From NCBI GenBank assembly GCA_039804165.1, contig JBDRZZ010000001.1, positions 1-64,000 of the forward strand: a stretch of DNA of 64,000 nt, read 5' to 3'. Position numbers and translations under genes: made by a program. This stretch comes from a candidate division WOR-3 bacterium (GTDB taxonomy: Bacteria; Hydrothermota; UBA3072). Below are positions 1-64,000 of this stretch, piece after piece (within the stretch, counting starts at the first letter, position 1; the number at the start of each line of letters is the position of its first letter). The notes under the pieces are model-generated. The model had not been told where the DNA came from. It saw nothing but the letters and a program-made list of their open reading frames with translations, and did not search any database.

Positions 1-2
1 AA

Positions 3-336
3 AGAGAATTCTTTGATATAGAAGTCTTTGAAGGGAAAGAGCATTTCTTTCATAAAGTCAATAATTATCTATTTTTCTTTAATACGATGAGAAAGAACTC
101 AAACAAGAATGATAAACACTTTAGAGATACTTATTGAGAGAAATAAATCTCCTGAACTTCTCCACTTGTTTGTGCCGGATCTTGATAAACTCCTGGAGAA
201 GAAAATGGATGTGACTCTTGATCTGGAATTAGACCTTGTGAATGTTAAAATATCTCAAAGTGTCCACCACCTGCCTTGGAAGGTCTCATTAGAAAAAGAG
301 TGCGATAACCTCCTAATTTATTTTTCTTTAGTCTAA
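3..336 (+). pseudogene. transposase (DDE integrase-core type) C-terminal remnant, frameshifted
   Basis: The first 134 bases read in frame 3 as the end of a DDE transposase, with the family-typical pattern of an aromatic-rich YLFFFN stretch followed by MRKNS. That frame stops at 135-137. The continuation expected for such proteins (N-x-LEIL-x-ER, then a leucine-rich tail ending LDKLLEKK) is found one frame over, from about 106 to 336. The gene is therefore a C-terminal fragment with one frameshift near 105-118, and its 5' part lies outside the window. Recognition rests on the pattern typical of integrase-core transposases; the exact IS family is not resolved. Confidence 0.55.
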
Positions 337-386
337 GGTTAATTACTAAAATAAGTTCAAACTCCTGTTTCAAATAACTTTAAGAA

Positions 387-3300
387 TCACCTTGTTACAC
401 TTATCTCAAATGGCTGAACAATCGCCTCTCTATCTACGTTGTAATATTCATATACTCTTGAATATTGAACCTTTGCCCGAACTGGATATTTTGCCTTTAA
501 ATTGTATGAAAATTTAACTGGCTTATCAGAGGAAATTGATTCAATGTATACAATTATCTGACGGGAAGTAAGGTTATACTTCTGAATGGTTTTATTATTC
601 ACATATTCATCAAGAGTTGGCGTTTGAACTTCAAATCCTGGAGGGATCCCCAGGTCAATCATAACCATCTGAGCTATTCCACTCTTTAATAGTTTAACAG
701 AAACATCAACCCGCACCAAATCATTTATTGAAAGCTGGGTTCTGTCATAATTAACATCAATAGCAAAGAGCGGTTCCTTCGGTCTTGGTAAGTCCTTCCA
801 CGGAAGGTAATAAGAACTTATTATCTCATATAAGAAATTGCCTTCTCCATTAAGTTGGATTTCAACTGTATTCTCATTTCTTAAATTTTCACTCAAATCA
901 ATCTGCCGCATCACATCTATATTGCTCTTATCAACTTTTATCTCGTCCACCTTCCTATCATTATGAAATACAAAAATCGTAGCATTTACATCTTCACTTC
1001 CTCCACGAAGAGCTGCAACAAGTGCGCGTAGTGCAATAATTGTTCCCTGAGTTGTATACCACATTCCTGAGGAATCCTTTGACCGAATCAAAAAAGTCAA
1101 AGCCTTAGTTGCCACAGGAGAGAACTTACCTGATTTAACAAGAGCATAAGTGGCAAGACCACTTGTCTCAATATCTGTCCCCTTCCCACGAGTAAGGGTT
1201 ATTGAAGGAAAATTTGACTCCCAGTATATTGCCCCATTATCTTCTTTCGCCATATCAATTAGCTTTTGTAGAATTTTAATTGTGGTTTCTGACTTTGGAT
1301 CCATTGCTACAAACGCATTAGCAATAAGTGCAAGGACATATGCATCATCCACCTCTTCCCATCTCGTTTCTAAATAATTAAGACCCTTTTGTGCAGAGCC
1401 ATCTTTTTGTCCAACTTCAGCAAGAGCCCACACAATATACGCTGTGGGCATTATCTCATTATTCTGTATCCTACCCCATGCTTCTGGATGTAAATACTGT
1501 TTATCTGGGGACCAGGAACCATCTTTATTTTGTTGATTTTTTAGCCACTTAGAGGTCCTCTCAATCAATCTCTCATCAATATTATAAACTTTGCTCATAT
1601 CATTGAATTCCATAAGGCCATATGCAGTGAGAATCTTACTCGCAGGTTCATCTCCAAACCAAGAGAATCCCCCACCTTCCACTTCAAAGGACAATAGCCT
1701 CTGATAACCAATACTAATGTACTCTTCTGCCTTCATCTCAACCTCTGGTTTAATCTGATTTGTCTCTCGTAAGTAGTTTAAAATCAAAATATTGGGATAG
1801 GTAATTGAAGAAGTCTGCTCAAAGCAACCGAAAGGCATTCTAAGAAGTTTATCAAGGCCCTCAACAATTTGAGAGTATATACCAGGATAGAGTTTAAGAA
1901 TTAGTGAATTTGCATTAGGTATGGCATTAAGAGGAAAGCCCACTTTCTTAACCACATTTCCCTCGAGACGGTCTGAGATTATACTCTCAAAACGCTTGCC
2001 ATCGGGTAAAACCGTAACCTGCCTTTTTACTGCATCAGATCTTGCCTCACCATAAGCTTTCACTGTTATCGAATGATAACCAAGTTCCTTTACTCTTATT
2101 GGGAAATACACAACCGATATCTCATCTTTATCCATTATCTTTGTTATCTCTTTTTCCCCAAGATTCTCAAACCAATCTCCACTTTCTAAGATAACCCTAA
2201 TCTTTTGCTGTTTGGGTAGATAATTATATAAGGCAATTGGTATTGAGATCTCATCACCTTGAGTTAAGGTAAGAGGCAAATCTATATCAACAAAGAAATC
2301 CTGAAAAACTTTTATTTGGGATACTCTGGAGCCGAGCTCTCCCTTTTGTGTAGAGGCAAACATCGTCGCTCTCCAGTTTGTTATAGCATCTGGCATCGTA
2401 ACCGTGATTTTTGCCTTTCCACTTACATCGGTTATAAGTCCGGGTTCAAAAATGAAAGTTTCAGGAAAATATTCACGAACTCTTGGCTCTTCGGGGGCTT
2501 CTGCTTTTTTACGTTCCAATCTATCAAATTTAACCGCAGGAGGTCTTCCTGCTTCAGACATTAAAGTTATTGCTTCAATTGATTGAAACCTTCTCAACCT
2601 CCTTTCACTTATATCATCATCAGTTTCAAAAACCCCATCAGGTCCAGCACTTGTGATTGTAAAATAAGTAAAATATTCATCTTCACAGGCAATGCGGTAT
2701 TCCCGATTCCATGGATCAAGGAGATCCTTTTCTTTTAAAAAACCTTCTTTTATCAGAGTCTTGAGTGCATCCTTGGTCTTTGGATACTCAGAGAAACGAT
2801 CATAATATTTATTGATTGCCGCATAAATTTTCCACTTTACCTCCTCAAGTTTTTTGTAAAATACGAGAGAAATCTTTTCATTCACATCAAGAGGAGTACC
2901 GTAATTCACAGGAAATGGCTCTTTTGGCATAAGGGTTGAAAACATAACAACCTCTGCTCGTTCATCAATCTTTGGCTCCTTCACAATATTTTCTGGCTCA
3001 AATCCATGAATCTCATAACGAGGCGTTAATATCTCTTTTTCTAAGGTAAAATAGACCTTTTCAAGTCCTGGTTGCAACTCACTTACTGCAAAGACTGCTT
3101 CATCAACCACTGCAAGACAAAGTGTAGCGATTTTAGGCTTTCCATTTTTATCAGTAATTGTAAATTGAATCTCACCTTCTTCACCTGGAAGATATTGTTC
3201 TTTATTGAGTTTCGTATTTATAACAAGATCATTTGCACTATGGACATAGCAGAATCTTGTATCCCTAATAATATCTGATCCCTGAGTCACAATATAAGCA

Positions 3301-5060
3301 TGTAACCAGATTGAGCCGGTAATATCAGGAGTAAACTGTAATTGATAACTCCCTTTACCATCTTTTATTTCAATAGACTTTGTGAGCACTGTCTGATTGT
3401 CCTTAATAATATCAAGGTAAATCCTACCCACTTTTTTTGTTGTAAGAAATTCCAAATTCACAAAATCACCCACCTTATATATTCCCTTTTTCATTCGCAT
3501 TATCAGTTGCTCTTGCTGTAGGTTCATAACGAAATCCTTCTTCACTTCAGCGCTCTCCCCTTTATTATCAGTAACTTTTACAGAAACCTCTATTTTTTCT
3601 TTTCTTGGATTATAGATAAATTCTGCCACCCCATAATCATCCGTCTTACTTATTTGCTTTCTCCCCTCTATACTCATCTCAACCTGTGCAAGACAAGGAG
3701 AACCATCAGGATAGTTCGCAACAACATAGATTCTATTTTCAAGATTTGGCCTAAGCATACCACCTTCAGGAACAACTGCAATATTTATGAGGTTTTGCAC
3801 AATCTTCTTTGTTACAGTAATCTTTTCGCTGTGATTTGCTTTGTCAATCACCTCAATATCTAACCTCACAAAAGCATCGCCTTTTTCAAGTGGTTCACCA
3901 ACAAAATAGAGAGGCAATCTATAGGTAAAATGAAATTGACCATTTCTATCAGTTTTCCCTTCAATCACTGCTTCTTCATTAAAACCAATATCAAACTTAT
4001 ATACCGTAATTTTAACCTTTCCTTCTGAAACAGGTTTACCAAAGAAATATTGAACATCTACACGACCTTCAAGCTCTTCCCCAGGTAAATAAAATTCTTT
4101 ATCTGTGTTTAAGTTAATTTTAAACTTTGGCAAGAGATATTTCTCAACCCTTACAGTCTTTTCTGTCTTTTCATTCTCAAGTATTGCACGAATTGTCCAC
4201 TTACCAAAATTTACTTCATCGGCAAGTAAAAATGGTGTATATGCAACCCCAAATTCATCCGTCTTTAACACTTTCTTAAATACCTTATTACCTTTAGCAT
4301 CTTCAATCTCAAAGGTTATTTCTTTATCTTTTATGGAATTGAGTCTAGGCTTCTGCAAAGATAATGTTCTTATATGGATCATCTGGCCTGGTTGATAAAT
4401 GGGTTTATCTGTAACAAGATAGGTCAGGTTTCCAGTTGTTATTTTAAAACTTGTTTTGAACTCATCCTTTCCTAATTTAGAACTTACAATAAATTTAAAT
4501 TCACCATTTTTTATATCCTTTGGTAAGATGAAATTTGTCTCGCACGTTCCCGAATTATCTGTTTCTCCTTCATATACGATTTTCTCGGAATTTTGCCTTT
4601 CTAAAACAACTCTTACCTTTGCCCCTTGAATTGGTTCATCAGTTCGAAGATTCTTTGTAATAATACGATATTTTATAGGAGTTCCAGAAATAAAATTATC
4701 TTGCCCTAAAATCCTTATAATCATTTTATCCTGAAGTTGAAATAAAGAATATATTTTTTCTGTGTTTTTGAATTTCACTCTTACTCGTAAAAGATCAAGA
4801 TCTTCGACCTCTTTTTCTAATTTTATTTTTATAGGGAATGAATAATAACCTTTCTCAATGTAAATCCGGCGAGTAATTTCACCTACAACATTATCCTCAG
4901 GATCAATAACCGAAATCCTACATTTGCCTGATTCTCCTTTTAAACTTTCAATTGGAATATTTAAATATAGATTATTAATGGATTTAGAAGAACTAACTTT
5001 TGCCATTAAGTTTGAATAAATTACTAAAATTCCAATACTTATTTGCAAAAAAAATCTCAT
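387..5060 (-). CDS. alpha-2-macroglobulin family protein
   Basis: A 1557-residue exported protein with an N-terminal signal peptide and no lipobox cysteine, so probably periplasmic or surface-exposed. Successive beta-sandwich MG domains fill residues 30-700, including a YQPGQ motif near 220. The C-terminal half carries the conserved FPETF...LITDxxG block (about 870), the thioester-type motif GCFEQ near 1077 and an alpha/alpha-toroid complement-like domain after it. The Cys and Gln needed for the thioester are both present. Family members trap proteases that cleave the bait region. Residues about 735-825, where the bait region should be, resemble the C-terminal half of type II secretion pseudopilin GspG (DPWNREYR, then SAGPDG and TDDDIS). 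The start is preceded by AAAGGAG. No pbpC partner is adjacent. Confidence 0.93.
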   Translation of the reverse strand: MRFFLQISIGILVIYSNLMAKVSSSKSINNLYLNIPIESLKGESGKCRISVIDPEDNVVGEITRRIYIEKGYYSFPIKIKLEKEVEDLDLLRVRVKFKNTEKIYSLFQLQDKMIIRILGQDNFISGTPIKYRIITKNLRTDEPIQGAKVRVVLERQNSEKIVYEGETDNSGTCETNFILPKDIKNGEFKFIVSSKLGKDEFKTSFKITTGNLTYLVTDKPIYQPGQMIHIRTLSLQKPRLNSIKDKEITFEIEDAKGNKVFKKVLKTDEFGVAYTPFLLADEVNFGKWTIRAILENEKTEKTVRVEKYLLPKFKINLNTDKEFYLPGEELEGRVDVQYFFGKPVSEGKVKITVYKFDIGFNEEAVIEGKTDRNGQFHFTYRLPLYFVGEPLEKGDAFVRLDIEVIDKANHSEKITVTKKIVQNLINIAVVPEGGMLRPNLENRIYVVANYPDGSPCLAQVEMSIEGRKQISKTDDYGVAEFIYNPRKEKIEVSVKVTDNKGESAEVKKDFVMNLQQEQLIMRMKKGIYKVGDFVNLEFLTTKKVGRIYLDIIKDNQTVLTKSIEIKDGKGSYQLQFTPDITGSIWLHAYIVTQGSDIIRDTRFCYVHSANDLVINTKLNKEQYLPGEEGEIQFTITDKNGKPKIATLCLAVVDEAVFAVSELQPGLEKVYFTLEKEILTPRYEIHGFEPENIVKEPKIDERAEVVMFSTLMPKEPFPVNYGTPLDVNEKISLVFYKKLEEVKWKIYAAINKYYDRFSEYPKTKDALKTLIKEGFLKEKDLLDPWNREYRIACEDEYFTYFTITSAGPDGVFETDDDISERRLRRFQSIEAITLMSEAGRPPAVKFDRLERKKAEAPEEPRVREYFPETFIFEPGLITDVSGKAKITVTMPDAITNWRATMFASTQKGELGSRVSQIKVFQDFFVDIDLPLTLTQGDEISIPIALYNYLPKQQKIRVILESGDWFENLGEKEITKIMDKDEISVVYFPIRVKELGYHSITVKAYGEARSDAVKRQVTVLPDGKRFESIISDRLEGNVVKKVGFPLNAIPNANSLILKLYPGIYSQIVEGLDKLLRMPFGCFEQTSSITYPNILILNYLRETNQIKPEVEMKAEEYISIGYQRLLSFEVEGGGFSWFGDEPASKILTAYGLMEFNDMSKVYNIDERLIERTSKWLKNQQNKDGSWSPDKQYLHPEAWGRIQNNEIMPTAYIVWALAEVGQKDGSAQKGLNYLETRWEEVDDAYVLALIANAFVAMDPKSETTIKILQKLIDMAKEDNGAIYWESNFPSITLTRGKGTDIETSGLATYALVKSGKFSPVATKALTFLIRSKDSSGMWYTTQGTIIALRALVAALRGGSEDVNATIFVFHNDRKVDEIKVDKSNIDVMRQIDLSENLRNENTVEIQLNGEGNFLYEIISSYYLPWKDLPRPKEPLFAIDVNYDRTQLSINDLVRVDVSVKLLKSGIAQMVMIDLGIPPGFEVQTPTLDEYVNNKTIQKYNLTSRQIIVYIESISSDKPVKFSYNLKAKYPVRAKVQYSRVYEYYNVDREAIVQPFEISVTR

Positions 5061-5616
5061 TTTCTATTCTCCTTTCTCCCTATTTAGGGCTTAGGTTTAT
5101 AAAGTAGTTTTTATTATTATCTTCAGAGGTTTGGTTACTACTCTTCATCCCTTATTTTTAATTATAACAGAAAAAGATAATAAGGCAAGATAGGACATCT
5201 CTTATGTTATTTCCACTTTAATTTACACCCATTAATTACATTCCGAATTCAAAATATCTTAAAAAATCTGAAATAATAACCAAAGAAGAGAAAATCAGCT
5301 TATGAATGGAATTGGAAGAGGAACTATAAATATGCCTTTAGAAAGAGAAAAGCATAATAATATTATTTTTATTTCTTGACAGAAGAGACTTTTAGAAACT
5401 TAGGTGAACAATTCTCGGAGTAGATCTATATTAAGAAATACTGACTTATTGAAAAATATTTTAATAGATGGAGAAGAATTAAAATTTTTAAAACAGTCTC
5501 TAAGTTGATGAATTCTAAGAAAAATTTCAAATTTTCAACAGAAAGCCAATAAATTACTTGACAAAATTAATTAATATATTATAATATTTTAATTTTTTAA
5601 TAAAAAGGAGAAAAAG
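5061..5616. other. 556-bp intergenic region between divergent genes
   Basis: This separates the leftward alpha-2-macroglobulin gene from the rightward arsR operon. It is very AT-rich. The only supported content is the arsR promoter at its right end and the ribosome-binding site of the leftward gene at its left end. A second TTGACA at 5376-5381 has no convincing -10 box. Only very short open frames are present, none with a ribosome-binding site or recognisable product. Confidence 0.6.
5558..5585 (+). promoter_or_regulatory. sigma70-type promoter of the arsR operon
   Basis: TTGACA (5558-5563) and TATAAT (5580-5585) are separated by 16 bp and lie just upstream of the arsR ribosome-binding site (AAGGAG, 5605-5610). 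Because ArsR repressors usually bind over their own promoter, the AT-rich stretch between the -35 box and the start codon is the likely operator; this is inference, no operator was proven. Confidence 0.8.
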
Positions 5617-5943
5617 ATGAAGAAATTTTTGAAAATTTTTAATGCTCTTTCGGACGAGACGAGATTGAGGATTTTTCTTTTACTTACCCGGAGCGAGCTT
5701 TGTGTTTGTGAATTGATGAATATTCTCAATATGAAACAACCGAGAATTTCTAATTGTTTGAGAATCTTAAAGGAGGCGGGGTTGATTCTTAATAAAAGAG
5801 AAGGACAATGGATTATTTATTCTGCAAATCCGGAGATATGCAAAAGTAAATTGATTCGGGATTTAAAAAAAGAGGTAAATCTTTCGGAAGAAGATTTGAA
5901 AAACCTTAAAAAATACCTAAGAAAAGAGATAAGAAAGGGGTAA
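5617..5943 (+). CDS. arsR: ArsR/SmtB family metalloregulator
   Basis: A 108-residue winged-helix repressor. Its recognition region (about residues 30-60) contains ELCVCEL at 27-33, the ArsR-type metal site with Cys29 and Cys31; the third cysteine of E. coli ArsR is absent but two thiols suffice for As(III)/Sb(III) sensing in some members. A wing motif KREGQW follows. It heads an operon of arsenic-type transport and thiol proteins, so it most likely represses that operon and releases it on binding arsenite or a related thiophilic metal. The start follows a clear AAGGAG site. The next gene begins 4 nt after its stop. Confidence 0.9.
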   Translation: MKKFLKIFNALSDETRLRIFLLLTRSELCVCELMNILNMKQPRISNCLRILKEAGLILNKREGQWIIYSANPEICKSKLIRDLKKEVNLSEEDLKNLKKYLRKEIRKG

Positions 5944-5947
5944 AACA

Positions 5948-6994
5948 ATGTTTTTAGAAATAATAAAAGCTGGGTTTTTGGCGTTAAAGGACTATGCTGC
6001 CACACATATTCTGACCTGTCTTGTTCCAGCATTTCTTCTTGCAGGGGCAATTGTAACATTCATTAATCGTAACGCTATTTTAGAGCATCTTGGCGAAGAA
6101 ACAAGAAAGAGCAGGTCTTTTCCTCTTGCGAGTATTTCGAGTTTCTTTCTTGCGGCTTGCTCCTGCACTGTTATCCCTGTTGCAAGTGGTCTTTACTACG
6201 GAGGTGCAGGAATTGGAGTTGCCTTTATTGTTCTCTGGGTTGCACCTAGTGCTAATATCCTTGCTCTTACCTACACTGGAAATATCCTCGGCGGAGGAAT
6301 GGTTATTTCAAGAATTGTAGCTGCTCTTTTTATGGCTTTTATTGTCGGCTGGGTGATGAGTTTTGTCTTTCGAGAAGAAAGAAAAGAATCTACAACCACT
6401 ACGGAAGAAACACAAAAAAAGACAATCATCGAGCGAAAAGAGCTGGTTTTGCTTTTTCTTATACTTCTCTCCCTCCTTTTACCCAACTATCTCGTAAGAG
6501 GAGGAGCATATATTTATAAAGTTCTGGTCTGGTTAATTTCTTCTCTGGTTATGTTAATCTATGCCATTAAGGTTTTCTCGAAAGAAAAACTCGGCGACTG
6601 GCTCCGGGAAACATGGTGGTTTGTTAAGATTATCTTTCCTTTGCTTTTAGTCGGTGTCTTTATTGTGGGTGTAATAGGTAAGATATTGCCCGAAAGCTGG
6701 ATTAAAACCTATCTTGGAGGAGAGCGCCTCCGTGCATCTTTTTTTGCGACAGTTATTGGGGCTATAAGTTACTTTGCAACAATGACCGAAGCGCCTTTTG
6801 TCCATACTTTGATGAAATTGGGTATGGGAAAAGGTCCTGCCCTTACTCTTCTTTTGACCGGACCTGGTTTAAGTTTACCAAACTGGCTTGCAATAGGAAG
6901 AGTATTCGGGGTTAAAAAAGCCCTTGTCTATGTCCCTCTTATTGTTGTTCTTGGAACTTTGGTAGGATGGTTCTTTGGAAACTTTATATTTTAA
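5948..6994 (+). CDS. ArsP/UPF0718 family permease
   Basis: A 348-residue membrane protein with about eight hydrophobic helices split by a charged cytoplasmic loop (about residues 135-160). Diagnostic features are the AACSCTVIP motif in the first half and a TGPGLSLPNWL motif in the second, typical of the COG0701 permease family. ArsP members export trivalent organoarsenicals such as methylarsenite and roxarsone(III); other members have unknown substrates. Position directly behind arsR supports an arsenic role. The cysteine pair in CSC is a plausible metal-binding site. I am confident of the family and moderately so of the substrate. Confidence 0.85.
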   Translation: MFLEIIKAGFLALKDYAATHILTCLVPAFLLAGAIVTFINRNAILEHLGEETRKSRSFPLASISSFFLAACSCTVIPVASGLYYGGAGIGVAFIVLWVAPSANILALTYTGNILGGGMVISRIVAALFMAFIVGWVMSFVFREERKESTTTTEETQKKTIIERKELVLLFLILLSLLLPNYLVRGGAYIYKVLVWLISSLVMLIYAIKVFSKEKLGDWLRETWWFVKIIFPLLLVGVFIVGVIGKILPESWIKTYLGGERLRASFFATVIGAISYFATMTEAPFVHTLMKLGMGKGPALTLLLTGPGLSLPNWLAIGRVFGVKKALVYVPLIVVLGTLVGWFFGNFIF

Positions 6995-7004
6995 GGAGAA
7001 AAAA

Positions 7005-7598
7005 ATGAAGGTGAAAAAAGTGATTTCTGTTCTTCTTCTCGCTTTTGTTCTCTTCAGCATTGCTTATCTAATCAAGGGAGAAGTCATGAATAAAAAAGAG
7101 GAAAAAATGCAAAAGGAAGAAATCCGAGAGGAGGTAGATACTGTTAATGAAAAAGAAACGGAAACAAATAAGGAAAAAGTCCCTGAAATTCCTAATGTTA
7201 ATGTAGCAAAAAATGAAACAAAAACACAAAATTCGGCTCCCAAAAAAGAAGAAAAGAAGAAAAAAGTGCTTGCCTACTATTTTCATGGAACTTACCGATG
7301 TCCCACCTGCCTTACAATTGAAAGATATTCAAAAGAAGCAATCGAACAGTATTTTGCCAAAGAAATACAGAACGGAATATTAGAGTTCAGCTCTATAAAT
7401 GCAGAAGAACCAGAAAATAGACATTTCATCCAGGATTACCAGCTTTACACGAAATCTCTCATAATTTCACTCAAGGAAGACAATAAAGAGATAAAATGGA
7501 AAAATCTCACCGAGGTCTGGTCTTATATTCACAGTAAAGAGAATTTCTATCAATATGTTAAAAATGAGGTGGAGAAATTTTTAGAGGAGGCAAGATAA
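7005..7598 (+). CDS. ArsF-like thioredoxin-fold protein
   Basis: A membrane-anchored protein of 197 residues when started at the ATG preceded by AAGGAG. One N-terminal transmembrane segment (residues 5-25) is followed by a Lys/Glu-rich linker (about 30-85) and a compact domain with the HGTYRCPTC motif (CxxC, Cys99 and Cys102). This matches the family annotated as ArsF, named from the Shewanella arsEFG genes implicated in reducing nitroaromatic arsenicals. The linker would hold the redox domain outside the membrane. The neighbours ArsG-like and ArsE-like proteins support the call. The biochemical role here is inferred from context; the sequence itself only shows an anchored redox-active CxxC protein. 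Confidence 0.75.
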   Translation: MKVKKVISVLLLAFVLFSIAYLIKGEVMNKKEEKMQKEEIREEVDTVNEKETETNKEKVPEIPNVNVAKNETKTQNSAPKKEEKKKKVLAYYFHGTYRCPTCLTIERYSKEAIEQYFAKEIQNGILEFSSINAEEPENRHFIQDYQLYTKSLIISLKEDNKEIKWKNLTEVWSYIHSKENFYQYVKNEVEKFLEEAR

Positions 7599-8284
7599 TG
7601 GGATTGTTACCTCTTCTTACAGCATTATGGCTTGGGATATTGACTTCGATAAGTCCCTGTCCCCTTGCGACCAATATTGCTGCGATATCATTTGTCTCCT
7701 ACAGAATTGCCCACAAAGTCGTTGTTCTCTTATCGGGTATTCTCTATACAATTGGGAGAGCAGTTACCTATATTGTTATTGGGTTTCTCGTTGTTAGGGC
7801 AGCCATTAATATTCCCCTCGTTTCAAATTTCCTCCAGCTCTACATTAACAAAATCCTGGGAATCCTTTTGATTCTGGTGGGAATGTTTTTACTTGATTTG
7901 TTGTTTAACATAAAAATACCGAGCATTTCCGTTTCCGAGTCCTGGCAGAGAAAACTTGATGAGATTGGCATTTTCGGCTCTCTATTTTTGGGAATGCTTT
8001 TCGCTCTTGCGTTCTGTCCTGTTTCTGCCGCTCTATTTTTTGGCAGTCTTATCCCTCTCGCACTTAAGGCAAATTCAGGAGTGATTTTGCCGCTATTTTA
8101 TGGAATGGGAACGGGGCTACCTGTTTTACTTTTTGCTATTTTTATTGCTCTTGGTTCTTCCCACATAGGCAGAATGTATGAAAGAGCAGTCAAATTTGAA
8201 GCGATTACAAAGAAAGTCACAGGAGTTATTTTTATTCTGGTTGGAATTTACTATGTGTTGGCTTACATCTTTAAATTGTTTTAA
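7598..8284 (+). CDS. ArsG-like / CcdA-type cytochrome c biogenesis family membrane protein
   Basis: A 228-residue protein with six predicted transmembrane helices and two related halves, each with a Cys-Pro element (SISPCPLA near residue 20 and ALAFCPVS near 145), the hallmark of CcdA/DsbD-type thiol carriers. The start codon overlaps the upstream stop (TAATG), indicating translational coupling with the ArsF-like protein. In arsEFG clusters the homologue is called ArsG and proposed to export aromatic arsenicals, but the cysteines equally fit electron transfer across the membrane to the anchored CxxC protein next to it. The family is clear; which function applies is not. Confidence 0.8.
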   Translation: MGLLPLLTALWLGILTSISPCPLATNIAAISFVSYRIAHKVVVLLSGILYTIGRAVTYIVIGFLVVRAAINIPLVSNFLQLYINKILGILLILVGMFLLDLLFNIKIPSISVSESWQRKLDEIGIFGSLFLGMLFALAFCPVSAALFFGSLIPLALKANSGVILPLFYGMGTGLPVLLFAIFIALGSSHIGRMYERAVKFEAITKKVTGVIFILVGIYYVLAYIFKLF

Positions 8285-8302
8285 AACAAAAGGAGGTAAT
8301 AG

Positions 8303-8536
8303 ATGAAAATTCAGATTGCAGGACCTGGTTGTCCGAGGTGCTTGGCGACCGAGAAGGCTGTAAAAGAAGCCTGTGCCCAGTTGAAACTCTCTGCCGAGAT
8401 TTCTCATCTTTACGATATAAGAGGATATGCAAGACTTGGAGTCAGAATGACTCCTGCTGTGATTGTTGACGGAAAAGTTGTTATGTCGGGCAAGGTTCCA
8501 TCTGTGGAAGAGGTAAAGAAAGTTTTAAGTTCCTGA
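8303..8536 (+). CDS. small thioredoxin/glutaredoxin-like protein (TM0996/MTH895 type, ArsE-like)
   Basis: A 77-residue single-domain redox protein. It carries GPGCPRC near the N-terminus (Cys10 and Cys13), the cis-proline segment RMTPAVIVDG in the middle and a C-terminal SGKVPS helix cap, all typical of mini-thioredoxins of anaerobes. It is cytoplasmic and could pass electrons to the CcdA-like membrane protein just upstream. The start is preceded by AAAGGAGG. In arsEFG-type clusters this position is taken by ArsE. Confidence 0.88.
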   Translation: MKIQIAGPGCPRCLATEKAVKEACAQLKLSAEISHLYDIRGYARLGVRMTPAVIVDGKVVMSGKVPSVEEVKKVLSS

Positions 8537-8552
8537 GAAAGGAGATAAACTT

Positions 8553-8708
8553 ATGGATAATGAATTTGAAACTGAAACAGGACAAAAAGAAAACAAAAAA
8601 TGTCCGAATTGTAATGGCGAACTTGAGTTTGTAAGTTCCTGTTGTAAGGCATTCTGGTATTGCAAGAACTGCGATGAAATAATTGGAGACATTGAAGACA
8701 ATCACTAA
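8553..8708 (+). CDS. small zinc-ribbon protein
   Basis: A 51-residue reading frame with a good AAAGGAG site 7-8 nt upstream, lying between the thioredoxin and the HdrA-like gene. After an acidic N-terminus it has CPNC, then CC and YCKNC, a probable zinc ribbon or small metal-thiolate knuckle, and an acidic end. No catalytic residues are visible. It may be a metal-binding accessory or regulatory protein. I do not recognise a named family. Confidence 0.6.
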   Translation: MDNEFETETGQKENKKCPNCNGELEFVSSCCKAFWYCKNCDEIIGDIEDNH

Positions 8709-8728
8709 AAAGAGAAAGGAGGAAGATA

Positions 8729-9091
8729 ATGAGTAAGAATTATAAACCAAGATTTATTATGTGTATCTGCACAGGCCAATGTCCTGGATTTTCAAGTCTA
8801 AACCTCTGGGAGCTCATAAACACGGTGAGAACAGAAATGGATGTTGAATATGCAATTGTCCATCCTCAACTTTGCGTTGACGATGGCGACCGTTTTGTTA
8901 AAGATTACATCAAACCAAATGTAAAATATGTAATTGGAGCCTGCGACCCCAAGATGCAGAGGAAGATGTTCAAGGATGCATTTGCTGAAGCCGGTGGAAA
9001 TTTCGATGAACAGGTAATTCCTTTAGACCTCCGGAATATGTCAACCGAAGATGCAATAAAAAAAGTTAGAGAGACTTTAGAGGGTCTATGA
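8729..9091 (+). CDS. stand-alone HdrA N-terminal-like protein
   Basis: A 120-residue protein resembling only the first domain of heterodisulfide reductase subunit A. Matching elements are the N-terminal CxC segment (Cys12, Cys14, plus Cys18 in CICTGQC), a cysteine in HPQLC (Cys49), the GACDPKMQ segment (Cys72) in the place of the HdrA ACSPRMH motif, and a LDLRNM segment near the end. The FAD and iron-sulfur domains of full HdrA are absent. It overlaps the following ferredoxin by 4 nt, so the two are probably made together and may form a small electron-transfer or metal-sulfur unit. The role is unknown; the resemblance comes from pattern recognition and needs a profile search. Confidence 0.65.
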   Translation: MSKNYKPRFIMCICTGQCPGFSSLNLWELINTVRTEMDVEYAIVHPQLCVDDGDRFVKDYIKPNVKYVIGACDPKMQRKMFKDAFAEAGGNFDEQVIPLDLRNMSTEDAIKKVRETLEGL

Positions 9092-9360
9092 GTGTGTTTG
9101 GTGGCATCCCAAGAGAAAAAATTCCCTGGTTTCCTACCATTGACCACGAAAAATGTGTGGGTTGTAAGGAATGTTTCAATTTCTGTCATAATGGTGTTCT
9201 TGAGTGGGACGAAGAGAATAATCGTCCAAAAGTTGTAAAGCCTTACAACTGTGTAATCGGTTGCTCAGCCTGTTCTAATCTCTGTCCAAATGGAGCAATT
9301 GAGTTTCCTACTCGAGAGGAACTGAAAGAAATGGTTAAGAAAGTAAAACAGGGAGTTTAA
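9088..9360 (+). CDS. two-[4Fe-4S] cluster ferredoxin-like protein
   Basis: A 90-residue protein with two cluster motifs. The first has Cys23, 26, 29 and 33 (CVGCKEC...C). The second has Cys55, 59, 62 and 66 with a one-residue-longer first gap (CVIGCSAC...C), as in some subunit-bound ferredoxins. The C-terminal helix is charged. ATGA overlap with the HdrA-like gene implies coupled translation and partnership. Likely an electron carrier for the redox proteins of this operon. Confidence 0.88.
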   Translation: MSVFGGIPREKIPWFPTIDHEKCVGCKECFNFCHNGVLEWDEENNRPKVVKPYNCVIGCSACSNLCPNGAIEFPTREELKEMVKKVKQGV

Positions 9361-9363
9361 ATT

Positions 9364-9555
9364 ATGCCTGTCTATGAATACATCTGTTCCGATTGTGGCG
9401 AGCGAATAGAGGTATTAGCCACAATTGAGGAAAAAGAAAAAGGGCTAAGAGTCATCTGCCCTAAATGTGGCAGTGAGAAGGTTCTTCAGGTCTTTAGCAG
9501 TTTTGCAGTTGGAAGTTCGAAGGGTAGTTCACCAACCTGTGGTTGTCAGGGATAG
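9364..9555 (+). CDS. FmdB family zinc-ribbon protein
   Basis: A 63-residue protein beginning with the FmdB signature MPVYEY-C-x2-C (Cys8, Cys11) and a second CPKC knuckle (Cys32, Cys35), then a Gly/Ser tail ending in a CGC motif. FmdB proteins are small putative regulators found beside many metabolic genes; a precise function is not known. It begins 3 nt after the ferredoxin stop. Confidence 0.9.
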   Translation: MPVYEYICSDCGERIEVLATIEEKEKGLRVICPKCGSEKVLQVFSSFAVGSSKGSSPTCGCQG

Positions 9556-9567
9556 AGAGGTGTGAAA

Positions 9568-10350
9568 ATGGAAATTAGCTCATTGGGTTTTATTGGCGGC
9601 GGAAGAATAACGAGAATTATTATTAACGGTCTTAAAAGAAGAGGAAAAGTGCCCGGGGAAATTGTTGTAAGTGATACAAATATTGAAACTCTACAAAAAC
9701 TGCAAAATGAGTTCCCGGAGATTACAATTGCACCCAATGATAATTCTCTACCTGCGGAAAAGGAGATGGTATTCTTCGCGGTCCATCCACAGGTAACAGC
9801 CGATGTCCTAACTGAAATTAAAACTTTTATTAAACCAACAACCTTTTTCATTTCTCTGGTCCCAAGAGTAAAAATAGAGAAAATTGTGGAAGGGACCAAG
9901 TGTTTTCCCAAGATTGTGCGGATGATTCCAAACGCCTGTTCTATTGTGAATGAGGGTTATAATCCAGTGACATTTTCCGATACGGTAACTGAAGAAGAGA
10001 AAAAAACTTTGCTTGATTTTCTTTCTGTTTTAGGAGAATGTCCGGTTGTTTCAGAGGAAAAACTGGAAGCCTATGCAGTTATCACCGGAATGGGTCCTAC
10101 CTATTTCTGGTTTCAATTCAATGAATTAAAGGAAATTGCAAAAAGTTTTGGACTCAATGAACAGGAAGCAGAAAAGGGTATCGCAAAAATGGTTAACGGA
10201 ACAATAAAAACACTTTTGGGGTCAGGCTTATCACCAGAAGAGGTAATGGATTTGATTCCCGTTCGCCCATTACAGGATTTTGAAACTCAAATCAAAGAAG
10301 CCTATCATTCCAGGCTTGAGCCGTTACACAAGAAACTGAAAGCGATTTAG
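9568..10350 (+). CDS. pyrroline-5-carboxylate reductase-like dehydrogenase
   Basis: A 260-residue two-domain protein. The N-terminal Rossmann domain starts LGFIGGGRI, replacing the usual GxGxMG of ProC, and the C-terminal helical dimerisation domain retains the GMGPTYFWF element. The ProC substrate motif SPGGTT is replaced by IPVRPLQDF, so proline synthesis is doubtful and another imine or keto substrate is likely. I prefer the ATG at 9568 because GAGAGG lies about 7 nt upstream, whereas the in-frame GTG at 9562 is too close to it. It lies inside the ars-type operon, which is unusual for a proline gene. Confidence 0.7.
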   Translation: MEISSLGFIGGGRITRIIINGLKRRGKVPGEIVVSDTNIETLQKLQNEFPEITIAPNDNSLPAEKEMVFFAVHPQVTADVLTEIKTFIKPTTFFISLVPRVKIEKIVEGTKCFPKIVRMIPNACSIVNEGYNPVTFSDTVTEEEKKTLLDFLSVLGECPVVSEEKLEAYAVITGMGPTYFWFQFNELKEIAKSFGLNEQEAEKGIAKMVNGTIKTLLGSGLSPEEVMDLIPVRPLQDFETQIKEAYHSRLEPLHKKLKAI

Positions 10351-10359
10351 GAAAGATAT

Positions 10360-10830
10360 GTGAAATTCCTCTTAATTCTAACCTTTATCCTCTTAACAAT
10401 TTCCTTCCTTCGAGATAAAAAGAAAACTTTTTTGGGAATTAAGAAGGGTTTAAAAATGTTTCTTGGGTTATTGCCGATGGTGTTGAATGTGTTGATTTTA
10501 GTTAGCGTGTTTTTGTATCTTGTGCCCAAAGAGATACTGACTAATTTATTGGGTAAAAATTCGGGTGTGTTTGGTTTGGGCATTGCCGCTGTTTTAGGCT
10601 CGGTTTCACTTATACCAATGTTTATTACATATCCTTTAGCAGCAATTCTTTTAAAAAGTGGTGTATCATATAGAGTGCTGGCAGTATTCATTACGACTTT
10701 ATTGATGGTTGGCGTTTTAACCTTGCCTCTGGAAGCAAAATATTTTGGTATGAAAGTAAGTGTAATAAGAAATGTTTTGAGTTTTGTTGGTGCGTTAATT
10801 GTTGGTCTCGTTATCGGGATATTTTTATGA
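10360..10830 (+). CDS. COG0701-type split permease, first half
   Basis: A 156-residue membrane protein with about four to five helices, started at GTG nine bases after the preceding stop. It resembles one half of an ArsP/UPF0718 permease (segments VLNVLILVSVFLYLVP and GSVSLIPMFITYPLA) and lacks the other. The second half is encoded by the next gene, which overlaps by 4 nt (ATGA). The two products probably assemble into one transporter. Substrate is not evident. Confidence 0.7.
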   Translation: MKFLLILTFILLTISFLRDKKKTFLGIKKGLKMFLGLLPMVLNVLILVSVFLYLVPKEILTNLLGKNSGVFGLGIAAVLGSVSLIPMFITYPLAAILLKSGVSYRVLAVFITTLLMVGVLTLPLEAKYFGMKVSVIRNVLSFVGALIVGLVIGIFL

Positions 10831-11384
10831 AAAAATTTATTTTGAAGATTGCCGAGACCGAATATATTTTAGCAATTATTTTTGGAGTATTTATTCTTCT
10901 CTCCCGTATTTTTAATTTTGCTCCGGCAAAAGTTATTCGGGAAAATTTCTGGCTATTTTTTGTTGAGATGATAACTTTTCTGCCTTTTATGTTTATTCTC
11001 ATCGGCCTTTTTGATGTCTGGTTTCCCAAGTATAAAGTAGAAAAATACATTGGAAAAAGTTCAGGCATCAAAGGGACAATCTGGTGTATCCTTCTGGCGA
11101 TGCTACAGGCAGGACCATTATACGGTGCTTTCCCTGTGGCATATCTCTTATGGAAAAAGGGCTGCAGTATAAAAAATATTTTTATCTATCTTGGGGCTTT
11201 CTCAACACTTAAGATACCGATGTTGACTTTTGAGATTGGTTTTTTAGGGTTAAAATTTTCGTTGTTACGAACTGCTGTTACTCTTCCTGTATTTATTCTA
11301 ATTGGTTATCTAATGGAATTTTATTTGAAAGATAAGAACTTCGTTGTGAACCAGCCTGCGTTAACCGGAAAAGAAAATCTCTAA
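10827..11384 (+). CDS. COG0701-type split permease, second half
   Basis: A 185-residue membrane protein with about five helices, translationally coupled to the upstream half-permease. It has the conserved loop AGPLYGAFPVAYLLWKKG and an AFSTLKIPMLTFE helix, both reminiscent of the second half of UPF0718 permeases. A short hydrophilic tail ends the protein. It is the last gene of the arsR-led run; the next promoter follows within 30 bp. Confidence 0.72.
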   Translation: MKKFILKIAETEYILAIIFGVFILLSRIFNFAPAKVIRENFWLFFVEMITFLPFMFILIGLFDVWFPKYKVEKYIGKSSGIKGTIWCILLAMLQAGPLYGAFPVAYLLWKKGCSIKNIFIYLGAFSTLKIPMLTFEIGFLGLKFSLLRTAVTLPVFILIGYLMEFYLKDKNFVVNQPALTGKENL

Positions 11385-11412
11385 ACCTTCAAACCGCCAA
11401 CCATTTTTCTGC

Positions 11413-11443
11413 TTGACAGTTCAGGTGAAACAATTATTATAAT
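11413..11443 (+). promoter_or_regulatory. promoter upstream of the CPBP protease gene
   Basis: TTGACA at 11413-11418 is followed after 16 bp by TATTAT (11435-11440), overlapping TATAAT (11438-11443, 19-bp spacer). Either -10 register would place the transcript start about 60 nt before the CPBP gene. Confidence 0.65.
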
Positions 11444-11510
11444 TTTGATGAATGCAAAAATCTTTGATATAAAGGAGCTGAATTATTGCGTATAGAAAAA
11501 AGAGGAAAAT

Positions 11511-12359
11511 ATGAATAACAAAAAGACAATTCGTAATATTCTTGTATTTATTGCAATTGTCACAATTGGTGGTTGGGTAGGAGTTATCGTTGATAAATTT
11601 CTTCCTCCGCAGCCGAGTGAAAATACCTTGGGGATGGGAATCTGGCTGGTAACTCCCTTATTAACCGTTATAGTTCTTAGAACATTCTTCGGAGATGGAT
11701 GGAAAGATGCCGGATTAAAACTTAACCTAAAGAGCGGTAGTGTATGGTATGTGGTATCATTAATTGTTTTTCCTTTAGTAACAGGCATTGTTTTGGGTAT
11801 TGGCAAATTGACTCGTTGGATTGATTTCCCCAATTTCAATGTTTCTGCTTTTGCAAAAGTTTTTATCGGATTACTTATTGTTAATTTTATCAAGAATATA
11901 TTTGAAGAATCTGTCTGGCGAGGGTATTTGACTTCCAAAATGATAAATCTGAATGTCGGTGATTTTTCAATTTATCTCGTTGTTGGCTTAGTCTGGTCTA
12001 TTTGGCATCTTCCTTATTACCTTTTATTTTTATCGGAATCAACGATTACTTCTGTTTTGCCGGTCAATAGAATAATATTCTTTTTCGTTGCTATGGTAAA
12101 TATGTTGATCTGGACAGTGATGTTTGTTGAAATTTATCGTCTGACAAATTCTATCTGGTCTGTTGTTTTACTACATACAGTCGAAGATTCACTTGTTAAT
12201 CCACTGGTCATTGATGGTTACATAAAGATTATTAGCAATAAAGAGATTTTTATATCTCCGATTTGTGGGATAATTGCAGCTCTTCTTTATCTATCTATTG
12301 GATTGGCTTTGAGAAAAATAAGGAAAAGTAATTCGAATATTGGACGGCTGGGTGGATAG
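11511..12359 (+). CDS. CPBP family intramembrane metalloprotease
   Basis: A 282-residue protein with about eight transmembrane helices. It contains all three CPBP/CAAX-protease motifs: EExxxR (Glu132, Glu133, Arg137 in FEESVWRG), the FxxxH-like WSIWHLP (His166) and a late HTVEDSLVN (His222). Members cleave prenylated or other membrane proteins, or protect against bacteriocins. It is monocistronic with its own promoter. No bacteriocin genes are near. Confidence 0.88.
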   Translation: MNNKKTIRNILVFIAIVTIGGWVGVIVDKFLPPQPSENTLGMGIWLVTPLLTVIVLRTFFGDGWKDAGLKLNLKSGSVWYVVSLIVFPLVTGIVLGIGKLTRWIDFPNFNVSAFAKVFIGLLIVNFIKNIFEESVWRGYLTSKMINLNVGDFSIYLVVGLVWSIWHLPYYLLFLSESTITSVLPVNRIIFFFVAMVNMLIWTVMFVEIYRLTNSIWSVVLLHTVEDSLVNPLVIDGYIKIISNKEIFISPICGIIAALLYLSIGLALRKIRKSNSNIGRLGG

Positions 12360-12444
12360 GGACTTATGGATTCTATTTTCTTCCCCGGGTTCTCAAAAAT
12401 ATATAAAATCTGGTTAAAAAAAGGGTGTGTGGGTAGAATTAGAC

Positions 12445-12471
12445 TTGACAGAGAGGATATTTTTGTTTAAA
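12445..12471 (+). promoter_or_regulatory. probable promoter of the GlsB/YeaQ gene
   Basis: TTGACA (12445-12450) is followed after 15 bp by TTTAAA (12466-12471). The -10 match is weak, but this is the only -35-like element in the leader. It would give a ~45 nt leader containing the hairpin at 12489-12508. Confidence 0.45.
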
Positions 12472-12488
12472 GTTTTAAATAAACCAAT

Positions 12489-12508
12489 TGATGAACTCCT
12501 GTTCATCA
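12489..12508 (+). promoter_or_regulatory. 8-bp hairpin abutting the ribosome-binding site of the GlsB/YeaQ gene
   Basis: A perfect inverted repeat (TGATGAAC / GTTCATCA) encloses a TCCT loop and ends 2 nt before the strong ribosome-binding site (AAGGAGG, 12511-12517). The loop is complementary to the AGGA of that site, so the RNA could mask it; as DNA, the palindrome could instead be an operator. Both readings are inference from the sequence. Confidence 0.5.
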
Positions 12509-12523
12509 TAAAGGAGGTTTGAA

Positions 12524-12775
12524 ATGGGAATTTTTTCGTGGATTATCATGGGTTTAATTGTCGGTGCCCTCGCAAAATTAGTTATGCCAGGTAAAGACCC
12601 TGGAGGAATCATTGTTACCATTTTATTAGGAATCGCAGGTGCTTTTGTAGGCGGTTTTATTGGCTCGCGTCTCGGGATTGGAACGGTTACCGGATTCAAC
12701 CTGACAAGTTTTTTACTTGCTTTAGGTGGAGCGATTCTTCTGTTAATCATATACCGCGCCATAAAAAGGAAATAG
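12524..12775 (+). CDS. GlsB/YeaQ/YmgE family stress-response membrane protein
   Basis: An 83-residue protein with three hydrophobic segments and the family glycine pattern (MGLIVGALAKLVMPGKDPGG, then GAFVGGFIGSRLG). These small inner-membrane proteins are linked to general stress responses; the biochemical role is unknown. The strong AAGGAGG site fixes the start. A hairpin in the leader may control it. Confidence 0.9.
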   Translation: MGIFSWIIMGLIVGALAKLVMPGKDPGGIIVTILLGIAGAFVGGFIGSRLGIGTVTGFNLTSFLLALGGAILLLIIYRAIKRK

Positions 12776-12806
12776 AACCTTCTTGACCTAACGGCTATCC
12801 TGAATT

Positions 12807-12827
12807 TTAACCCTCTTAGCGGGTTAA
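12807..12827. terminator. possible stem-loop terminator after the GlsB gene
   Basis: TTAACCC and GGGTTAA form a perfect 7-bp stem around a 7-nt loop, 31 bp after the stop codon. There is no clean T-tract on either side, so a factor-independent terminator is only possible; it may be a simple inverted repeat. Confidence 0.35.
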
Positions 12828-13057
12828 GGTGTTGATTTTCAAAATCTACCAACAGCCTCACCAACCACTAACGAGCGAAAAAACATTTCTTTCTTTATCG
12901 GCTTAAACCCAACTTTCCACCCCCAAAACTCATCTTAATCCCAAACCCTTGCAAAAACTCAATTCTAATATCTCTTGTTTAAATTCTGTAGTCTATAAAT
13001 TATTATAAAAATATTTGTTTTGGGTCTCGAAAAATAGTTTATGTATTATATAATCTA

Positions 13058-13454
13058 TGTTTTGTCTTGGACCGGAAAAAGTGGAAATTTTTGCCCTATT
13101 TTTATGTTAGAGTTACTCGCCTTAATTTGGGTTATTGATTTAAACAACTTTTGCCTCCAATTAACCTTAATCCCCCCGTCTCTAAATAACTAAGCCCACT
13201 ATATGCCTCTATTGGTGTCCTTAAACCTGTTTCACGCCTAATTGTTGCTTCCAACGATGTAAACTCTTATGAGGATATCCCACTGTCTTTGGCTATCTTT
13301 TCAATACTCTCGTCACATCACTAATCGGGGTAACTCTCTCACTAATGTGAATTTTCTTTCAACACTGATTGACCTTTTGCCTGGCATTCTTGCCTCCTTT
13401 TAGGCTATAAATCTAACATTATAATATTTCCACTTAACTGAGACAAGATAGACA
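13058..13454 (-). mobile_element. degenerate insertion sequence (IS3/IS481-like), internally deleted
   Basis: The two ends read inward as imperfect inverted repeats, both starting TGT and sharing TCTTG followed about 10 nt later by AAGTGGAAAT (left end 13058-13089 on the plus strand, right end 13454-13424 on the minus strand). Between them lies only the start of a transposase on the minus strand. A complete element of this kind would be around 1.2 kb, so about two thirds is missing. No target-site duplication is obvious. Confidence 0.5.
13150..13387 (-). pseudogene. transposase N-terminal (HTH) remnant
   Basis: From an ATG at 13387 preceded by AAAAGGAGG the minus strand reads a basic leader (MPGKRS...ERKFTLVREL) that stops after about 24 codons. 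In another frame the same strand then reads SIEKIAKDSGISS, a helix-turn-helix typical of IS orfA/integrase-type transposases, interrupted by a stop and followed by residual codons. Several disruptions show it is dead. Confidence 0.5.
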
Positions 13455-13546
13455 GTCATCTCTCTCTTCCTCCCTCTCAGACATCAGACCACTTGACTGT
13501 CTGCATAATCGTGCTAATTTTTAGTTGATATCTTAAGGAGGAAAAA

Positions 13547-15814
13547 ATGAAAAAAGTAATAATCGCCTCATTATTTTTTGTTTTTCTTGTTAATGCCAAT
13601 CTCACTTTCGCTCAAGAAGTCGTTTCTGTAACCCCTCTTCAAAATGCTATAAATGTATCAAAGAGCACGAATGTCTCTGTTACATTTGACCAAGATATGA
13701 ATCCTTCCACAATCAACGGCAGCACATTCATTGTTTATTCCCTGCGAAGGGGATTACAAACAGGAACTTACACTTATAACTCTGGAACAAGAACAGCAAC
13801 ATTTGACCCGGATGATGATTTCGCTGTAGGAGAGATAGTTTCTGTTATTCTTGCCACGGACATTGAAGATGCGGAAGGTGATACTTTAAGAAGACCCTAC
13901 GAATGGTCTTTTACTGTTGAAGTGGATGGAGGAAGTGGGACTTTCGCTGAGAGGGTAGTCTATGCTATTGGGAGTTCCCCTCGGTCAGTTTTTTCTTCGG
14001 ATCTTGACGGAGATAGAGACATGGACCTTGCTGTTGCAAATTCTAACAATGTTTCTGTTTTATTTAACAATGGAGATGGGACTTTCGCTGGAAAAAAGGA
14101 CTACGGCGTGGGGAATTATCCTATGGCGGTTTTTCCTTCAGACCTCGATGGCGATGGATATATGGACCTTGCTGTTGCAAATTATGGTTCCAACAATGTT
14201 TCTATTTTAAAGAACAATGGAGATGGAACTTTCGCCGAAAAAAAGGACTACGGCGCGGGGGATTTACCTACAGCAGTTTTTTCTTCTGACCTTGACAGAG
14301 ATGGTGATTTGGACCTCGCTGTGGTGAATTATTTCTCCGAAAATGTTTCAGTTTTAAAGAACAATGGAGATGGGACTTTCGCTGGAAAAAAGGACTACGG
14401 CGTGGGGAATTATCCTATGGCGGTTTTTCCTTCAGACCTCGATGGCGATGGAGATATAGACCTTAGTATAGCGAATAATGGTTCCAATAATGTTTCTATT
14501 TTGAAAAACAATGGGGATGGGACTTTTGAACCGAAAGTGGACTATGGTGTGGGCACTTCTCCTACCTCTGTTTTTTCTTCTGCCCTTGATGGAGATGGAG
14601 ATCTAGACCTCGCTGTAACAAACGCAGGTTCCCACAGTGTTTCTATTTTACTGAACAACGGAGATGGGACCTTCGGAGGAAGAGTAGACTATAGTGTGGG
14701 GATAAATCCTATTTCCGTTTTCTCTTCAGACCTTGACGGAGATGGGGATTTAGACCTTGCTGTCGCAAATTTTTCGTCCCAAAATGTTTCTATTTTATTG
14801 AACAATAGCGATGGGAGTTTCACCAGAGAAGGCGAGTACTACTCGTGGTATTCTCCTTATTCAGTTTTTTCTTCTGACCTTGACGCCGACGGGGATTTGG
14901 ACCTCGCTATTGCAAATTCTAATTCTGACAATATTTCTATTTTATTTAACAACAATTCTTTTATTACCATAACCTCTCCCAATGGAGGGGAAGAGTGGGA
15001 AGTAGGTACCCCTTGTAACATCACCTGGACTTCTGCCTATACAAGTGGAACAGTTAAAATAGAATACTCAATAGACAATGGTTTAAACTGGATAGAAATT
15101 GTTCCAAGTATGCCGGATACTGGTATTTATTCTTGGACTATTCCAAATACACTTTCTGATAGTTGTCTTGTTAGAGTAAGTGATACTGATGGAAGCCCCT
15201 CTGATATAAGTGATGAAGTTTTCAGAATTTCTCCCGTTCCTTATATCATACTCGCCTTACCTAACGGCGGGGAAGAACTGTATGTAGACAGCACTTACAA
15301 TATCTCCTGGAACTCTGTGGGTACAAGCGGAAGTGTTAAAATAGAATATTCGATAGATAACGGTTCAAGCTGGACAGAAATAATTGCAAGTATGCCTGAT
15401 ACCGGCATTTTTAAGTGGACCGTTCCAAATACCCCATCAGATAGTTGTCTTGTAAGAATAAGCGATACAGATGGTAGTCCCTATGATATAAGTGATGAAG
15501 TTTTCAGGATTTTACCTCTTTCGGCGGTTCCAGAAGAGAAGTTGCCAGAACTCTATTCGATGGATGTAAGAACAATCGTCTCGGGTAGGATGTTTGAAGT
15601 CAGGTATGCCCTGCCTTTGAAGTCTTCTGTTAGATTTGAAATATATGATTTAAAAGGTGCGAAAATAGAAGAAATTACCGAAGAGAAACCAGCTGGCTCT
15701 TATTCAAGAGAAATAGATATGGCAGGTAAACCGGTAGGTGTATACTTCCTTAAAATGGAAGCAAACCGTGGGGCGTTTACCAAAATAGCTAAAATTGTTC
15801 TGATTAACCGTTAG
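13547..15814 (+). CDS. secreted FG-GAP/VCBS repeat protein with T9SS-like sorting domain
   Basis: A 755-residue exported protein. A signal peptide (1-23, ending FAQ) is followed by a bacterial Ig-like Big_5 domain (about 25-125), seven ~49-residue FG-GAP/VCBS repeats (about 130-475) each with a calcium-type DLDGDGDLDLAV loop, two ~80-residue PNGGEE modules (about 477-560 and 570-650) and a C-terminal domain ending YFLKM...KIVLINR typical of Por/type IX sorting signals. The repeats probably form a beta-propeller. It is likely attached to or released from the outer surface and may bind polysaccharide or other cells. An AAGGAGG site precedes the ATG. It stands alone. Confidence 0.85.
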   Translation: MKKVIIASLFFVFLVNANLTFAQEVVSVTPLQNAINVSKSTNVSVTFDQDMNPSTINGSTFIVYSLRRGLQTGTYTYNSGTRTATFDPDDDFAVGEIVSVILATDIEDAEGDTLRRPYEWSFTVEVDGGSGTFAERVVYAIGSSPRSVFSSDLDGDRDMDLAVANSNNVSVLFNNGDGTFAGKKDYGVGNYPMAVFPSDLDGDGYMDLAVANYGSNNVSILKNNGDGTFAEKKDYGAGDLPTAVFSSDLDRDGDLDLAVVNYFSENVSVLKNNGDGTFAGKKDYGVGNYPMAVFPSDLDGDGDIDLSIANNGSNNVSILKNNGDGTFEPKVDYGVGTSPTSVFSSALDGDGDLDLAVTNAGSHSVSILLNNGDGTFGGRVDYSVGINPISVFSSDLDGDGDLDLAVANFSSQNVSILLNNSDGSFTREGEYYSWYSPYSVFSSDLDADGDLDLAIANSNSDNISILFNNNSFITITSPNGGEEWEVGTPCNITWTSAYTSGTVKIEYSIDNGLNWIEIVPSMPDTGIYSWTIPNTLSDSCLVRVSDTDGSPSDISDEVFRISPVPYIILALPNGGEELYVDSTYNISWNSVGTSGSVKIEYSIDNGSSWTEIIASMPDTGIFKWTVPNTPSDSCLVRISDTDGSPYDISDEVFRILPLSAVPEEKLPELYSMDVRTIVSGRMFEVRYALPLKSSVRFEIYDLKGAKIEEITEEKPAGSYSREIDMAGKPVGVYFLKMEANRGAFTKIAKIVLINR
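14066..14452 (+). repeat. 93-bp exact duplication inside the FG-GAP repeats
   Basis: Positions 14066-14158 and 14360-14452 are identical over 93 bases at an offset of 294 bp, exactly two 49-codon repeat units, while the other units differ at many silent sites. This indicates recent duplication or gene conversion between repeat units 2 and 4. Confidence 0.85.
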
Positions 15815-15892
15815 TCGGCAAATAGAAGTGAAATCTCGGAGAGGACAGAAATTGGGACACGAAGAGGGAACTTCGAACTCACCACCAAATCC

Positions 15893-15914
15893 AGAACTCT
15901 ACATCCAGAGTTCT
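15893..15914. repeat. 8-bp inverted repeat after the surface-protein gene
   Basis: AGAACTCT and AGAGTTCT pair perfectly around ACATCC. It lies ~80 bp after the stop. No T-tract follows, so a role as terminator is uncertain. Confidence 0.4.
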
Positions 15915-15951
15915 AAAATGAGAAATTACAAAATCCAACCTGTAAAAAAAT

Positions 15952-15989
15952 AAAATCTTTGTGCTCTTTGTGAGCTTCGTGGTTTAAAA
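15952..15989 (+). repeat. dispersed intergenic repeat, copy 1
   Basis: An AT-rich unit with core CTTTGTGAGCTTCGTGGTT. A nearly identical unit sits at 16620-16656 and a partial one near 18384-18408. The two good copies flank the pyruvate-kinase-domain gene in the same orientation. Confidence 0.6.
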
Positions 15990-16008
15990 TTTTTAAAAAG
16001 GAGGTCGA

Positions 16009-16584
16009 ATGGCAGAAGTTTCAATTCAAACCGTTTATTTTGAAGAAGAAGGGAAAATAAATACAGAAAAAACTCTTCAGATTGCTCTTAAAAGAGCGAA
16101 GGAACTTGGAATTGACCAGATAGGGATAGCCACAACCGGTGGTTATACAGCACTTGCCGCAATGAAAGTTTTCAAGGGCTATCATCCAATAATCGTAACT
16201 CATGTCACAGGATTCAATAAGCCAAATGAACAGGAGTTACCTCTGAAGACAAGAAAAAAACTGGAAGAACTTGGAGCAAGTGTCCTAACCTGTGTTCATT
16301 CGTTCGGAGGAATAGGGAGAGCGGTTCGAAGGAAAATGAATACTTACCAGATTGACGATATAATTGCCGAAACTCTTCGGGTATTCGGAGAAGGAACAAA
16401 GGTTTGTTGTGAAATTACTTTGATGGCGGCAGATGCAGGTCTTATAAACACAGAAAAAGAAACGATTGCAATAGCCGGCACAGGAAGAGGAGCAGACACA
16501 GCCCTCGTTGTGAAACCGGCGAATACTCAGAACTTTTTTGACCTTAAGGTAAAAGAAATTCTCTGTAAACCGAGACTGGATTGA
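16009..16584 (+). CDS. pyruvate kinase alpha/beta (C-terminal) domain protein
   Basis: A 191-residue stand-alone protein related to the C-terminal regulatory domain of pyruvate kinase, without the catalytic barrel. Typical elements are IGIATTGGYTALAA near residue 40, THVTGF near 65, and AIAGTGRGADTALVVKPA near 160. Such free PK_C proteins occur in archaea and anaerobic bacteria; their function is unknown, perhaps nucleotide or sugar-phosphate sensing. AAGGAGG precedes the ATG. It is flanked by copies of a short intergenic repeat. Confidence 0.8.
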   Translation: MAEVSIQTVYFEEEGKINTEKTLQIALKRAKELGIDQIGIATTGGYTALAAMKVFKGYHPIIVTHVTGFNKPNEQELPLKTRKKLEELGASVLTCVHSFGGIGRAVRRKMNTYQIDDIIAETLRVFGEGTKVCCEITLMAADAGLINTEKETIAIAGTGRGADTALVVKPANTQNFFDLKVKEILCKPRLD

Positions 16585-16619
16585 GTTTCAGCGATTAGGA
16601 TTTGGGATTTAGAAAAAAT

Positions 16620-16656
16620 AAAAATCTTTGTGTCCTTTGTGAGCTTCGTGGTTAAT
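16620..16656 (+). repeat. dispersed intergenic repeat, copy 2
   Basis: Shares TTTGTGAGCTTCGTGGTT and most flanking bases with the unit at 15952-15989, differing by a few bases. It lies in the convergent gap before the leftward peptidase gene. Confidence 0.6.
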
Positions 16657-16688
16657 AATACCGTGGGGTTTATTCTACAATAGTGATT

Positions 16689-17453
16689 TTATTTTTTATA
16701 ATTCTCTTCGTAGTAAGGCAGGGAGGTTCCTCCTATCTTGCTTATTTCCGATTTCCCTTTCTCTATCCTGTCAGTTGCAGGAGGGTGGGAAGAAAGTAGC
16801 CCCAATACTGCAGGTGGAGGATTGCCTTCCATTTTCTTAAACTTCTCAAAAACCTGAATCATACCCTCAGGATTGTATCCTGCATTCTTCGCATAAAGTA
16901 TTCCGTACCTATCTGCCTCAAATTCGTTATCTCTGCTATAACCCTGTAGTATCAGAGTTGCTGCAATATTTACAATTGTCCCTGCGGCACCCTCTGCTTT
17001 TTCGCCGAGGGCAATTTGAGCAAGTATCGAATATCCGTATATGTTTTGTAATTTTTTTATAGAATGTCTCGCTACAAGATGACTTACTTCATGAGAAAGA
17101 ACTGCCGCAAGCTGGGCTTCGTTGTCAAGAGTCTCAAGTAATCCACTGTAAACATAGATAAATCCCCCTGGACATGCAAAGGCATTTATTTCTTTTTTGT
17201 CAATCACTTTGAATGTATATTCAATATCCCTTCTGTCGCATACTCTCACGATTTTCTGACCTACCTCATTGACATAATTCTGAACCGCCGGCTTTGCCAA
17301 TAATTTTTCTTTTGATTCTACATCTGCTTTTACCTGTTTGCCAATTTCTACTTCTTCGGCGGTTGAGATAAATATGAAGTCGGTTTTCCCTTCCGGGCCG
17401 GTAGTTACACACGAAATAATGAAGAGCGATAAGAAAATGATAAATTTTTTCAT
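16689..17453 (-). CDS. M48 family metalloprotease, lipoprotein
   Basis: A 254-residue protein with a lipoprotein signal (LFIISC, Cys15), followed by an M48 peptidase domain. HEVSH (His121, Glu122, His125) and EFEADRYG (Glu179) supply the zinc ligands and catalytic glutamate. It resembles the peptidase domain of LoiP/BepA-type quality-control proteases but lacks TPRs. It would be anchored to a membrane facing the periplasm and degrade misfolded envelope proteins. It is monocistronic and transcribed against its neighbours. Confidence 0.92.
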   Translation of the reverse strand: MKKFIIFLSLFIISCVTTGPEGKTDFIFISTAEEVEIGKQVKADVESKEKLLAKPAVQNYVNEVGQKIVRVCDRRDIEYTFKVIDKKEINAFACPGGFIYVYSGLLETLDNEAQLAAVLSHEVSHLVARHSIKKLQNIYGYSILAQIALGEKAEGAAGTIVNIAATLILQGYSRDNEFEADRYGILYAKNAGYNPEGMIQVFEKFKKMEGNPPPAVLGLLSSHPPATDRIEKGKSEISKIGGTSLPYYEENYKK

Positions 17454-17625
17454 AATATTATATATAATTTCATTAAAGAGTCAAGAGGAAAAAATTAAAT
17501 TGTGGGGTAAAAATAAAGGTTTAGAGAAAGTCAAAATTGTAAATGCCGAATTTATCTCGTTCAGGCACAAGTTTTTTAGGTAAGATGGTAGTTTGGTTTG
17601 TTGCTATAGTTCTTTCTAAATACCC

Positions 17626-17652
17626 TTGAATTTAATAGATTTCGTGTTATAT
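17626..17652 (+). promoter_or_regulatory. promoter of the MNT toxin-antitoxin-like pair (leaderless type)
   Basis: TTGAAT (17626-17631) and TTATAT (17647-17652) are 15 bp apart. The first ATG is only 7 nt after the -10 box and has no ribosome-binding site, so the transcript probably starts at or next to the AUG. Confidence 0.6.
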
Positions 17653-17659
17653 TCAAAGT

Positions 17660-17851
17660 ATGAAAAGAACAATCTGGATAAAAAAAGTTAAACTTTACCG
17701 TTCCGAAGAAGAAGAGGCAAAATATTATTCTTCTCTGACTCCTCAGGAAAGATTGTCCATCGTTCAGGAATTGAGGGAGGAAGAATTAAAGAGAAGAAAT
17801 GAAGATAGAAAAGGATTACGAAGAGTTCTTAAAATTATTAAACAAAAATAA
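17660..17851 (+). CDS. small charged protein upstream of MNT nucleotidyltransferase (putative antitoxin-type partner)
   Basis: A 63-residue, highly charged helical protein (SEEEEAKYYSSL..., then a Lys/Arg-rich end). It overlaps the nucleotidyltransferase gene by 53 nt in another frame. Small helical proteins in this position commonly accompany MNT-type nucleotidyltransferases in toxin-antitoxin-like modules. I recognise no specific family; the partner role is inferred from the overlap and position. Confidence 0.55.
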   Translation: MKRTIWIKKVKLYRSEEEEAKYYSSLTPQERLSIVQELREEELKRRNEDRKGLRRVLKIIKQK

Positions 17852-18251
17852 AGTAAAATATGTTATTGTAGGAGCTTTTGCACTCGCTTTGTATTCTAAT
17901 CCACGCTATACTAAAGATCTTGATATTTTTGTTGAACCCGCGGTAGAAAATGGGAAAAGATTGCTGAAGGTGTTGAATGAATTTGGATTCAAAAATCTCG
18001 AATTAAAAGAAGAAGATTTTACGGTAAAAAATCAAATAATACAACTTGGCTATGAACCAGTTCGTATAGATTTAATGACCTCTATACCAGGATGTTCGTT
18101 TGAAGAAGTCTGGAATAACAAAATTGCAGAAAAATATGGGAGAACACGGGTCTATTTTATAGGAAAAAGAGAATTGATAAAAAGTAAAAAAGCAAGCGGA
18201 AGAAAACAGGACATCGCAGACCTTGAATTATTGGAAAAAACTGAAATATAA
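17799..18251 (+). CDS. MNT/AbiEii-type nucleotidyltransferase
   Basis: A 150-residue nucleotidyltransferase-fold protein. It has the VGAFALALY motif (about 24-32) and the KDLDIFV metal site (Asp40 and Asp42), followed by a SFEEVW segment and a basic end. These proteins transfer nucleotides to tRNA or to a partner protein, acting as toxin or antitoxin depending on the module. The large overlap with the upstream small gene points to a co-translated pair. Confidence 0.75.
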   Translation: MKIEKDYEEFLKLLNKNKVKYVIVGAFALALYSNPRYTKDLDIFVEPAVENGKRLLKVLNEFGFKNLELKEEDFTVKNQIIQLGYEPVRIDLMTSIPGCSFEEVWNNKIAEKYGRTRVYFIGKRELIKSKKASGRKQDIADLELLEKTEI

Positions 18252-18383
18252 AATTACAAGTCGGAAAAGTAGCAAGCCGATAGGTGGTAGATAGAAAGTA
18301 GAATAAAATAGAAATTCATTCGTTTTATTCGTATGATTGGTTGTTGTTAAAGAAGATAGAAGTTGGAGGTTAGAATAAACCGA

Positions 18384-18408
18384 AAAACTTTGTGTTCCTT
18401 GCGGTAAA
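18384..18408 (+). repeat. partial dispersed repeat, copy 3
   Basis: AAACTTTGTGTTCCTTGCGGTAA resembles the first half of the units at 15952 and 16620. The surrounding 18252-18437 gap is AT-rich and contains nothing else recognised. Confidence 0.35.
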
Positions 18409-18437
18409 TTCTAAACTCCTTCTTTTGAGTTTATCCC

Positions 18438-19150
18438 TTAAGTCATTTTGTCAACTCTTTTCTTGAGACTATCGGGTAGAGTTTCTATGCCCTTTTCAAG
18501 AAAACTTCGAATTAGAAGTGCACGGGCACTATCTTCATCGAGACCTCTTTGCATAAGATAATTAAGTTTTTCGCTGGCAATTTTCCCGATTGAGGCTTTA
18601 TGGGAAAGTTCCGTATCTATATTATTGGCTTTAAGTTCGGGTATAGTATTAGACGGAACTCTTTTCATCGAGAAGAAGACCGTTGCACTCGGTATGACCT
18701 TTGTTATCTTTACCATTGCCTTCAATATAAGCCTGTAAGATAACTCGGCTTTTTCCCCGATGCTACCATGCTTATAATTTCCAAGCTCGATTTTTCTCCA
18801 TTCAAAATACTCCTTGTCCCATATCGAAGATCGAACTACTTCTTCCGTAAATAATGGAATTGAATTTTACCTTTGCTCCGTCTGCAAGAAATGCAATCGG
18901 GTTACTCTGAATCTCTTTTACCCGTGTTAAAGCAATGTAATTTAAAGTAAAAACAGCGTCTTTTTTGACATCATTAGCCCTTGGATATGGCGACCTCTGT
19001 TTCCCAGTCGTGAATCATCGTATAGGTAAGATTTGCTTTCTCTTTGGTGAACATTTCGGTAACTGCAAGATGACTGCGGAGAGATACCATATTACCTGTA
19101 GCTCAGCCTGTCATGATATTCAATTCTAGCTAGGTTCAAGAACAATAATA
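18438..19150 (-). pseudogene. SufB/SufD family Fe-S assembly protein, decayed
   Basis: Three blocks in different frames on the minus strand together read as the C-terminal half of a SufB/SufD protein. The first (19120 leftward) reads NIMTG, then a stop (TGA at 19103-19105) where the family has Cys, then ATG...HLAVTEMFTKEKANLTYTMIHDW. The second (about 19000-18850) includes NYIALTRVKEIQSNPIAFLA. The third (to 18438) includes NYKHGSIGEKAELSYR and ends with the conserved ELSHKASIGKI...YLMQRGL. At least one nonsense change and two frameshifts separate them. The last 95 codons remain open but lack any start context. Confidence 0.85.
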
Positions 19151-19264
19151 TTATGAAGAAGCTATTTGAATCCCTGAGTGTGCACAAAAAACACAACTAG
19201 AAGGGTGCCTCTATCTTTGATCTCTCTTTCCTTTCTTTAATCTTTCGAATCCGAATTTTTTAAT

Positions 19265-19387
19265 TTAGTCTAAGATACCGATGGGTGGTCCAGAACAAAC
19301 CATTCTTCTATCTACCATTACATAACCTTTATCTGTGTGTAACTCTTCAAGAATCATCCATGAATGATTGACAATTATTCCACCACT
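19265..19387 (-). pseudogene. SufC ATPase C-terminal remnant
   Basis: The minus strand from 19387 to 19265 reads 40 codons of a SufC tail: a NHSWMILEELHTDKGYVM segment equivalent to the SufC H-loop region (THYxRILxxL...DxVHVM), then VDRRMVCSGPP and a stop. The Walker A and signature regions are not found upstream. With the adjacent sufB/D relic this marks a former sufCB operon. Confidence 0.7.
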
Positions 19388-19410
19388 TTTTCTTTTACTA
19401 ACTTTCTCCC

Positions 19411-19438
19411 TTGACAAAAAACACTTTTTTATTATTTT
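19411..19438 (+). promoter_or_regulatory. promoter of the fur-like gene
   Basis: TTGACA (19411-19416) and TATTTT (19433-19438) with a 16-bp spacer. The putative Fur box begins immediately after the -10 element. Confidence 0.6.
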
Positions 19439-19463
19439 TGATAATGAAAACCATTTTCAATAA
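19439..19463. promoter_or_regulatory. putative Fur/PerR box
   Basis: TGATAATGAAAACCATTTTCA contains the perfect inverted repeat TGAAAA-CCA-TTTTCA and matches the Fur-type consensus half GATAATGA. It lies between the -10 box and the start codon of the Fur-family gene, a classical position for autoregulation. Confidence 0.6.
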
Positions 19464-19479
19464 GACAAAGAGTTGAAAA

Positions 19480-19953
19480 ATGGATGGAAGATATGGAATG
19501 AGTCTCAGGTGGTGGGATGGGAAATTGAGAAAACATAGTTGTAGAATTACTGTGCCAAGGCAGGCGATATTAGATGTCTTGAGCAAAGAGGAAAAGCATC
19601 TTAGTGCCGAAGATATTTTTCTGAAAGTTTATCGTGTTTACCCTGGAATCGGTCTTACGACCGTATACAGGACCTTGAATTTACTTACGCAGATTGGATT
19701 GGTTTTAAAGTTCGATTTTGGCGATGGCAGGGCAAGGTTTGAACTGGTTGGTGAGCCGAAAAAAGAAGTTCATCACCATCACTTAATTTGCACTAGTTGT
19801 AACAGGATAATAGATTATGCCGATTTTATCGATGAAGAGGTAAAACTTTTCAAAAAAACAGAAAAATTTCTTTCGAAGAAATACAAATTTGAAATAAACA
19901 ACCATCTTGTTAATTTTTACGGTTTATGCGAAAAATGCAGAAGCGAACTTTAG
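19480..19953 (+). CDS. Fur family transcriptional regulator
   Basis: A 157-residue regulator. The N-terminal winged helix includes RITVPRQAILDVL (about 22-34) and the LTTVYRTLNLL recognition helix (about 58-68). The C-terminal metal and dimer domain has HHHHLICTSC (about 97-106) and a closing LCEKC (Cys pair near 150), so both CxxC zinc pairs are present. It could be Fur (iron) or PerR (peroxide); the Fur box and the Fe-S/ferritin neighbourhood suggest iron or redox control. Start chosen at the ATG after AAAGAGTTG; an internal start is possible. Confidence 0.9.
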   Translation: MDGRYGMSLRWWDGKLRKHSCRITVPRQAILDVLSKEEKHLSAEDIFLKVYRVYPGIGLTTVYRTLNLLTQIGLVLKFDFGDGRARFELVGEPKKEVHHHHLICTSCNRIIDYADFIDEEVKLFKKTEKFLSKKYKFEINNHLVNFYGLCEKCRSEL

Positions 19954-20010
19954 AGTTTTTTAAAATTAAAAAAGTAGATACCAGGTGGAGATAGAACAGG
20001 ACCTCTTGAG

Positions 20011-20235
20011 ATGGGACGGATGACAGGAAGAGCTGTGGGTTACTTTGCAGGATACCCGATTCCGGGAAGGGATTTCTTTGGTAGAAGTAGGGGTTGGTTT
20101 GGTTGTGGTGGAGGCGAAGAAGCGAGACTTCTGAAGGAAGAGGCTAAAGATTTAAAAAGACATCTCAAAGAGCTTGAGGGTTATAAGAGACTCTCGAAAA
20201 AACAAAGTCCCATCTACAAAAAGGGAGGAAAGTAA
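20011..20235 (+). CDS. DUF5320-type protein with degenerate start
   Basis: A 74-residue (or 85-residue) protein with the Gly/Arg-rich start MTGRAVGYFAGYPIPG, an RGWFGCGGG segment and a Lys/Glu-rich coiled-coil end, typical of DUF5320 proteins found beside NifX and ferredoxin genes. Related proteins begin with MPGGDRTGP; here the codons for PGGDRTGPLE are present upstream (19981-20010) but the initiator position is ATA (19978-19980). Either ATA is used or the gene now starts at 20011 without a ribosome-binding site. Confidence 0.6.
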   Translation: MGRMTGRAVGYFAGYPIPGRDFFGRSRGWFGCGGGEEARLLKEEAKDLKRHLKELEGYKRLSKKQSPIYKKGGK

Positions 20236-20238
20236 AGA

Positions 20239-20603
20239 ATGTGGATTGCTATATCAACAGATGGAAATATGGCAACCCCTCATTTCGGGAGATGCCCTTC
20301 TTTTACGATTATTGAAATAGAAGGAAACGAAAACAAAGAAGTTATAGATAATCCGGAACACAAGCTGGGATTTATTCCTGAATTCTTGCATAAAAAGGTG
20401 TCAATTGTATAATTGCCTGAGGAATGGCATAAAGGCGAGATTTATTAAGTAAGTATAGCCTCAAAGCAATTTTAGGGGTAAAAGGAACAGTGGATGAGAC
20501 ATTGGAGAAAATAAAAGATGGAACTCTGGAAGGTAGAGAAAGTTTGTGTGGACAAGGAGCGGCAAAAATTGTGAGAGAGATAAGGAGAAAAATTAAAAGA
20601 TGA
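20239..20603 (+). pseudogene. NifX/NifB-like (dinitrogenase Fe-Mo cofactor) protein, disrupted, copy 1
   Basis: The frame from 20239 starts MWIAISTDGNMATPHFGRCP, typical of these ~110-residue Fe-S/Mo cofactor binding proteins, and runs to FIPEFLHKK before stopping. The continuation GVNCIIA, a stop and the segment ILGVKGTVDETLEKIKDG...ESLCGQGAAK lies one frame over, with two stops or shifts in the GGMG region. It is therefore inactive unless the sequence is wrong. Confidence 0.75.
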
Positions 20604-20933
20604 AAATCTGTATAAGAGAGGCAATGGTCTTGACTCGGGAATTGACCCGCGGTTTCGGAAGAGCTGCTTACTTTCTCTGATTGTTGAAGCCGATGGTCTC
20701 GAATGTGAATCAATTAAGAATCCTTATGTTAAGGCTGGAAGGGGTGTTGGAATTCAGTCGGCGCAGTTTGTTGCAAATAAAGGGTTTGAGATTGTTATTA
20801 CAGGTGATGTTGGCCCAAAATTCCTTTTTAAGTTTTGAAGGAAGCAGAGATAACTGTTATTACCAATATTTCTGGGGTTGCTAAAACTGCAGTAGAAACA
20901 TATAATACCGGCGAACAAAAAATGAAAAGCTAA
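20600..20933 (+). pseudogene. NifX/NifB-like protein, disrupted, copy 2
   Basis: Begins ATGAAAATCTG overlapping the previous stop. Family blocks are spread over frames: GLDSGIDPRF, a shifted GRAAYFL, then IVEADGLECESIKNPYVKAGRGVGIQ and FVANKGFEIVITGDVGPKF before a stop, and finally VLKEAEITVITNISGVAKTAVE in another frame to the stop at 20931-20933. At least three frame changes are needed to read it through. Confidence 0.75.
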
Positions 20934-20981
20934 CAGGGAAGAGGAGAGTTGGTATTAAAAAAATAACAAAAAGGAGGAATT

Positions 20982-21152
20982 ATGGCCGTTAAAATTGATA
21001 AGTCAAAATGCACAGGTTGTGGAGATTGTGTTGATGTTTGTCCTGTTGAAGCGTTGAGTATTAAAAATGAGAAAGCAGAGGTAAACGACGAATGTATTGA
21101 TTGTGGAGCCTGTGTTAATGTCTGTCCAAGCGGTGCAATTTCTCTTCCATAA
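20982..21152 (+). CDS. 2[4Fe-4S] ferredoxin
   Basis: A 56-residue clostridial-type ferredoxin with two complete CxxCxxCxxxCP motifs (CTGCGDCVDVCP and CIDCGACVNVCP) arranged symmetrically. AAGGAGG lies 5-6 nt upstream. It is an intact low-potential electron carrier placed among broken Fe-S assembly genes. Confidence 0.93.
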   Translation: MAVKIDKSKCTGCGDCVDVCPVEALSIKNEKAEVNDECIDCGACVNVCPSGAISLP

Positions 21153-21166
21153 AAGGAAGAATTAAA

Positions 21167-21418
21167 ATGCCGTTTTTTGAGAAAGAAGAAAAACTTGATC
21201 CAAAACATCTTGACCTGGAAAGAGCGAGAAAATCCTTACGCGAAGAGCTTGAAGCAATAGATTTCTATCAGGAGAGAATAGACGCTACAAAAGATGAATC
21301 GCTGAAGAAAATTCTGACTCACAATATGAACGAAGAAAAGGAACATGTTGCGATGCTTATGGAGTGGTTAAGGAAAAACGACTCTGTCCAGGATAAAATG
21401 TTCGAAGAACACGATTAA
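21167..21418 (+). CDS. encapsulated-ferritin-like (EncFtn) protein
   Basis: An 83-residue two-helix protein with the EncFtn iron signature: a Glu in REELEAIDFYQERI and the EEKEH motif about 30 residues later, followed by MLMEWLRK. Such proteins form ring decamers with ferroxidase centres and are normally cargo of encapsulin shells. No shell gene is in the window and the C-terminus (…FEEHD) lacks an obvious encapsulin-targeting tail, which may mean it works free or is packaged by a shell elsewhere. It follows the ferredoxin by 14 bp and is preceded by AAAAGGAAG. Confidence 0.82.
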   Translation: MPFFEKEEKLDPKHLDLERARKSLREELEAIDFYQERIDATKDESLKKILTHNMNEEKEHVAMLMEWLRKNDSVQDKMFEEHD

Positions 21419-21430
21419 GATTTATCAATA

Positions 21431-21493
21431 GAAAAATAGCAAAATAGTGAAAAGGTTTTCCTATTTGCCTATTTTCCAATTTTGCTATTTTTC
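21431..21493. repeat. long AT-rich inverted repeat (stem-loop)
   Basis: GAAAAATAGCAAAAT (21431-21445) pairs perfectly over 15 bp with 21479-21493, and the interior contains further complementary pieces (GAAAA / TTTTC, AGG / CCT). It could end transcription after the ferritin gene in one or both directions and precedes the Mrp-like gene. Confidence 0.65.
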
Positions 21494-21508
21494 TTTTTGG
21501 CCCTATGT

Positions 21509-22335
21509 ATGAAAGATAAAAGAGAAACGATAGAAGAACAACAAAAAAGAATAGACGAAAGAATGAGGAAAGTCAAAAATAAACTGCTTGTGCTTTCGGG
21601 TAAAGGTGGTGTTGGAAAAACGACTGTAGCAGTTAATCTTGCATGGGTTCTTTCTAAAAAGAAAAGGAAGGTCGGAATTCTGGATGTGGATCTACACGGT
21701 CCAAATGTTCCCAAAATGCTTGGTCTTGAAGGAACTCATCTTGTAAGTTCTGGAGAGGTTATCGAACCTGCTTTAGTGGGGAGCAATTTGGAAGTTGTCA
21801 GCATGGCTTTTCTGTTGGGTTCTCCCGAAGTTCCTGTTATTTGGCGGGGCCTCTTAAGATGACTGTTATAAGACAGTTTTTATCCGATGTAAACTGGGGA
21901 GAACTCGATTATCTTGTGATTGACGCTCCCCCGGGGATGGGGGACGAACCCCTTTCTGTTTGTCAGTTTATAAAAGATATCACCGGTGCAATCATAGTTA
22001 CTATTCCCCAGGAAGTTTCCCTTCTCGATGTTCGAAAAAGTATAAGTTTCCTCGAGAGATTAGACGTGCCAATTATTGGTATTGTTAAAAATATGAGCGG
22101 GTTTGTCTGTCCTTATTGTGGTAAAAAGACTGATATTTTTAAAACTGGTGGAGGGAAAAGAATTGCCAGGAATTTAAAAATTCCTTTTTTAGGAAGTATA
22201 CCTCTTGAACCCGAAATAATGGAAACTTCAGATATAGGTAAGCCTTTTATGGAGTTGGACTCAAAAATCAAGAGTAAGAAAAAAATCAAAGGAATAGTCG
22301 AAAAAATCGTAAGAATTACTGAAAGGAAGGAATAG
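21509..22335 (+). pseudogene. Mrp/NBP35-family P-loop ATPase, split by a one-base frameshift
   Basis: The first part (to 21862) has the deviant Walker A SGKGGVGKTT, ILDVDLHGPNVP and ends in VIWRG. The second part, read in a different frame from about 21845, continues PLKMT, VIDAPPG, the CPYC motif and ends at 22335. A single missing base in the GGGGCC run near 21847 explains the break. Mrp ATPases are Fe-S cluster carriers. Start chosen at ATG 21509; the upstream in-frame TTG lies in the stem-loop. If the frameshift is a sequencing error the protein would be about 275 residues, the usual length. Confidence 0.85.
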
Positions 22336-22391
22336 CAGATGATAGAAATTGAACCTTTATTGGTTATAAGGGCAAAGAAAGATATAGCTAT

Positions 22392-23120
22392 ATGATTAAA
22401 GAACTTAAAATTCTCGCGGATAATTATACTGTAGATAAAAATCTCAGGATATGCTGGGGATTTTCGTGTCTAATTAATGAAGGAATCCTCTTCGATACAG
22501 GAGAAAGCGAAGAAATCCTCGAGTTTAATATGAAAAAACTCAATGTATTGCCCGATAGAATAAAAAAGATTGTAATCTCTCACAACCATTTTGACCATAC
22601 GGGTGGGATAGGAGCAGTTCTTAAACTAGAATCAAATATAGATGTCTACCTCCTTTCGGATTTTAGTGAGGAATTGAAAAAGAAGATCACTTCTTTAGGG
22701 GGACGGATTATCGAGAACGATGAATTTATAGAAATCGAAGAAGGGATATATACCACAGGTAAGATAGAAGGAAAATACGCTGAAAATCCCATTTCCGAGG
22801 AGGCTCTGGTAGTCGAAACAAAGGAGGGATTGATTGTAATTACGGGTTGTTCTCATCCTCTCATTACCGATATTGTGGAGAAAGTTAAAAAAGAATTTCC
22901 GAAAGATAGAATTTTTATGGTGTTTGGTGGTTTTCATCTTCTTGATAAAGACAATAGAGAGGTTGAATTTATAGCTGAAAAATTAAAGGCTTTAGGAGTT
23001 GAAAAAGTTGGTCCTACTCACTGCACAGGAGAAGAAGCAATTCGGGTTTTTCGTGAAAAATTTGGTGAGAAATTCATTCGGATTGGAGTTGGCACTATTA
23101 TTAATATAAAGCAAGATTGA
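22392..23120 (+). CDS. MBL-fold metallohydrolase (COG1237 type)
   Basis: A 242-residue metallo-beta-lactamase-fold protein with SHNHFDHTGG (about 64-73, the HxHxDH zinc site), a GCSHP histidine near residue 155 and the late GGFHL and THCTGEEA motifs characteristic of the COG1237 group. One archaeal member acts in methanopterin synthesis; bacterial substrates are unknown. It begins within a run following the Mrp gene and may be co-transcribed. Confidence 0.85.
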   Translation: MIKELKILADNYTVDKNLRICWGFSCLINEGILFDTGESEEILEFNMKKLNVLPDRIKKIVISHNHFDHTGGIGAVLKLESNIDVYLLSDFSEELKKKITSLGGRIIENDEFIEIEEGIYTTGKIEGKYAENPISEEALVVETKEGLIVITGCSHPLITDIVEKVKKEFPKDRIFMVFGGFHLLDKDNREVEFIAEKLKALGVEKVGPTHCTGEEAIRVFREKFGEKFIRIGVGTIINIKQD

Positions 23121-23143
23121 TTTTTTATGAAGGAGGAGAATGA

Positions 23144-23740
23144 ATGTTTAAGGAAATTCTAAGGGAATTAAAAAATCATGCTCCTTTTACAATATTTGGA
23201 GCATTTACAGGAATAATTATTATGTTGTTCTCATTAAAATTACCTTATCGTGTTTCATATAATATATTTTATATTTTCCATCCCCTGCATGTATTCTTGA
23301 GCGCTCTTGTTACCGCATCAATGTATAAACTTCGTAAAGAGAAACTGATACTTTTTGCATTTTTATTTATTGGCTATGTTGGTTCTGTTGGTATTGCTAC
23401 TTTAAGCGATTCGGTCATTCCCTATATCTCTGAGGTTCTACTAAAAATGCCTAATAGAGAAATGCACTTTGGATTTATGGAGAAATGGTGGTTGGTTAAT
23501 CTATTCGCTTTAATAGGGATTGCCGTTGCATATTATAAACCGAGAACCAAAATTCCACACAGTCTCCATGTCCTTTTAAGCACATGGGCGTCCTTATTCC
23601 ATATAATTATGGCAAAAGTAGAGATTTTAAGTTGGTTTTCTTTTATTACCATTTTTATATTTTTGTTTCTCGCTGTCTGGTTACCATGTTGTATCAGCGA
23701 TATTATTTTTCCCCTTCTCTTTATAAGAAAAACGCAATGA
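23144..23740 (+). CDS. integral membrane protein with paired histidine helices, unknown function
   Basis: A 198-residue protein with five to six hydrophobic helices. Histidines recur in related settings: HPLHVFLSALVT (about 47-58) and HSLHVLLSTWASLFH (about 138-152), suggesting an internal repeat and possibly a buried metal or haem site. A Cys pair (PCC) lies near the C-terminus. AAGGAGG precedes the start. The next gene overlaps its stop by 4 nt. I do not recognise the family. Confidence 0.65.
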   Translation: MFKEILRELKNHAPFTIFGAFTGIIIMLFSLKLPYRVSYNIFYIFHPLHVFLSALVTASMYKLRKEKLILFAFLFIGYVGSVGIATLSDSVIPYISEVLLKMPNREMHFGFMEKWWLVNLFALIGIAVAYYKPRTKIPHSLHVLLSTWASLFHIIMAKVEILSWFSFITIFIFLFLAVWLPCCISDIIFPLLFIRKTQ

Positions 23741-24147
23741 AGGGAATTTATCTTTTAATGATTGAAGTTAAAAAGAATATCGAAGAGAATATAGGAAAGT
23801 TAGGAAAAATTGGTTTTGAAAAAGGTTATTATATTTATGTTGGTTCTGCTCAAAGTGGGGTAGAGAAAAGGGTCGAAAGACATCTCAAAAAGGAAAAGAG
23901 AAAATTCTGGCATATTGATTATTTGCTTTCAAATGAAAATGTCCTTATAAATGAAATATATTGGAAAGAAGGCAAGAAAGAAGGAGAATGCAAGACCGCA
24001 GAGAAACTCCTTAGATACGGTAAACCCATTACAAATTTTGGTTGTTCTGATTGTGGGTGTAAGAGTCATCTTTTTAAAATAAACCCTCTTGAAATAAAAT
24101 TGGTTTTAGATAGAGTGAACTTTTTACTATTTCCTAAAGTAAAATAA
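23737..24147 (+). CDS. DUF123 / GIY-YIG-like protein
   Basis: A 136-residue protein starting MKGIYLLMIEV with the second half-motif YYIYVGSA about 25 residues later, then RHLKKEKRKFWHIDYLL and a closing SDCGCKSHLF block, all conserved in DUF123. The domain is distantly related to GIY-YIG nucleases and is sometimes fused to endonuclease III, suggesting a DNA-repair role. The ATGA overlap with the upstream stop fixes this start over a longer upstream one. The next gene overlaps by 1 nt. Confidence 0.85.
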   Translation: MKGIYLLMIEVKKNIEENIGKLGKIGFEKGYYIYVGSAQSGVEKRVERHLKKEKRKFWHIDYLLSNENVLINEIYWKEGKKEGECKTAEKLLRYGKPITNFGCSDCGCKSHLFKINPLEIKLVLDRVNFLLFPKVK

Positions 24148-25031
24148 TGAAAACTTATCTTGATTGTATTCCCTGTTTCTTCAGGCAGGCTATTGAGGCT
24201 TCAAGAATAGCTGGAGCAGATGAGGGAACCGAGAAGAAAATTATTGATGAAATTGCAAGAGTAATTCTAGGAATAAAATTGACAGCAACCCCTCCTGAGA
24301 TGGGGAAAACAATACACAACCTTGTAAAAAAATTGACTGGTAAGGAAGATCCTTACAAAAAAGTAAAAGAAGAGAGCACAAAAGAGGCTTTGAAAATTTA
24401 TCCTGAAATTAGAAAAAAGTTAGAATCTACTGGAAATAGACTTCTTTTTGCAGTAGAACTGGCAATCGCTGGGAATATAATTGATTACGGAACAAAGAAA
24501 TCTCTGAATTTGCAGGAAGAACTTTCTAAAATTTTGCAAAAAGAAGAGAAGTCAATAAAAAAGGAAAGCGAATACCTATTTAATTTTCGCTCTTTTAAGA
24601 ATGATGTAGAGAAAGCCAGAAATATTCTTTATGTGGCAGATAATGTTGGTGAGACGATTTTTGATCGTATCCTGATAGAGGAGATAAAAAGGGTTGACCC
24701 TGCGAAAGAAATCATTTACGCAGTCAAAGAAAAGCCCATAATAAACGATGCCTTAAGAGAAGACGCGATTAGCGCAGGTATAGATAAATTTGCCGAAATA
24801 ATTTCGAGCGGATCGGATATTCCTGGGACAATTCTTTCTCTCTGTTCAAAAGAATTTCTTGAATGTGTAGAAAGAGCGGACCTTATTATCAGTAAAGGGC
24901 AGGGAAATTTTGAAACGCTTTCGGTTACCGGAAAGCCTGTCTACTATCTCTTTATGGCAAAATGTGCGGTTGTGGCGAAGAATGTGGGCTCTGAAATTGG
25001 TGATTTTATTTTATTGAAAAGGGAAGTTTAA
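24147..25031 (+). CDS. DUF89 / ARMT1-like metal-dependent phosphatase
   Basis: A 294-residue protein with an N-terminal CIPC pair (residues 7-10), the DUF89 metal site in ADNVGETIFD (about 169-178), SSGSDIPGT (about 221) and a closing SKGQGNFETL. The family removes phosphate from damaged or reactive sugar phosphates, subfamily I being common in thermophiles and archaea. It shares a 1-nt overlap (TAATG) with the DUF123 gene, so the MBL-DUF123-DUF89 genes form one unit. Confidence 0.88.
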   Translation: MKTYLDCIPCFFRQAIEASRIAGADEGTEKKIIDEIARVILGIKLTATPPEMGKTIHNLVKKLTGKEDPYKKVKEESTKEALKIYPEIRKKLESTGNRLLFAVELAIAGNIIDYGTKKSLNLQEELSKILQKEEKSIKKESEYLFNFRSFKNDVEKARNILYVADNVGETIFDRILIEEIKRVDPAKEIIYAVKEKPIINDALREDAISAGIDKFAEIISSGSDIPGTILSLCSKEFLECVERADLIISKGQGNFETLSVTGKPVYYLFMAKCAVVAKNVGSEIGDFILLKREV

Positions 25032-25077
25032 AAATGTTTGGGAAATTTATTTTATCCCTTTTAGAAGAATTGATTAG

Positions 25078-25105
25078 TTGAAAATATAAAAAATTTGAGT
25101 ATAAT
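25078..25105 (+). promoter_or_regulatory. promoter of the AbiEii-type pair (leaderless)
   Basis: TTGAAA (25078-25083), 16 bp, TATAAT (25100-25105). The ATG at 25111 is 5 nt after the -10 box with no ribosome-binding site, so a leaderless mRNA is expected. Confidence 0.75.
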
Positions 25106-25110
25106 TAACT

Positions 25111-25419
25111 ATGAAAGTTAAAGAATCGAAAGAAAATAATCCAAAGAAAATTTTTAACCCTGTTCTTTTCTGGGATGCCGAGGATATAGATGTTGAAAAG
25201 CATGCAGGCTATATTATCAGCCGTGTGCTTGACTTCGGCGATGAAAAAGATATCAAAAATTTGAGAAAAGTATACCCGGAGGAGAAAATTATCGAGGTAA
25301 TAAAAAGAAGACGTAACCTGATGCCTCAAACAGGGAAATTCTGGGCTCTTTACTTTAATATTCCGCTAAAGGAGATAGAGTGTTTGAGAAAGTATTACCG
25401 GAAAATGGAGCAGAAATAA
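25111..25419 (+). CDS. DUF6922-like putative antitoxin
   Basis: A 102-residue protein with the pattern NPVLFWD near residue 20, a central ISRVLDFGDEKDI segment and a C-terminal KFWALYFNIP block. Small proteins of this kind are regularly encoded immediately upstream of AbiEii-type nucleotidyltransferases. It overlaps the next gene by 40 nt. Probable antitoxin and repressor; no DNA-binding motif is obvious. Confidence 0.7.
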   Translation: MKVKESKENNPKKIFNPVLFWDAEDIDVEKHAGYIISRVLDFGDEKDIKNLRKVYPEEKIIEVIKRRRNLMPQTGKFWALYFNIPLKEIECLRKYYRKMEQK

Positions 25420-26006
25420 TAGAGAGTCTTTCACCACATATTAATGATTTTTACCTTGCTGGTGGCACAGGTCTTGCACTTCAACTTGGTCATAGGAAAT
25501 CGTTGGGCCTGGACTTTTTTTCATCTGAGATATTTAATACCGAAGTTTTTCTTAAAAATATCCATCCTGATAAAACTCTATTGGTTAGAGAAGAAACTAT
25601 TCACTGCGAGATTGGAAAGGTTAAATTTTCTTTTCTTTTTTATAACCAACCGCTTGTTTTCCCTACACTTACCTGGCGAGGTATAAAACTCGCTGATTGG
25701 CGGGATATAACGGCTGAAAAAATTAAAGCTATCGCTCAGAGGGGAACAAAAAAGGACTTTTATGATTTGTTTGCTGTTTTACAGTTAAGATTATCTATAG
25801 ATGAGGCTTGTGGGATTTTTAAAAAGAGATTTGCTTCAACGGATGTTAATATGTATCATGTTCTTAAAAGTATAACTTTTTTTGAGGAAGCTGAAGAAGA
25901 GCCACCGCCTATTTTGTTGGTCAAAGATGAGGGATGGCGATGGGAAAAAGTGAAAGAATTCTTTGAAAAAAATATTAAGCAATTTGAAAAGAGCCTCTTT
26001 ACATAA
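25380..26006 (+). CDS. AbiEii-type nucleotidyltransferase toxin
   Basis: A 208-residue nucleotidyltransferase with AGGTGLALQLGHR (about 27-39) and LGLDFF (Asp45), then DITAEKIKAIAQRGTKKDFYDLF, the standard AbiEii/DUF1814 blocks. Such toxins block growth by modifying tRNA and are often abortive-infection effectors. It starts at GTG after AAAGGAG, within the upstream gene. Together the pair is a type IV-like toxin-antitoxin module preceding the methylase-helicase operon. Confidence 0.85.
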   Translation: MFEKVLPENGAEIIESLSPHINDFYLAGGTGLALQLGHRKSLGLDFFSSEIFNTEVFLKNIHPDKTLLVREETIHCEIGKVKFSFLFYNQPLVFPTLTWRGIKLADWRDITAEKIKAIAQRGTKKDFYDLFAVLQLRLSIDEACGIFKKRFASTDVNMYHVLKSITFFEEAEEEPPPILLVKDEGWRWEKVKEFFEKNIKQFEKSLFT

Positions 26007-26423
26007 AAATATAAAAGGATTTTTGTTTTTCTGGGAATACTAAAATTTACCTCTAAATTAGTCGGGTCTTCTTTCTTAATTTACTTCCAGGAAAATGCAA
26101 ATTGCTTAGATATATCTTTTGGTTCTATAGTTAGAAATGGAATGAGTTAATCCAAATTATCCTGAAGATTGAGAAAAATTAAGAAAGAATACTCAAACCT
26201 AAGGATTCAAATGATTATTTCTCAAGATTCAATTCTGTAAGAGAGAAAACTATCTTCTTTTCAGTTTACTAATTTTGTGTTTTCTCTTGAGAGTTTTTAT
26301 ATTGACCTATTTGATTTTTTTGTTATAATTATAAAAATAGAGATGAAAAGGGGGTAGAAGAATTCCCTTAAAAAGAAGAGTAATTAAATTCAGGAATCAA
26401 GATTTAACCCCAAAGAGGTAAGG
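26007..26423. other. 417-bp intergenic region before the defence operon
   Basis: AT-rich, no gene. It has a promoter at 26302-26329 and long-range inverted repeats: TCTTTCTTAATTT (26075 region) with its complement about 85 nt on, and AGAGAAAAC (26242-26250) with GTTTTCTCT (26279-26287). These could form operator or terminator structures; none is compelling alone. Confidence 0.5.
26302..26329 (+). promoter_or_regulatory. promoter of the helicase-methylase-ATPase operon
   Basis: TTGACC (26302-26307) and TATAAT (26324-26329), 16-bp spacer. The expected leader is about 88 nt, and AAAGAGGTAAGG precedes the ATG. Confidence 0.75.
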
Positions 26424-29400
26424 ATGGGAGATATAGTCATTAAAGCAAATGACCTTATTAAAGGTCCATACTGGTCTGAATGTGTCATAGTAAACATTTG
26501 TGAATCTCAAGGAGATTATGTTCATATTGTAGGAAAAACACAAAGAAGCAGGAACCTTATTGATCAGGTGTTACCATTAGAAGACTTAGAAAAGATCGAA
26601 ATTGTTACTGCTCGACCGCTTTTTAAGCAAGAAGCCTGGAAGGTTTTCCTATCATTAGAATCAATTAGATACCGTTATGCATCTTTATATGATCCATTAC
26701 TTGCAATGAATGTTTCAAAAATTGATCCTCTTCCTCATCAGATAGAAGGGGTTTATGGATACATTTTGAAATTACCACGGATTCGTTTCCTCATAGCTGA
26801 TGACCCTGGTGCAGGCAAAACGATAATGGCTGGACTAATTATTAAAGAACTCAAACTGCGACAGCTCATCAAACGAATCCTCATCGTGTGTCCGGGGCAC
26901 CTGAAAGACCAATGGCGACGTGAACTGCAAGAGAGATTCGATGAGACTTTTGAAGTGATAGACCGAGGCCGTTTCGATGCTATCTACAGAACAAATGTGT
27001 GGGAAAGAGAGAATCACATCATTACATCAATGGATTTCGCAAAAAGAGACGATGTGCTTCCAATATTGGCTGCTACAAAGTTCGACCTCGTTATCGTCGA
27101 TGAAGCACACAAAATGAGTGCTTACCGATATGGAGAAAAGGTCAGTAAATCTGAACGATACAAACTCGGAGAGGTGTTATCAGACATTACACATCATCTG
27201 GTATTTCTTACAGCTACACCGCATAAGGGTGACCCAGAAAATTTCAGACTCTTTCTTGATTTGCTTGACCCGGGCTTTTTTGCAACAGAAGAGATGGTGA
27301 GGGAATCCATCAAGAGTAAAGATAATCCGCTTTTCATAAGGCGAATGAAAGAAGATCTCAAAGATTTTGAAGGTAAACCACTATTTTTACCAAGATATGT
27401 CAAAACTGTGTACTTCGAAATAGGAAAGTTATCACCACGTGAAAAGGAGCTTTATAATGAGCTTTCAAAATACGTAGAGGAGCAATACAATTTAGCATTA
27501 TCAAAAGATGGGAGAAGGAATATCGCGTTTGCTCTTGTTATCCTGCAAAGGAGATTTGCCTCAAGTATTTACGCTATGTTGAAATCATTAGAGCGCAGAA
27601 AGAAAAGACTTGAAGAACTTATGGTATCTGGAACACCACCAAGAGGAGGAGAACAGGATATTGAAGAAATTGATGATCTATCTGAACAGGAACGCTGGCA
27701 GAAAGAATCAGAATGGGAGACTCTCAGTGTTGCGGAAACAGAAGAAGAATTGCAGAAAGAAATTAATACGATTAATTCTCTCATGAATAAAGCTACAGAA
27801 ATTGTTAAAAATGAAGAGGAGATTAAGCTAAAAAAACTCAAAGAATCCCTTGCTGAATTAAGCCAAAAAGTCCAAGAGAAGGAAAAAAGAAAAATTCTCA
27901 TTTTTACGGAATCCAGAGATACACTAGAATACCTTGAGAAAAAAATAAAAGATTGGGGATATTCTGTAAACACGATCCATGGTGCAATGAGGCTTGAAGA
28001 AAGGGTCTACGCAGAAACAGTATTTAGGAACGAGACAGAAGTTATGGTTGCAACAGAGGCTGCTGGTGAAGGTATTAACCTTCAGTTCTGTAACCTGATG
28101 ATTAATTATGACATACCATGGAACCCTAACCGACTTGAACAACGAATGGGGCGTATCCATAGATATGGACAAACAAGAGAAGTTTTTGTTCATAACCTCG
28201 TTGCCAGCGATACACGTGAAGGGATGGTCCTTAAACGACTTTTTGAAAAAATTGAAGAAATAAAACTTGCCATTGGGACTGATAAAGTTTTTGATGTGCT
28301 TGGTGAAATTATCGATAGTAAACAATTCTCGCAAGCAATGCTCGATGCGGCAGTCAATGCACGAAACATCGACGAAATCATCCAATCGATTGAGATAACT
28401 GTTGATGAAGAGTACATAGCGAAAGTGAAAGAAAACCTCGGCGAAACATTGGCAACACGATACATTGATTATACTCGAATCAAGGAAATGGCTCAAAAAG
28501 CAAAAGAGAACCGCCTTATACCTGAATATACGCAGAGTTTCTTTACTAAAGCCCTGGAGAGAGCTGGAGGTAAATTAAAGAAAATAGATAATAGGTTGAT
28601 TGCAATAGAGAATATACCACACGAAATTCGAAAAATTGCTGAAAATGAACTATTTAAGAAATGCTACGGAAGTATTTTAAAAAGCTACCCAAAAGTTACA
28701 TTTGATAAAGATATATCGAATAAAAACCCAAATGTTGAATTTATTTCCTTTGGGCATCCTCTCTTCGAAGCTGTATTACAATGGGTAGAAGAAAATTTAC
28801 TTGAGAGCATCTACACGGGAGCAACGTTCTACGACCCCGATGGTAAGCTTAATGGCTACATTCTTTTCTACGAAGGAGAAATAAAAGATGGCACGGGAGC
28901 TATTGCTGGTAAACGACTTTTCTCTTTCTACATAAATGATAATGGAATAAAACTTATTCCACCATCCATAATTTGGGATCTCGCTGAAGAAAATACACCA
29001 TCTCTTGTGGAAGTTCCCGATGTTGAAACAATGAAGAAGAAGGCCGTCGAATACGCTATCAAAGCCCTCGAACAATACAAATCTGAACTCCTTGCAGAGC
29101 GCAAACGGCAAGCTGAAATAAAACAGAAATACGGAGTTAAGTCACTTGAACACCTTGTTTTAAAATTAGATGAGGAACTAATTGATCTCGAAGCTCGTAA
29201 AGCCAGAGGTGAAAATGTGGACCTTGTTATAAGAAACAAGCAGGAACGAAAATTAGAGTACGAACAAGCTTTAAAAGAGCTTCAAAGCCTCATAGAAAAG
29301 GAACAAAGCTTGACAATGACGATGCCACGATTCCTTGGAATGATTCAGGTAAAACCGCATCCTCAGAAAAGTGCGGCAATGGTAAGCGATGCAGAAATTG

Positions 29401-29762
29401 AAGAAATCGGAATGCGCGTGGCAATGGAATACGAACAAACACAAGGTCGCATACCCGAAGATGTCTCATCACAAAACCTCGGTTTCGATATCCGCTCTAC
29501 AGATAGCAGTAACAACACACGGTACATCGAAGTAAAAGCCCGTGCTCAAACCGGTCCTGTTGCTCTCACACAAAACGAATGGTTTAAGGCACAACGGTTT
29601 GGTAACGATTACTATCTTTATGTTGTTTTTAACGCAGATTCAAAACCAGAGCTACGTATTATCGCAAACCCTGCCTCTATCTTAAAACCAGAAGAGAAAA
29701 TAGAGATTGTTCGCTATTTTGTGGAGAGCAATGAAATTTTAAATAAAGGAATAAAAGTATGA
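26424..29762 (+). CDS. SNF2/HepA-type helicase with C-terminal DUF3883 nuclease-like domain
   Basis: An 1112-residue superfamily 2 protein. The helicase core has Walker A DDPGAGKT (126-133), DEAH (226-229), TATPH (263-267) and motif [13 protein letters not shown] (near 573), with a Glu/Lys-rich coiled-coil insert near 370-480. The C-terminal ~125 residues match DUF3883, with GFDIRS near 1019 and YIEVKA near 1034, an arrangement like the D...ExK core of PD-(D/E)xK nucleases. It is the first gene of a three-gene operon with a DNA methyltransferase and an ATPase, each overlapping by 4 nt. Likely role: recognising, translocating along and perhaps cutting foreign or unmethylated DNA. CGN arginine codons are more frequent than in downstream core genes. 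Confidence 0.88.
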
Positions 29763-32515
29763 ACGACAAGCGCTTTATCGAAGTCTCGTTTCCAGTAAAA
29801 GAGGTAGGCGAGATTTCGGCAAAAGAAAAAAACATCCGACACGGACATATTAGCACGTTGCATATTTGGTGGGCGCGCCGACCTTTAGCTGCAAGTCGCG
29901 CGACTGCTTATGCTGCCCTTACTCCAATACCTGAAGATCCGATTGAATGGCAAAAAAAGAGAGATTTTATTATTAACCTATCCAAGTGGGAAAATTCAAA
30001 CAACGAACAACTTATCAAACAGGCACAAGAGGAAATTTTAAAAGGAAACGGAGGTAAGCCCCCAAAGGTTATAGATCCTTTCTCGGGTGGTGGTTCTTAT
30101 CCTCTCGAAGCGCTTAGACTGGGTTGTGAAGCTTATGCTAATGATTACAATCCTGTGGCTGTACTTATTGAAAAAGCTACCTTAGAATTTCCACAAAAAT
30201 TCAGCAAACCTTTTGATGGCATGCCTAATTTGCTCAAACTGCATGCTTCTAATCAATCGAAAGGCAATTTGTTTACGGATGAGAATAGAACAATCCAAAA
30301 TCCTTTGCTCTTTGCTGTTGAGTATTGGGGCAATTGGGTTTTAGAAGAAGCAAAAAAAGAATTAGCTGAATTTTATACTTCCAATAAGAGTGAAATTCCA
30401 GTTGGCTACATTTGGGCAAGAACTGTTCCTTGCCAGAACCCTTCTTGTAGTGTGGAAATCCCTCTGATGCGTCAATATTGGCTTGCTAAGAAGGATAATA
30501 AAAAGGTTGCCTTGCATCCTGTTACAAAAGGAGCTGGTAAGCCAATTGAGTTTGAAATTGTGGCGCAAGGTATTTCCAACTACAAACCTTGGCCCAAAGA
30601 TTTTGATCCCGAAGAGGGTACAGTAGCTCGTGCCAAAGTGCGGTGTCCAGCCTGTGGCTCAATGATTGATGACAAAACCACACGTAAACTATTCCAAACC
30701 GGAAAAGCTGGGGAAAGAATGATTGCTGTGGTTTATACAAAACCCAAAACCGAAGGCAAATACTACCGCTTAGCCACAGAAGAAGATATAAAAACCTTCG
30801 AAAAAGCTAAAAAAGCACTTAACAAAAAAATCGAAGAACTCCGCGAAAAATGGATTTTGGAACCTGTGCCAGATGAGGAATTGCCACCAAGAGGAACTTT
30901 AGGTTTTAGGATCCAAGGTTATGGAATGAACACTTGGGGTGATCTTTTCAATCCTCGACAGAAGCTCTCTCTTTTAGTTTTTGCCGATGCTGTGCGCAGA
31001 GCGTATGAGAAGATGAGGGAATTGGGCTATCCCGAAGATTTTGCCAAGGCTGTGACAGTATATTTGGGGATGGGATTAAGTAGACAAGCAGATTATAACT
31101 CAACTTTATGCGTTTGGGCAGTGGCAGGAGAATTTATAGCACATACTTTTGGTAGACAAGCTCTACCTATGATTTGGGACTACTTTGAATTGTATCCCGA
31201 TAGTAATGCTACTGGTGATTGGAATTCTGGGTTAAATTGGATTCTTTCAGTTCTTCACCACCTCTCCCAACTCCCCAACTCCCAATCTCCAATCCCCACT
31301 GTCACCCATTCCTCAGCCACACAGCTACCGTATCCCGACAACTACTTTGATGCAGTTCTTACTGATCCGCCATATTACGACAATGTCCCCTACTCATACC
31401 TTTCTGATTTTTTTTATGTTTGGCTTAAGCGAACAGTGGGGCATCTTTTTCCAGAGCTTTTTGCTACTCCTCTTACTCCCAAAAGTGGAGAAATTGTGGC
31501 TTACACACAAAAAGAGGGAGGGCTTGAGGCTGGAATGAAGTTCTTTGAAGAACAGTTAGCGTTATCCTTCAAAGAGATGTATCGTATTTTAAAACCTGGT
31601 GGCATTGCTGTGATTGTGTATGCTCATAAGTCAACTGCTGGCTGGGAAACTGTCATTAATGCACTCCTTGATAGTGGCTTGGTTGTCAATGCTTCTTGGC
31701 CAGTGAATACCGAAATGCAATCACGGCTCAATGCTAAAGAAACAGCATCTTTAGCTTCTTCTATTTACATTGTTGCCCGCAAAATGGAACGAAAAGATAT
31801 TGGATTTTACCCAGAAGTTAAAAAAGAGCTTGAATCCTATATGAATGAGAAGCTCGAAAGACTCTGGCAAGAAGGAATTGGTGGAGCAGACTTTTTTATT
31901 TCTGCTATTGGTGCTGGTATTGAGGTCTTTGGCAAATATAAACAAATTATGGACTACAGTGGCAATATCATTCGCGCAGATATGATGCTCGAAGATATTC
32001 GGAAAATTGCAACTGATTATGCAGTGCATAAGATCCTGCATAATGGATTTGCTGGAGAAATCAACGAACTTACCCGCTACTACGTGCTCTACCGGTGGGA
32101 ATATGGCGAAGCAAAAGTTCAATTCGACGAAGCACGCAAGCTGGCAGCAAGCTGTGGCATCGATTTAGCGAATGAATGGAACAAACATGGGTTTATTAGA
32201 AAAGAAAAAGAATTTATTCGCCTACTTGGTCCGGAAGAAAGAACCATAAAAGACTTGGAAAATTCCAATGAGCTCATCGATGTGTTGCATCATATGCTCT
32301 TGCTATGGGAAAAGAGCAAGCGAGATGACATACTTGAGCGCTTGCAGACAACCGGCTTTGGCAAGAGCGAAGCATTTTACCGAGTAGCTCAGGCAATTGC
32401 AGAAACTTTGCCGAACGAGAGTAAAGAGAAGAAATTACTAGAAGGATTTTTAGCAGGGAGAGAAAGAATTAGAAGTGAGATAAAACAAAAGAGGCAAAAG
32501 GAGTTATTCAAATGA
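29759..32515 (+). CDS. DUF1156 adenine-specific DNA methyltransferase (COG1743 type)
   Basis: A 918-residue protein. The N-terminal DUF1156 block has [20 protein letters not shown] (about 22-41). Motif [11 protein letters not shown] (about 107) binds S-adenosylmethionine, motif [10 protein letters not shown] (about 534) is the catalytic DPPY, and Zn-ribbon-like CQNPSC (about 226) and CPACG (about 296) lie between them. Probably modifies host DNA so that the partner helicase-nuclease spares it. A proline/serine-rich stretch just before motif IV (about 500-517) looks like an inserted C-rich DNA repeat. ATGA overlaps on both sides indicate coupled translation. Confidence 0.9.
31256..31306 (+). 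repeat. C-rich low-complexity repeat inside the methyltransferase gene
   Basis: An abrupt run of near-repeats of CCAACTCC / CCAATCTCC in an otherwise mixed-composition gene encodes a Pro/Ser/Gln stretch directly before the catalytic motif. The frame is kept. It resembles a short repeat that has invaded or expanded within the coding sequence. Confidence 0.5.
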
Positions 32516-35076
32516 AACCATTTCATACAATAGCAATCCCTCACAAAGACATCCTTGAGGGTCGTTTCACAATGGATGTTTTTGCAGCGGACCTTTGGGA
32601 AGCGTATCACAATCGCGGTCCGGCTGAGTATCGGGATGCGAAAACATTTTTTGAGAAGACGTACGAAACCCAAGGGTTACAAAATCTGCTTGATGTTATC
32701 TACAGGCGAGTAACCGGCAAGGGTGGTGATTCGACCATTCAGATTCAGACACCATTTGGTGGAGGTAAGACGCATTCGCTTATTGCCATCATGCACAAGG
32801 CGCAGGAGTGGAACGCGAAGAGAGTTGTCATTGTGGGTACAAATATTAGCGCAAAGGATACGCTCTGGAGTATTCTTGAGCAACAACTTACGGGGAAGAA
32901 TGAAAAACTCGTTGGATTAACATCGCCGGGTAAAGACAAGATAAAAGCAGTGCTTCAGGCGCATCAGCCTCTCATCATCCTTATGGATGAAGTGCTTGAG
33001 TATGTAACGAAAGCCGCTGGAGTAAAAGTAGAAAGCAGTACACTTGCCGCACAAACTATGGCGTTTATGCAGGAGCTGACGGAGACGGTCTCGATTTTGG
33101 AGAAGGCGTGCCTTGTGGTAACGCTTCCATCAAGTATAATCGAACACTACGATCAGGCAGCAGAACAATTATTCGCTCAGCTTCAAAAAGTGATGGGACG
33201 AGTGGAAAAAATCTATACGCCTGTGCAAGAATCCGAGATTGCCAAGGTCATTCGTCGAAGGCTTTTTACATCTGTTGATGAGAAAAAGGCATTACAAGTA
33301 ATTAAGCACTTTCTTGACTATGCTCAGAAGGAAGGGATTCTCCCGCCTGGGATGGAAGTCAGCGAGTATCGGGATAGATTTTTAGATTCTTATCCTTTTA
33401 TGCCAGAAGTGATTGATGTTTTATATCACAGGTGGGGAAGTTTCCCTGGTTTTCAACGGACTCGAGGTGTTTTAAGGCTTCTTTCATTAGTTATCTCAGA
33501 ACTCAAAACAAAAAATCTTCCTTATATCAGTCTTGCAGATTTTAATCTTGCCCAACAGGAGATACGTCAAGAACTCTTAAAACACATTGGAACAGAATTC
33601 AACAGTGTCATTGCACAAGATATTACTGATGCAGATGCGGGAAGTAAGAAAGTGGATATGAATCTTGGCGAAGCGTATAAGGGTTTACACCTTGCAACTC
33701 GAGCTTCAACGGCAATTTTTATGTATTCATTCTCCGGAGGAACAGAACGGGGGGCAACGCTAACAGAAATTAAACGGACAGCAACAACGCTCAATAACCC
33801 TTCTAGTGTTGTTGCAGAAGCTCTTGAGCAGTTGAAGAGCAAGCTGTTTTATTTCCAACTTCAAGCAGATAAGTACTTCTTCTCGAACCAGCCAAATATT
33901 AATCGTATTATCCTCACTAAAATGGAGAATGTTCACGATGCAGAATTGCTTGAATTAGAGAAAGACTTACTGAAGCAGAATATCCGTGGAGATCGAATGA
34001 AAGTGTTTCTGTGGGAAGAACAATCGTCGTCAATTCCTGATACTGAAGATCTGAAGCTTATTATTTTACCAGAAGAGAAGAAAGAGGTGATTGAATCTAT
34101 TTTGAAAACAAAAGGTGAAAGCCCTCGGGTAAATTGTAACACTTTATTTTTCCTTTTCCCTACTGATATTGAGCGAGCAAGCTTTAGAGTTCAATTGAAA
34201 CGCTACAAAGCTTACCAAGCGCTTGAGAAAGATACAACCGTTTCTCTGGGAGAGGAACAACGGAAAGAAATTCGTGCTGAACTCAAGAGATACGAAAGCG
34301 ACATCAAAGAAGCACTTCGGAAACTGTACCGACAAGTTGCCATTCCTACGAGGGAAGGCTACAAGAAAGACGACCTTGGCATCCCAACGTATGGTGAACA
34401 GAAACCACTTGATGTTGTGGTGTATGAGAAACTTCTTTCAAATGGTGAAGTTGTTGAGCAGTTAGTTCCACTCGTCATTAAGGAACGATACCTTAAAAAC
34501 AATAGGTTTGTATTAACAAAACAGATTGCGCAAGCGGGATACCAGACTCCAGGTGAGCTTCGAGTTAGAGACAGAACTATCCTTGAAAGAGCAATTTTAG
34601 AGGGGATTGAGAAAGGTGTATTTGGTTTGGGGGAACTTGAAAACGACAAGCCGATTTGTAGATATTTTCAAGAAACCCCGAGGGTTGGTTTTAGTGATAA
34701 TGAGATTCTTATAAGTGAGGAGCTCTGTAAAGAGGAAAAAAGAGGTAAGGAAAGGATAACTTCGGAACATAAGATGGAGTATCCACCGAGCACTTCCGTT
34801 GGAACAGGAGCAGCTGTTAATGAATCTTTGGAGGTAGCTGTAGAAGAGAGCGGTTTTAAGGATAATGTCCACTTAAGTTTTGATATTCCTAAAGGGAAAG
34901 TTTCTGAGGTATTACGCATAATAAACTTTTTACAGCAAAAATTTGAGATTATTAATTTAGAAATTAAAGCAAGGGATGGAAAAATTTCTGAACAGGATTA
35001 TGAAAATAAAGTGAAAGAGGCGTTGAGACAATTGGGAATTGAGTTTGGAGAGGAAAATAGACCAAACAAATTGTAG
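32512..35076 (+). CDS. DUF499 AAA-type ATPase (COG1483 type)
   Basis: An 854-residue protein with Walker A FGGGKTHS (about 82-89), Walker [12 protein letters not shown] (about 152-162), an arginine-rich AAA segment and a C-terminal region ending in charged helices. DUF499 ATPases are found in defence islands with DUF1156 methylases and SNF2 helicases. Likely a large motor or assembly ATPase of the system. It overlaps the methyltransferase stop by 4 nt and is the last gene of the operon. Confidence 0.9.
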
Positions 35077-35216
35077 AAAGAAAATTTGGGGAATTTTATC
35101 TGAAGTTATGTAGAAAAGGCTTTATCTTTAAGGTTTTTTTAGATCTCTCTTGAAGTTCTAATCTTTATTTAAATATTTTTACTTTAAACCTTAACTGCCG
35201 GAGAAAAAGGGGATAC

Positions 35217-35243
35217 TTGACAATTTGGTAAAAATGATAATAT
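35217..35243 (+). promoter_or_regulatory. possible promoter of the pyrophosphatase gene
   Basis: TTGACA (35217-35222) followed after 15 bp by TAATAT (35238-35243). It would give a leader of about 110 nt. The -10 match is moderate. Confidence 0.45.
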
Positions 35244-35362
35244 TGATGGGAAAATTTAGAAAGCAGGTCATATAGAAAAAGCATAGGAAAAATAAAAATT
35301 TTGCTTAACTTAAGTTTCAATTGTAAAGGTAAAAATAAAGATAAAATAAAAAAGGAGGATAG

Positions 35363-37309
35363 ATGATTTACATTATAACCGGGATTGGAGTTGTAGGCAT
35401 TTTGTTCGCTCTTGGGACGTATCTTTTCTTAAAGAAAAAAGATGCCGGTTCTGAGAGAATGAAGGAAATTGCTGAAGAAATTCATCTTGGAGCAATGACG
35501 TTCTTAAAAAGAGAATATCAAATTATTTTTATATTTGCCTTAATTGTTTTTCTCGTTTTAACAAAGTTTTTGAGTTTTGGGACAGGGCTTGCTTATCTTC
35601 TTGGGGCTTTTTGTTCTCTTTCTGCAGGGCTTTTAGGGATGGAGGCTGCAACCCGGTCGAGCGGAAGAGCCTGTGCAGCTGCAATTAAAAGTGGAATATC
35701 AGAGGCTTTGAGTGTTGCTTTTAGGGGTGGTTCTGTTATGGGAGTTGCGGTTGCTTCTTTGGGAGTTTTAGGTTTAAGTATTGTTTATATATTAACAAAA
35801 GACACAATGATTATCAATGGTTTTGCTATGGGTGCAAGTTCTGTTGCTCTTTTTGCTCGTGTTGGTGGAGGAATATATACAAAAGCTGCTGATGTTGGTG
35901 CTGATCTTGTCGGTAAGATTGAAGAAAATATTCCTGAAGATGATCCCAGAAATCCCGGGGTTATTGCTGATAATGTAGGAGATTGCGTTGGAGATACAGC
36001 AGGAATGGGTGCAGATCTATTTGAGTCTTATGTTGGATCTGTTGTTGCAACAATGGCTATTGGAGCAACATTAGCTTCTCCTTTTAAGTGGATGTATTTA
36101 CCTCTTGTTTTGATCACTTTGGGCCTTATTTCTTCGCTTATTGGGATATCTTCAATAAACTTTTTGAAAAGGATTGATCCTCAATCTGCTTTACGTTATG
36201 CAACTTATGTTAGTGGTTTTATTTTTGTTGCCGCATCTTTTTTTGCTGTAAAAAGCATAATTGGGAATTTTAACATTTTCTGGTGCATTGTGGCTGGCTT
36301 ACTCACAGGGGTTTTAATTGGTCTTGAAAGTGAGTTTTTCACAAGTGGGCCACCGATAAAGAGAGTTGCTAAAAGCAGCGAATCTGGGGCAGCTCCAACC
36401 ATAATCACAGGTCTTGCGACAGCTTTTGAAAGCACAATTTTACCCCTTGTCACAATCTGTATTTCCACTTATCTTGTTTATCAGTTAAGTGGACTTTATG
36501 GAATTGCAATTTCAGCTGTGGGAATGCTTTCAACAATTGGTATTGTTATGTCTACAGATTCTTATGGACCTATTGCCGATAATGCCGGAGGTATTGCAGA
36601 GATGTCAGGGCAGAAACCTGAGGTTAGAAAAATCACGGATAAACTGGATGCTTTAGGAAATACAACTGCTGCAATTGGAAAAGGTTTTGCAATTGGGTCG
36701 GCTGCTTTAACTGCTCTTGCTCTTTTCTCTGCATACCAGAAGGTTGCAAATATAGACATTATTAATTTGAGTGATGTGAAAACGATTATCGGCTTACTTC
36801 TTGGAGGTCTTATGGTTTTTGTTGTTTCAGCACTCACTTTGAAATCTGTTGGACAACTCGCAAATAAGATGGTTATTGAAATTAGACGTCAGTTTAGAGA
36901 AATTGTTGGGTTGAGAGAAGGGAAGGTAAAGCCAGATACGAGAAGATGTGTTGACATTGTAACAAAGGGAGCTATAAAAGAAATGGCTCTACCAGGGCTT
37001 TTAGCTGTGATTGTTCCGCTTTTAGTTGGTTTCTTTCTTGGTAAACATGCTCTTGGAGGATTTTTGGCTGGAGCAACAACTACTGGAGTCTTAATTGGTC
37101 TAATGATGACGAATGGAGGAGCAACTTGGGATAATGCAAAGAAATGGATTGAAGAAGGTAATCTTGGAGGTAAAGGGACCCCTACTCATGCAGCTGCAGT
37201 TGTTGGAGATACAGTCGGAGATCCTTTCAAAGATACAACAGGTCCTTCAATGAATATTCTGATTAAACTTATGGCAATTGTTTCTTTGGTTTTTGCTCCT
37301 TTACTTTAA
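35363..37309 (+). CDS. hppA: membrane-bound ion-translocating pyrophosphatase, K+-dependent type
   Basis: A 648-residue protein with about 15-16 transmembrane helices, slightly shorter than typical bacterial forms. Signatures include DVGADLVGK (about 177), the [15 protein letters not shown] acidic loop (about 192-206) and the C-terminal [15 protein letters not shown] block. [10 protein letters not shown] near residue 432 has Ala where K+-independent enzymes have Lys, so K+ activation is expected; Na+ versus H+ pumping cannot be read with confidence. It hydrolyses PPi and builds an ion gradient, common in energy-limited anaerobes. AAGGAGG precedes the ATG. Confidence 0.96.
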
Positions 37310-37325
37310 CTTAGGAGGGTTCTAC

Positions 37326-37354
37326 TTGACAAAAATTTTCCCTTACTTTATAAT
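37326..37354 (+). promoter_or_regulatory. consensus sigma70 promoter, leaderless type
   Basis: TTGACA (37326-37331), 17 bp, TATAAT (37349-37354): a perfect match to the consensus in both boxes and spacing. The ATG at 37361 is only 6 nt beyond the -10 box. Confidence 0.85.
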
Positions 37355-37360
37355 AGAAAG

Positions 37361-37912
37361 ATGAAAAAAGAAGAGCTTTATTATTTTCTTAATCTTATGT
37401 TTAACCTTCCTTATGAGGATGAATTTCGAAAGGTAAAGGTTAAGACTAAAAAGCTGGATGAGTTTTTAGAAGAAGTTAGAGATGGTAAGATAAAAGATCC
37501 TAAAGAATTTCTTAGGGAAGGGCTAAGAAGAACTATAACCCCTGCTCTTCTTTCAATAATTAGGGAAAAACTTAGGATATTCGCAGAAAAGAATAAAGAT
37601 AACGATAAAGGAAAAGCAGCCGGGTTAATTCTTGGTTTTTTATCTACTGGAATGCCTTTAGATCAAAATGGTTTTTTTGTGACTATCTTTATAAGAAGTG
37701 CGCTTAATCGTCCACTTGCAGATGATAGAAAAGTTTGGGAGTTTATATATGTTTTTCTACCAAAGAAAGTTGAGACAGGAGAAGTAGAAACAATTAAAAA
37801 GGCTTCCTTTAATTTTGGAGAGGGTTTTGAAGAAAGAGAATCAGGATTACTAACTCCAAAAGAAGAAAGGATAAAGGAAAAGAGCGAGAGAAAGTTGATA
37901 ATTCCAAAATGA
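37361..37912 (+). CDS. hypothetical protein upstream of purE
   Basis: A 183-residue soluble, mostly helical protein (LYYFLNLMFNLPYEDEF at the start, GLILGFLSTGMPLDQNG in the middle, charged C-terminus rich in Glu and Lys). I recognise no family. It is the first gene of a purE-purC transcription unit, 9 bp before purE, driven by a perfect promoter. Confidence 0.7.
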   Translation: MKKEELYYFLNLMFNLPYEDEFRKVKVKTKKLDEFLEEVRDGKIKDPKEFLREGLRRTITPALLSIIREKLRIFAEKNKDNDKGKAAGLILGFLSTGMPLDQNGFFVTIFIRSALNRPLADDRKVWEFIYVFLPKKVETGEVETIKKASFNFGEGFEERESGLLTPKEERIKEKSERKLIIPK

Positions 37913-37921
37913 GGAGTTTGG

Positions 37922-38392
37922 ATGGGAAAATTGGTTATTATTATGGGTTCAGGAAGAGATTTAAATTATGCAAGGGGAATTGAAAAAATTGTAAAAAAGT
38001 TTGGTGTTAATTGTGAATTGAGAGTTGCTTCTGCTCATAAAACTCCTGAGAAGGTTCTAAAAATAGTAAGAGAAAATGAAAAAGAAGAGGTAGTTTTTAT
38101 TACAATTGCTGGGAAAAGCAATGCTTTAAGTGGTTTTGTGGATGCAAATACGACTAAACCTGTAATAGCAGCTCCACCTTATTCAGAGAAATTTTGTGGT
38201 GTAGATATTTTTTCGAGTTTAAGAATGCCAAAAGGAGTGGCTCCACTTGTTATTCTTGGAGAAGAACAGGCCGCTCTTTCTGCTATTAAAATTCTTGCTC
38301 TTTCTGATGAAAAACTTCGAGAAAGAATTTATAATTATCAGAAAAGATATAAAGAGGAGATTGAAAAGGAGGATAAAAAATTAAATGGGTAG
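37922..38392 (+). CDS. purE: phosphoribosylaminoimidazole carboxylase PurE, class II-like
   Basis: A 156-residue PurE fold protein. It has IIMGSGRDL (about 6-14) and VASAHKTP (about 39-46), but the catalytic-loop region reads AGKSNALSGFVDANT and the next loop DIFSSLRMPKGVAPLVIL, like the AIR carboxylase domain of animal PAICS and treponemal class II PurE rather than the AGGAAHLPGM of class I. Class II enzymes carboxylate AIR directly with CO2 and need no PurK. Adjacent purC, overlapping by 8 nt, mirrors the PAICS gene fusion. Confidence 0.88.
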   Translation: MGKLVIIMGSGRDLNYARGIEKIVKKFGVNCELRVASAHKTPEKVLKIVRENEKEEVVFITIAGKSNALSGFVDANTTKPVIAAPPYSEKFCGVDIFSSLRMPKGVAPLVILGEEQAALSAIKILALSDEKLRERIYNYQKRYKEEIEKEDKKLNG

Positions 38393-39383
38393 TGTAAAAG
38401 ACCTTTTCGTTATCGAAGAACCGAAAGAAAATAGCCCTGGAATAGGGCTTTTTACTTTTTCTGATAGGTATTCCGTTTTTGATTGGGGGGAGATGCCAGA
38501 TTTAATCCCTAATAAAGGTGCTTCTCTTGCAATAATTACAACCCATTTTTTTGAAGTTTTGAAGAAAAAAGGGATCCCAAGTCATTATCTTGGGGCAGTA
38601 ATTGATGGAAAGATGGTAAGTTTTGATAAAATAAATAAGCCTTTTAATACAATTAAGGTTAAGCTTGTTAGAGTGATAAAACCCCAAAGGAAAGATGGTG
38701 GATATGATTACTCTGTTTATAAAAACTTATCTGGGAATTATCTTATTCCCTTAGAATTTATTTATAGAAATTCGGTTCCTGAAGATTCTTCTTTTTGGGA
38801 AAGGTATTATAGAGGAGAAATTAATTATGATGGAGAAGTTATCCCTGATGTTCCTTTAAAAAGACCAATTCTTGATGTCTCTACAAAGTTAGAAGAGACT
38901 GATAGATATTTATCTTGGGAAGAGGCAATGGAGTTGAGTAATCTTGACTTAGATCAAATTGAAGAGCTGAAAAGTCTTCTTTCAAATATTAACGGGATAA
39001 TAACAGAAGAAACAGAAAAAGTAGGTATTGTTAATCAGGATGGTAAAATAGAGTTTGCTTTAGATGAAAGAGGCTTTATTATGGTTGTGGATGCTCTTGG
39101 AACTCTTGATGAGTGTAGATTTCTTTTTAATGGGATGACTTTAAGTAAAGAAATTTTGCGTAAATTCTATAGAAAATCTACTTGGTATAAAGAGGTAAAA
39201 AAAGCAAAAGAGAAGGATTCAATTAACTGGAAATCTCTTGTAAAAACCAAACCAGACCCCTTACCTAAAAAGTTAAAAGAGGGTATTTCTGAGGTTTATC
39301 AAGAAGTTGCGAATTTGATTTCTGGAAGAAAGTTTTTTAACGTTCCTCCTTTAGAAAAAATATTAAAAAAGATTTCAGATTGA
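38385..39383 (+). CDS. purC: SAICAR synthetase
   Basis: A 332-residue ATP-dependent ligase that joins aspartate to CAIR in purine synthesis. Visible elements are the FTFSDRYSVFDWGEMPDLIPNKG start block (split here: SDRYSVFDWGEMPD), GNYLIPLEFIYRNSVPE for substrate binding, and a late DALGTLDECRF. It is longer than the E. coli enzyme (~240) and resembles the archaeal-type form. It starts inside the end of purE, so the product of PurE is passed on to a co-made enzyme. Confidence 0.92.
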   Translation: MGSVKDLFVIEEPKENSPGIGLFTFSDRYSVFDWGEMPDLIPNKGASLAIITTHFFEVLKKKGIPSHYLGAVIDGKMVSFDKINKPFNTIKVKLVRVIKPQRKDGGYDYSVYKNLSGNYLIPLEFIYRNSVPEDSSFWERYYRGEINYDGEVIPDVPLKRPILDVSTKLEETDRYLSWEEAMELSNLDLDQIEELKSLLSNINGIITEETEKVGIVNQDGKIEFALDERGFIMVVDALGTLDECRFLFNGMTLSKEILRKFYRKSTWYKEVKKAKEKDSINWKSLVKTKPDPLPKKLKEGISEVYQEVANLISGRKFFNVPPLEKILKKISD

Positions 39384-39389
39384 GTTTGG

Positions 39390-39418
39390 TTGACAACAAT
39401 CTAATAAATTTGTATAAT
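39390..39418 (+). promoter_or_regulatory. consensus promoter of the glycosyltransferase operon, leaderless type
   Basis: TTGACA (39390-39395), 17 bp, TATAAT (39413-39418). The ATG at 39424 follows after 5 nt, without a ribosome-binding site. Confidence 0.85.
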
Positions 39419-39423
39419 TTATT

Positions 39424-39651
39424 ATGAAGATGGATACGCCCCTTTTAATGATTGGAACCTTTCTTGTAATAACCGGAATTTTAATTATTCTATTTGCAAA
39501 AATTCCGTTTTTTTCTCGTTTGCCTGGGAATATCTTGATTCAAAAAGAAAACTTTACATTTTATTTTCCCCTTTCTTCTTGTATATTGATTTCAATAATT
39601 TTGACAATCCTTCTCAATTTGATTTTCTTTATATTAAGGAGTAAACCTTGA
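39424..39651 (+). CDS. DUF2905 family small membrane protein
   Basis: A 75-residue protein with two transmembrane helices separated by the characteristic SRLPGNILIQKENFTFYFPL segment. DUF2905 proteins are small, of unknown function, often near envelope or DNA-repair genes. It is the first gene of the operon and its stop overlaps the TTG start of the next gene. Confidence 0.85.
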   Translation: MKMDTPLLMIGTFLVITGILIILFAKIPFFSRLPGNILIQKENFTFYFPLSSCILISIILTILLNLIFFILRSKP

Positions 39652-40376
39652 AGAGAGATTCTTTGGTTATTATTCCAACTTATAATGAAAAAGAAAATAT
39701 TTCTTCAATTATAAAGGAAGTTTTGAGGCAAGGAAAGGAGTTTGAAGTTTTAGTTATAGATGATGCGTCTCCAGATGGAACTTGGAAGATAGTGGAAGAA
39801 ATTCAGAAAAAAGAAAAAGATAGGGTTCATTTAATCAAAAGGGAAGGGAAGATGGGATTAGGGAGTGCATACATTGCGGGTTTTAAGTGGGCTCTTGAGA
39901 GGGAATACAAGTTTGTTTTTGAAATGGATGCTGATTTTTCGCATGATCCTTCTAATCTTAAGATCTTTCGTGAGGTTCTTGAGAAGGAAGATGTGGATCT
40001 TGTTATTGGGTCAAGATATAAGGAAGGGGTAAATGTTATCAATTGGCCGATTTCAAGGCTAATTTTGAGCTATTTCGCAAATCTTTTTGCGAAGAAAGTG
40101 ACAGGAGTTCCTCTTTCAGATCTAACTAGTGGTTTTAAAGGAATGAAGAGAACTTTTCTTGAGACTCTTGATCTAAATAAGGTTAAAGCTGAAGGCTATG
40201 GATTTCAGATAGAGATACATTTTTATGGTTATTGGAAAGGATTTAAGATTAAGGAAATGCCGATTGTTTTTGTAGAGCGGAGAGTTGGGAATTCTAAGAT
40301 GTCTAAAAAAATTATCTGGGAGGCTTTTTGGTTAGTTTGGAGATTGGGTTTTTTTAGACTTATTAAGAAAATATGA
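39648..40376 (+). CDS. polyprenol monophosphomannose synthase-like glycosyltransferase (GT2)
   Basis: A 242-residue soluble glycosyltransferase with IIPTYNEKENI (about 8-18), the nucleotide/metal DDASPDGT (about 38-45), EMDADFSHDP (DAD near 93) and SDLTSGFKGMKR (about 157), as in dolichyl-phosphate mannose synthases. It transfers a hexose from a nucleotide sugar to a lipid phosphate carrier on the inner membrane face. The start is TTG with AAGGAG upstream, overlapping the DUF2905 stop. Confidence 0.9.
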   Translation: MKRDSLVIIPTYNEKENISSIIKEVLRQGKEFEVLVIDDASPDGTWKIVEEIQKKEKDRVHLIKREGKMGLGSAYIAGFKWALEREYKFVFEMDADFSHDPSNLKIFREVLEKEDVDLVIGSRYKEGVNVINWPISRLILSYFANLFAKKVTGVPLSDLTSGFKGMKRTFLETLDLNKVKAEGYGFQIEIHFYGYWKGFKIKEMPIVFVERRVGNSKMSKKIIWEAFWLVWRLGFFRLIKKI

Positions 40377-41239
40377 CCCTTACGATTGGGATTGTGAATT
40401 ATAATACGAAAGATGAGTTAAAGAGCTGCATAGATTCAATTTTTAAAAATCCCCCAAATTGTAACTATCAAATTATTGTCGTTGATAATGACTCAAGAGA
40501 TGGTAGCAAAGATTTTTTAAAAAATATTAAAAGAAAAAAAATAAAATATATTTTGAATGAAAAGAATGTAGGATTTGGTTCTGCCTGTAATCAAATAGCA
40601 AGGTTAAGTTCCTCTCCCTATATCTTGTTTTTAAATCCTGATGTTAAGATAACTAAAAATGCTATAGATAAACTGATTAAGTTTTTGAGGAAAAATAAGA
40701 AAGTAGGTTTAGTTACAGGAAAACTTATTTATCCTGATGGTTCTATTCAACTCTCCTGCAGAAAGTTTCCAACAATTTTAAATGTCCTTGGAGGAAGAGA
40801 GTCTCTATTGCGAAAGATTTTCCCGAATAATATTATATCAAGGAGATATTTAATGACGGAGCTTGATTATACCAAGATTCAATTTCCTGATTGTGTGAGA
40901 GGAGCTGTGATGCTCTTTAGAAGGGAAATTTTTGAAAAGTTTGGTGGTTTTGATGAGAAATTTTTTCTCTATTTTGAGGACACTGATTTTTGCTTCCGGT
41001 TGAGAAAGAATGGGTTCGAAATAGCTTATTTACCAGAGGCTATTTTCTATCATAAATTAGGAGCAAGCACAGATAAAGAAAAATTGAAAGCAAAAATTGC
41101 TATTAATATTTCTATGTTTTATTATCTGCGGAAAAATATGGGTTATAATTTTCCTATCCTTTTCCTTCTATTCTTCTTTCTTTTAACAAGGCTTTTCTTT
41201 ATTTTCTTTTTCTTCTCTTTAAAGGAGATGAAGGAGTGA
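40373..41239 (+). CDS. GT2 family glycosyltransferase (rhamnosyltransferase-like)
   Basis: A 288-residue enzyme with VNYNTKDEL at the start, VVDNDSRDGS, LNPDVKIT (DxD-like) and the GGFDEKFFLYFEDTDFCFR block typical of WbbL/RfbF-type rhamnosyltransferases. A hydrophobic helix and short charged tail at the C-terminus suggest membrane association. It overlaps both neighbours by 4 nt and probably builds a surface polysaccharide. Confidence 0.88.
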   Translation: MTLTIGIVNYNTKDELKSCIDSIFKNPPNCNYQIIVVDNDSRDGSKDFLKNIKRKKIKYILNEKNVGFGSACNQIARLSSSPYILFLNPDVKITKNAIDKLIKFLRKNKKVGLVTGKLIYPDGSIQLSCRKFPTILNVLGGRESLLRKIFPNNIISRRYLMTELDYTKIQFPDCVRGAVMLFRREIFEKFGGFDEKFFLYFEDTDFCFRLRKNGFEIAYLPEAIFYHKLGASTDKEKLKAKIAINISMFYYLRKNMGYNFPILFLLFFFLLTRLFFIFFFFSLKEMKE

Positions 41240-42579
41240 TTCAAGAGAGAAAGCATTTTCTGAGATTCACGATAACCTTTTCTGATATAATAATCTTGAT
41301 TGTTACTTACTGGATTGCAGTTTTCACAAGAGCTCTTTTCCCTACTTATGGAGAAATTCCAGAGTGGGAATGGTATTTAAATTATTATTTGAGAATTTTC
41401 CCAATATTTCTTTTGACATTTCCTCCAGCGATAGCTTTTAATAATTTAACTTTGGATAGATTCCCTTTGGATAAGCATAATTTTTATTTAAAAACTATTT
41501 TTAGCTTTTTATTAACAATAGCTGTTTACATAGTTGTTCTTTATTATTTTAAATTGTTCAATCAAAGTCGTATTGCTCTTTTGGTCTTTTGTGTTCTGGG
41601 GATAACTCTATTAATAATTAATAGAGAGTTAATCTCAAAAGGAAAGAGGAATTCAATAAGAGCTGTTGTTTTTGGGAAAGAAAAAGAAGCAAAAGAGATA
41701 GAAGAGTTATTTTCTCTTCATGATTTTTTTGGGATTAATATAATAAAAATATTTAGTAAAGTTCCGATTGATTTTTCAGAATTTTTACATAAAGAGGTAA
41801 TTGAATGGGTGATAATTACTGAAGAAAAATATAAAAAATATATTCCTAAATTAGAAAACCTTGGCGTAACAGTTAGTTATTATTTAAAAGGAAGTTTTGG
41901 TAATCTTAGGAGTTTTGTTTCTGTTGAGAATTTATTTAGATCTCCTCTTATTACTTTTCATCCTACTCCTACTTCTTATGCCCAACTTTTTATTAAATAT
42001 CTACTTGATCGAATAGTCGCTTTTATTGCAATAATGGTCCTTTCTCCTTTATTTCTCGTGATTGCGGTTTCGATAAAATTGACTTCAAAAGGTCCTGTAA
42101 TTTATAAGCAGAAGAGAGTAGGACTAAAGGGCAAAATTTTTACAATGTTTAAGTTCAGGACAATGTTTGAGAATGCTGATGAAATGAAGGGAAGTCTTGC
42201 TTATTTAAATAAAATGGATAAGGTTGTTTTTAAAATAAAAGATGATCCAAGAGTTACAAAGGTGGGTAGAGTTTTAAGACGTTTTAGCCTTGATGAGCTA
42301 CCTCAGTTATTTAATGTGCTAAGGGGTGACTTGTCACTTGTAGGACCAAGACCTCCCATTCCGGAAGAAGTGAAAGAGTATGAAGATTGGCAGAGAAAAA
42401 GACTTGCGATAAAGCCAGGCTTAACATCTCTTTGGTTAATAAAGGGCCGTTCGGACTTATCTTTTGAAGAATGGATGAGGTTAGATTTAGAATATATAAA
42501 TAATTGGTCCTTAAGTCTTGACTTTCTTATCCTTTTAAAAACAATTCCAGCGTTAATATCTGGGAGGGGAGCTTATTGA
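41236..42579 (+). CDS. undecaprenyl-phosphate sugar phosphotransferase (WcaJ/WbaP type)
   Basis: A 447-residue polytopic protein. Four N-terminal helices (1-125), a middle Rossmann-like CoA-binding-type region (about 135-230) and the catalytic PGT domain with a re-entrant helix. Catalytic motifs are KRVGLKGKIFTMFKFRTM, FSLDELPQLFNVLRGDLSLVGPRPP and KPGLTSLW. It loads the first sugar phosphate on undecaprenyl phosphate to start capsule or O-antigen-like chain synthesis. Starts at GTG after AAGGAG. Confidence 0.92.
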   Translation: MIQERKHFLRFTITFSDIIILIVTYWIAVFTRALFPTYGEIPEWEWYLNYYLRIFPIFLLTFPPAIAFNNLTLDRFPLDKHNFYLKTIFSFLLTIAVYIVVLYYFKLFNQSRIALLVFCVLGITLLIINRELISKGKRNSIRAVVFGKEKEAKEIEELFSLHDFFGINIIKIFSKVPIDFSEFLHKEVIEWVIITEEKYKKYIPKLENLGVTVSYYLKGSFGNLRSFVSVENLFRSPLITFHPTPTSYAQLFIKYLLDRIVAFIAIMVLSPLFLVIAVSIKLTSKGPVIYKQKRVGLKGKIFTMFKFRTMFENADEMKGSLAYLNKMDKVVFKIKDDPRVTKVGRVLRRFSLDELPQLFNVLRGDLSLVGPRPPIPEEVKEYEDWQRKRLAIKPGLTSLWLIKGRSDLSFEEWMRLDLEYINNWSLSLDFLILLKTIPALISGRGAY

Positions 42580-44630
42580 TTTTCTTTTTTTTGATCTTAG
42601 TTTTTTCTGGTGAAGAGGAAGAATTATATAAATTAAGAAAAGAGTATATTTTACCTCTTTCTGTGGAGCCTTCTTTTGTAGAAAAGGGAGAAGCTTATTT
42701 AAATCTTGCCGTAATTGATATAAAACTTAAAGATTTTGATAGAGCTTCTCGGGAGTTGAAAAAAGCTTCTTTTTATGGTAGAAAAAAGGAAGCAATTTAT
42801 CTTGAGGGTGTTATTAATTACCTAAAGGGTGATATTGAGAAAGCAGTTTCAAATTTTAAGAAGATAGATGAGTGGGAATACATATTTTTTTTAGAAAATT
42901 TGTATACTCTTTCTCTTGGAAATCCAATTGAAAAAGAAATTATAAATAAGTTTCCTGATTCTCTTGGTTTTTATTTTGTCTTTTATGAAGAGGATTCTTT
43001 AAAAATTTTGGATTGGCTTGGAAAGGCTTCTATACCTTTATGGCAGAATTTTCTTGGTAGAGGATATCTTTGTTATGAGGGAGGAAAATATAGAAGAGCT
43101 TTAAACTATTTTAGAGAGTCTTATAAAATAAAAGAAACACAACTTACAGGAGTATATATTATAGCTACTTTATTTCAACTTTCTGAATTTGATAGTCTTA
43201 TTTCTTTTCAGGAAAGGGCTTCTATAAATACCCCTCTTACTAATTATCTAAAAGGAGAGGCTTATTATAAGAAAGGAAAAATGGAGAAAGCCTTAGAAAT
43301 TTTTCTTTCTGACAGCTTTCCTTTTTATGAAACTCATAAGCTTTTTGGAGCAGGTTGGTGTATGTATCAACTTGGAGAGTATTCTCAAAGTGTTTCATTA
43401 TTTAAAAAATTCCTTGATATCTATAAAGAGGGAGAACTTAAACAATATGCTTTGTATCGGATAGGAAGAGCTCTATTAAAACAAGGGAAAGTTGAAAGTA
43501 TTGACTACTTTAAGGAAATAGTAGAAAAATATCCTTCTTCTCCTCTTAGAGATGATGCTTATTTATTACTCGGCAAAATTAATTTTCTTCTTAATAAAGA
43601 AGACGAAGCAATTAGATGGTTTGAGTTACTTTTAAAAGAATATCCTTCTTCTTCGTGGTTACCAATCGCTTATAAATATCTTGGAGAAATTTTTTTAAAT
43701 AAGGAAGAATTTGGCAAAGCTTATAGATGTTATAAAGAGATATTGTCGCTAAAAGGAATTTCTCTGGATTTGTTGGATGAGGCACAATATAAGATTTTGG
43801 AAATAAGATGGAGAAGAGGAGAATTCCCTACAAAAATACATATGTATAAGGTTTTTGTGGAAAAATATCCTAAAAGTCCTAGAACACCTTCTCTTCTTCT
43901 TAAAATAGCAGAGTATTATGAGGTAGCGAAGAGATACGATCTGGCAATTCAATTTAATAAAAAAGTGCTTTTTGATTATCCGGGATCCCTTGAGGCTAAA
44001 GAAGCTTTGTTTAATGCTGTGAGAGTTTATGAAGAGATGGGTGAATTCCCTAAGGCTATAGAGCTTCTTGAGAACAATATAGAAGGAGAACCTGATTTGA
44101 AAGAAAAGATTTACTTGAAGCTCGGGGAGAATTTTGCAAAAATGAGGGATTTTAAAAAAGCGATTGAATATTATAAGAAGGTTTCTACAGATAGCCTTAA
44201 ACCATATTCTTTATATCAAATCGCCTTGCTTTATCAAGAATTAGGTTTTTTAGAAGAGGCTCGAATTCCTCTTAGGAATATTATAGAGAAATTTCCGGAT
44301 TCGGATTATATAGGGAAAACTTATCTTCTTCTTGCAAAAACATATTTCCAGGAAGGTGCTTTGAAAACTGCAATTGAGATTCTAAATAAAGGATTGAAAA
44401 ATTTGGGAGATAAAGAAACGGGAGAGCTTCTTTCCTTTAAAGCCACTATATATTGCGAATTAAACGATGAAGAAGCTCTTGAATTGTATTTAGAAAGTGC
44501 TAATAAGATTACAGATAGGAAAAGTAAGATTGAGGTTTTAGAAAAAGGGAGAGAATGTGCAATAAGACTTAATAAGACTGATAAAGTGGAACTGTTTGAG
44601 AATTTGATAAAAGATTTAAAATCTCAGTGA
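42576..44630 (+). CDS. TPR-repeat protein, probably periplasmic
   Basis: A 684-residue protein with a short hydrophobic N-terminus (likely signal peptide) and more than ten tetratricopeptide repeats, for instance around residues 35-70, 265-400 and 420-640, with KYPSSPLRDDAYLLLGK-type units like BamD/YbgF. Expected to be a protein-protein scaffold in the envelope. It starts at TTG with GGGAGGGG upstream, overlaps the sugar transferase by 4 nt, and its 3' end overlaps the convergent peptidase gene by 7 nt. Confidence 0.85.
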   Translation: MIFFFLILVFSGEEEELYKLRKEYILPLSVEPSFVEKGEAYLNLAVIDIKLKDFDRASRELKKASFYGRKKEAIYLEGVINYLKGDIEKAVSNFKKIDEWEYIFFLENLYTLSLGNPIEKEIINKFPDSLGFYFVFYEEDSLKILDWLGKASIPLWQNFLGRGYLCYEGGKYRRALNYFRESYKIKETQLTGVYIIATLFQLSEFDSLISFQERASINTPLTNYLKGEAYYKKGKMEKALEIFLSDSFPFYETHKLFGAGWCMYQLGEYSQSVSLFKKFLDIYKEGELKQYALYRIGRALLKQGKVESIDYFKEIVEKYPSSPLRDDAYLLLGKINFLLNKEDEAIRWFELLLKEYPSSSWLPIAYKYLGEIFLNKEEFGKAYRCYKEILSLKGISLDLLDEAQYKILEIRWRRGEFPTKIHMYKVFVEKYPKSPRTPSLLLKIAEYYEVAKRYDLAIQFNKKVLFDYPGSLEAKEALFNAVRVYEEMGEFPKAIELLENNIEGEPDLKEKIYLKLGENFAKMRDFKKAIEYYKKVSTDSLKPYSLYQIALLYQELGFLEEARIPLRNIIEKFPDSDYIGKTYLLLAKTYFQEGALKTAIEILNKGLKNLGDKETGELLSFKATIYCELNDEEALELYLESANKITDRKSKIEVLEKGRECAIRLNKTDKVELFENLIKDLKSQ

Positions 44631-46873
44631 ATTAAAATAAATTTCTGAGAATGCAGAGTTGTGTTATTTGTTTTTGTTATTAAAAAGTAAACGCCAGAGG
44701 GAAGGTTATTTAAGTTTATTTTTGTGGTCTTTGACTCTCCAGAACCATCAAATTCTACTTTATGAATAACATTTCTTCCGGTAATATCGTAAATTAAAAA
44801 GTCTATCTCCCTCCAGGGCTGAATTCTATATTCTATTTCTAAAATTCCATTTGTGATGGAAGAGGTAATTTTGGAGGAGAAAATTGGAGTGGAGCCCCAA
44901 ACTGAATCTAAGTATGGTTTATAATTAAAGTGAGTAATTGTTAAATAAAATTTTTCTGTAAATGAAATGCTATCTTTTTGAGAGAATGTAATAATAGCTT
45001 TACCTGTTGAATCTGTATAGGTTGATTTTATTAGGTTATCTCTTTTTCTATATAAAGAGACCAAAGCTCCTCTAACTGGATTTAATGAGTTTTCTTCATA
45101 AACTTTTATATCATGATCTGGAAGACCAAGGTAGATTGTATCTGGAAAGGTTACTTTGAATTTCTTTGGAGTATCCGTTCTAAGTTGAAGAGAAGGATCT
45201 CCAAAAATGTGCCATGTTTCTGCAATTTCTCCTCCAATGGAATCACCACATTGTTCTATCATATAGCATAGACCGTTAAAATAAACTCCTCCTGCTGTAT
45301 TTGCTTTATAATGAGCAAGGAGATTAATAGCTCCTTCTTGTCCAATGCAAGGTGGAATCCATGATTGCTCTATTGTGGGGGCTAAAATAACAATAAAGCC
45401 TGTAGGATTTTCTATAGTTCCACTGGTTAGGGCTGCTTCAGAGAAGCAGGTTTTCCCATTGAAATCTCCTGTATAACAGGCTACAGAAATCACATGTGGA
45501 AGTTTCCAATAATTTCTAAGAGAATTTATATTACTGATAGAAAACCCTCCTCCACTTGCCCAGCCATTAACTGAACCGTGTCCAATGTAATTTATTATTG
45601 ATACACCAGAATTTATAACACTTGCAATCTTGGAGCTTGTCCCCCAAGGATCGTAACTTGAGTCAATAGATGTGTAAGTAAAATAAGGAGGGATGTTATA
45701 AAGTAAGGTATCTTTTAACCAATTACATCTTTTTTTATCCAATATGGAGTCAACAGGATCGTAATCATTACTCGCAATTCCTAATCCTTTATGATACCAA
45801 TCTGCTCCTTCCTCAGGGTTTCTTTCATATTTAATACTCCGCATTACCTGTTTCCTTATATTTAGGTTTGATCCTCCATTTGAAGAGAATCTTCCTACAA
45901 AAAACTCAGGATAGTAGTCATTTCCTTTAACATAAGCATAAGTTGGATCTGCATCTTTATTTTCGGAAAGACCAATCGTTCCTTTTGGAGGAGGAAGTTC
46001 GTCTCCATCTCCAACAAGAAGGCAAAAAGTGATCCCTAAGCTATCATATTGTTTTTTAATGAAATTTTTTATTGAAGAGACATCATTCCCAATCTCTTCT
46101 AAGAGATAAACTTCTGTGGGTATACCTTTTCTTCTTTTCCAAGTAACAAAAGAATCAAGCTCAGATAGATATTTTTGTGGGGTAAGGATAATCATTCTGC
46201 CAGGAGCTTCTTCAATAATTTTGTATCTCAATTTTTTCTCACTGAAATTTATAAAGAAATTTTTATATATATTTTCCATCGTTTTTAAGAATATTTTCTC
46301 TTCTGAAAATCTTGAAACTTCTATCTCACCCTCAAAATATAGCTCTATAGTTATTTTTTTAAGAGCGAGAATTTCTTCTTTTTCTCTATTGTACCGGATT
46401 GGATTAATGTAAACCGTTATTCCTTTGAAATCTCTCATAAAGAAAGGTTTTGAAAGATATACCCAAGAAGATGGGAAAGTATCTTTTGAGGAATAAAAAT
46501 CACTGAAATAATATGGGATTGAGGAAGGGGAAATACTTCGATATATATTTCCTTTAGAAGGAATAATTGGAGGTGCTTTAATATTAATGAAGTCCTTATC
46601 AATAATCCTAAAATTTATCTCTTTTTTATCAGTAGGAACTATAAAACTTTTAGCAATTCTTGGAGTTGAAGGATATCCTTTTTGTAAATAATTGAAAGCC
46701 CCAGGCATTATAATTTTACTATAAGATTTTCCATTTATTACAATTGTATCTAAAAAAAATCCTGAAAAAGAAACTTCAACTTTTATCCTTTCAGAATTAT
46801 CTTCAATTATAGAATGCTGAAATTCTCCGTTTAGAGTTAACCATTTTCCTATTAGAAGAATTATTAAAACCAC
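44624..46873 (-). CDS. C25 family (gingipain-like) cysteine peptidase with T9SS-like sorting domain
   Basis: A 749-residue exported protein. After a signal peptide and propeptide-like region (1-215) comes the C25 catalytic domain with NYIGHGS (catalytic His, about 425) and ISVACYTGDF (catalytic Cys, about 460). An Ig-like domain (about 570-660) and a C-terminal domain ending GVYFLITKT...KFILIH follow, the typical layout of gingipain relatives and Por sorting. Likely a surface or secreted protease. It lies 1 bp downstream of rpoD in the same orientation. Confidence 0.88.
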   Translation of the reverse strand: MVLIILLIGKWLTLNGEFQHSIIEDNSERIKVEVSFSGFFLDTIVINGKSYSKIIMPGAFNYLQKGYPSTPRIAKSFIVPTDKKEINFRIIDKDFINIKAPPIIPSKGNIYRSISPSSIPYYFSDFYSSKDTFPSSWVYLSKPFFMRDFKGITVYINPIRYNREKEEILALKKITIELYFEGEIEVSRFSEEKIFLKTMENIYKNFFINFSEKKLRYKIIEEAPGRMIILTPQKYLSELDSFVTWKRRKGIPTEVYLLEEIGNDVSSIKNFIKKQYDSLGITFCLLVGDGDELPPPKGTIGLSENKDADPTYAYVKGNDYYPEFFVGRFSSNGGSNLNIRKQVMRSIKYERNPEEGADWYHKGLGIASNDYDPVDSILDKKRCNWLKDTLLYNIPPYFTYTSIDSSYDPWGTSSKIASVINSGVSIINYIGHGSVNGWASGGGFSISNINSLRNYWKLPHVISVACYTGDFNGKTCFSEAALTSGTIENPTGFIVILAPTIEQSWIPPCIGQEGAINLLAHYKANTAGGVYFNGLCYMIEQCGDSIGGEIAETWHIFGDPSLQLRTDTPKKFKVTFPDTIYLGLPDHDIKVYEENSLNPVRGALVSLYRKRDNLIKSTYTDSTGKAIITFSQKDSISFTEKFYLTITHFNYKPYLDSVWGSTPIFSSKITSSITNGILEIEYRIQPWREIDFLIYDITGRNVIHKVEFDGSGESKTTKINLNNLPSGVYFLITKTNNTTLHSQKFILIH

Positions 46874-46874
46874 T

Positions 46875-48434
46875 TTAAAGCTCCTCGGCCCACATATGGA
46901 AAAATGTTTTTAGTTTTTTTCTGTTTGGTCCCATTCTTAATTTGCGAAGAGCGTTTTCTTCTATTTGTCTTACTCTTTCTCTTGAAATATTAAACATTGA
47001 AGCGATTCTTTCAAGGGTTTTGCTTTCCCCATCTAAAAGACCATATCTTAGTTCTAAGACTTTTCTTTCACGAGGAGAGAGGATTTTTAGCTCTTCAAGA
47101 AGATTTTCGCTTAATAACTTTAATAGTGCTTTCTTCTCTGGAGAAGGGACACTTTCTTCTGAAATTGTGTCTCCAAATAGGAGTTTTCCATCTTCCATAA
47201 TGGGGTCATCTAAAGATTTCGTTGCCCCTTTTAAGTTTTCTGCGAATTTTATCTTTTCTCCTGAGACTCCAATATCTTCCGATATTTCTTCTATGGAAGG
47301 GAGAATGCCACTCTTTTTTAAAAATTTCTTTTTTGAATTCTTTATTTTGTTAAGAAGAGTCAATGCGTGGATAGGTAGGGAAAAAGATTCAAGTTGCTCC
47401 GCAATAGTTTTTATTATAGATTGTCGGATCCACCAAATACAGTAGGTTGAGAATTTATAACCTTTCTTATAATCAAATCTATCTGCCGCTTTTACAAGAC
47501 CTGTATTTGCAGCCTGGATAAGATCCATAAAACTAAGACTCAATCTTTTATATTTTTTCGCTATTGAAAAAGCTAACCGAAGATTTCCTTCAATCAATCT
47601 TTTCTTTATATAAGAGAAGAAATTTTCCCACTTCTCAATATTTTTTCTTGTATTGGAAACTTCTTCCCAACTCGCAAGGATTTCAAATTGAAATTTCTCC
47701 AATTCATTTTTTAACTCTTCTTTTTTATGGATTATTTTTTCTCTCTCTTCCTGAGATAGTTCTATTTTTAGGTCTTCTTCTATTTTTTTGTTTTGTAGGA
47801 TTAGATTTTCAAACTTATTGTATATTTCTTTTTCTAAATTTATAAATTTTTTTAAATAAACTGGTTGGATTCTGATTTTTAGGATTTGTTTTATTATTGC
47901 ATCCTCATATCTTTTATATTTAAATTTGTAAATATTTTTTTGAGTTCTTAGATAAGCTTCTTTATATTTTTCCAGTTTTATTTTATATCTTCCAATATTC
48001 TTCATTAATCTCAATAAATTTTTTCTTTCTTTATCTAATTTGTGTTTTTTAATTCTATTTTTATCTAAATATAAAAACTGTTTAATAAAAGATGGCTTTC
48101 TTTTAATTTTTTTCTCAAAAGACAAAAATTCATTTATTACAGGGATAACCCTACTCAAATGTTGAGTGAGCATTACACAAGCTTTTTCTAATTTTTCTTT
48201 CAGTTCAAGTTCTTCTTCCTCTGTAAGAAGGGAAAGTTTTTCTATCTCTTTTAGATAAAGCTTAAAAGGTTCACTATCACTTGTTAAGGAAGCCTTTTTT
48301 TCTTTCTTTGAGGTAAAGGTTTCTTCGTTTGGTTCATCTTCAAATGTTTCTATTCTTTCTATTAATTCATTCAAAGGAATCTCTTCTTCCATTAGATTTA
48401 AAAATTTTGATAAGATTATTTCTTTCTCTCTCAA
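46875..48434 (-). CDS. rpoD: primary RNA polymerase sigma factor (RpoD-like) with long insertion
   Basis: A 519-residue sigma70. Region 1.2 (EPFKLYLKEIEKLSLLT, about 54-70) is followed by a very Lys/Glu-rich helical insertion (about 95-275, the non-conserved region), region 2 (NLRLAFSIAKKY...DLIQAANTGLVKAADRFD, KFSTYCIWWIRQSI), region 3 and region 4 (LSPRERKVLELRYG, ISRERVRQIEENALRKLR). Recognition residues fit the TTGACA/TATAAT promoters seen here. Start TTG has a strong GGAGG. It follows dnaG by 1 bp, the classic macromolecular-synthesis order. Confidence 0.94.
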   Translation of the reverse strand: MREKEIILSKFLNLMEEEIPLNELIERIETFEDEPNEETFTSKKEKKASLTSDSEPFKLYLKEIEKLSLLTEEEELELKEKLEKACVMLTQHLSRVIPVINEFLSFEKKIKRKPSFIKQFLYLDKNRIKKHKLDKERKNLLRLMKNIGRYKIKLEKYKEAYLRTQKNIYKFKYKRYEDAIIKQILKIRIQPVYLKKFINLEKEIYNKFENLILQNKKIEEDLKIELSQEEREKIIHKKEELKNELEKFQFEILASWEEVSNTRKNIEKWENFFSYIKKRLIEGNLRLAFSIAKKYKRLSLSFMDLIQAANTGLVKAADRFDYKKGYKFSTYCIWWIRQSIIKTIAEQLESFSLPIHALTLLNKIKNSKKKFLKKSGILPSIEEISEDIGVSGEKIKFAENLKGATKSLDDPIMEDGKLLFGDTISEESVPSPEKKALLKLLSENLLEELKILSPRERKVLELRYGLLDGESKTLERIASMFNISRERVRQIEENALRKLRMGPNRKKLKTFFHMWAEEL

Positions 48435-48435
48435 T

Positions 48436-50109
48436 TTACCCCTCCTTTTTAATAGCTTCTCTTTCCTCTGTAAGTTTAGCTATTTCTTCACATAATAATG
48501 TTTCTTTTTCGTCTCCTTCTTTAAGCTTCTGGAGTTCTAATAATTTTTGTTCTATTAATTCCTCTAAATGATATTTTTTTAACCCCAAAGCCTGAGAAAT
48601 TGGAGAAGGAGAAGGGAATTCGCTTTTTTTTATAAGGTAATCTATAAAAGGCTGGGGCAATGATTCTATTGTATCTTTTATCTTTACTTCTATCCCTTCT
48701 TTTATTAACCTAAAGTATTTCTTTAAATGGGGATTTTTGATGTATTCTTCATCTATTATAGAAAGAACTTTATCTTTCTCTTTTGGATTCTCTAAAAGTG
48801 AATAAATAAGTAATAGTTCAAGTTCTTCTCTTTCACTAATATTAATTTTTTTAATTGAAGTGGATTTTCTACTTACTTCCTTATTTATACCAAACATTTC
48901 TTTACTTATTGCAAGTTTCTTTGATAAAAAATCTTTATATATTTCCTGTTTTGTTCTATCTCTTATAGATTGAAGAAAATTATTAATTTCTTCAATGGCT
49001 TTTGAGAGTTCAAAGGGAGAAGTTAATTGATATTTGGTTCGCACCTTTTCCAGAAGCCATTCTATAAAATCGGTTGATTCTTTTATTGCTTTTTCGAAAG
49101 CTTCTTTGCCTTCTTTTACTATTAATTCTGCAGGATCTTTTTTCTCGATTTTACCTATTCTTACATTGCATCCTTCTCCTAAAAGCATCCCAAGAGACCT
49201 AAGTGTAGCTGCTTCACCTGCTATATCTTCATCGAAAAAAAGGAAGATCTCTTTAGCATATCTTGAAAGTAATTCTGCTTGATCCATTGTTAAAGATGTT
49301 CCTAAGCAGGCAACAGTATTTTTAAATCCTGATTGATAAAGAGAAAGAAAATCAAAATATCCTTCGACAAGAATAACCTTTTCTAATTTTCTTATTTCCT
49401 CTTTTGTGTGCCACAAACTATAAAGATTTTTACCTTTTTTATGAATTGGTGTGTCTGGAGAATTAAGATACTTAGGACCGTTTTTGCTTAACCTTCTACC
49501 TCCAAATCCAATAATTCTACCGGAGGAAGAGAAAATAGGGAATAGGAGTCTTAGAAAGAATGTGTCTTTGATTTCTTCTAAGCTTTTTTTTATAAGCCCA
49601 CTCTTTAATAGATCTTGAATTTTGAATTCTTTTTTTGCATTAGATAGAAAGAAATTACCTGGTGGGGCAAAACCTAATTTGAATTCTTCTATTATGTCTT
49701 CTTTTATTCCTCTTTTTTTTAAGTATTCAAGAACAGGTTTGGATTTTAAAAGTTCTTTATGGTAAAGATTCGCTGCAAACTCGTGGATTGAATATAGGAT
49801 TTCATTCTCTCCTTCAAATTTCTCAATCTTAATTCCAGTTTTCTCCCCTAAAATTTTTAATGCTTCTACAAAAGGAACTTTTTCAAATTCCATTATAAAT
49901 GAGATTACATCTCCGCTTTTTCCACATCCAAAACAGTGAAATACGTTTAGGTGAGGAGAAACATAAAAAGAAGGGGTATCGTCTTTATGGAAAGGGCAAT
50001 TGGTCACATAATTTTTGCCTACTTTTTTTAAAGTTAGATAGTCTCCAATAAGGTCCACAATTTCTATACTTTCTTTTATTCTGGTTACAACTTCATTAGA
50101 AAAGGACAT
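48436..50109 (-). CDS. dnaG: DNA primase
   Basis: A 557-residue primase with the N-terminal CHC2 zinc finger (CPFHKDDTPSF...HCFGCGKSGD), the TOPRIM domain with VEGYFD and FDEDIAGEAA, and a helical C-terminal helicase-binding region. The start is taken at MSFSNEVV, which matches the usual DnaG N-terminus and sits 8 nt after a plausible -10 box; a start 14 codons upstream is open but atypical. It synthesises RNA primers for replication. Confidence 0.94.
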   Translation of the reverse strand: MSFSNEVVTRIKESIEIVDLIGDYLTLKKVGKNYVTNCPFHKDDTPSFYVSPHLNVFHCFGCGKSGDVISFIMEFEKVPFVEALKILGEKTGIKIEKFEGENEILYSIHEFAANLYHKELLKSKPVLEYLKKRGIKEDIIEEFKLGFAPPGNFFLSNAKKEFKIQDLLKSGLIKKSLEEIKDTFFLRLLFPIFSSSGRIIGFGGRRLSKNGPKYLNSPDTPIHKKGKNLYSLWHTKEEIRKLEKVILVEGYFDFLSLYQSGFKNTVACLGTSLTMDQAELLSRYAKEIFLFFDEDIAGEAATLRSLGMLLGEGCNVRIGKIEKKDPAELIVKEGKEAFEKAIKESTDFIEWLLEKVRTKYQLTSPFELSKAIEEINNFLQSIRDRTKQEIYKDFLSKKLAISKEMFGINKEVSRKSTSIKKINISEREELELLLIYSLLENPKEKDKVLSIIDEEYIKNPHLKKYFRLIKEGIEVKIKDTIESLPQPFIDYLIKKSEFPSPSPISQALGLKKYHLEELIEQKLLELQKLKEGDEKETLLCEEIAKLTEEREAIKKEG

Positions 50110-50117
50110 AATGATAA

Positions 50118-50145
50118 ATTTTATCTTTTTTGATGACTTCCGCAA
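50118..50145 (-). promoter_or_regulatory. probable leaderless promoter of dnaG-rpoD
   Basis: On the minus strand TTGCGG (50145-50140) and TAAAAT (50123-50118) are 16 bp apart, and the dnaG ATG follows 8 nt after the -10 box without a ribosome-binding site. Confidence 0.5.
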
Positions 50146-50200
50146 GCCCATTTTTATGAAATTAATAGATTTTCATTTAATCAGATAATGAATAATTCCC

Positions 50201-50227
50201 TTGACTTACAAACGATAATTATTAAAT
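50201..50227 (+). promoter_or_regulatory. promoter of gpsA
   Basis: TTGACT (50201-50206) followed after 15 bp by TTAAAT (50222-50227), 12 nt before the gpsA start. No Shine-Dalgarno site is present. Confidence 0.5.
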
Positions 50228-50239
50228 TCAGAAAAACTT

Positions 50240-51250
50240 ATGAAATATTCAAATGTAGGAATTATTGGAGCTGGAAATTGGGGAACAACCCTTGCCTTAA
50301 TTCTTGATTCTCAAGGTAAAAAAGTTAAGCTTTTCGAGCCTATAAGGGAAAGATTTAATAATCTTAAAAAATGGAGAGAGAATAAGGAGTTTCTGCCTGG
50401 ATATAAGATTCCTGAAAGTGTATTCATTACTAATGAGCCAAAAGAACTTTCAGAAAATTGTGATTTTATTTTCTTTGTTCTACCTAGTAAATTTGTAGGA
50501 GAAATTGCTTCTCTTTTTAAAAGTTATATTGATAAAGATAAGATTGTCGCAAGTTTTATAAAAGGAGTAGACCCAGATTCTTTAAAAAGAATTTCGGAGA
50601 TAATAGAGGCAGAAATTCCCTCTCAGAAAAGAGAAGTTGTTGTTGTTTCTGGTCCTTCAATTGCGAGGGAGGTTGTGATGGGAGTTCCTACTTCTCTTGT
50701 TGCGGCTTCTTTTAATTTAGAAAAAGCCAAAAAAATTCAGAGATTTCTTTCTTCTGATAAGTTAAGAGTTTATACATCTTCAGATGTTATTGGAGTGGAA
50801 CTTGGTGGAGCTTTTAAGAATGTATATGCTATAGCTTCGGGAATATGCGATGGGATGAGTCTTGGTATGAATGCAAAAGCAGCTCTTATAACAAGAGGAA
50901 TGGCTGAGCTTTCTTTACTTGGAGAAAAAATGGGAGGGAGGAAGGAAACTTTTGCTGGTCTTTCTGGATTTGGGGACCTTATAGTTACTTCTTTTTCTCC
51001 TTATTCAAGGAATAGGACTTTTGGAGAGAGACTGGGGAGAGGAGAATCTGTTGAAAAGATTCTTTCTGAAATGGTGGAGGTTGTGGAAGGGATTAGAACC
51101 ACAAAATCAATTGTTGCCCTTTCTAATAAATATAAGGTAGAAATGCCTATTGCAAAAGAAGTTTATTCTGTTTTATATGAGGGGAAAAGTCCTTTTGATT
51201 CAATGAGAGATTTAATGAAAAGAGAATTAAAGGAGGAGTGGAAAAAATGA
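50240..51250 (+). CDS. gpsA: glycerol-3-phosphate dehydrogenase [NAD(P)+]
   Basis: A 336-residue enzyme making sn-glycerol 3-phosphate for phospholipids. Rossmann motif GIIGAGNWGTTLA (about 7-19), SGPSIAREV (about 137-145), the catalytic lysine in GGAFKNVYAIASGICDG (about 190-206) and GLSGFGDLIVT with SRNRTFGERLG. It indicates bacterial-type membrane lipids. It is followed by and overlaps a MerR-family gene by 4 nt. Confidence 0.95.
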   Translation: MKYSNVGIIGAGNWGTTLALILDSQGKKVKLFEPIRERFNNLKKWRENKEFLPGYKIPESVFITNEPKELSENCDFIFFVLPSKFVGEIASLFKSYIDKDKIVASFIKGVDPDSLKRISEIIEAEIPSQKREVVVVSGPSIAREVVMGVPTSLVAASFNLEKAKKIQRFLSSDKLRVYTSSDVIGVELGGAFKNVYAIASGICDGMSLGMNAKAALITRGMAELSLLGEKMGGRKETFAGLSGFGDLIVTSFSPYSRNRTFGERLGRGESVEKILSEMVEVVEGIRTTKSIVALSNKYKVEMPIAKEVYSVLYEGKSPFDSMRDLMKRELKEEWKK

Positions 51251-51531
51251 AAAAATTATTTTATACAATTAAAGAAGTTTCTAATCTTTTAGGCGAGAGC
51301 GAGTCTACTTTAAGATTTTGGGAAGGAGAGTTTAAGGAACTTAAACCAAGGAGAGGAAGTGGAGGGAAAAGACTCTATTCCGAAAAAGATATTGAATTGC
51401 TGAAGAAGATTAAATATCTATTGAGAGAAAAAAAACTTTCCTTAGATGGTGCTAAAAAACATCTTTCAGGTAAAGTGGGAGAACTGGATCTTATTAGGAA
51501 ATTAGAAGAATTAAAGAGGATTTTACAATGA
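51247..51531 (+). CDS. MerR family transcriptional regulator
   Basis: A 94-residue regulator with a MerR winged helix (FYTIKEVSNLLGESESTLRFWE, here residues 4-25 in pieces: IKEVSNLLG and STLRFWE) and a KRLYSEKDIELLKKI dimerisation start; no effector domain. The ATG at 51247 is favoured by AAGGAGGAG 8 nt upstream. Similar short MerR proteins accompany core genes in many anaerobes. It overlaps both gpsA and purH by 4 nt. Confidence 0.85.
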   Translation: MKKLFYTIKEVSNLLGESESTLRFWEGEFKELKPRRGSGGKRLYSEKDIELLKKIKYLLREKKLSLDGAKKHLSGKVGELDLIRKLEELKRILQ

Positions 51532-53090
51532 ATGAGTTAAAAATTAAAAATGCTCTTATTTCTGTTTATGATAAAAAGGGAATTGTTGAACTCTCTCGGG
51601 AATTAGAAAAAGCAGGTGTTGAGATTATTTCTACCTCTGGAACTTATAAAGTTCTCTCTGAGGCTGGAATTAGAGTGAAAAAGGTGGAAGAGATTGCCAG
51701 GACTCCTGAATTACTTGGAGGTAGAGTAAAAACACTACAACCGGAAATATTTGCTTCTATCCTTGTGAATAGAGAAAATAATAAGCACATTGAAGAATTA
51801 GAAACTCTTGGTCTTGAGCCCATAGATCTTGTTGTGGTTAATCTTTATCCTTTTGAAAAAGGATTAGAAAATGGGCTTTCTGAAGAAGAAATGATAGAAT
51901 TGATTGATATTGGAGGGGCTTCCTTACTTCGAGCTGGAGCTAAAAATTATAAATTTTGTCTTGTTCTTACTTCTCCAGAGGATTATGAAATTTTTCTTCA
52001 AGAGTTTAAAAAGAGAGAAGGTTTTATATCCATTGAGTATAGAAAAAGACAGGCTGAGAAAGCTTTTAGGCTTTTAGCCTCTTATAACAGAGTTATAGCT
52101 GATTATTATGCAAAATTGCTTGGAGAAGGTTCCGAATTTCCTAATAGATTACTCCTTGAGGGTGAGAAACTAATAGATTTACGTTATGGAGAAAATCCTC
52201 ACCAAAAGAGTTCTCTATACCGCATTATTCATAGTGATATTAGTCTTGTTGATGCGAAACAGCTTGGCGGTAAAGAGATGTCTTACAATAATTGGATGGA
52301 TACTGATGCGGCTGTTGGAGTTGTATCTGAATTTACAGAACCCTGTGTTGCTATTATAAAGCATTCTTCACCCTGTGGTGTTGGAATTGGAGAGTCAATT
52401 CTTGAAGCGTTTAAAAAGGCTAAAATATCAGATCCGGTTTCTGCTTTTGGAGGGATTATTGCTTCAAATAGAGAAGTTGACTTTGAGCTTGCTTTGGCGA
52501 TAATTGAGTCCTTCTTTGAGGTTTTAATAGCTCCTGGTTATTCGGAAGAGGCTCTCTCTAAGCTTAAGGAAAAGAAAAATTTGCGAATTTTAGAGGCTAG
52601 TAAAAAGCTATTTTCAAGATTTTCTTATAAAAAGGTTTTTTCTTTAGTTGGTTCTCTCCTTGTTCAAGAAAATGATTCATCTATAGAGCCTTATACCGAA
52701 TGGAAGGTAGTTAGTAAGAGAGAACCGACAAAAGAGGAATTACAGGAACTTGATTTTGCGTGGAAGGTTGTAAAATGGGTTAAGTCAAATGCAATTGTTC
52801 TTGCTAAAGATCTTAAAACAATTGGAATTGGAGGAGGGCACACTTCAAGAGTTGATGCGGTTGAATTTGCAATTCTTAAAGCGAAAAAGCATGGACATAA
52901 TCCAAAAGGTTCTGTTATGGCTTCCGATGCATTTTTCCCTTTTAGAGATTCAATTGATCTTGCAAAAGAGGCGGGAATTACAGCTATTGTTGAACCTGGT
53001 GGCTCTGTGCGAGATGAAGAGGTTATTAAAGCTGCGAATGAGCATAACATTGCTCTTCTATTTACAGGGAGAAGACACTTTAGACATTGA
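51528..53090 (+). CDS. purH: bifunctional AICAR transformylase / IMP cyclohydrolase
   Basis: A 520-residue enzyme for the last two purine steps. The N-terminal MGS-like cyclohydrolase domain has ISVYDKKGIVEL (about 11-22) and GGRVKTLQPEI, where most homologues have GRVKTLHPKIHGG. The AICAR transformylase domain has RYGENPHQK (about 218), KHSSPCGVG (about 280) and DAFFPFRDSID, ending RHFRH. The Gln in place of the conserved His is unusual but other residues are in place. Overlaps the MerR gene by 4 nt. Confidence 0.95.
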   Translation: MNELKIKNALISVYDKKGIVELSRELEKAGVEIISTSGTYKVLSEAGIRVKKVEEIARTPELLGGRVKTLQPEIFASILVNRENNKHIEELETLGLEPIDLVVVNLYPFEKGLENGLSEEEMIELIDIGGASLLRAGAKNYKFCLVLTSPEDYEIFLQEFKKREGFISIEYRKRQAEKAFRLLASYNRVIADYYAKLLGEGSEFPNRLLLEGEKLIDLRYGENPHQKSSLYRIIHSDISLVDAKQLGGKEMSYNNWMDTDAAVGVVSEFTEPCVAIIKHSSPCGVGIGESILEAFKKAKISDPVSAFGGIIASNREVDFELALAIIESFFEVLIAPGYSEEALSKLKEKKNLRILEASKKLFSRFSYKKVFSLVGSLLVQENDSSIEPYTEWKVVSKREPTKEELQELDFAWKVVKWVKSNAIVLAKDLKTIGIGGGHTSRVDAVEFAILKAKKHGHNPKGSVMASDAFFPFRDSIDLAKEAGITAIVEPGGSVRDEEVIKAANEHNIALLFTGRRHFRH

Positions 53091-53103
53091 GAAAGGAGGT
53101 TAT

Positions 53104-54363
53104 ATGGAGATTAAATTAATATTCTGGATTATTTTCTTTGTGATGGTTTTCCCACTTTGCTCTTTTTCTGAAGATGATATTAAGGCAAAGATTACTCCAG
53201 AAGCTATAGATGCCAGGATAAGGGAAATTAGAATGGGAGAGATAATAGTAAAGACAACCCCCCATACAGAGGTTAAAGTTCAGCAATTGCGGCATGAATT
53301 TTTATTTGGAACTGCAATTACAGATAATCTTGCAGAAAAATCAGAAAATGCAATGTCCGAAAAAGATAGGAAGATGTTTCTAAAGATTCTTAAAGAGAAC
53401 TTTAATTATGCAGTCCATGAAAATGCTTTGAAATGGTATGACTGTGAAAGAGAGAAAGGGGTTGTAGATTATTATCTTGCAGATAGAATATGGGAGCTGT
53501 GCAATGAACTTGGGATTCCTATGCGAGGTCACTGTATTTTCTGGGAGAAAGACAAATATATTATGCCATGGCTTAAGGAATTGAATAATGATGAACTTCG
53601 GAGAGCTGTGATTAGAAGAGCAATTAGTGTGGTAGAACATTTTAAAGGCAGAATAGAAGAATTTGATTTGAATAATGAGATGATACATGGAGATTTCTTT
53701 CGTAGGCGTTTAGGTTATGGAATTATTAATGAAATGGCTTATGCGGCAAAATCTGCAAATCCAAATGTGATTCTGTATGTTAATGATTATGGAATTCTTG
53801 TGGAGGGAGGTTATAATACGGATGCTTATATAACGCAGATAGAAAATCTTCTTGCAAATGGAGTTCCTATAGGTGGGATTGGTTGTCAGGGTCATTTTAT
53901 TACATCTAATCCAAATAATTCAAAAGGAAAGGCAATTACAACTCCAGAGCATGTTCAGAAAACCCTTGATAGACTTGCTAAATTTAATCTACCAATAAAA
54001 ATAACAGAATGTCTCTTTATAGGTAACACAGAAGAAGATAAGGCTTCTGAGCTAAGAAAGTTTTTCCCAATTTTCTTTGCTCATCCAAGTGTTGAGGCGA
54101 TTATTATGTGGGGATTTTGGGAAGTAGGTCATTGGGTTCCTGAAACTGCTATGTGGAAGAAAGATTGGTCTCCAACGCCATTAGCTTTGGCTTATAGAGA
54201 CCTTGTTTTTAATAAATGGTGGACTAATGTTGTTGGAAAATCGGATGATAAAGGGATTTTTAAAACCCGTGCTTTTTTTGGAGATTATTTAATTACTTCA
54301 GGAGGAGAAGCAAAGAAGGTAACTCTAAGCAAAAAAGATAAATTTATAGAAGTGAATTTTTAA
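53104..54363 (+). CDS. GH10 endo-1,4-beta-xylanase-like glycoside hydrolase
   Basis: A 419-residue secreted enzyme. A signal peptide (1-22) is followed by a GH10 TIM barrel with RGHCIFWEKD (about 141-150), the acid/base Glu192 in DLNNEMIHG and the nucleophile Glu302 in IKITECLF, plus WGFWE near the end. The usual DVVNE and ITELD contexts are altered, as in plant-like GH10 proteins. It should cleave xylan. The ATG at 53104 with AAAGGAGG upstream is clearly the start, not an earlier in-frame codon inside purH. No sorting domain is present. Confidence 0.88.
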   Translation: MEIKLIFWIIFFVMVFPLCSFSEDDIKAKITPEAIDARIREIRMGEIIVKTTPHTEVKVQQLRHEFLFGTAITDNLAEKSENAMSEKDRKMFLKILKENFNYAVHENALKWYDCEREKGVVDYYLADRIWELCNELGIPMRGHCIFWEKDKYIMPWLKELNNDELRRAVIRRAISVVEHFKGRIEEFDLNNEMIHGDFFRRRLGYGIINEMAYAAKSANPNVILYVNDYGILVEGGYNTDAYITQIENLLANGVPIGGIGCQGHFITSNPNNSKGKAITTPEHVQKTLDRLAKFNLPIKITECLFIGNTEEDKASELRKFFPIFFAHPSVEAIIMWGFWEVGHWVPETAMWKKDWSPTPLALAYRDLVFNKWWTNVVGKSDDKGIFKTRAFFGDYLITSGGEAKKVTLSKKDKFIEVNF

Positions 54364-54369
54364 TACAAT

Positions 54370-55392
54370 ATGTTTAATTGGAGGTTTTTACTTCTTCTTT
54401 TTTCTTTTCCTCTTTTGCCCCGTTCAATTTCAATTATAGCTACCGGTGATATTATGATGGGTTCTGATTATCCTTATAGAAAATTGCCGCCTGAAAATGG
54501 TAAGGATTTATTTAAGAATGTTGATTCTATTTTAAAGAAAGGGGATATAACCTTAGGAAATCTTGAGGGTCCTCTTCTTAAAGGAGGAACTTGCAAAAAG
54601 AAAATAGAAAGAGGGAAAGTTTATGCGTTTAGAACTCCTCCAGAGTGGGCGGAAAATCTTGCTCTTTCTGGTTTTGATTTCTTAAATCTTGCAAATAATC
54701 ATATGAATGATTTTGGTTATACGGGAATTCAAGAGACCATAAAAGCATTAAATTCTTTCGGTCTTCAATATGGAGGTCCTTACGGAAAAGTTGGAAATTT
54801 TAATGTAAAAGATTTAAAAATAGCAATTATTTGTTTTTCTACTTCACCTAATTCAAATTCTATTTTTGATATTAAAAAGGCTCAGAAAATTGTCGCGGAA
54901 TACTCAAGAACTAACGATATTGTTGTAGTTTCTTTTCATGGAGGTGGAGAAGGCACTAAGTTTTTACATACTTATGATACTTTTGAATATTTTATGGGTT
55001 CACCAAGAGGAAATGTTGTTAAGTTTGCTAGGGCGGTTGTTGATAGTGGAGCAGATTTCGTTTGGGGGCATGGGCCACATGTTCCGAGAGCAATTGAGAT
55101 ATATAAGGAACGTCTTATTGCCTATAGCCTTGGGAATTTCTGTACTTGGGGATTTAATGTGGTGGGTGAGCTTGGCTATGCTCCAATTTTAAAGGTAGAA
55201 CTGGATTCGGTTGGTGCTTTTAAGAAGGGAAAGATTTATTCTGCAGTTCAGAAGCCTTATAATTATCCTAAACTTGATTCTTCTTTTAAAGCAGCAAAAC
55301 TAATAAGAAAACTTTCAGAAGAAGATTTTCCAGAGAGTTGTCCAACCATTCTTGAAGACGGTGAGATTTATCCAAGAATGGAAAGGAGGTAA
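54370..55392 (+). CDS. CapA family (PgsA-like) metallophosphatase-fold protein
   Basis: A 340-residue exported protein with signal peptide and the CapA core: ATGDIMMG (about 24-31), GNLEGPL, NLANNHMNDFG (about 112-122), a histidine in SFHGGGEGT and WGHGPHVPRA, with AYSLGNF near the end. CapA proteins act in poly-gamma-glutamate or capsule formation; many members have unknown substrates. It lies 6 bp after the xylanase and 2 bp before the next gene. Confidence 0.88.
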   Translation: MFNWRFLLLLFSFPLLPRSISIIATGDIMMGSDYPYRKLPPENGKDLFKNVDSILKKGDITLGNLEGPLLKGGTCKKKIERGKVYAFRTPPEWAENLALSGFDFLNLANNHMNDFGYTGIQETIKALNSFGLQYGGPYGKVGNFNVKDLKIAIICFSTSPNSNSIFDIKKAQKIVAEYSRTNDIVVVSFHGGGEGTKFLHTYDTFEYFMGSPRGNVVKFARAVVDSGADFVWGHGPHVPRAIEIYKERLIAYSLGNFCTWGFNVVGELGYAPILKVELDSVGAFKKGKIYSAVQKPYNYPKLDSSFKAAKLIRKLSEEDFPESCPTILEDGEIYPRMERR

Positions 55393-55394
55393 TT

Positions 55395-57248
55395 TTGTTT
55401 TTTCTTGAATTACTTCTTATCGTTTCTTCTCCAAAAAATGGAGCTCTTGTTCATTTATGGGAGGTTCAAGAACTTATTTTTAATGCAGAAAAAGACTATG
55501 AAAATCCTTATGTAGAGGTGGAGTTCTGGATAGACCTAAAGGGACCTAATTTTTCAAAGAGGATTTATGGTTTTTGGAATGGAGGGGATACTTTCGTTGT
55601 TCGTTTTGTCGCAACAGAGCCTGGGAAATGGAAGTGGAAAAGCGGTTCAAATCAGCTTAGCGATAGAGGGCTTAATAACCATAAAGGTGAATTTTATGCT
55701 GTAGATTGGAGTTTGGAAGAGAAAATACAAAATCCTAACAGACGGGGGTTTATTCGTACTAGTTCAGGTGGACATGCTCTCCAATATGCTGATGGGACTC
55801 CTTTCTTCTTGATTGGGGATACTTGGCTTGCAGGAGCTACTTGGAGGCTCCCTTTTAGAGGATGTGCTCCTCAAGAGAATTATATTCCTGGACCTGGAAT
55901 TGGTTTTGAAGATGCCGTTTCTTATCGGAAGAAGCAGGGATACAATTCTATTAGTATGATTGCTTGCTTTCCAAATTGGGAAGCAGATTGTAATCCCCAC
56001 ACTTATGCAGATGAAAATGGGATATATACAAGAAATGCGTGGGAGAAATTCGATTATTACACACCTAATGGAGAACTAACGGCTAAAAATATGAGAGATG
56101 AATATGGAAATCTCCCTTTCTTTCTTTCAAGAGAACACAAAGGAGTTGCAGATTTTGATAGGATAAATCCCGAATATTTTAAAAGCCTTGATAAAAAAAT
56201 ACAATATCTCTCCATGCAGGGTTTTGTTCCTGTTTTGGAAACTGTCCGGAGAGATAATTGTCCCAGTTGGAAAGCTTATTTTAATTTTAAAGAATCTTTC
56301 TCTCGGTATGTTCAATATTTAATCTCAAGATATGGAGCTTATAATATAATATTTAGTGGGATACATCTTGATTGGATTCCAAAAGAATATAGTCTTACAG
56401 CTAAAGAGTTTAATGAAGCTTTAACATATCATTTTAAAAGATATGGTTCTCTTCCTTTTGGACAACCGTATACAACACTAATTAATAATTCTACTTACAC
56501 TCAGTTTGGTCATGGAAAAAGTTGCCCTTGGCTTAATATGCATAGTGTAGGAAATAAACCTCGAGATCATCGTGTTTCCGATTCAATAAAAGTTTTATTT
56601 AATTTGAAACCTCCGTATCCAGCTATAAATCTTGAGCCTTACTATGCAGGCTGGAATCACGAAATAAATAGACCGGGTGGGGAGAGTCCTTATCCAAACT
56701 CTTTTAGAGATAATTATTTTGCTCGAGCTCAAATGTATGGCTCGGTTCTCTCTGGAGCTCTTGCAGGACACGTTTATGGAACAGGTGCTTATGATATTAC
56801 AACAATAGGAGAACCAAAAGGGATTAGACCACATTTTTGGGAGGCTTTGAAGTTTGAATCGGGAACTTATATGAAGTATTTAAGTTCTTTTATCTTGTCC
56901 GAGGGAAGTAAATATCAGAAACTTGAACCTTGTAGCGAAGATATTCATCCAAGGAAGGCTAAAGAGAGTCTTGAAGAAGGTCTTGATGGATGGTCTTATA
57001 TGATGCGAACCCCAGAGAAAGATGTTGCTTTTCTTTATTTTGAAATTGGAGCTGAGCTTCCTAAATTGAGTGGTTTTAAGAAGAATAGTTGGTATCTATT
57101 CTATTGGTTTAATCCTCGAAATGGAGAATGGAAGGAAGGAATAAAGATTAAAACGGATGAGAACGGAATATTGGAAGTTCCACTTTTTCCGGATGGAGAA
57201 AATCCTCTAACGATAGACTGGGCGGCAAAAATTGTGAGTTGTTTTTGA
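55395..57248 (+). CDS. DUF5060/DUF4038 glycoside hydrolase-like protein (GH140-like)
   Basis: A 617-residue protein with a DUF5060-type beta-sandwich at the N-terminus (VEVEFWIDLKGP, then FVATEPGKWKWK) and a DUF4038 TIM barrel with ADGTPFFLIGDTWL (about 135), SMIACFPNW and ENYIPGPGIG, plus a C-terminal beta domain. Related proteins include apiosidases that act on rhamnogalacturonan II. Substrate here is unproven. It starts at TTG preceded by AAAGGAGG. Its place beside GH10 supports plant-polysaccharide use. Confidence 0.8.
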   Translation: MFFLELLLIVSSPKNGALVHLWEVQELIFNAEKDYENPYVEVEFWIDLKGPNFSKRIYGFWNGGDTFVVRFVATEPGKWKWKSGSNQLSDRGLNNHKGEFYAVDWSLEEKIQNPNRRGFIRTSSGGHALQYADGTPFFLIGDTWLAGATWRLPFRGCAPQENYIPGPGIGFEDAVSYRKKQGYNSISMIACFPNWEADCNPHTYADENGIYTRNAWEKFDYYTPNGELTAKNMRDEYGNLPFFLSREHKGVADFDRINPEYFKSLDKKIQYLSMQGFVPVLETVRRDNCPSWKAYFNFKESFSRYVQYLISRYGAYNIIFSGIHLDWIPKEYSLTAKEFNEALTYHFKRYGSLPFGQPYTTLINNSTYTQFGHGKSCPWLNMHSVGNKPRDHRVSDSIKVLFNLKPPYPAINLEPYYAGWNHEINRPGGESPYPNSFRDNYFARAQMYGSVLSGALAGHVYGTGAYDITTIGEPKGIRPHFWEALKFESGTYMKYLSSFILSEGSKYQKLEPCSEDIHPRKAKESLEEGLDGWSYMMRTPEKDVAFLYFEIGAELPKLSGFKKNSWYLFYWFNPRNGEWKEGIKIKTDENGILEVPLFPDGENPLTIDWAAKIVSCF

Positions 57249-57254
57249 AAGATT

Positions 57255-57956
57255 ATGATGATAATTGGCCATAAGGGTGCAGCAGGTTATGCGCCAGAAA
57301 ATACAATACTTTCTTTTCAAAAAGCTATTGAAATTGGTTGTAAGGTGGTTGAACTGGATGTGAGATTGTCTAAGGACGGAGAAGTTGTTGTGTTTCATGA
57401 TGAAGAAGTTTCTCGGGTTACTGACGGGGAAGGATTTGTTAGAGAGATGAGTTTAATTGAATTAAAAAAATTGAATTGTGGAGAAGGTCAAAAAATTCCA
57501 ACCTTACAGGATGTTATTGATTTTTGTAAAGGGAGGATGGATCTTCTTATAGAGTTAAAAGCTCCAGGTACTCCAAAGAAGGTGAATCAAATAATCGTTA
57601 AAAATAATTTTGAAAAAAATGTAACTATAATTTCCTTTTATCCTGAGTTGTTAATGGAAATAAAGGAACTGAATCCCTCTTTAAAGCTTGGTCTACTACT
57701 TGAAGAATATTTAGAGAAATTATGGATTTTGACAGAGGAAATACCTGTTGATTTTATTCTTCCTGAGGAAAGAATTGTAACAAAAGAAATTGTTGAAAAA
57801 GCTCATATTTTGAAAAAAAAGGTTTTTGCTTTTACTGTTAATAGGGAAGATCTCGCTAATAAGCTTTTTTCTTTAGGAGTTGATGGAATTATAACGGATT
57901 TTCCAGGTTTATTTCTTCTGAAAACTAAGGCGGTGAACCATAATGACAATTTTTGA
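57255..57956 (+). CDS. glycerophosphodiester phosphodiesterase
   Basis: A 233-residue single-domain GDPD. Active-site signature IGHKGAAGYAPENT (about 4-17), ELDVRLSKDG (about 34-43) and VVFHDEEVSR, with late GVDGIITDFP. It releases glycerol 3-phosphate from deacylated phospholipids. No signal peptide. Overlaps the uppP start by 14 nt. Confidence 0.93.
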   Translation: MMIIGHKGAAGYAPENTILSFQKAIEIGCKVVELDVRLSKDGEVVVFHDEEVSRVTDGEGFVREMSLIELKKLNCGEGQKIPTLQDVIDFCKGRMDLLIELKAPGTPKKVNQIIVKNNFEKNVTIISFYPELLMEIKELNPSLKLGLLLEEYLEKLWILTEEIPVDFILPEERIVTKEIVEKAHILKKKVFAFTVNREDLANKLFSLGVDGIITDFPGLFLLKTKAVNHNDNF

Positions 57957-58722
57957 AGCGGTTATTGTTGCAATTGTTGAAGGACTTACAGAATTTTTGC
58001 CCATCTCCTCTACAGGCCATATGATATTAACTTCCGCAGCATTAGGGATAAAAAATAATGAATTTTTAAAGACCTTTGGGATATTCATTCAGATAGGAGC
58101 AATAATGGCGATTGTTTTGATATATGCAAAGCGATTTTTAAAAAGTTTAGAGATATATAAAAAACTTTTTATTGCATTTATTCCAACAATAATTGGGGGT
58201 TTTCTGAGTTATAAATTCATAAAATCATATCTTTTTAACCCTCTTGTTGTCTCTATCTCGTTGATTTTAGGGGGAATTATTTTGATTGTTGTAGATAAGA
58301 AAGTAGAAGGCAAAGTTTCTAAATACGATGAACTTGAGAATATTCCTTTGAAAAACTCTTTTTTCATTGGACTTATTCAATGTATTTCAATGGTTCCGGG
58401 AGTTTCAAGAGCAGGTGCAACGATTGTAGGAGGTGTTTTTAATGGTTTTGATAAAAAACAGGCTACAGAATTTTCTTTTTTGCTTGCAGTGCCAACAATG
58501 TTTGCCGCAGCAGGTTATGATCTATTGAGGACCCCCTTAGAATTTAATGTTGAAGAAATATTACTTCTTGGAATTGGTCTTGGAACTGCTTTTATTTTCG
58601 CTTGGATTGCGGTGAAAGGTTTTCTTGCTTTTGTAAAGAGATATGGGTTCGCCTATTTTGGCTGGTATCGCATATTAATTGGAGCTTTATTTTTAATTCT
58701 TATCCTAAAAAAAGTTATCTAA
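57943..58722 (+). CDS. uppP: undecaprenyl-diphosphate phosphatase
   Basis: A 259-residue membrane protein with about eight helices and the BacA/UppP motifs EGLTEFLPISSTGH (about 13-26) and MVPGVSRAGATIVGG (about 149-163). It recycles the C55 lipid carrier used by the upstream sugar phosphotransferase and by peptidoglycan synthesis. Its stop codon abuts the convergent dapA stop. Confidence 0.95.
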   Translation: MTIFEAVIVAIVEGLTEFLPISSTGHMILTSAALGIKNNEFLKTFGIFIQIGAIMAIVLIYAKRFLKSLEIYKKLFIAFIPTIIGGFLSYKFIKSYLFNPLVVSISLILGGIILIVVDKKVEGKVSKYDELENIPLKNSFFIGLIQCISMVPGVSRAGATIVGGVFNGFDKKQATEFSFLLAVPTMFAAAGYDLLRTPLEFNVEEILLLGIGLGTAFIFAWIAVKGFLAFVKRYGFAYFGWYRILIGALFLILILKKVI

Positions 58723-59598
58723 CTATATTATCCCTAAATTTATCAAAACTTCCTTGAGTTTACTTTTGTTTGCCGCCGACATTTCACAAAGTGGGAGCCT
58801 AAAGACCTCTTTTATCATTCCTTTCATAGCCAGAGCTGTTTTTATCGGAATTGGATTTGTTTCTATAAATTCTGCCTTGAAAAGTGGTAAGAGTTCGTAA
58901 TGGAGTTTCCTCATTTCCTCAAAATTTCCTTCCAGTCCAGCTTTTACCATTTTACTCATTTTATCAGGCACAATATTACTTGCAACACTGATTACCCCTT
59001 TTCCACCCACAGCCATTAAAGGAAGAGTTAAATTATCATCCCCTGAAAGAACAATAAATTCGGGAGGTGTGTTTTTTATAATGTCCATCATCTGAGGAAG
59101 ACTTCCCGAGGCTTCTTTTACTCCTATTATGTTTGGATGCTCTGCCAATTTAGCTATTGTGTTAGGTTCAATATTCACCCCTGTTCTTCCAGGGATATTG
59201 TATATAAACATTGGGAGATCAACTTCATCAGCAATTGTCTTAAAGTGACGATAAAGCCCTTCTTGGGTGGGTTTGTTGTAGTAAGGGGCTACTTGAAGAC
59301 TTGCATTTGCTCCTAATTCTTTAGCCTTTGAGGTCATATAAAGAGCTTCTTTTGTAGAGTTTGAACCTGTTCCCGCTATAATTGGAACTCTTCCATTTAC
59401 ATGTTCACAAACAACTTCTATTACCCTTAAGTGTTCTTCATGACTAAGGGTTGGAGATTCTCCCGTTGTTCCCATAGGAACTATACCGGTGACTCCATTT
59501 TCTATATTAAAATCCACCAATCTCTTAAGATCTTCTTCGCAAACACTTCCATCTTCATTAAATGGTGTAACTATTGCAGTGAAAACACCTTGAAACAT
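58723..59598 (-). CDS. dapA: 4-hydroxy-tetrahydrodipicolinate synthase
   Basis: A 291-residue TIM-barrel aldolase of lysine/diaminopimelate synthesis. Thr44-Thr45 in MGTTGESPT, Tyr133 in YNIPGRTG and the Schiff-base Lys161 in IGVKEASG are all present. AGGAGGTT overlaps the upstream dapB stop region. Downstream of and co-transcribed with dapB (1-bp gap). Confidence 0.96.
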   Translation of the reverse strand: MFQGVFTAIVTPFNEDGSVCEEDLKRLVDFNIENGVTGIVPMGTTGESPTLSHEEHLRVIEVVCEHVNGRVPIIAGTGSNSTKEALYMTSKAKELGANASLQVAPYYNKPTQEGLYRHFKTIADEVDLPMFIYNIPGRTGVNIEPNTIAKLAEHPNIIGVKEASGSLPQMMDIIKNTPPEFIVLSGDDNLTLPLMAVGGKGVISVASNIVPDKMSKMVKAGLEGNFEEMRKLHYELLPLFKAEFIETNPIPIKTALAMKGMIKEVFRLPLCEMSAANKSKLKEVLINLGII

Positions 59599-59599
59599 T

Positions 59600-60349
59600 T
59601 TAACCTCCTATTATCTCATTCATCATATCATCAATACTAAAAAATCCCCTTTTGCCGTTTATCCATTCTGCTGCTTTTAAAGCACCCACTGCGAACCCTT
59701 CTCTGCTTCTCGCAATATGTTTTAATTCAATTGTATCCACATCACTATCAAAAATAATCACATGGGTGCCAGGAATACTTCCACCTCTAACTGAAGCGAG
59801 ATGAATTTCTTCTTCCGAGATTTTTCTATCAAGTTTTTCTGTAACTATTTTTTTCTTTCTTTTAACAGAATCTAAAAGGATTTCCCCAATCATATTCATA
59901 GTTCCAGAAGGACTGTCCTTTTTTCTTTTATGATGGAGCTCAAATCCCATTATATCATAAATAGGGAATTTATCCATTAATTCTGCAGCTGATCTTATCA
60001 TTCTAAAGAATATATTAACTCCAAGGGAAAAATTTCCTGACCATATTACTCCAATTTTACTTTTTTCTACTTTTTCTTGAATTTCCTTTAGATGCTCATA
60101 CCAACCAGTCGTTCCTACTACAGCATTAATCTCATAAGTAATATACTTTTCAATGTTATATGGGACTGCTTCTGGAACTGAAAAGTCTATAGCAACATTG
60201 GCTCCAAATAGGGATTCTTTATTTAATTCTTTAAATTTAGCAGAGCTAACAAAGGGATCTATGGTTGAAGTTACTTCAAAATTTTGCTCTTTTGCAAGTT
60301 TCTCTATTAGTTCACCCATCTTGCCATATCCAACTATTGCAATTTTCAT
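59600..60349 (-). CDS. dapB: 4-hydroxy-tetrahydrodipicolinate reductase
   Basis: A 249-residue reductase with VGYGKMGEL (about 6-14), VVGTTGWYE (about 81-89) and the active-site ELHHKRKKDSPSGT (about 135-148). It makes tetrahydrodipicolinate with DapA. AGGAGAATAAG precedes the ATG and a good promoter is 19 bp upstream. No lysine riboswitch fits in the short leader. Confidence 0.95.
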   Translation of the reverse strand: MKIAIVGYGKMGELIEKLAKEQNFEVTSTIDPFVSSAKFKELNKESLFGANVAIDFSVPEAVPYNIEKYITYEINAVVGTTGWYEHLKEIQEKVEKSKIGVIWSGNFSLGVNIFFRMIRSAAELMDKFPIYDIMGFELHHKRKKDSPSGTMNMIGEILLDSVKRKKKIVTEKLDRKISEEEIHLASVRGGSIPGTHVIIFDSDVDTIELKHIARSREGFAVGALKAAEWINGKRGFFSIDDMMNEIIGG

Positions 60350-60367
60350 CTTATTCTCCTTTTAATC

Positions 60368-60396
60368 TTAATATACAAAAATTATTTTAAAGTCAA
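60368..60396 (-). promoter_or_regulatory. promoter of dapB-dapA
   Basis: On the minus strand TTGACT (60396-60391), 17 bp, TATTAA (60373-60368), 18 nt before the dapB start and ahead of an AGGAG site. Confidence 0.7.
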
Positions 60397-60398
60397 GG

Positions 60399-61703
60399 TT
60401 ATAAAGATATATACTTTTCAAGCTCGTAATCTGTTACCTGGATTCTATAGTTTTCCCATTCTGCCTTTTTGTTTCTTATATATTTATCGAAAAAAATTTC
60501 TCCAAAAATTTCCTTAACTAAATCGCTTTTCTCTGTAATTTGGATTGCAGAATAAAGAGAGTCAGGTAAAACATCAATTTTAAGTTGTTCCCTTCTTTCC
60601 CAGGAAAGAGTATAAATGTCCTCTTCTACAGGATCTGGTAAGAGAATTTTTTCCTTAATTCCTCTTAGACCCGCTCCAAGCATAACCGCAAAAGAAAGAT
60701 AAGGATTTGTCGCAGGATCTGGAGCTCTATATTCTATTCTACAAGAAGAAGGCCTTTTAAAAGACGGGACTCTTATAAGTGCAGAGCGATTTTGCCTACC
60801 CCAAGATACATAGACTGGAGCTTCGTATCCTGGGACTAGTCTCTTATATGAATTTACCCATTGATTTGTCACAGCAGTTATTTCTTTAGCATATTTTAAA
60901 AGCCCAGCTGTGTAATGCTTGGCGATGTCCGAAAGCCGATAAGCGTCTTTTTCATCATAAAAAATATTCTTGCCATTAGAGAAAAAAGACTGATGGAGAT
61001 GAAGTCCTGAACCGTTAAATCCGAAAATAGGTTTTGGCATAAATGTTGCATAGACTCCTTTCTCTCTTGCTGTTTCCTTTATGACGTATTTTGCCACCTG
61101 AATGTGGTCTGCCATCTTTAGAGCTTCTTCATATCTAAGATCTATTTCGTGTTGATTTTCTGCAACTTCATGATGAGTTACCTCAACTTCTATTCCTACA
61201 TTATTTAAAATTTTCACAATCTTTTCTGAAACTTCGTCATATTTATCGTAAGGAAGAACATCAAAATAGCCTTTTGTGTCCCGAGTTTGAAGGATTTTAT
61301 CTGAAAAATAGAAAAACTCAAGTTCTGAGCCTACAAAAAAATCCCAGCTCTTTTTTTTGACTTTCTCTATAATTTTTTTAAGAATGTATCTTGGAGAAGA
61401 TTCTACTGGTGTCCCATCTGGATAATATATATCGCAGATAAATATTATGGTTTTTGCTCCGTTTTCATCTAAGAAGATATAAGAAGAGGAGAGATCTGGT
61501 TTTGCGGTAAGATCTGATTCTTCAATTCTCACAAGACCTTCAATTGAAGAACCATCAAAGTTTATCCCTTCCTCAATTGCCCTCTTTGCTTCTTTATAGC
61601 TGATTGAAAATCCTTTTACCCTTCCTAAAATGTCAGTAAACCACAAACGAATTGCTTTTACTTCTCCAGATTCCAATAAAGATAGAGCTTCTTTTTCCTT
61701 CAT
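60399..61703 (-). CDS. glnA: glutamine synthetase, type I (alpha-like)
   Basis: A 434-residue enzyme. Beta-grasp start with FTDILGRVKG, DGSSIEGL, ATP/metal motifs GSELEFFYF, NGSGLHLHQS (about 230-240), VTHHEVAENQHEIDLRY, and the R-rich NRSALIRVPS. The length and the absence of the C-terminal adenylylation segment fit GSI-alpha, expected to be controlled by feedback rather than adenylylation. GGAGGG precedes the ATG. Co-directional with the upstream cyclophilin-like gene. Confidence 0.95.
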   Translation of the reverse strand: MKEKEALSLLESGEVKAIRLWFTDILGRVKGFSISYKEAKRAIEEGINFDGSSIEGLVRIEESDLTAKPDLSSSYIFLDENGAKTIIFICDIYYPDGTPVESSPRYILKKIIEKVKKKSWDFFVGSELEFFYFSDKILQTRDTKGYFDVLPYDKYDEVSEKIVKILNNVGIEVEVTHHEVAENQHEIDLRYEEALKMADHIQVAKYVIKETAREKGVYATFMPKPIFGFNGSGLHLHQSFFSNGKNIFYDEKDAYRLSDIAKHYTAGLLKYAKEITAVTNQWVNSYKRLVPGYEAPVYVSWGRQNRSALIRVPSFKRPSSCRIEYRAPDPATNPYLSFAVMLGAGLRGIKEKILLPDPVEEDIYTLSWERREQLKIDVLPDSLYSAIQITEKSDLVKEIFGEIFFDKYIRNKKAEWENYRIQVTDYELEKYISL

Positions 61704-61725
61704 CTTCCCTCCAAAATCAAAGATA

Positions 61726-62112
61726 TTATTTTGCCTTTACAACTCTTATAATCTCTCCCTGCCTAACAGCTTTGAAAACTTCAGGATCCCCTTCGATTTT
61801 CCCAATGATATTCACTTCGCTATAAGCACGAATTTCATTTTCACCACTTACAGGAGTTTTCCCGAAGAATATGCAAAAAGAAGGGCTTTCAACCCAAATA
61901 CCTATTTCTCCTTTTTCTACAACCTCTCTTCCGTTTTCTTTTGTTACAGGGACAGGAATTCTAAAGTATATTTCTTCTCCCCATAAATTTGCTCTTCCTT
62001 CAATAGGCAAAGAGAGACAAAAGGCTCTGACTGTATTTGGATTTTCGTCTGTTAAGGTAGCGTAAACCTCTCCTATACTTTCAGAAGTTATTTTAATCCT
62101 TTTTGTTTCCAT
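61726..62112 (-). CDS. cyclophilin-like fold protein (TM1367 type)
   Basis: A 128-residue beta-rich protein with LPIEGRANLWGEEIYF (about 35-50) and FFGKTPVSGENEIRAYSEVNIIGKI (in two parts, about 82-105), the pattern of the TM1367 family, structurally a small cyclophilin-like barrel. No catalytic Arg of peptidyl-prolyl isomerases is evident. It starts leaderless from a good promoter and probably co-transcribes glnA, 22 bp downstream. Confidence 0.75.
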   Translation of the reverse strand: METKRIKITSESIGEVYATLTDENPNTVRAFCLSLPIEGRANLWGEEIYFRIPVPVTKENGREVVEKGEIGIWVESPSFCIFFGKTPVSGENEIRAYSEVNIIGKIEGDPEVFKAVRQGEIIRVVKAK

Positions 62113-62118
62113 AATTAT

Positions 62119-62149
62119 ATTATAATATATTCTTTTTCACTTCAGTCAA
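62119..62149 (-). promoter_or_regulatory. promoter of the cyclophilin-like gene and glnA (leaderless type)
   Basis: Minus strand TTGACT (62149-62144) with TATTAT (62127-62122, 16-bp spacer) and overlapping TATAAT (62124-62119). The ATG follows 6 nt later, with no ribosome-binding site. Confidence 0.7.
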
Positions 62150-62153
62150 TACT

Positions 62154-62426
62154 TCAAAAATTAATTTGTAATATTTTCTTCGCTTCTTTTAACCTACTTT
62201 TAGGGACAAAGACCCTTGTTTCTCCAAGTCCGTTTAAAGTAAACCCAGAAATTTTACCAATGGCTTCCTGTTCTAATCTAACTTTTATACCGGAGCTTTC
62301 TAATTTTCCCCTTATTATTTCTCCTTCCTGAGGATTTGTTCTTAGAAGGAGACTCCAGATATATCTAAGGGTAGGTCTTCTTTTTTGATTTTTATTAAGC
62401 TTCTTTTTAGAGTTTTTTGGTTTCAT
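62154..62426 (-). CDS. DUF2007-like signal-transducing protein
   Basis: A 90-residue protein. A basic N-terminal tail (residues 1-20) precedes a compact domain with LLRTNPQEGEIIRGKLESSGI (about 27-47, in pieces) and VFVPKSRLKEAKKIL near the end, the pattern of DUF2007. The domain is thought to bind or signal but has no proven role. It has its own promoter upstream. Confidence 0.75.
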   Translation of the reverse strand: MKPKNSKKKLNKNQKRRPTLRYIWSLLLRTNPQEGEIIRGKLESSGIKVRLEQEAIGKISGFTLNGLGETRVFVPKSRLKEAKKILQINF

Positions 62427-62456
62427 TTTTTCACTCTAATTTTTTATTTATAACTA

Positions 62457-62484
62457 TTTTTATTGTTATCTTCTTAAAAGTCAA
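62457..62484 (-). promoter_or_regulatory. promoter of the DUF2007-like gene
   Basis: Minus strand TTGACT (62484-62479), 16 bp, TAAAAT (62462-62457), about 30 nt ahead of the start codon. Confidence 0.55.
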
Positions 62485-62522
62485 TAGGGAGAGAAAAGGT
62501 GTTTTTATAAAAGGAGGTAAAT

Positions 62523-62597
62523 ATGAGAAAAATTAATGAAATAGGTGTTTGGTTTGTTTTTCTTTTTTCCTTCGAGTTTCAACCTCCAAGGGAATAG
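62523..62597 (+). other. 24-codon reading frame with a strong ribosome-binding site
   Basis: AAAAGGAGGTAAAT precedes an ATG whose frame reads MRKINEIGVWFVFLFSFEF, like the start of a signal peptide, then stops. Downstream frames show nothing recognisable. It is probably the 5' end of a deleted exported-protein gene; a genuine small peptide is less likely. Confidence 0.35.
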
Positions 62598-62700
62598 GAA
62601 TCTTCCTCTTAAGCAAATAGGAATAAATATATTATTCTCACCGATAGTTGTCAAATCACAAAGAAGAGATAAATTAACTTTACCTTTAAAGAAAATCTTT

Positions 62701-64000
62701 CTATTTTATAATACACAATTTCTTAGAGTCTATTAGATCCCCAGCTTTTAATGTATAGAAATAGAGTCCGTTTGTAAGAGACGAAGCGTCAAAATTTACT
62801 GAATGTATACCGCTTTCAAACTCTCTTTCTGCAATCACAGCTACTTCTTCCCCAAGAAGGTTGTAAACTTTTAAAGAAACAAAAGAACTTTTTGGGATTT
62901 CGAATTTGATTTCTGTTAAATGACTAAATGGATTTGGACAATTTTGGAATAACTTGAAAGATGGCGTAGTTACAATTTCTTCTATACCTGAATCCGAGGA
63001 GACGAAAGTTGTTATACTCCCTTCTGGTAAGGTAATATTTAAACTGTCATTTTTTACTACTATATGGTTCTTAGGGGAGCAGTTTTCCGTTTTAGAAGTG
63101 ACATAAGGTATAAATGCCTTTACAGCGCCATTTTTAAAAACAAATGTTAGATTTTTTGTATATATGGAAAGATTTATTGCAACAATAACTATAGTTGAAG
63201 AGGTGCTGTCCTTATAAGCAGAAACATAAATACCATTTTGGGGGTTATCATTGCATTTGATTCTCAGATATCCTGGGCGAATGAATCTGGAGAATTGCGA
63301 CATAACGAATCCACGCTTTGTAACCTCTCCCTTGTTTCCGCTATTTCTTTCTCCATCGCTAATTGGACCATAAAATCGCACAATATACCACCAAAGATAA
63401 GCACTCATTCCAGAAACTAAGCAATCATGAATTTCTTTTCCTGTTAGAAGAGCGGCTTTCCAGGTGAAAATCGTATCAAGATGTTCTGTCATCCATACTT
63501 CCTTTCCCTTTTGTTCGGCAAGAGGATATGGTTCAAGACCACCCCCATAGATATGCCCTGCTACAATATCTAAGTTTGCACAAGCATCTGGATCATTTAA
63601 GATAGGATCAGAAAATGCTTTATTGAAATGATAGGATTCTGGGGCCATTACTTTGACTCCAATTGAAGAAGCATTTTCTTTAATAAATTTCACCATTTGT
63701 GAAGCATTCCAACTGCATGACTCATAAGGAACATTAATATCTGGTTCATTTTGAACTGATATAGCGTATATTGGAGCTTCATTTGCTGCCATATAAGTAG
63801 CAAATGAATCCAAATGAGCTGCAAAATCGTCATAATAATCTTCTAAAAGTTCACCACCAACTGGACTTTTGTTTGTTTTAAACTCTGGAGGTGGTGTCCA
63901 GGGGGATGCGATAATATTTACACCAAAAGAATGTGCCAATTTGGCGGTAGGAACGTTGAGGTTGAATTCGCTCTCTCTATATGGAATCCGAATTCGAAGG
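62701..64000 (-). CDS. GH30 glucuronoxylanase-like hydrolase with T9SS-like sorting domain, partial
   Basis: The gene is cut by the right edge; 433 codons are visible. The open frame continues to the window end (RIRIPYRE ... PTAKLAHSFG), so the apparent TTG start at 63939 is not real. The barrel has SPWTPPPEFK, the acid/base Glu in VQNEPDIN (about 63737-63757) and the nucleophile Glu in VWMTEHLD (about 63480-63500), then AYLWWYIVRFYGP, a beta-sandwich (…LPEGSITTFV) and a C-terminal domain (FKLFQNCPNPF ... LYFYTLKAG) typical of Por/T9SS sorting. It fits xylan breakdown together with the GH10 protein. Confidence 0.9.
   Translation of the reverse strand, partial: LRIRIPYRESEFNLNVPTAKLAHSFGVNIIASPWTPPPEFKTNKSPVGGELLEDYYDDFAAHLDSFATYMAANEAPIYAISVQNEPDINVPYESCSWNASQMVKFIKENASSIGVKVMAPESYHFNKAFSDPILNDPDACANLDIVAGHIYGGGLEPYPLAEQKGKEVWMTEHLDTIFTWKAALLTGKEIHDCLVSGMSAYLWWYIVRFYGPISDGERNSGNKGEVTKRGFVMSQFSRFIRPGYLRIKCNDNPQNGIYVSAYKDSTSSTIVIVAINLSIYTKNLTFVFKNGAVKAFIPYVTSKTENCSPKNHIVVKNDSLNITLPEGSITTFVSSDSGIEEIVTTPSFKLFQNCPNPFSHLTEIKFEIPKSSFVSLKVYNLLGEEVAVIAEREFESGIHSVNFDASSLTNGLYFYTLKAGDLIDSKKLCIIK

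Follow-up and report, generated by a model that had tools for sequence, protein, structure and literature searches.

What kind of system is encoded by the three-gene operon at positions 26424-35076, and what would direct it to its target? The earlier note read it as a compact, self-contained, methylation-guided defense in which a DUF3883 domain fused to the helicase does the cutting. In the window (the whole stretch of 64,000 nucleotides that we analyzed), the three large genes all lie on the + strand, with ATGA overlaps at both junctions, as had been described (Table 1). The GFDIRS, YIEVKA, DPPY, and GGGKTH motifs are all present. The open reading frame list holds no further gene within the operon, unlike in many relatives; a separate restriction gene is missing, again as described. 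The extended -10 site is the nearest strong promoter-like site to the operon and probably its single promoter, although such sites show no excess in the region (28 versus 24.2 in shuffles). An Rfam search of the window gave zero matches.

Table 1. Coordinates of the features discussed, with the basis of each assignment
Feature	Positions	Strand	Basis
DUF6922 + AbiEii-like nucleotidyltransferase pair, upstream	25111-26006		Pfam
Promoter-like site TTGACC-16-TATAAT, TG extension (extended -10)	26302-26329	+	Consensus match only
HmaA, SNF2-type helicase with predicted C-terminal PD-(D/E)XK nuclease, 1112 aa	26424-29762	+	Pfam, PADLOC HmaA 2.3e-202, RapA-like helicase match
Predicted nuclease domain NOV_C/DUF3883, residues 970-1112; E1004, D1022, E1036, K1038	29331-29759	+	AlphaFold2, Hjc match, conservation
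HmaB, DUF1156 putative N6-adenine-type methylase, 918 aa	29759-32515	+	Pfam, PADLOC, motifs
Methylase block 1, aa 5-375	29771-30885	+	97% nt identical to Cyanobacteriota MAG G060, four-fold-site identity 0.93
Hypervariable methylase cassette, aa 425-500	31031-31258	+	55% aa identical to G060 methylase, otherwise near-identical
Methylase block 2, aa 501-660, motif IV core	31259-31738	+	98% aa identical to G060, four-fold-site identity 0.87
HmaC, DUF499 AAA+ ATPase, 854 aa	32512-35076	+	Pfam, PADLOC, model nearest BrxC then ORC/Cdc6

Judged by gene content and profile matches, the operon is a complete Hma system, alias Type-1 BREX-Related, and so of an already described kind. Hma was named in 2021 by PADLOC, with HmaA as the helicase, HmaB as the methylase, and HmaC as the ATPase (PMC8565338). 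The PADLOC profiles match our three proteins in gene order (E values of 2e-202 for HmaA, 8e-136 for HmaB, and 2e-116 for HmaC), far beyond chance for each, and the genes are adjacent, as the definition of Hma has it; the PADLOC BrxHII model aligns to the helicase over 79-962. The same systems were renamed BREX-Related (BR) in the 2026 BREX survey of Rakesh and Krishnan, who counted Type-1 BR in 2446 taxa and gave its make-up as a DUF499 ATPase, a DUF1156 N6-MTase, and a Swi2/Snf2 helicase (PMC12839542). In that survey, an active C-terminal PD-(D/E)XK domain is fused to the helicase in 79% of Type-1 taxa and HEPN to DUF499 in 1370 of the 2446; N-terminal TUDOR and inactive REase domains on the helicase and a C-terminal RRM on the DUF499 protein are also described (PMC12839542). 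Our operon holds this core and nothing else, and the predicted fold and conserved residues of the helicase C terminus indicate an active-type PD-(D/E)XK domain there.

Other assignments were rejected. Type-2 BR does not fit, as the operon has no standalone DUF3780 gene and Pfam finds no PLD/HKD domain in the helicase; a genome-wide search for DUF3780 gave no match, and neither did the control of the same search. DISARM, which pairs a DrmD-type helicase with DrmA, DrmB, and DrmC, was set aside because the helicase scores 402 bits against the DrmD equivalog cut-off of 610 and no Drm genes are adjacent. PglZ has no match in the genome, which is 95% complete, while control genomes gave matches, which places the locus outside Type-3 BR and BREX.

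The helicase carries SNF2/Helicase_C domains followed, at residues 992-1080, by NOV_C (PF13020, the DUF3883 family; Pfam E value, 3e-25), and Pfam likewise recovers DUF1156 in the methylase (9e-21) and DUF499 in the ATPase (1e-31), the three domains that the earlier note had proposed. In a sequence search of solved structures, the helicase core matched RapA best, and the nuclease domain, DUF499, and the methylase had no usable match. We modeled the C-terminal 143 residues, aligned with 73 relatives, in AlphaFold2. The isolated domain (pLDDT 90.7, pTM 0.82) shows the PD-(D/E)XK order of elements, namely a long helix, then strands, then another helix, and its closest solved fold is that of an archaeal Holliday-junction resolvase, Hjc (2wcw; Z 12.4, 110 residues, rmsd 2.7); SPARDA subunits, NhoI (Z 10.8), Eco15I (Z 10.4), I-Ssp6803I, and PvuII come next. 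The E...D...ExK site of the PD-(D/E)XK family occupies the first helix and the second and third strands. Secondary structure and alignment, rather than superposed coordinates, place E1004, D1022, and E1036 with K1038 at these same three positions; all four residues are invariant in 77 helicases, and N1051 and E1052 are almost so. The DUF3883 domain is therefore predicted to be a PD-(D/E)XK nuclease with a metal site.

That Holliday-junction resolvases are the closest solved folds, ahead of the restriction enzyme NhoI, could mean that the nuclease acts on Hjc-like branched DNA, i.e., on intermediates of phage replication or recombination, with the methylase and the ATPase gating it indirectly; BREX is reported to block phage replication (PMC13326643). 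We consider this unlikely, since NhoI and Eco15I score nearly as high, a substrate is not readable from a fold alone, and fusions of an SNF2 translocase to a nuclease are typical of restriction enzymes. Judged from the predicted fold, the best candidate for the cutting activity is the DUF3883 domain that the helicase carries. On this point, the earlier inference of a nuclease is borne out by prediction. It is not new, since the system has a name, DUF3883 on the SNF2 helicase of such operons was called a novel REase domain in a 2013 paper on HEPN (PMC3710099), and the COG1743-DUF499-SNF2/nuclease operon appears as a predicted restriction system in a 2020 paper on EVE (PMC7641849).

The ATPase has a Walker A motif, GGGKTH, and a Walker B DE at 159-160. 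The DUF499 model (pLDDT 84.8, with a C-terminal part of low or middling confidence) has its best match in the BrxC protein of Acinetobacter BREX (Z 18.6 over 397 residues), well ahead of ORC/Cdc6 and of p97 (Z about 12 to 13); because BrxC is the best match, the model lends structural support to a kinship with BREX. An N-terminal HEPN domain is absent from HmaC and from all 25 aligned relatives. This matters for the possibility that the system is abortive, with a triggered HmaA cutting indiscriminately and killing the cell and the methylase serving merely as an antidote. The HEPN-DUF499 fusion in about half of the Type-1 taxa and the frequency of embedded MNT-HEPN, Schlafen, or OLD-like genes in relatives speak for such a role, but the copy in the window has neither the fusion nor an embedded gene, and for this operon we regard abortive killing as very improbable.

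To place the operon among its relatives, we collected 80 related loci in one scan, with helicases that are 53 to 78% identical, from Chloroflexota, Aquificota, Thermotogota, Bacteroidota, Archaeoglobales, Bathyarchaeota, and others. In most of them, bacterial and archaeal, a DUF1156 methylase lies downstream of the helicase, and DUF499 follows in most of those with enough contig; exceptions, L022 and L024 among them, have no recognizable ATPase within several kilobases. The proposed recurrence of the trio, in the order helicase-methylase-ATPase, thus extends over many phyla. Genes embedded between the core genes are often found in relatives and include MNT-HepT pairs, OLD-like ATPases, Schlafen/AlbA proteins, and a PD-(D/E)XK protein. 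The earlier note had also listed toxin-antitoxin genes upstream, together with the system. This association is wrong: the DUF6922-AbiEii pair is found at none of the 80 related loci and forms a pair of its own in many genomes of the window's relatives. We conclude from its distribution that it is a separate module outside the Hma system.

The operon itself seems to have traveled. Neither the second genome of the genus nor the four others of the family has a counterpart of the ATPase, the GC content of the operon is 40% versus 35% in its surroundings, and the helicase tree mixes phyla, with a Bacteroidetes MAG nearest to the window and Cyanobacteriota and Hydrogenedentota next. Because the operon is missing from these genomes, differs in GC, and belongs to a tree in which phyla are interleaved, horizontal acquisition is the simplest reading of the sequence data. 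A search for direct or inverted boundary repeats around the operon gave none that were convincing; the genes flanking it are not adjacent in relatives, and the comparison therefore gave no clean insertion site.

The unexpected part of the operon, and its only one, is the methylase. Motif I (DPFSGGG, aa 106) precedes motif IV (TDPPYY, aa 535), and the variable recognition insert has four cysteines (225, 230, 296, and 299); both motifs and Cys225 and Cys230 of the insert are kept in nearly all relatives. The DPPY motif and the motif order suggest that HmaB is an adenine-N6 methylase, whereas the PADLOC paper describes HmaB as an m5C methylase; N4C would be a third possible type. Compared with a Cyanobacteriota MAG (G060; loci L017 plus L107), the window helicase and ATPase are 64% and 57% identical at the protein level, and their four-fold sites are saturated (0.24 and 0.17 identical, respectively), but two blocks of the methylase are nearly the same in both genomes (Table 1). 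Within the shared part lie divergent tracts that resemble exchanged cassettes (aa 376-392, 35%; aa 425-500, 55%), and over aa 761-918 identity is back to 64%, with four-fold sites at 0.25. Near the gene boundary, synonymous identity climbs from 0.24 to 0.93 in the space of a few codons, which constraint cannot explain and which points to recent recombination.

When all pairs with a saturated helicase were scanned for near-identical four-fold blocks, the window/G060 pair stood far apart from all others, its best 30-site block reaching 0.97. Of 1224 methylase pairs, 11 have such a block, versus 1 of 275 for the ATPase. The remaining ten methylase pairs are mostly Chloroflexota with a higher baseline, and only the window pair was counted as clear. 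Conversely, a pair of Poribacteria (L027/L037) has a helicase 97% and an ATPase 91% identical, but methylase residues 301-600 are only 57-77% identical, with four-fold identity in the middle down to 0.21 and conserved neighbors on both sides. A drop in methylase identity at 426-525 among Archaeoglobales was discarded as a candidate hypervariable cassette: the L046 methylase is a split gene, the first half of which ends there, and these pairs were left out. We also looked for a donor of the shared block and found no other near-identical copy in either phylum, with 386 genomes searched for that of G060 and 147 for that of the window.

Could the mosaic have arisen in assembly, as a chimera in either the Cyanobacteriota MAG or that of the window, rather than by recombination? 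In G060, the methylase is divided between two contigs, C38 ending and C44 starting within it, with an overlap of 20 bases, and contigs of many relatives likewise end in this gene: this is so for 32 of the 57 loci ending within 10 kb downstream, and for none inside the ATPase, a clustering weakened by long-contig survivorship, on which we place no weight. However, the transition on the left falls within C38 and the decay on the right within C44, neither of them near a contig end; synonymous differences are scattered across the block; the two parts join into one open frame over all 917 aa; several divergent tracts lie inside; and the independent Poribacteria pair also shows a tract replacement. 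These observations make a chimera improbable. Recombination is the better account: in these metagenome assemblies, the methylase gene appears to have been exchanged with a cyanobacterial system, while the helicase and ATPase genes were not. Published accounts of Hma/BREX-related systems that we examined do not describe such a mosaic.

Exchange of modules is a known way of changing the target in Type I systems. A helicase and an ATPase that tolerate a foreign methylase would most likely have a restriction activity that takes its target from the methylase, and a methylase swapped alone is what would be expected if it carries specificity, as PglX does in BREX, where it sets specificity (PMC11341690). 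Together, the window/G060 and Poribacteria pairs suggest that the methylase is an exchangeable specificity module. The broader proposal is that specificity in Hma/Type-1 BR lies in the methylase alone, as an interchangeable module: recombination would swap its core and recognition cassettes, even across phyla, and the helicase-nuclease and the ATPase would remain in place and work with the specificity that arrives. It strikes us as evenly balanced between true and false.

In the scheme that we propose, self DNA would be marked by HmaB, which would add methyl groups to adenines within the motif that its internal recognition insert reads. On incoming sites that lack this mark, the BrxC/ORC-like AAA+ ATPase HmaC would build up a complex, after which HmaA would translocate along the DNA and cut it with its C-terminal PD-(D/E)XK domain. 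"Blocked by self-methylation" is accordingly a more fitting description than "methylation-guided," although this too belongs to the conjecture. Sequence and predicted folds support the gene content and order, the nuclease fold, the catalytic residues, the BrxC-like fold, the linkage, and the methylase mosaic. Adenine methylation, methylase-borne specificity, cutting, and defense in the host are what we infer, along with the order of action, the motif, and the target; cutting by an Hma complex is not demonstrated in the papers examined. Membership in Hma (Type-1 BREX-Related) and a general antiviral scheme resembling restriction-modification are nonetheless very probable, with most of the doubt falling on the details of triggering.

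This copy itself mainly adds a compact, HEPN-free example of a named system reported to be active against phages. It shares with Hma as defined by PADLOC the same three proteins in one operon, with all models below 1e-115 and no separate restriction gene, and lacks Septu or any other embedded gene. With Type-1 BR it has in common the DUF499 ATPase, the DUF1156 N6-MTase, and the Swi2/Snf2 helicase with C-terminal PD-(D/E)XK, and it falls in the minority without HEPN fused to DUF499. A locus of Halomonas meridiana, cited as experimental proof of antiphage action (Liu et al. 2024, ref. 112 of PMC12839542), is likewise described there as having a nuclease domain on an Snf2 helicase. Type-3 BREX has a homologous ATPase, methylase, and helicase (BrxC, BrxXI, and BrxHII), BrxC being nearest to the DUF499 model, but differs by PglZ, absent from this genome, and the helicase here bears its own nuclease. 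The mosaic methylase points to the specificity-setting subunit in Hma, on which the papers examined gave no direct evidence. If this is true, Hma would be the third family, after Type I RM and BREX, to be re-aimed by the exchange of one module: exchange of HsdS in Type I RM or of PglX in BREX re-aims the target, and exchange of HmaB would act likewise.

MNT-HepT toxin-antitoxin pairs lie inside the Hma operon (HmaA helicase-nuclease, HmaB DUF1156 methylase, HmaC DUF499 ATPase) in several relatives, occupying the helicase-methylase gap at loci L009, L011, L051, L052, and L063 and the methylase-ATPase gap at L012 and L057. Because these operons come from unrelated phyla and the position of the occupied gap varies, we suggest that such pairs have inserted into the Hma system repeatedly. 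In an Archaeoglobales MAG (L046), the methylase is encoded by two ORFs; the break falls just upstream of motif IV, and ∼4.4 kb of ATPase and MNT-HEPN-like genes separates the two parts.

Among related loci L008 to L087, 57 contigs end ≤10 kb downstream of the helicase; the end falls within the methylase gene in 32 and within the ATPase gene in none. Strain variation in the methylase possibly breaks assemblies at this gene. At L008, the public assembly retains a Nextera adapter, the contig terminating in CTGTCTCTTATACACATCT.

Coordinates of features in the window and at L046
Feature	Location	Coordinates
DUF6922 and AbiEii-like nucleotidyltransferase pair	Window	25111-26006
Hma methylase, two ORFs	L046	10888-12360 and 16765-17229
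Tandem array	Window	13985-14953

The tandem array in the window comprises 6.6 copies of a 147-base unit, whose codons read as FG-GAP/VCBS-like repeats (DLDGDGDIDLAVANYG).

Upstream of the window operon, DUF6922 and an AbiEii-like nucleotidyltransferase form a separate module, and relatives keep the two together as a pair. The catalytic motif takes the form S-x-D-[LF]-D in most relatives; in the window enzyme, Gly replaces the first Asp of S-x-D-x-D (GHRKSLGLDFF), and the L114 copy also has Gly at this position. Judging from this substitution, the window nucleotidyltransferase may be inactive or may use a different chemistry.
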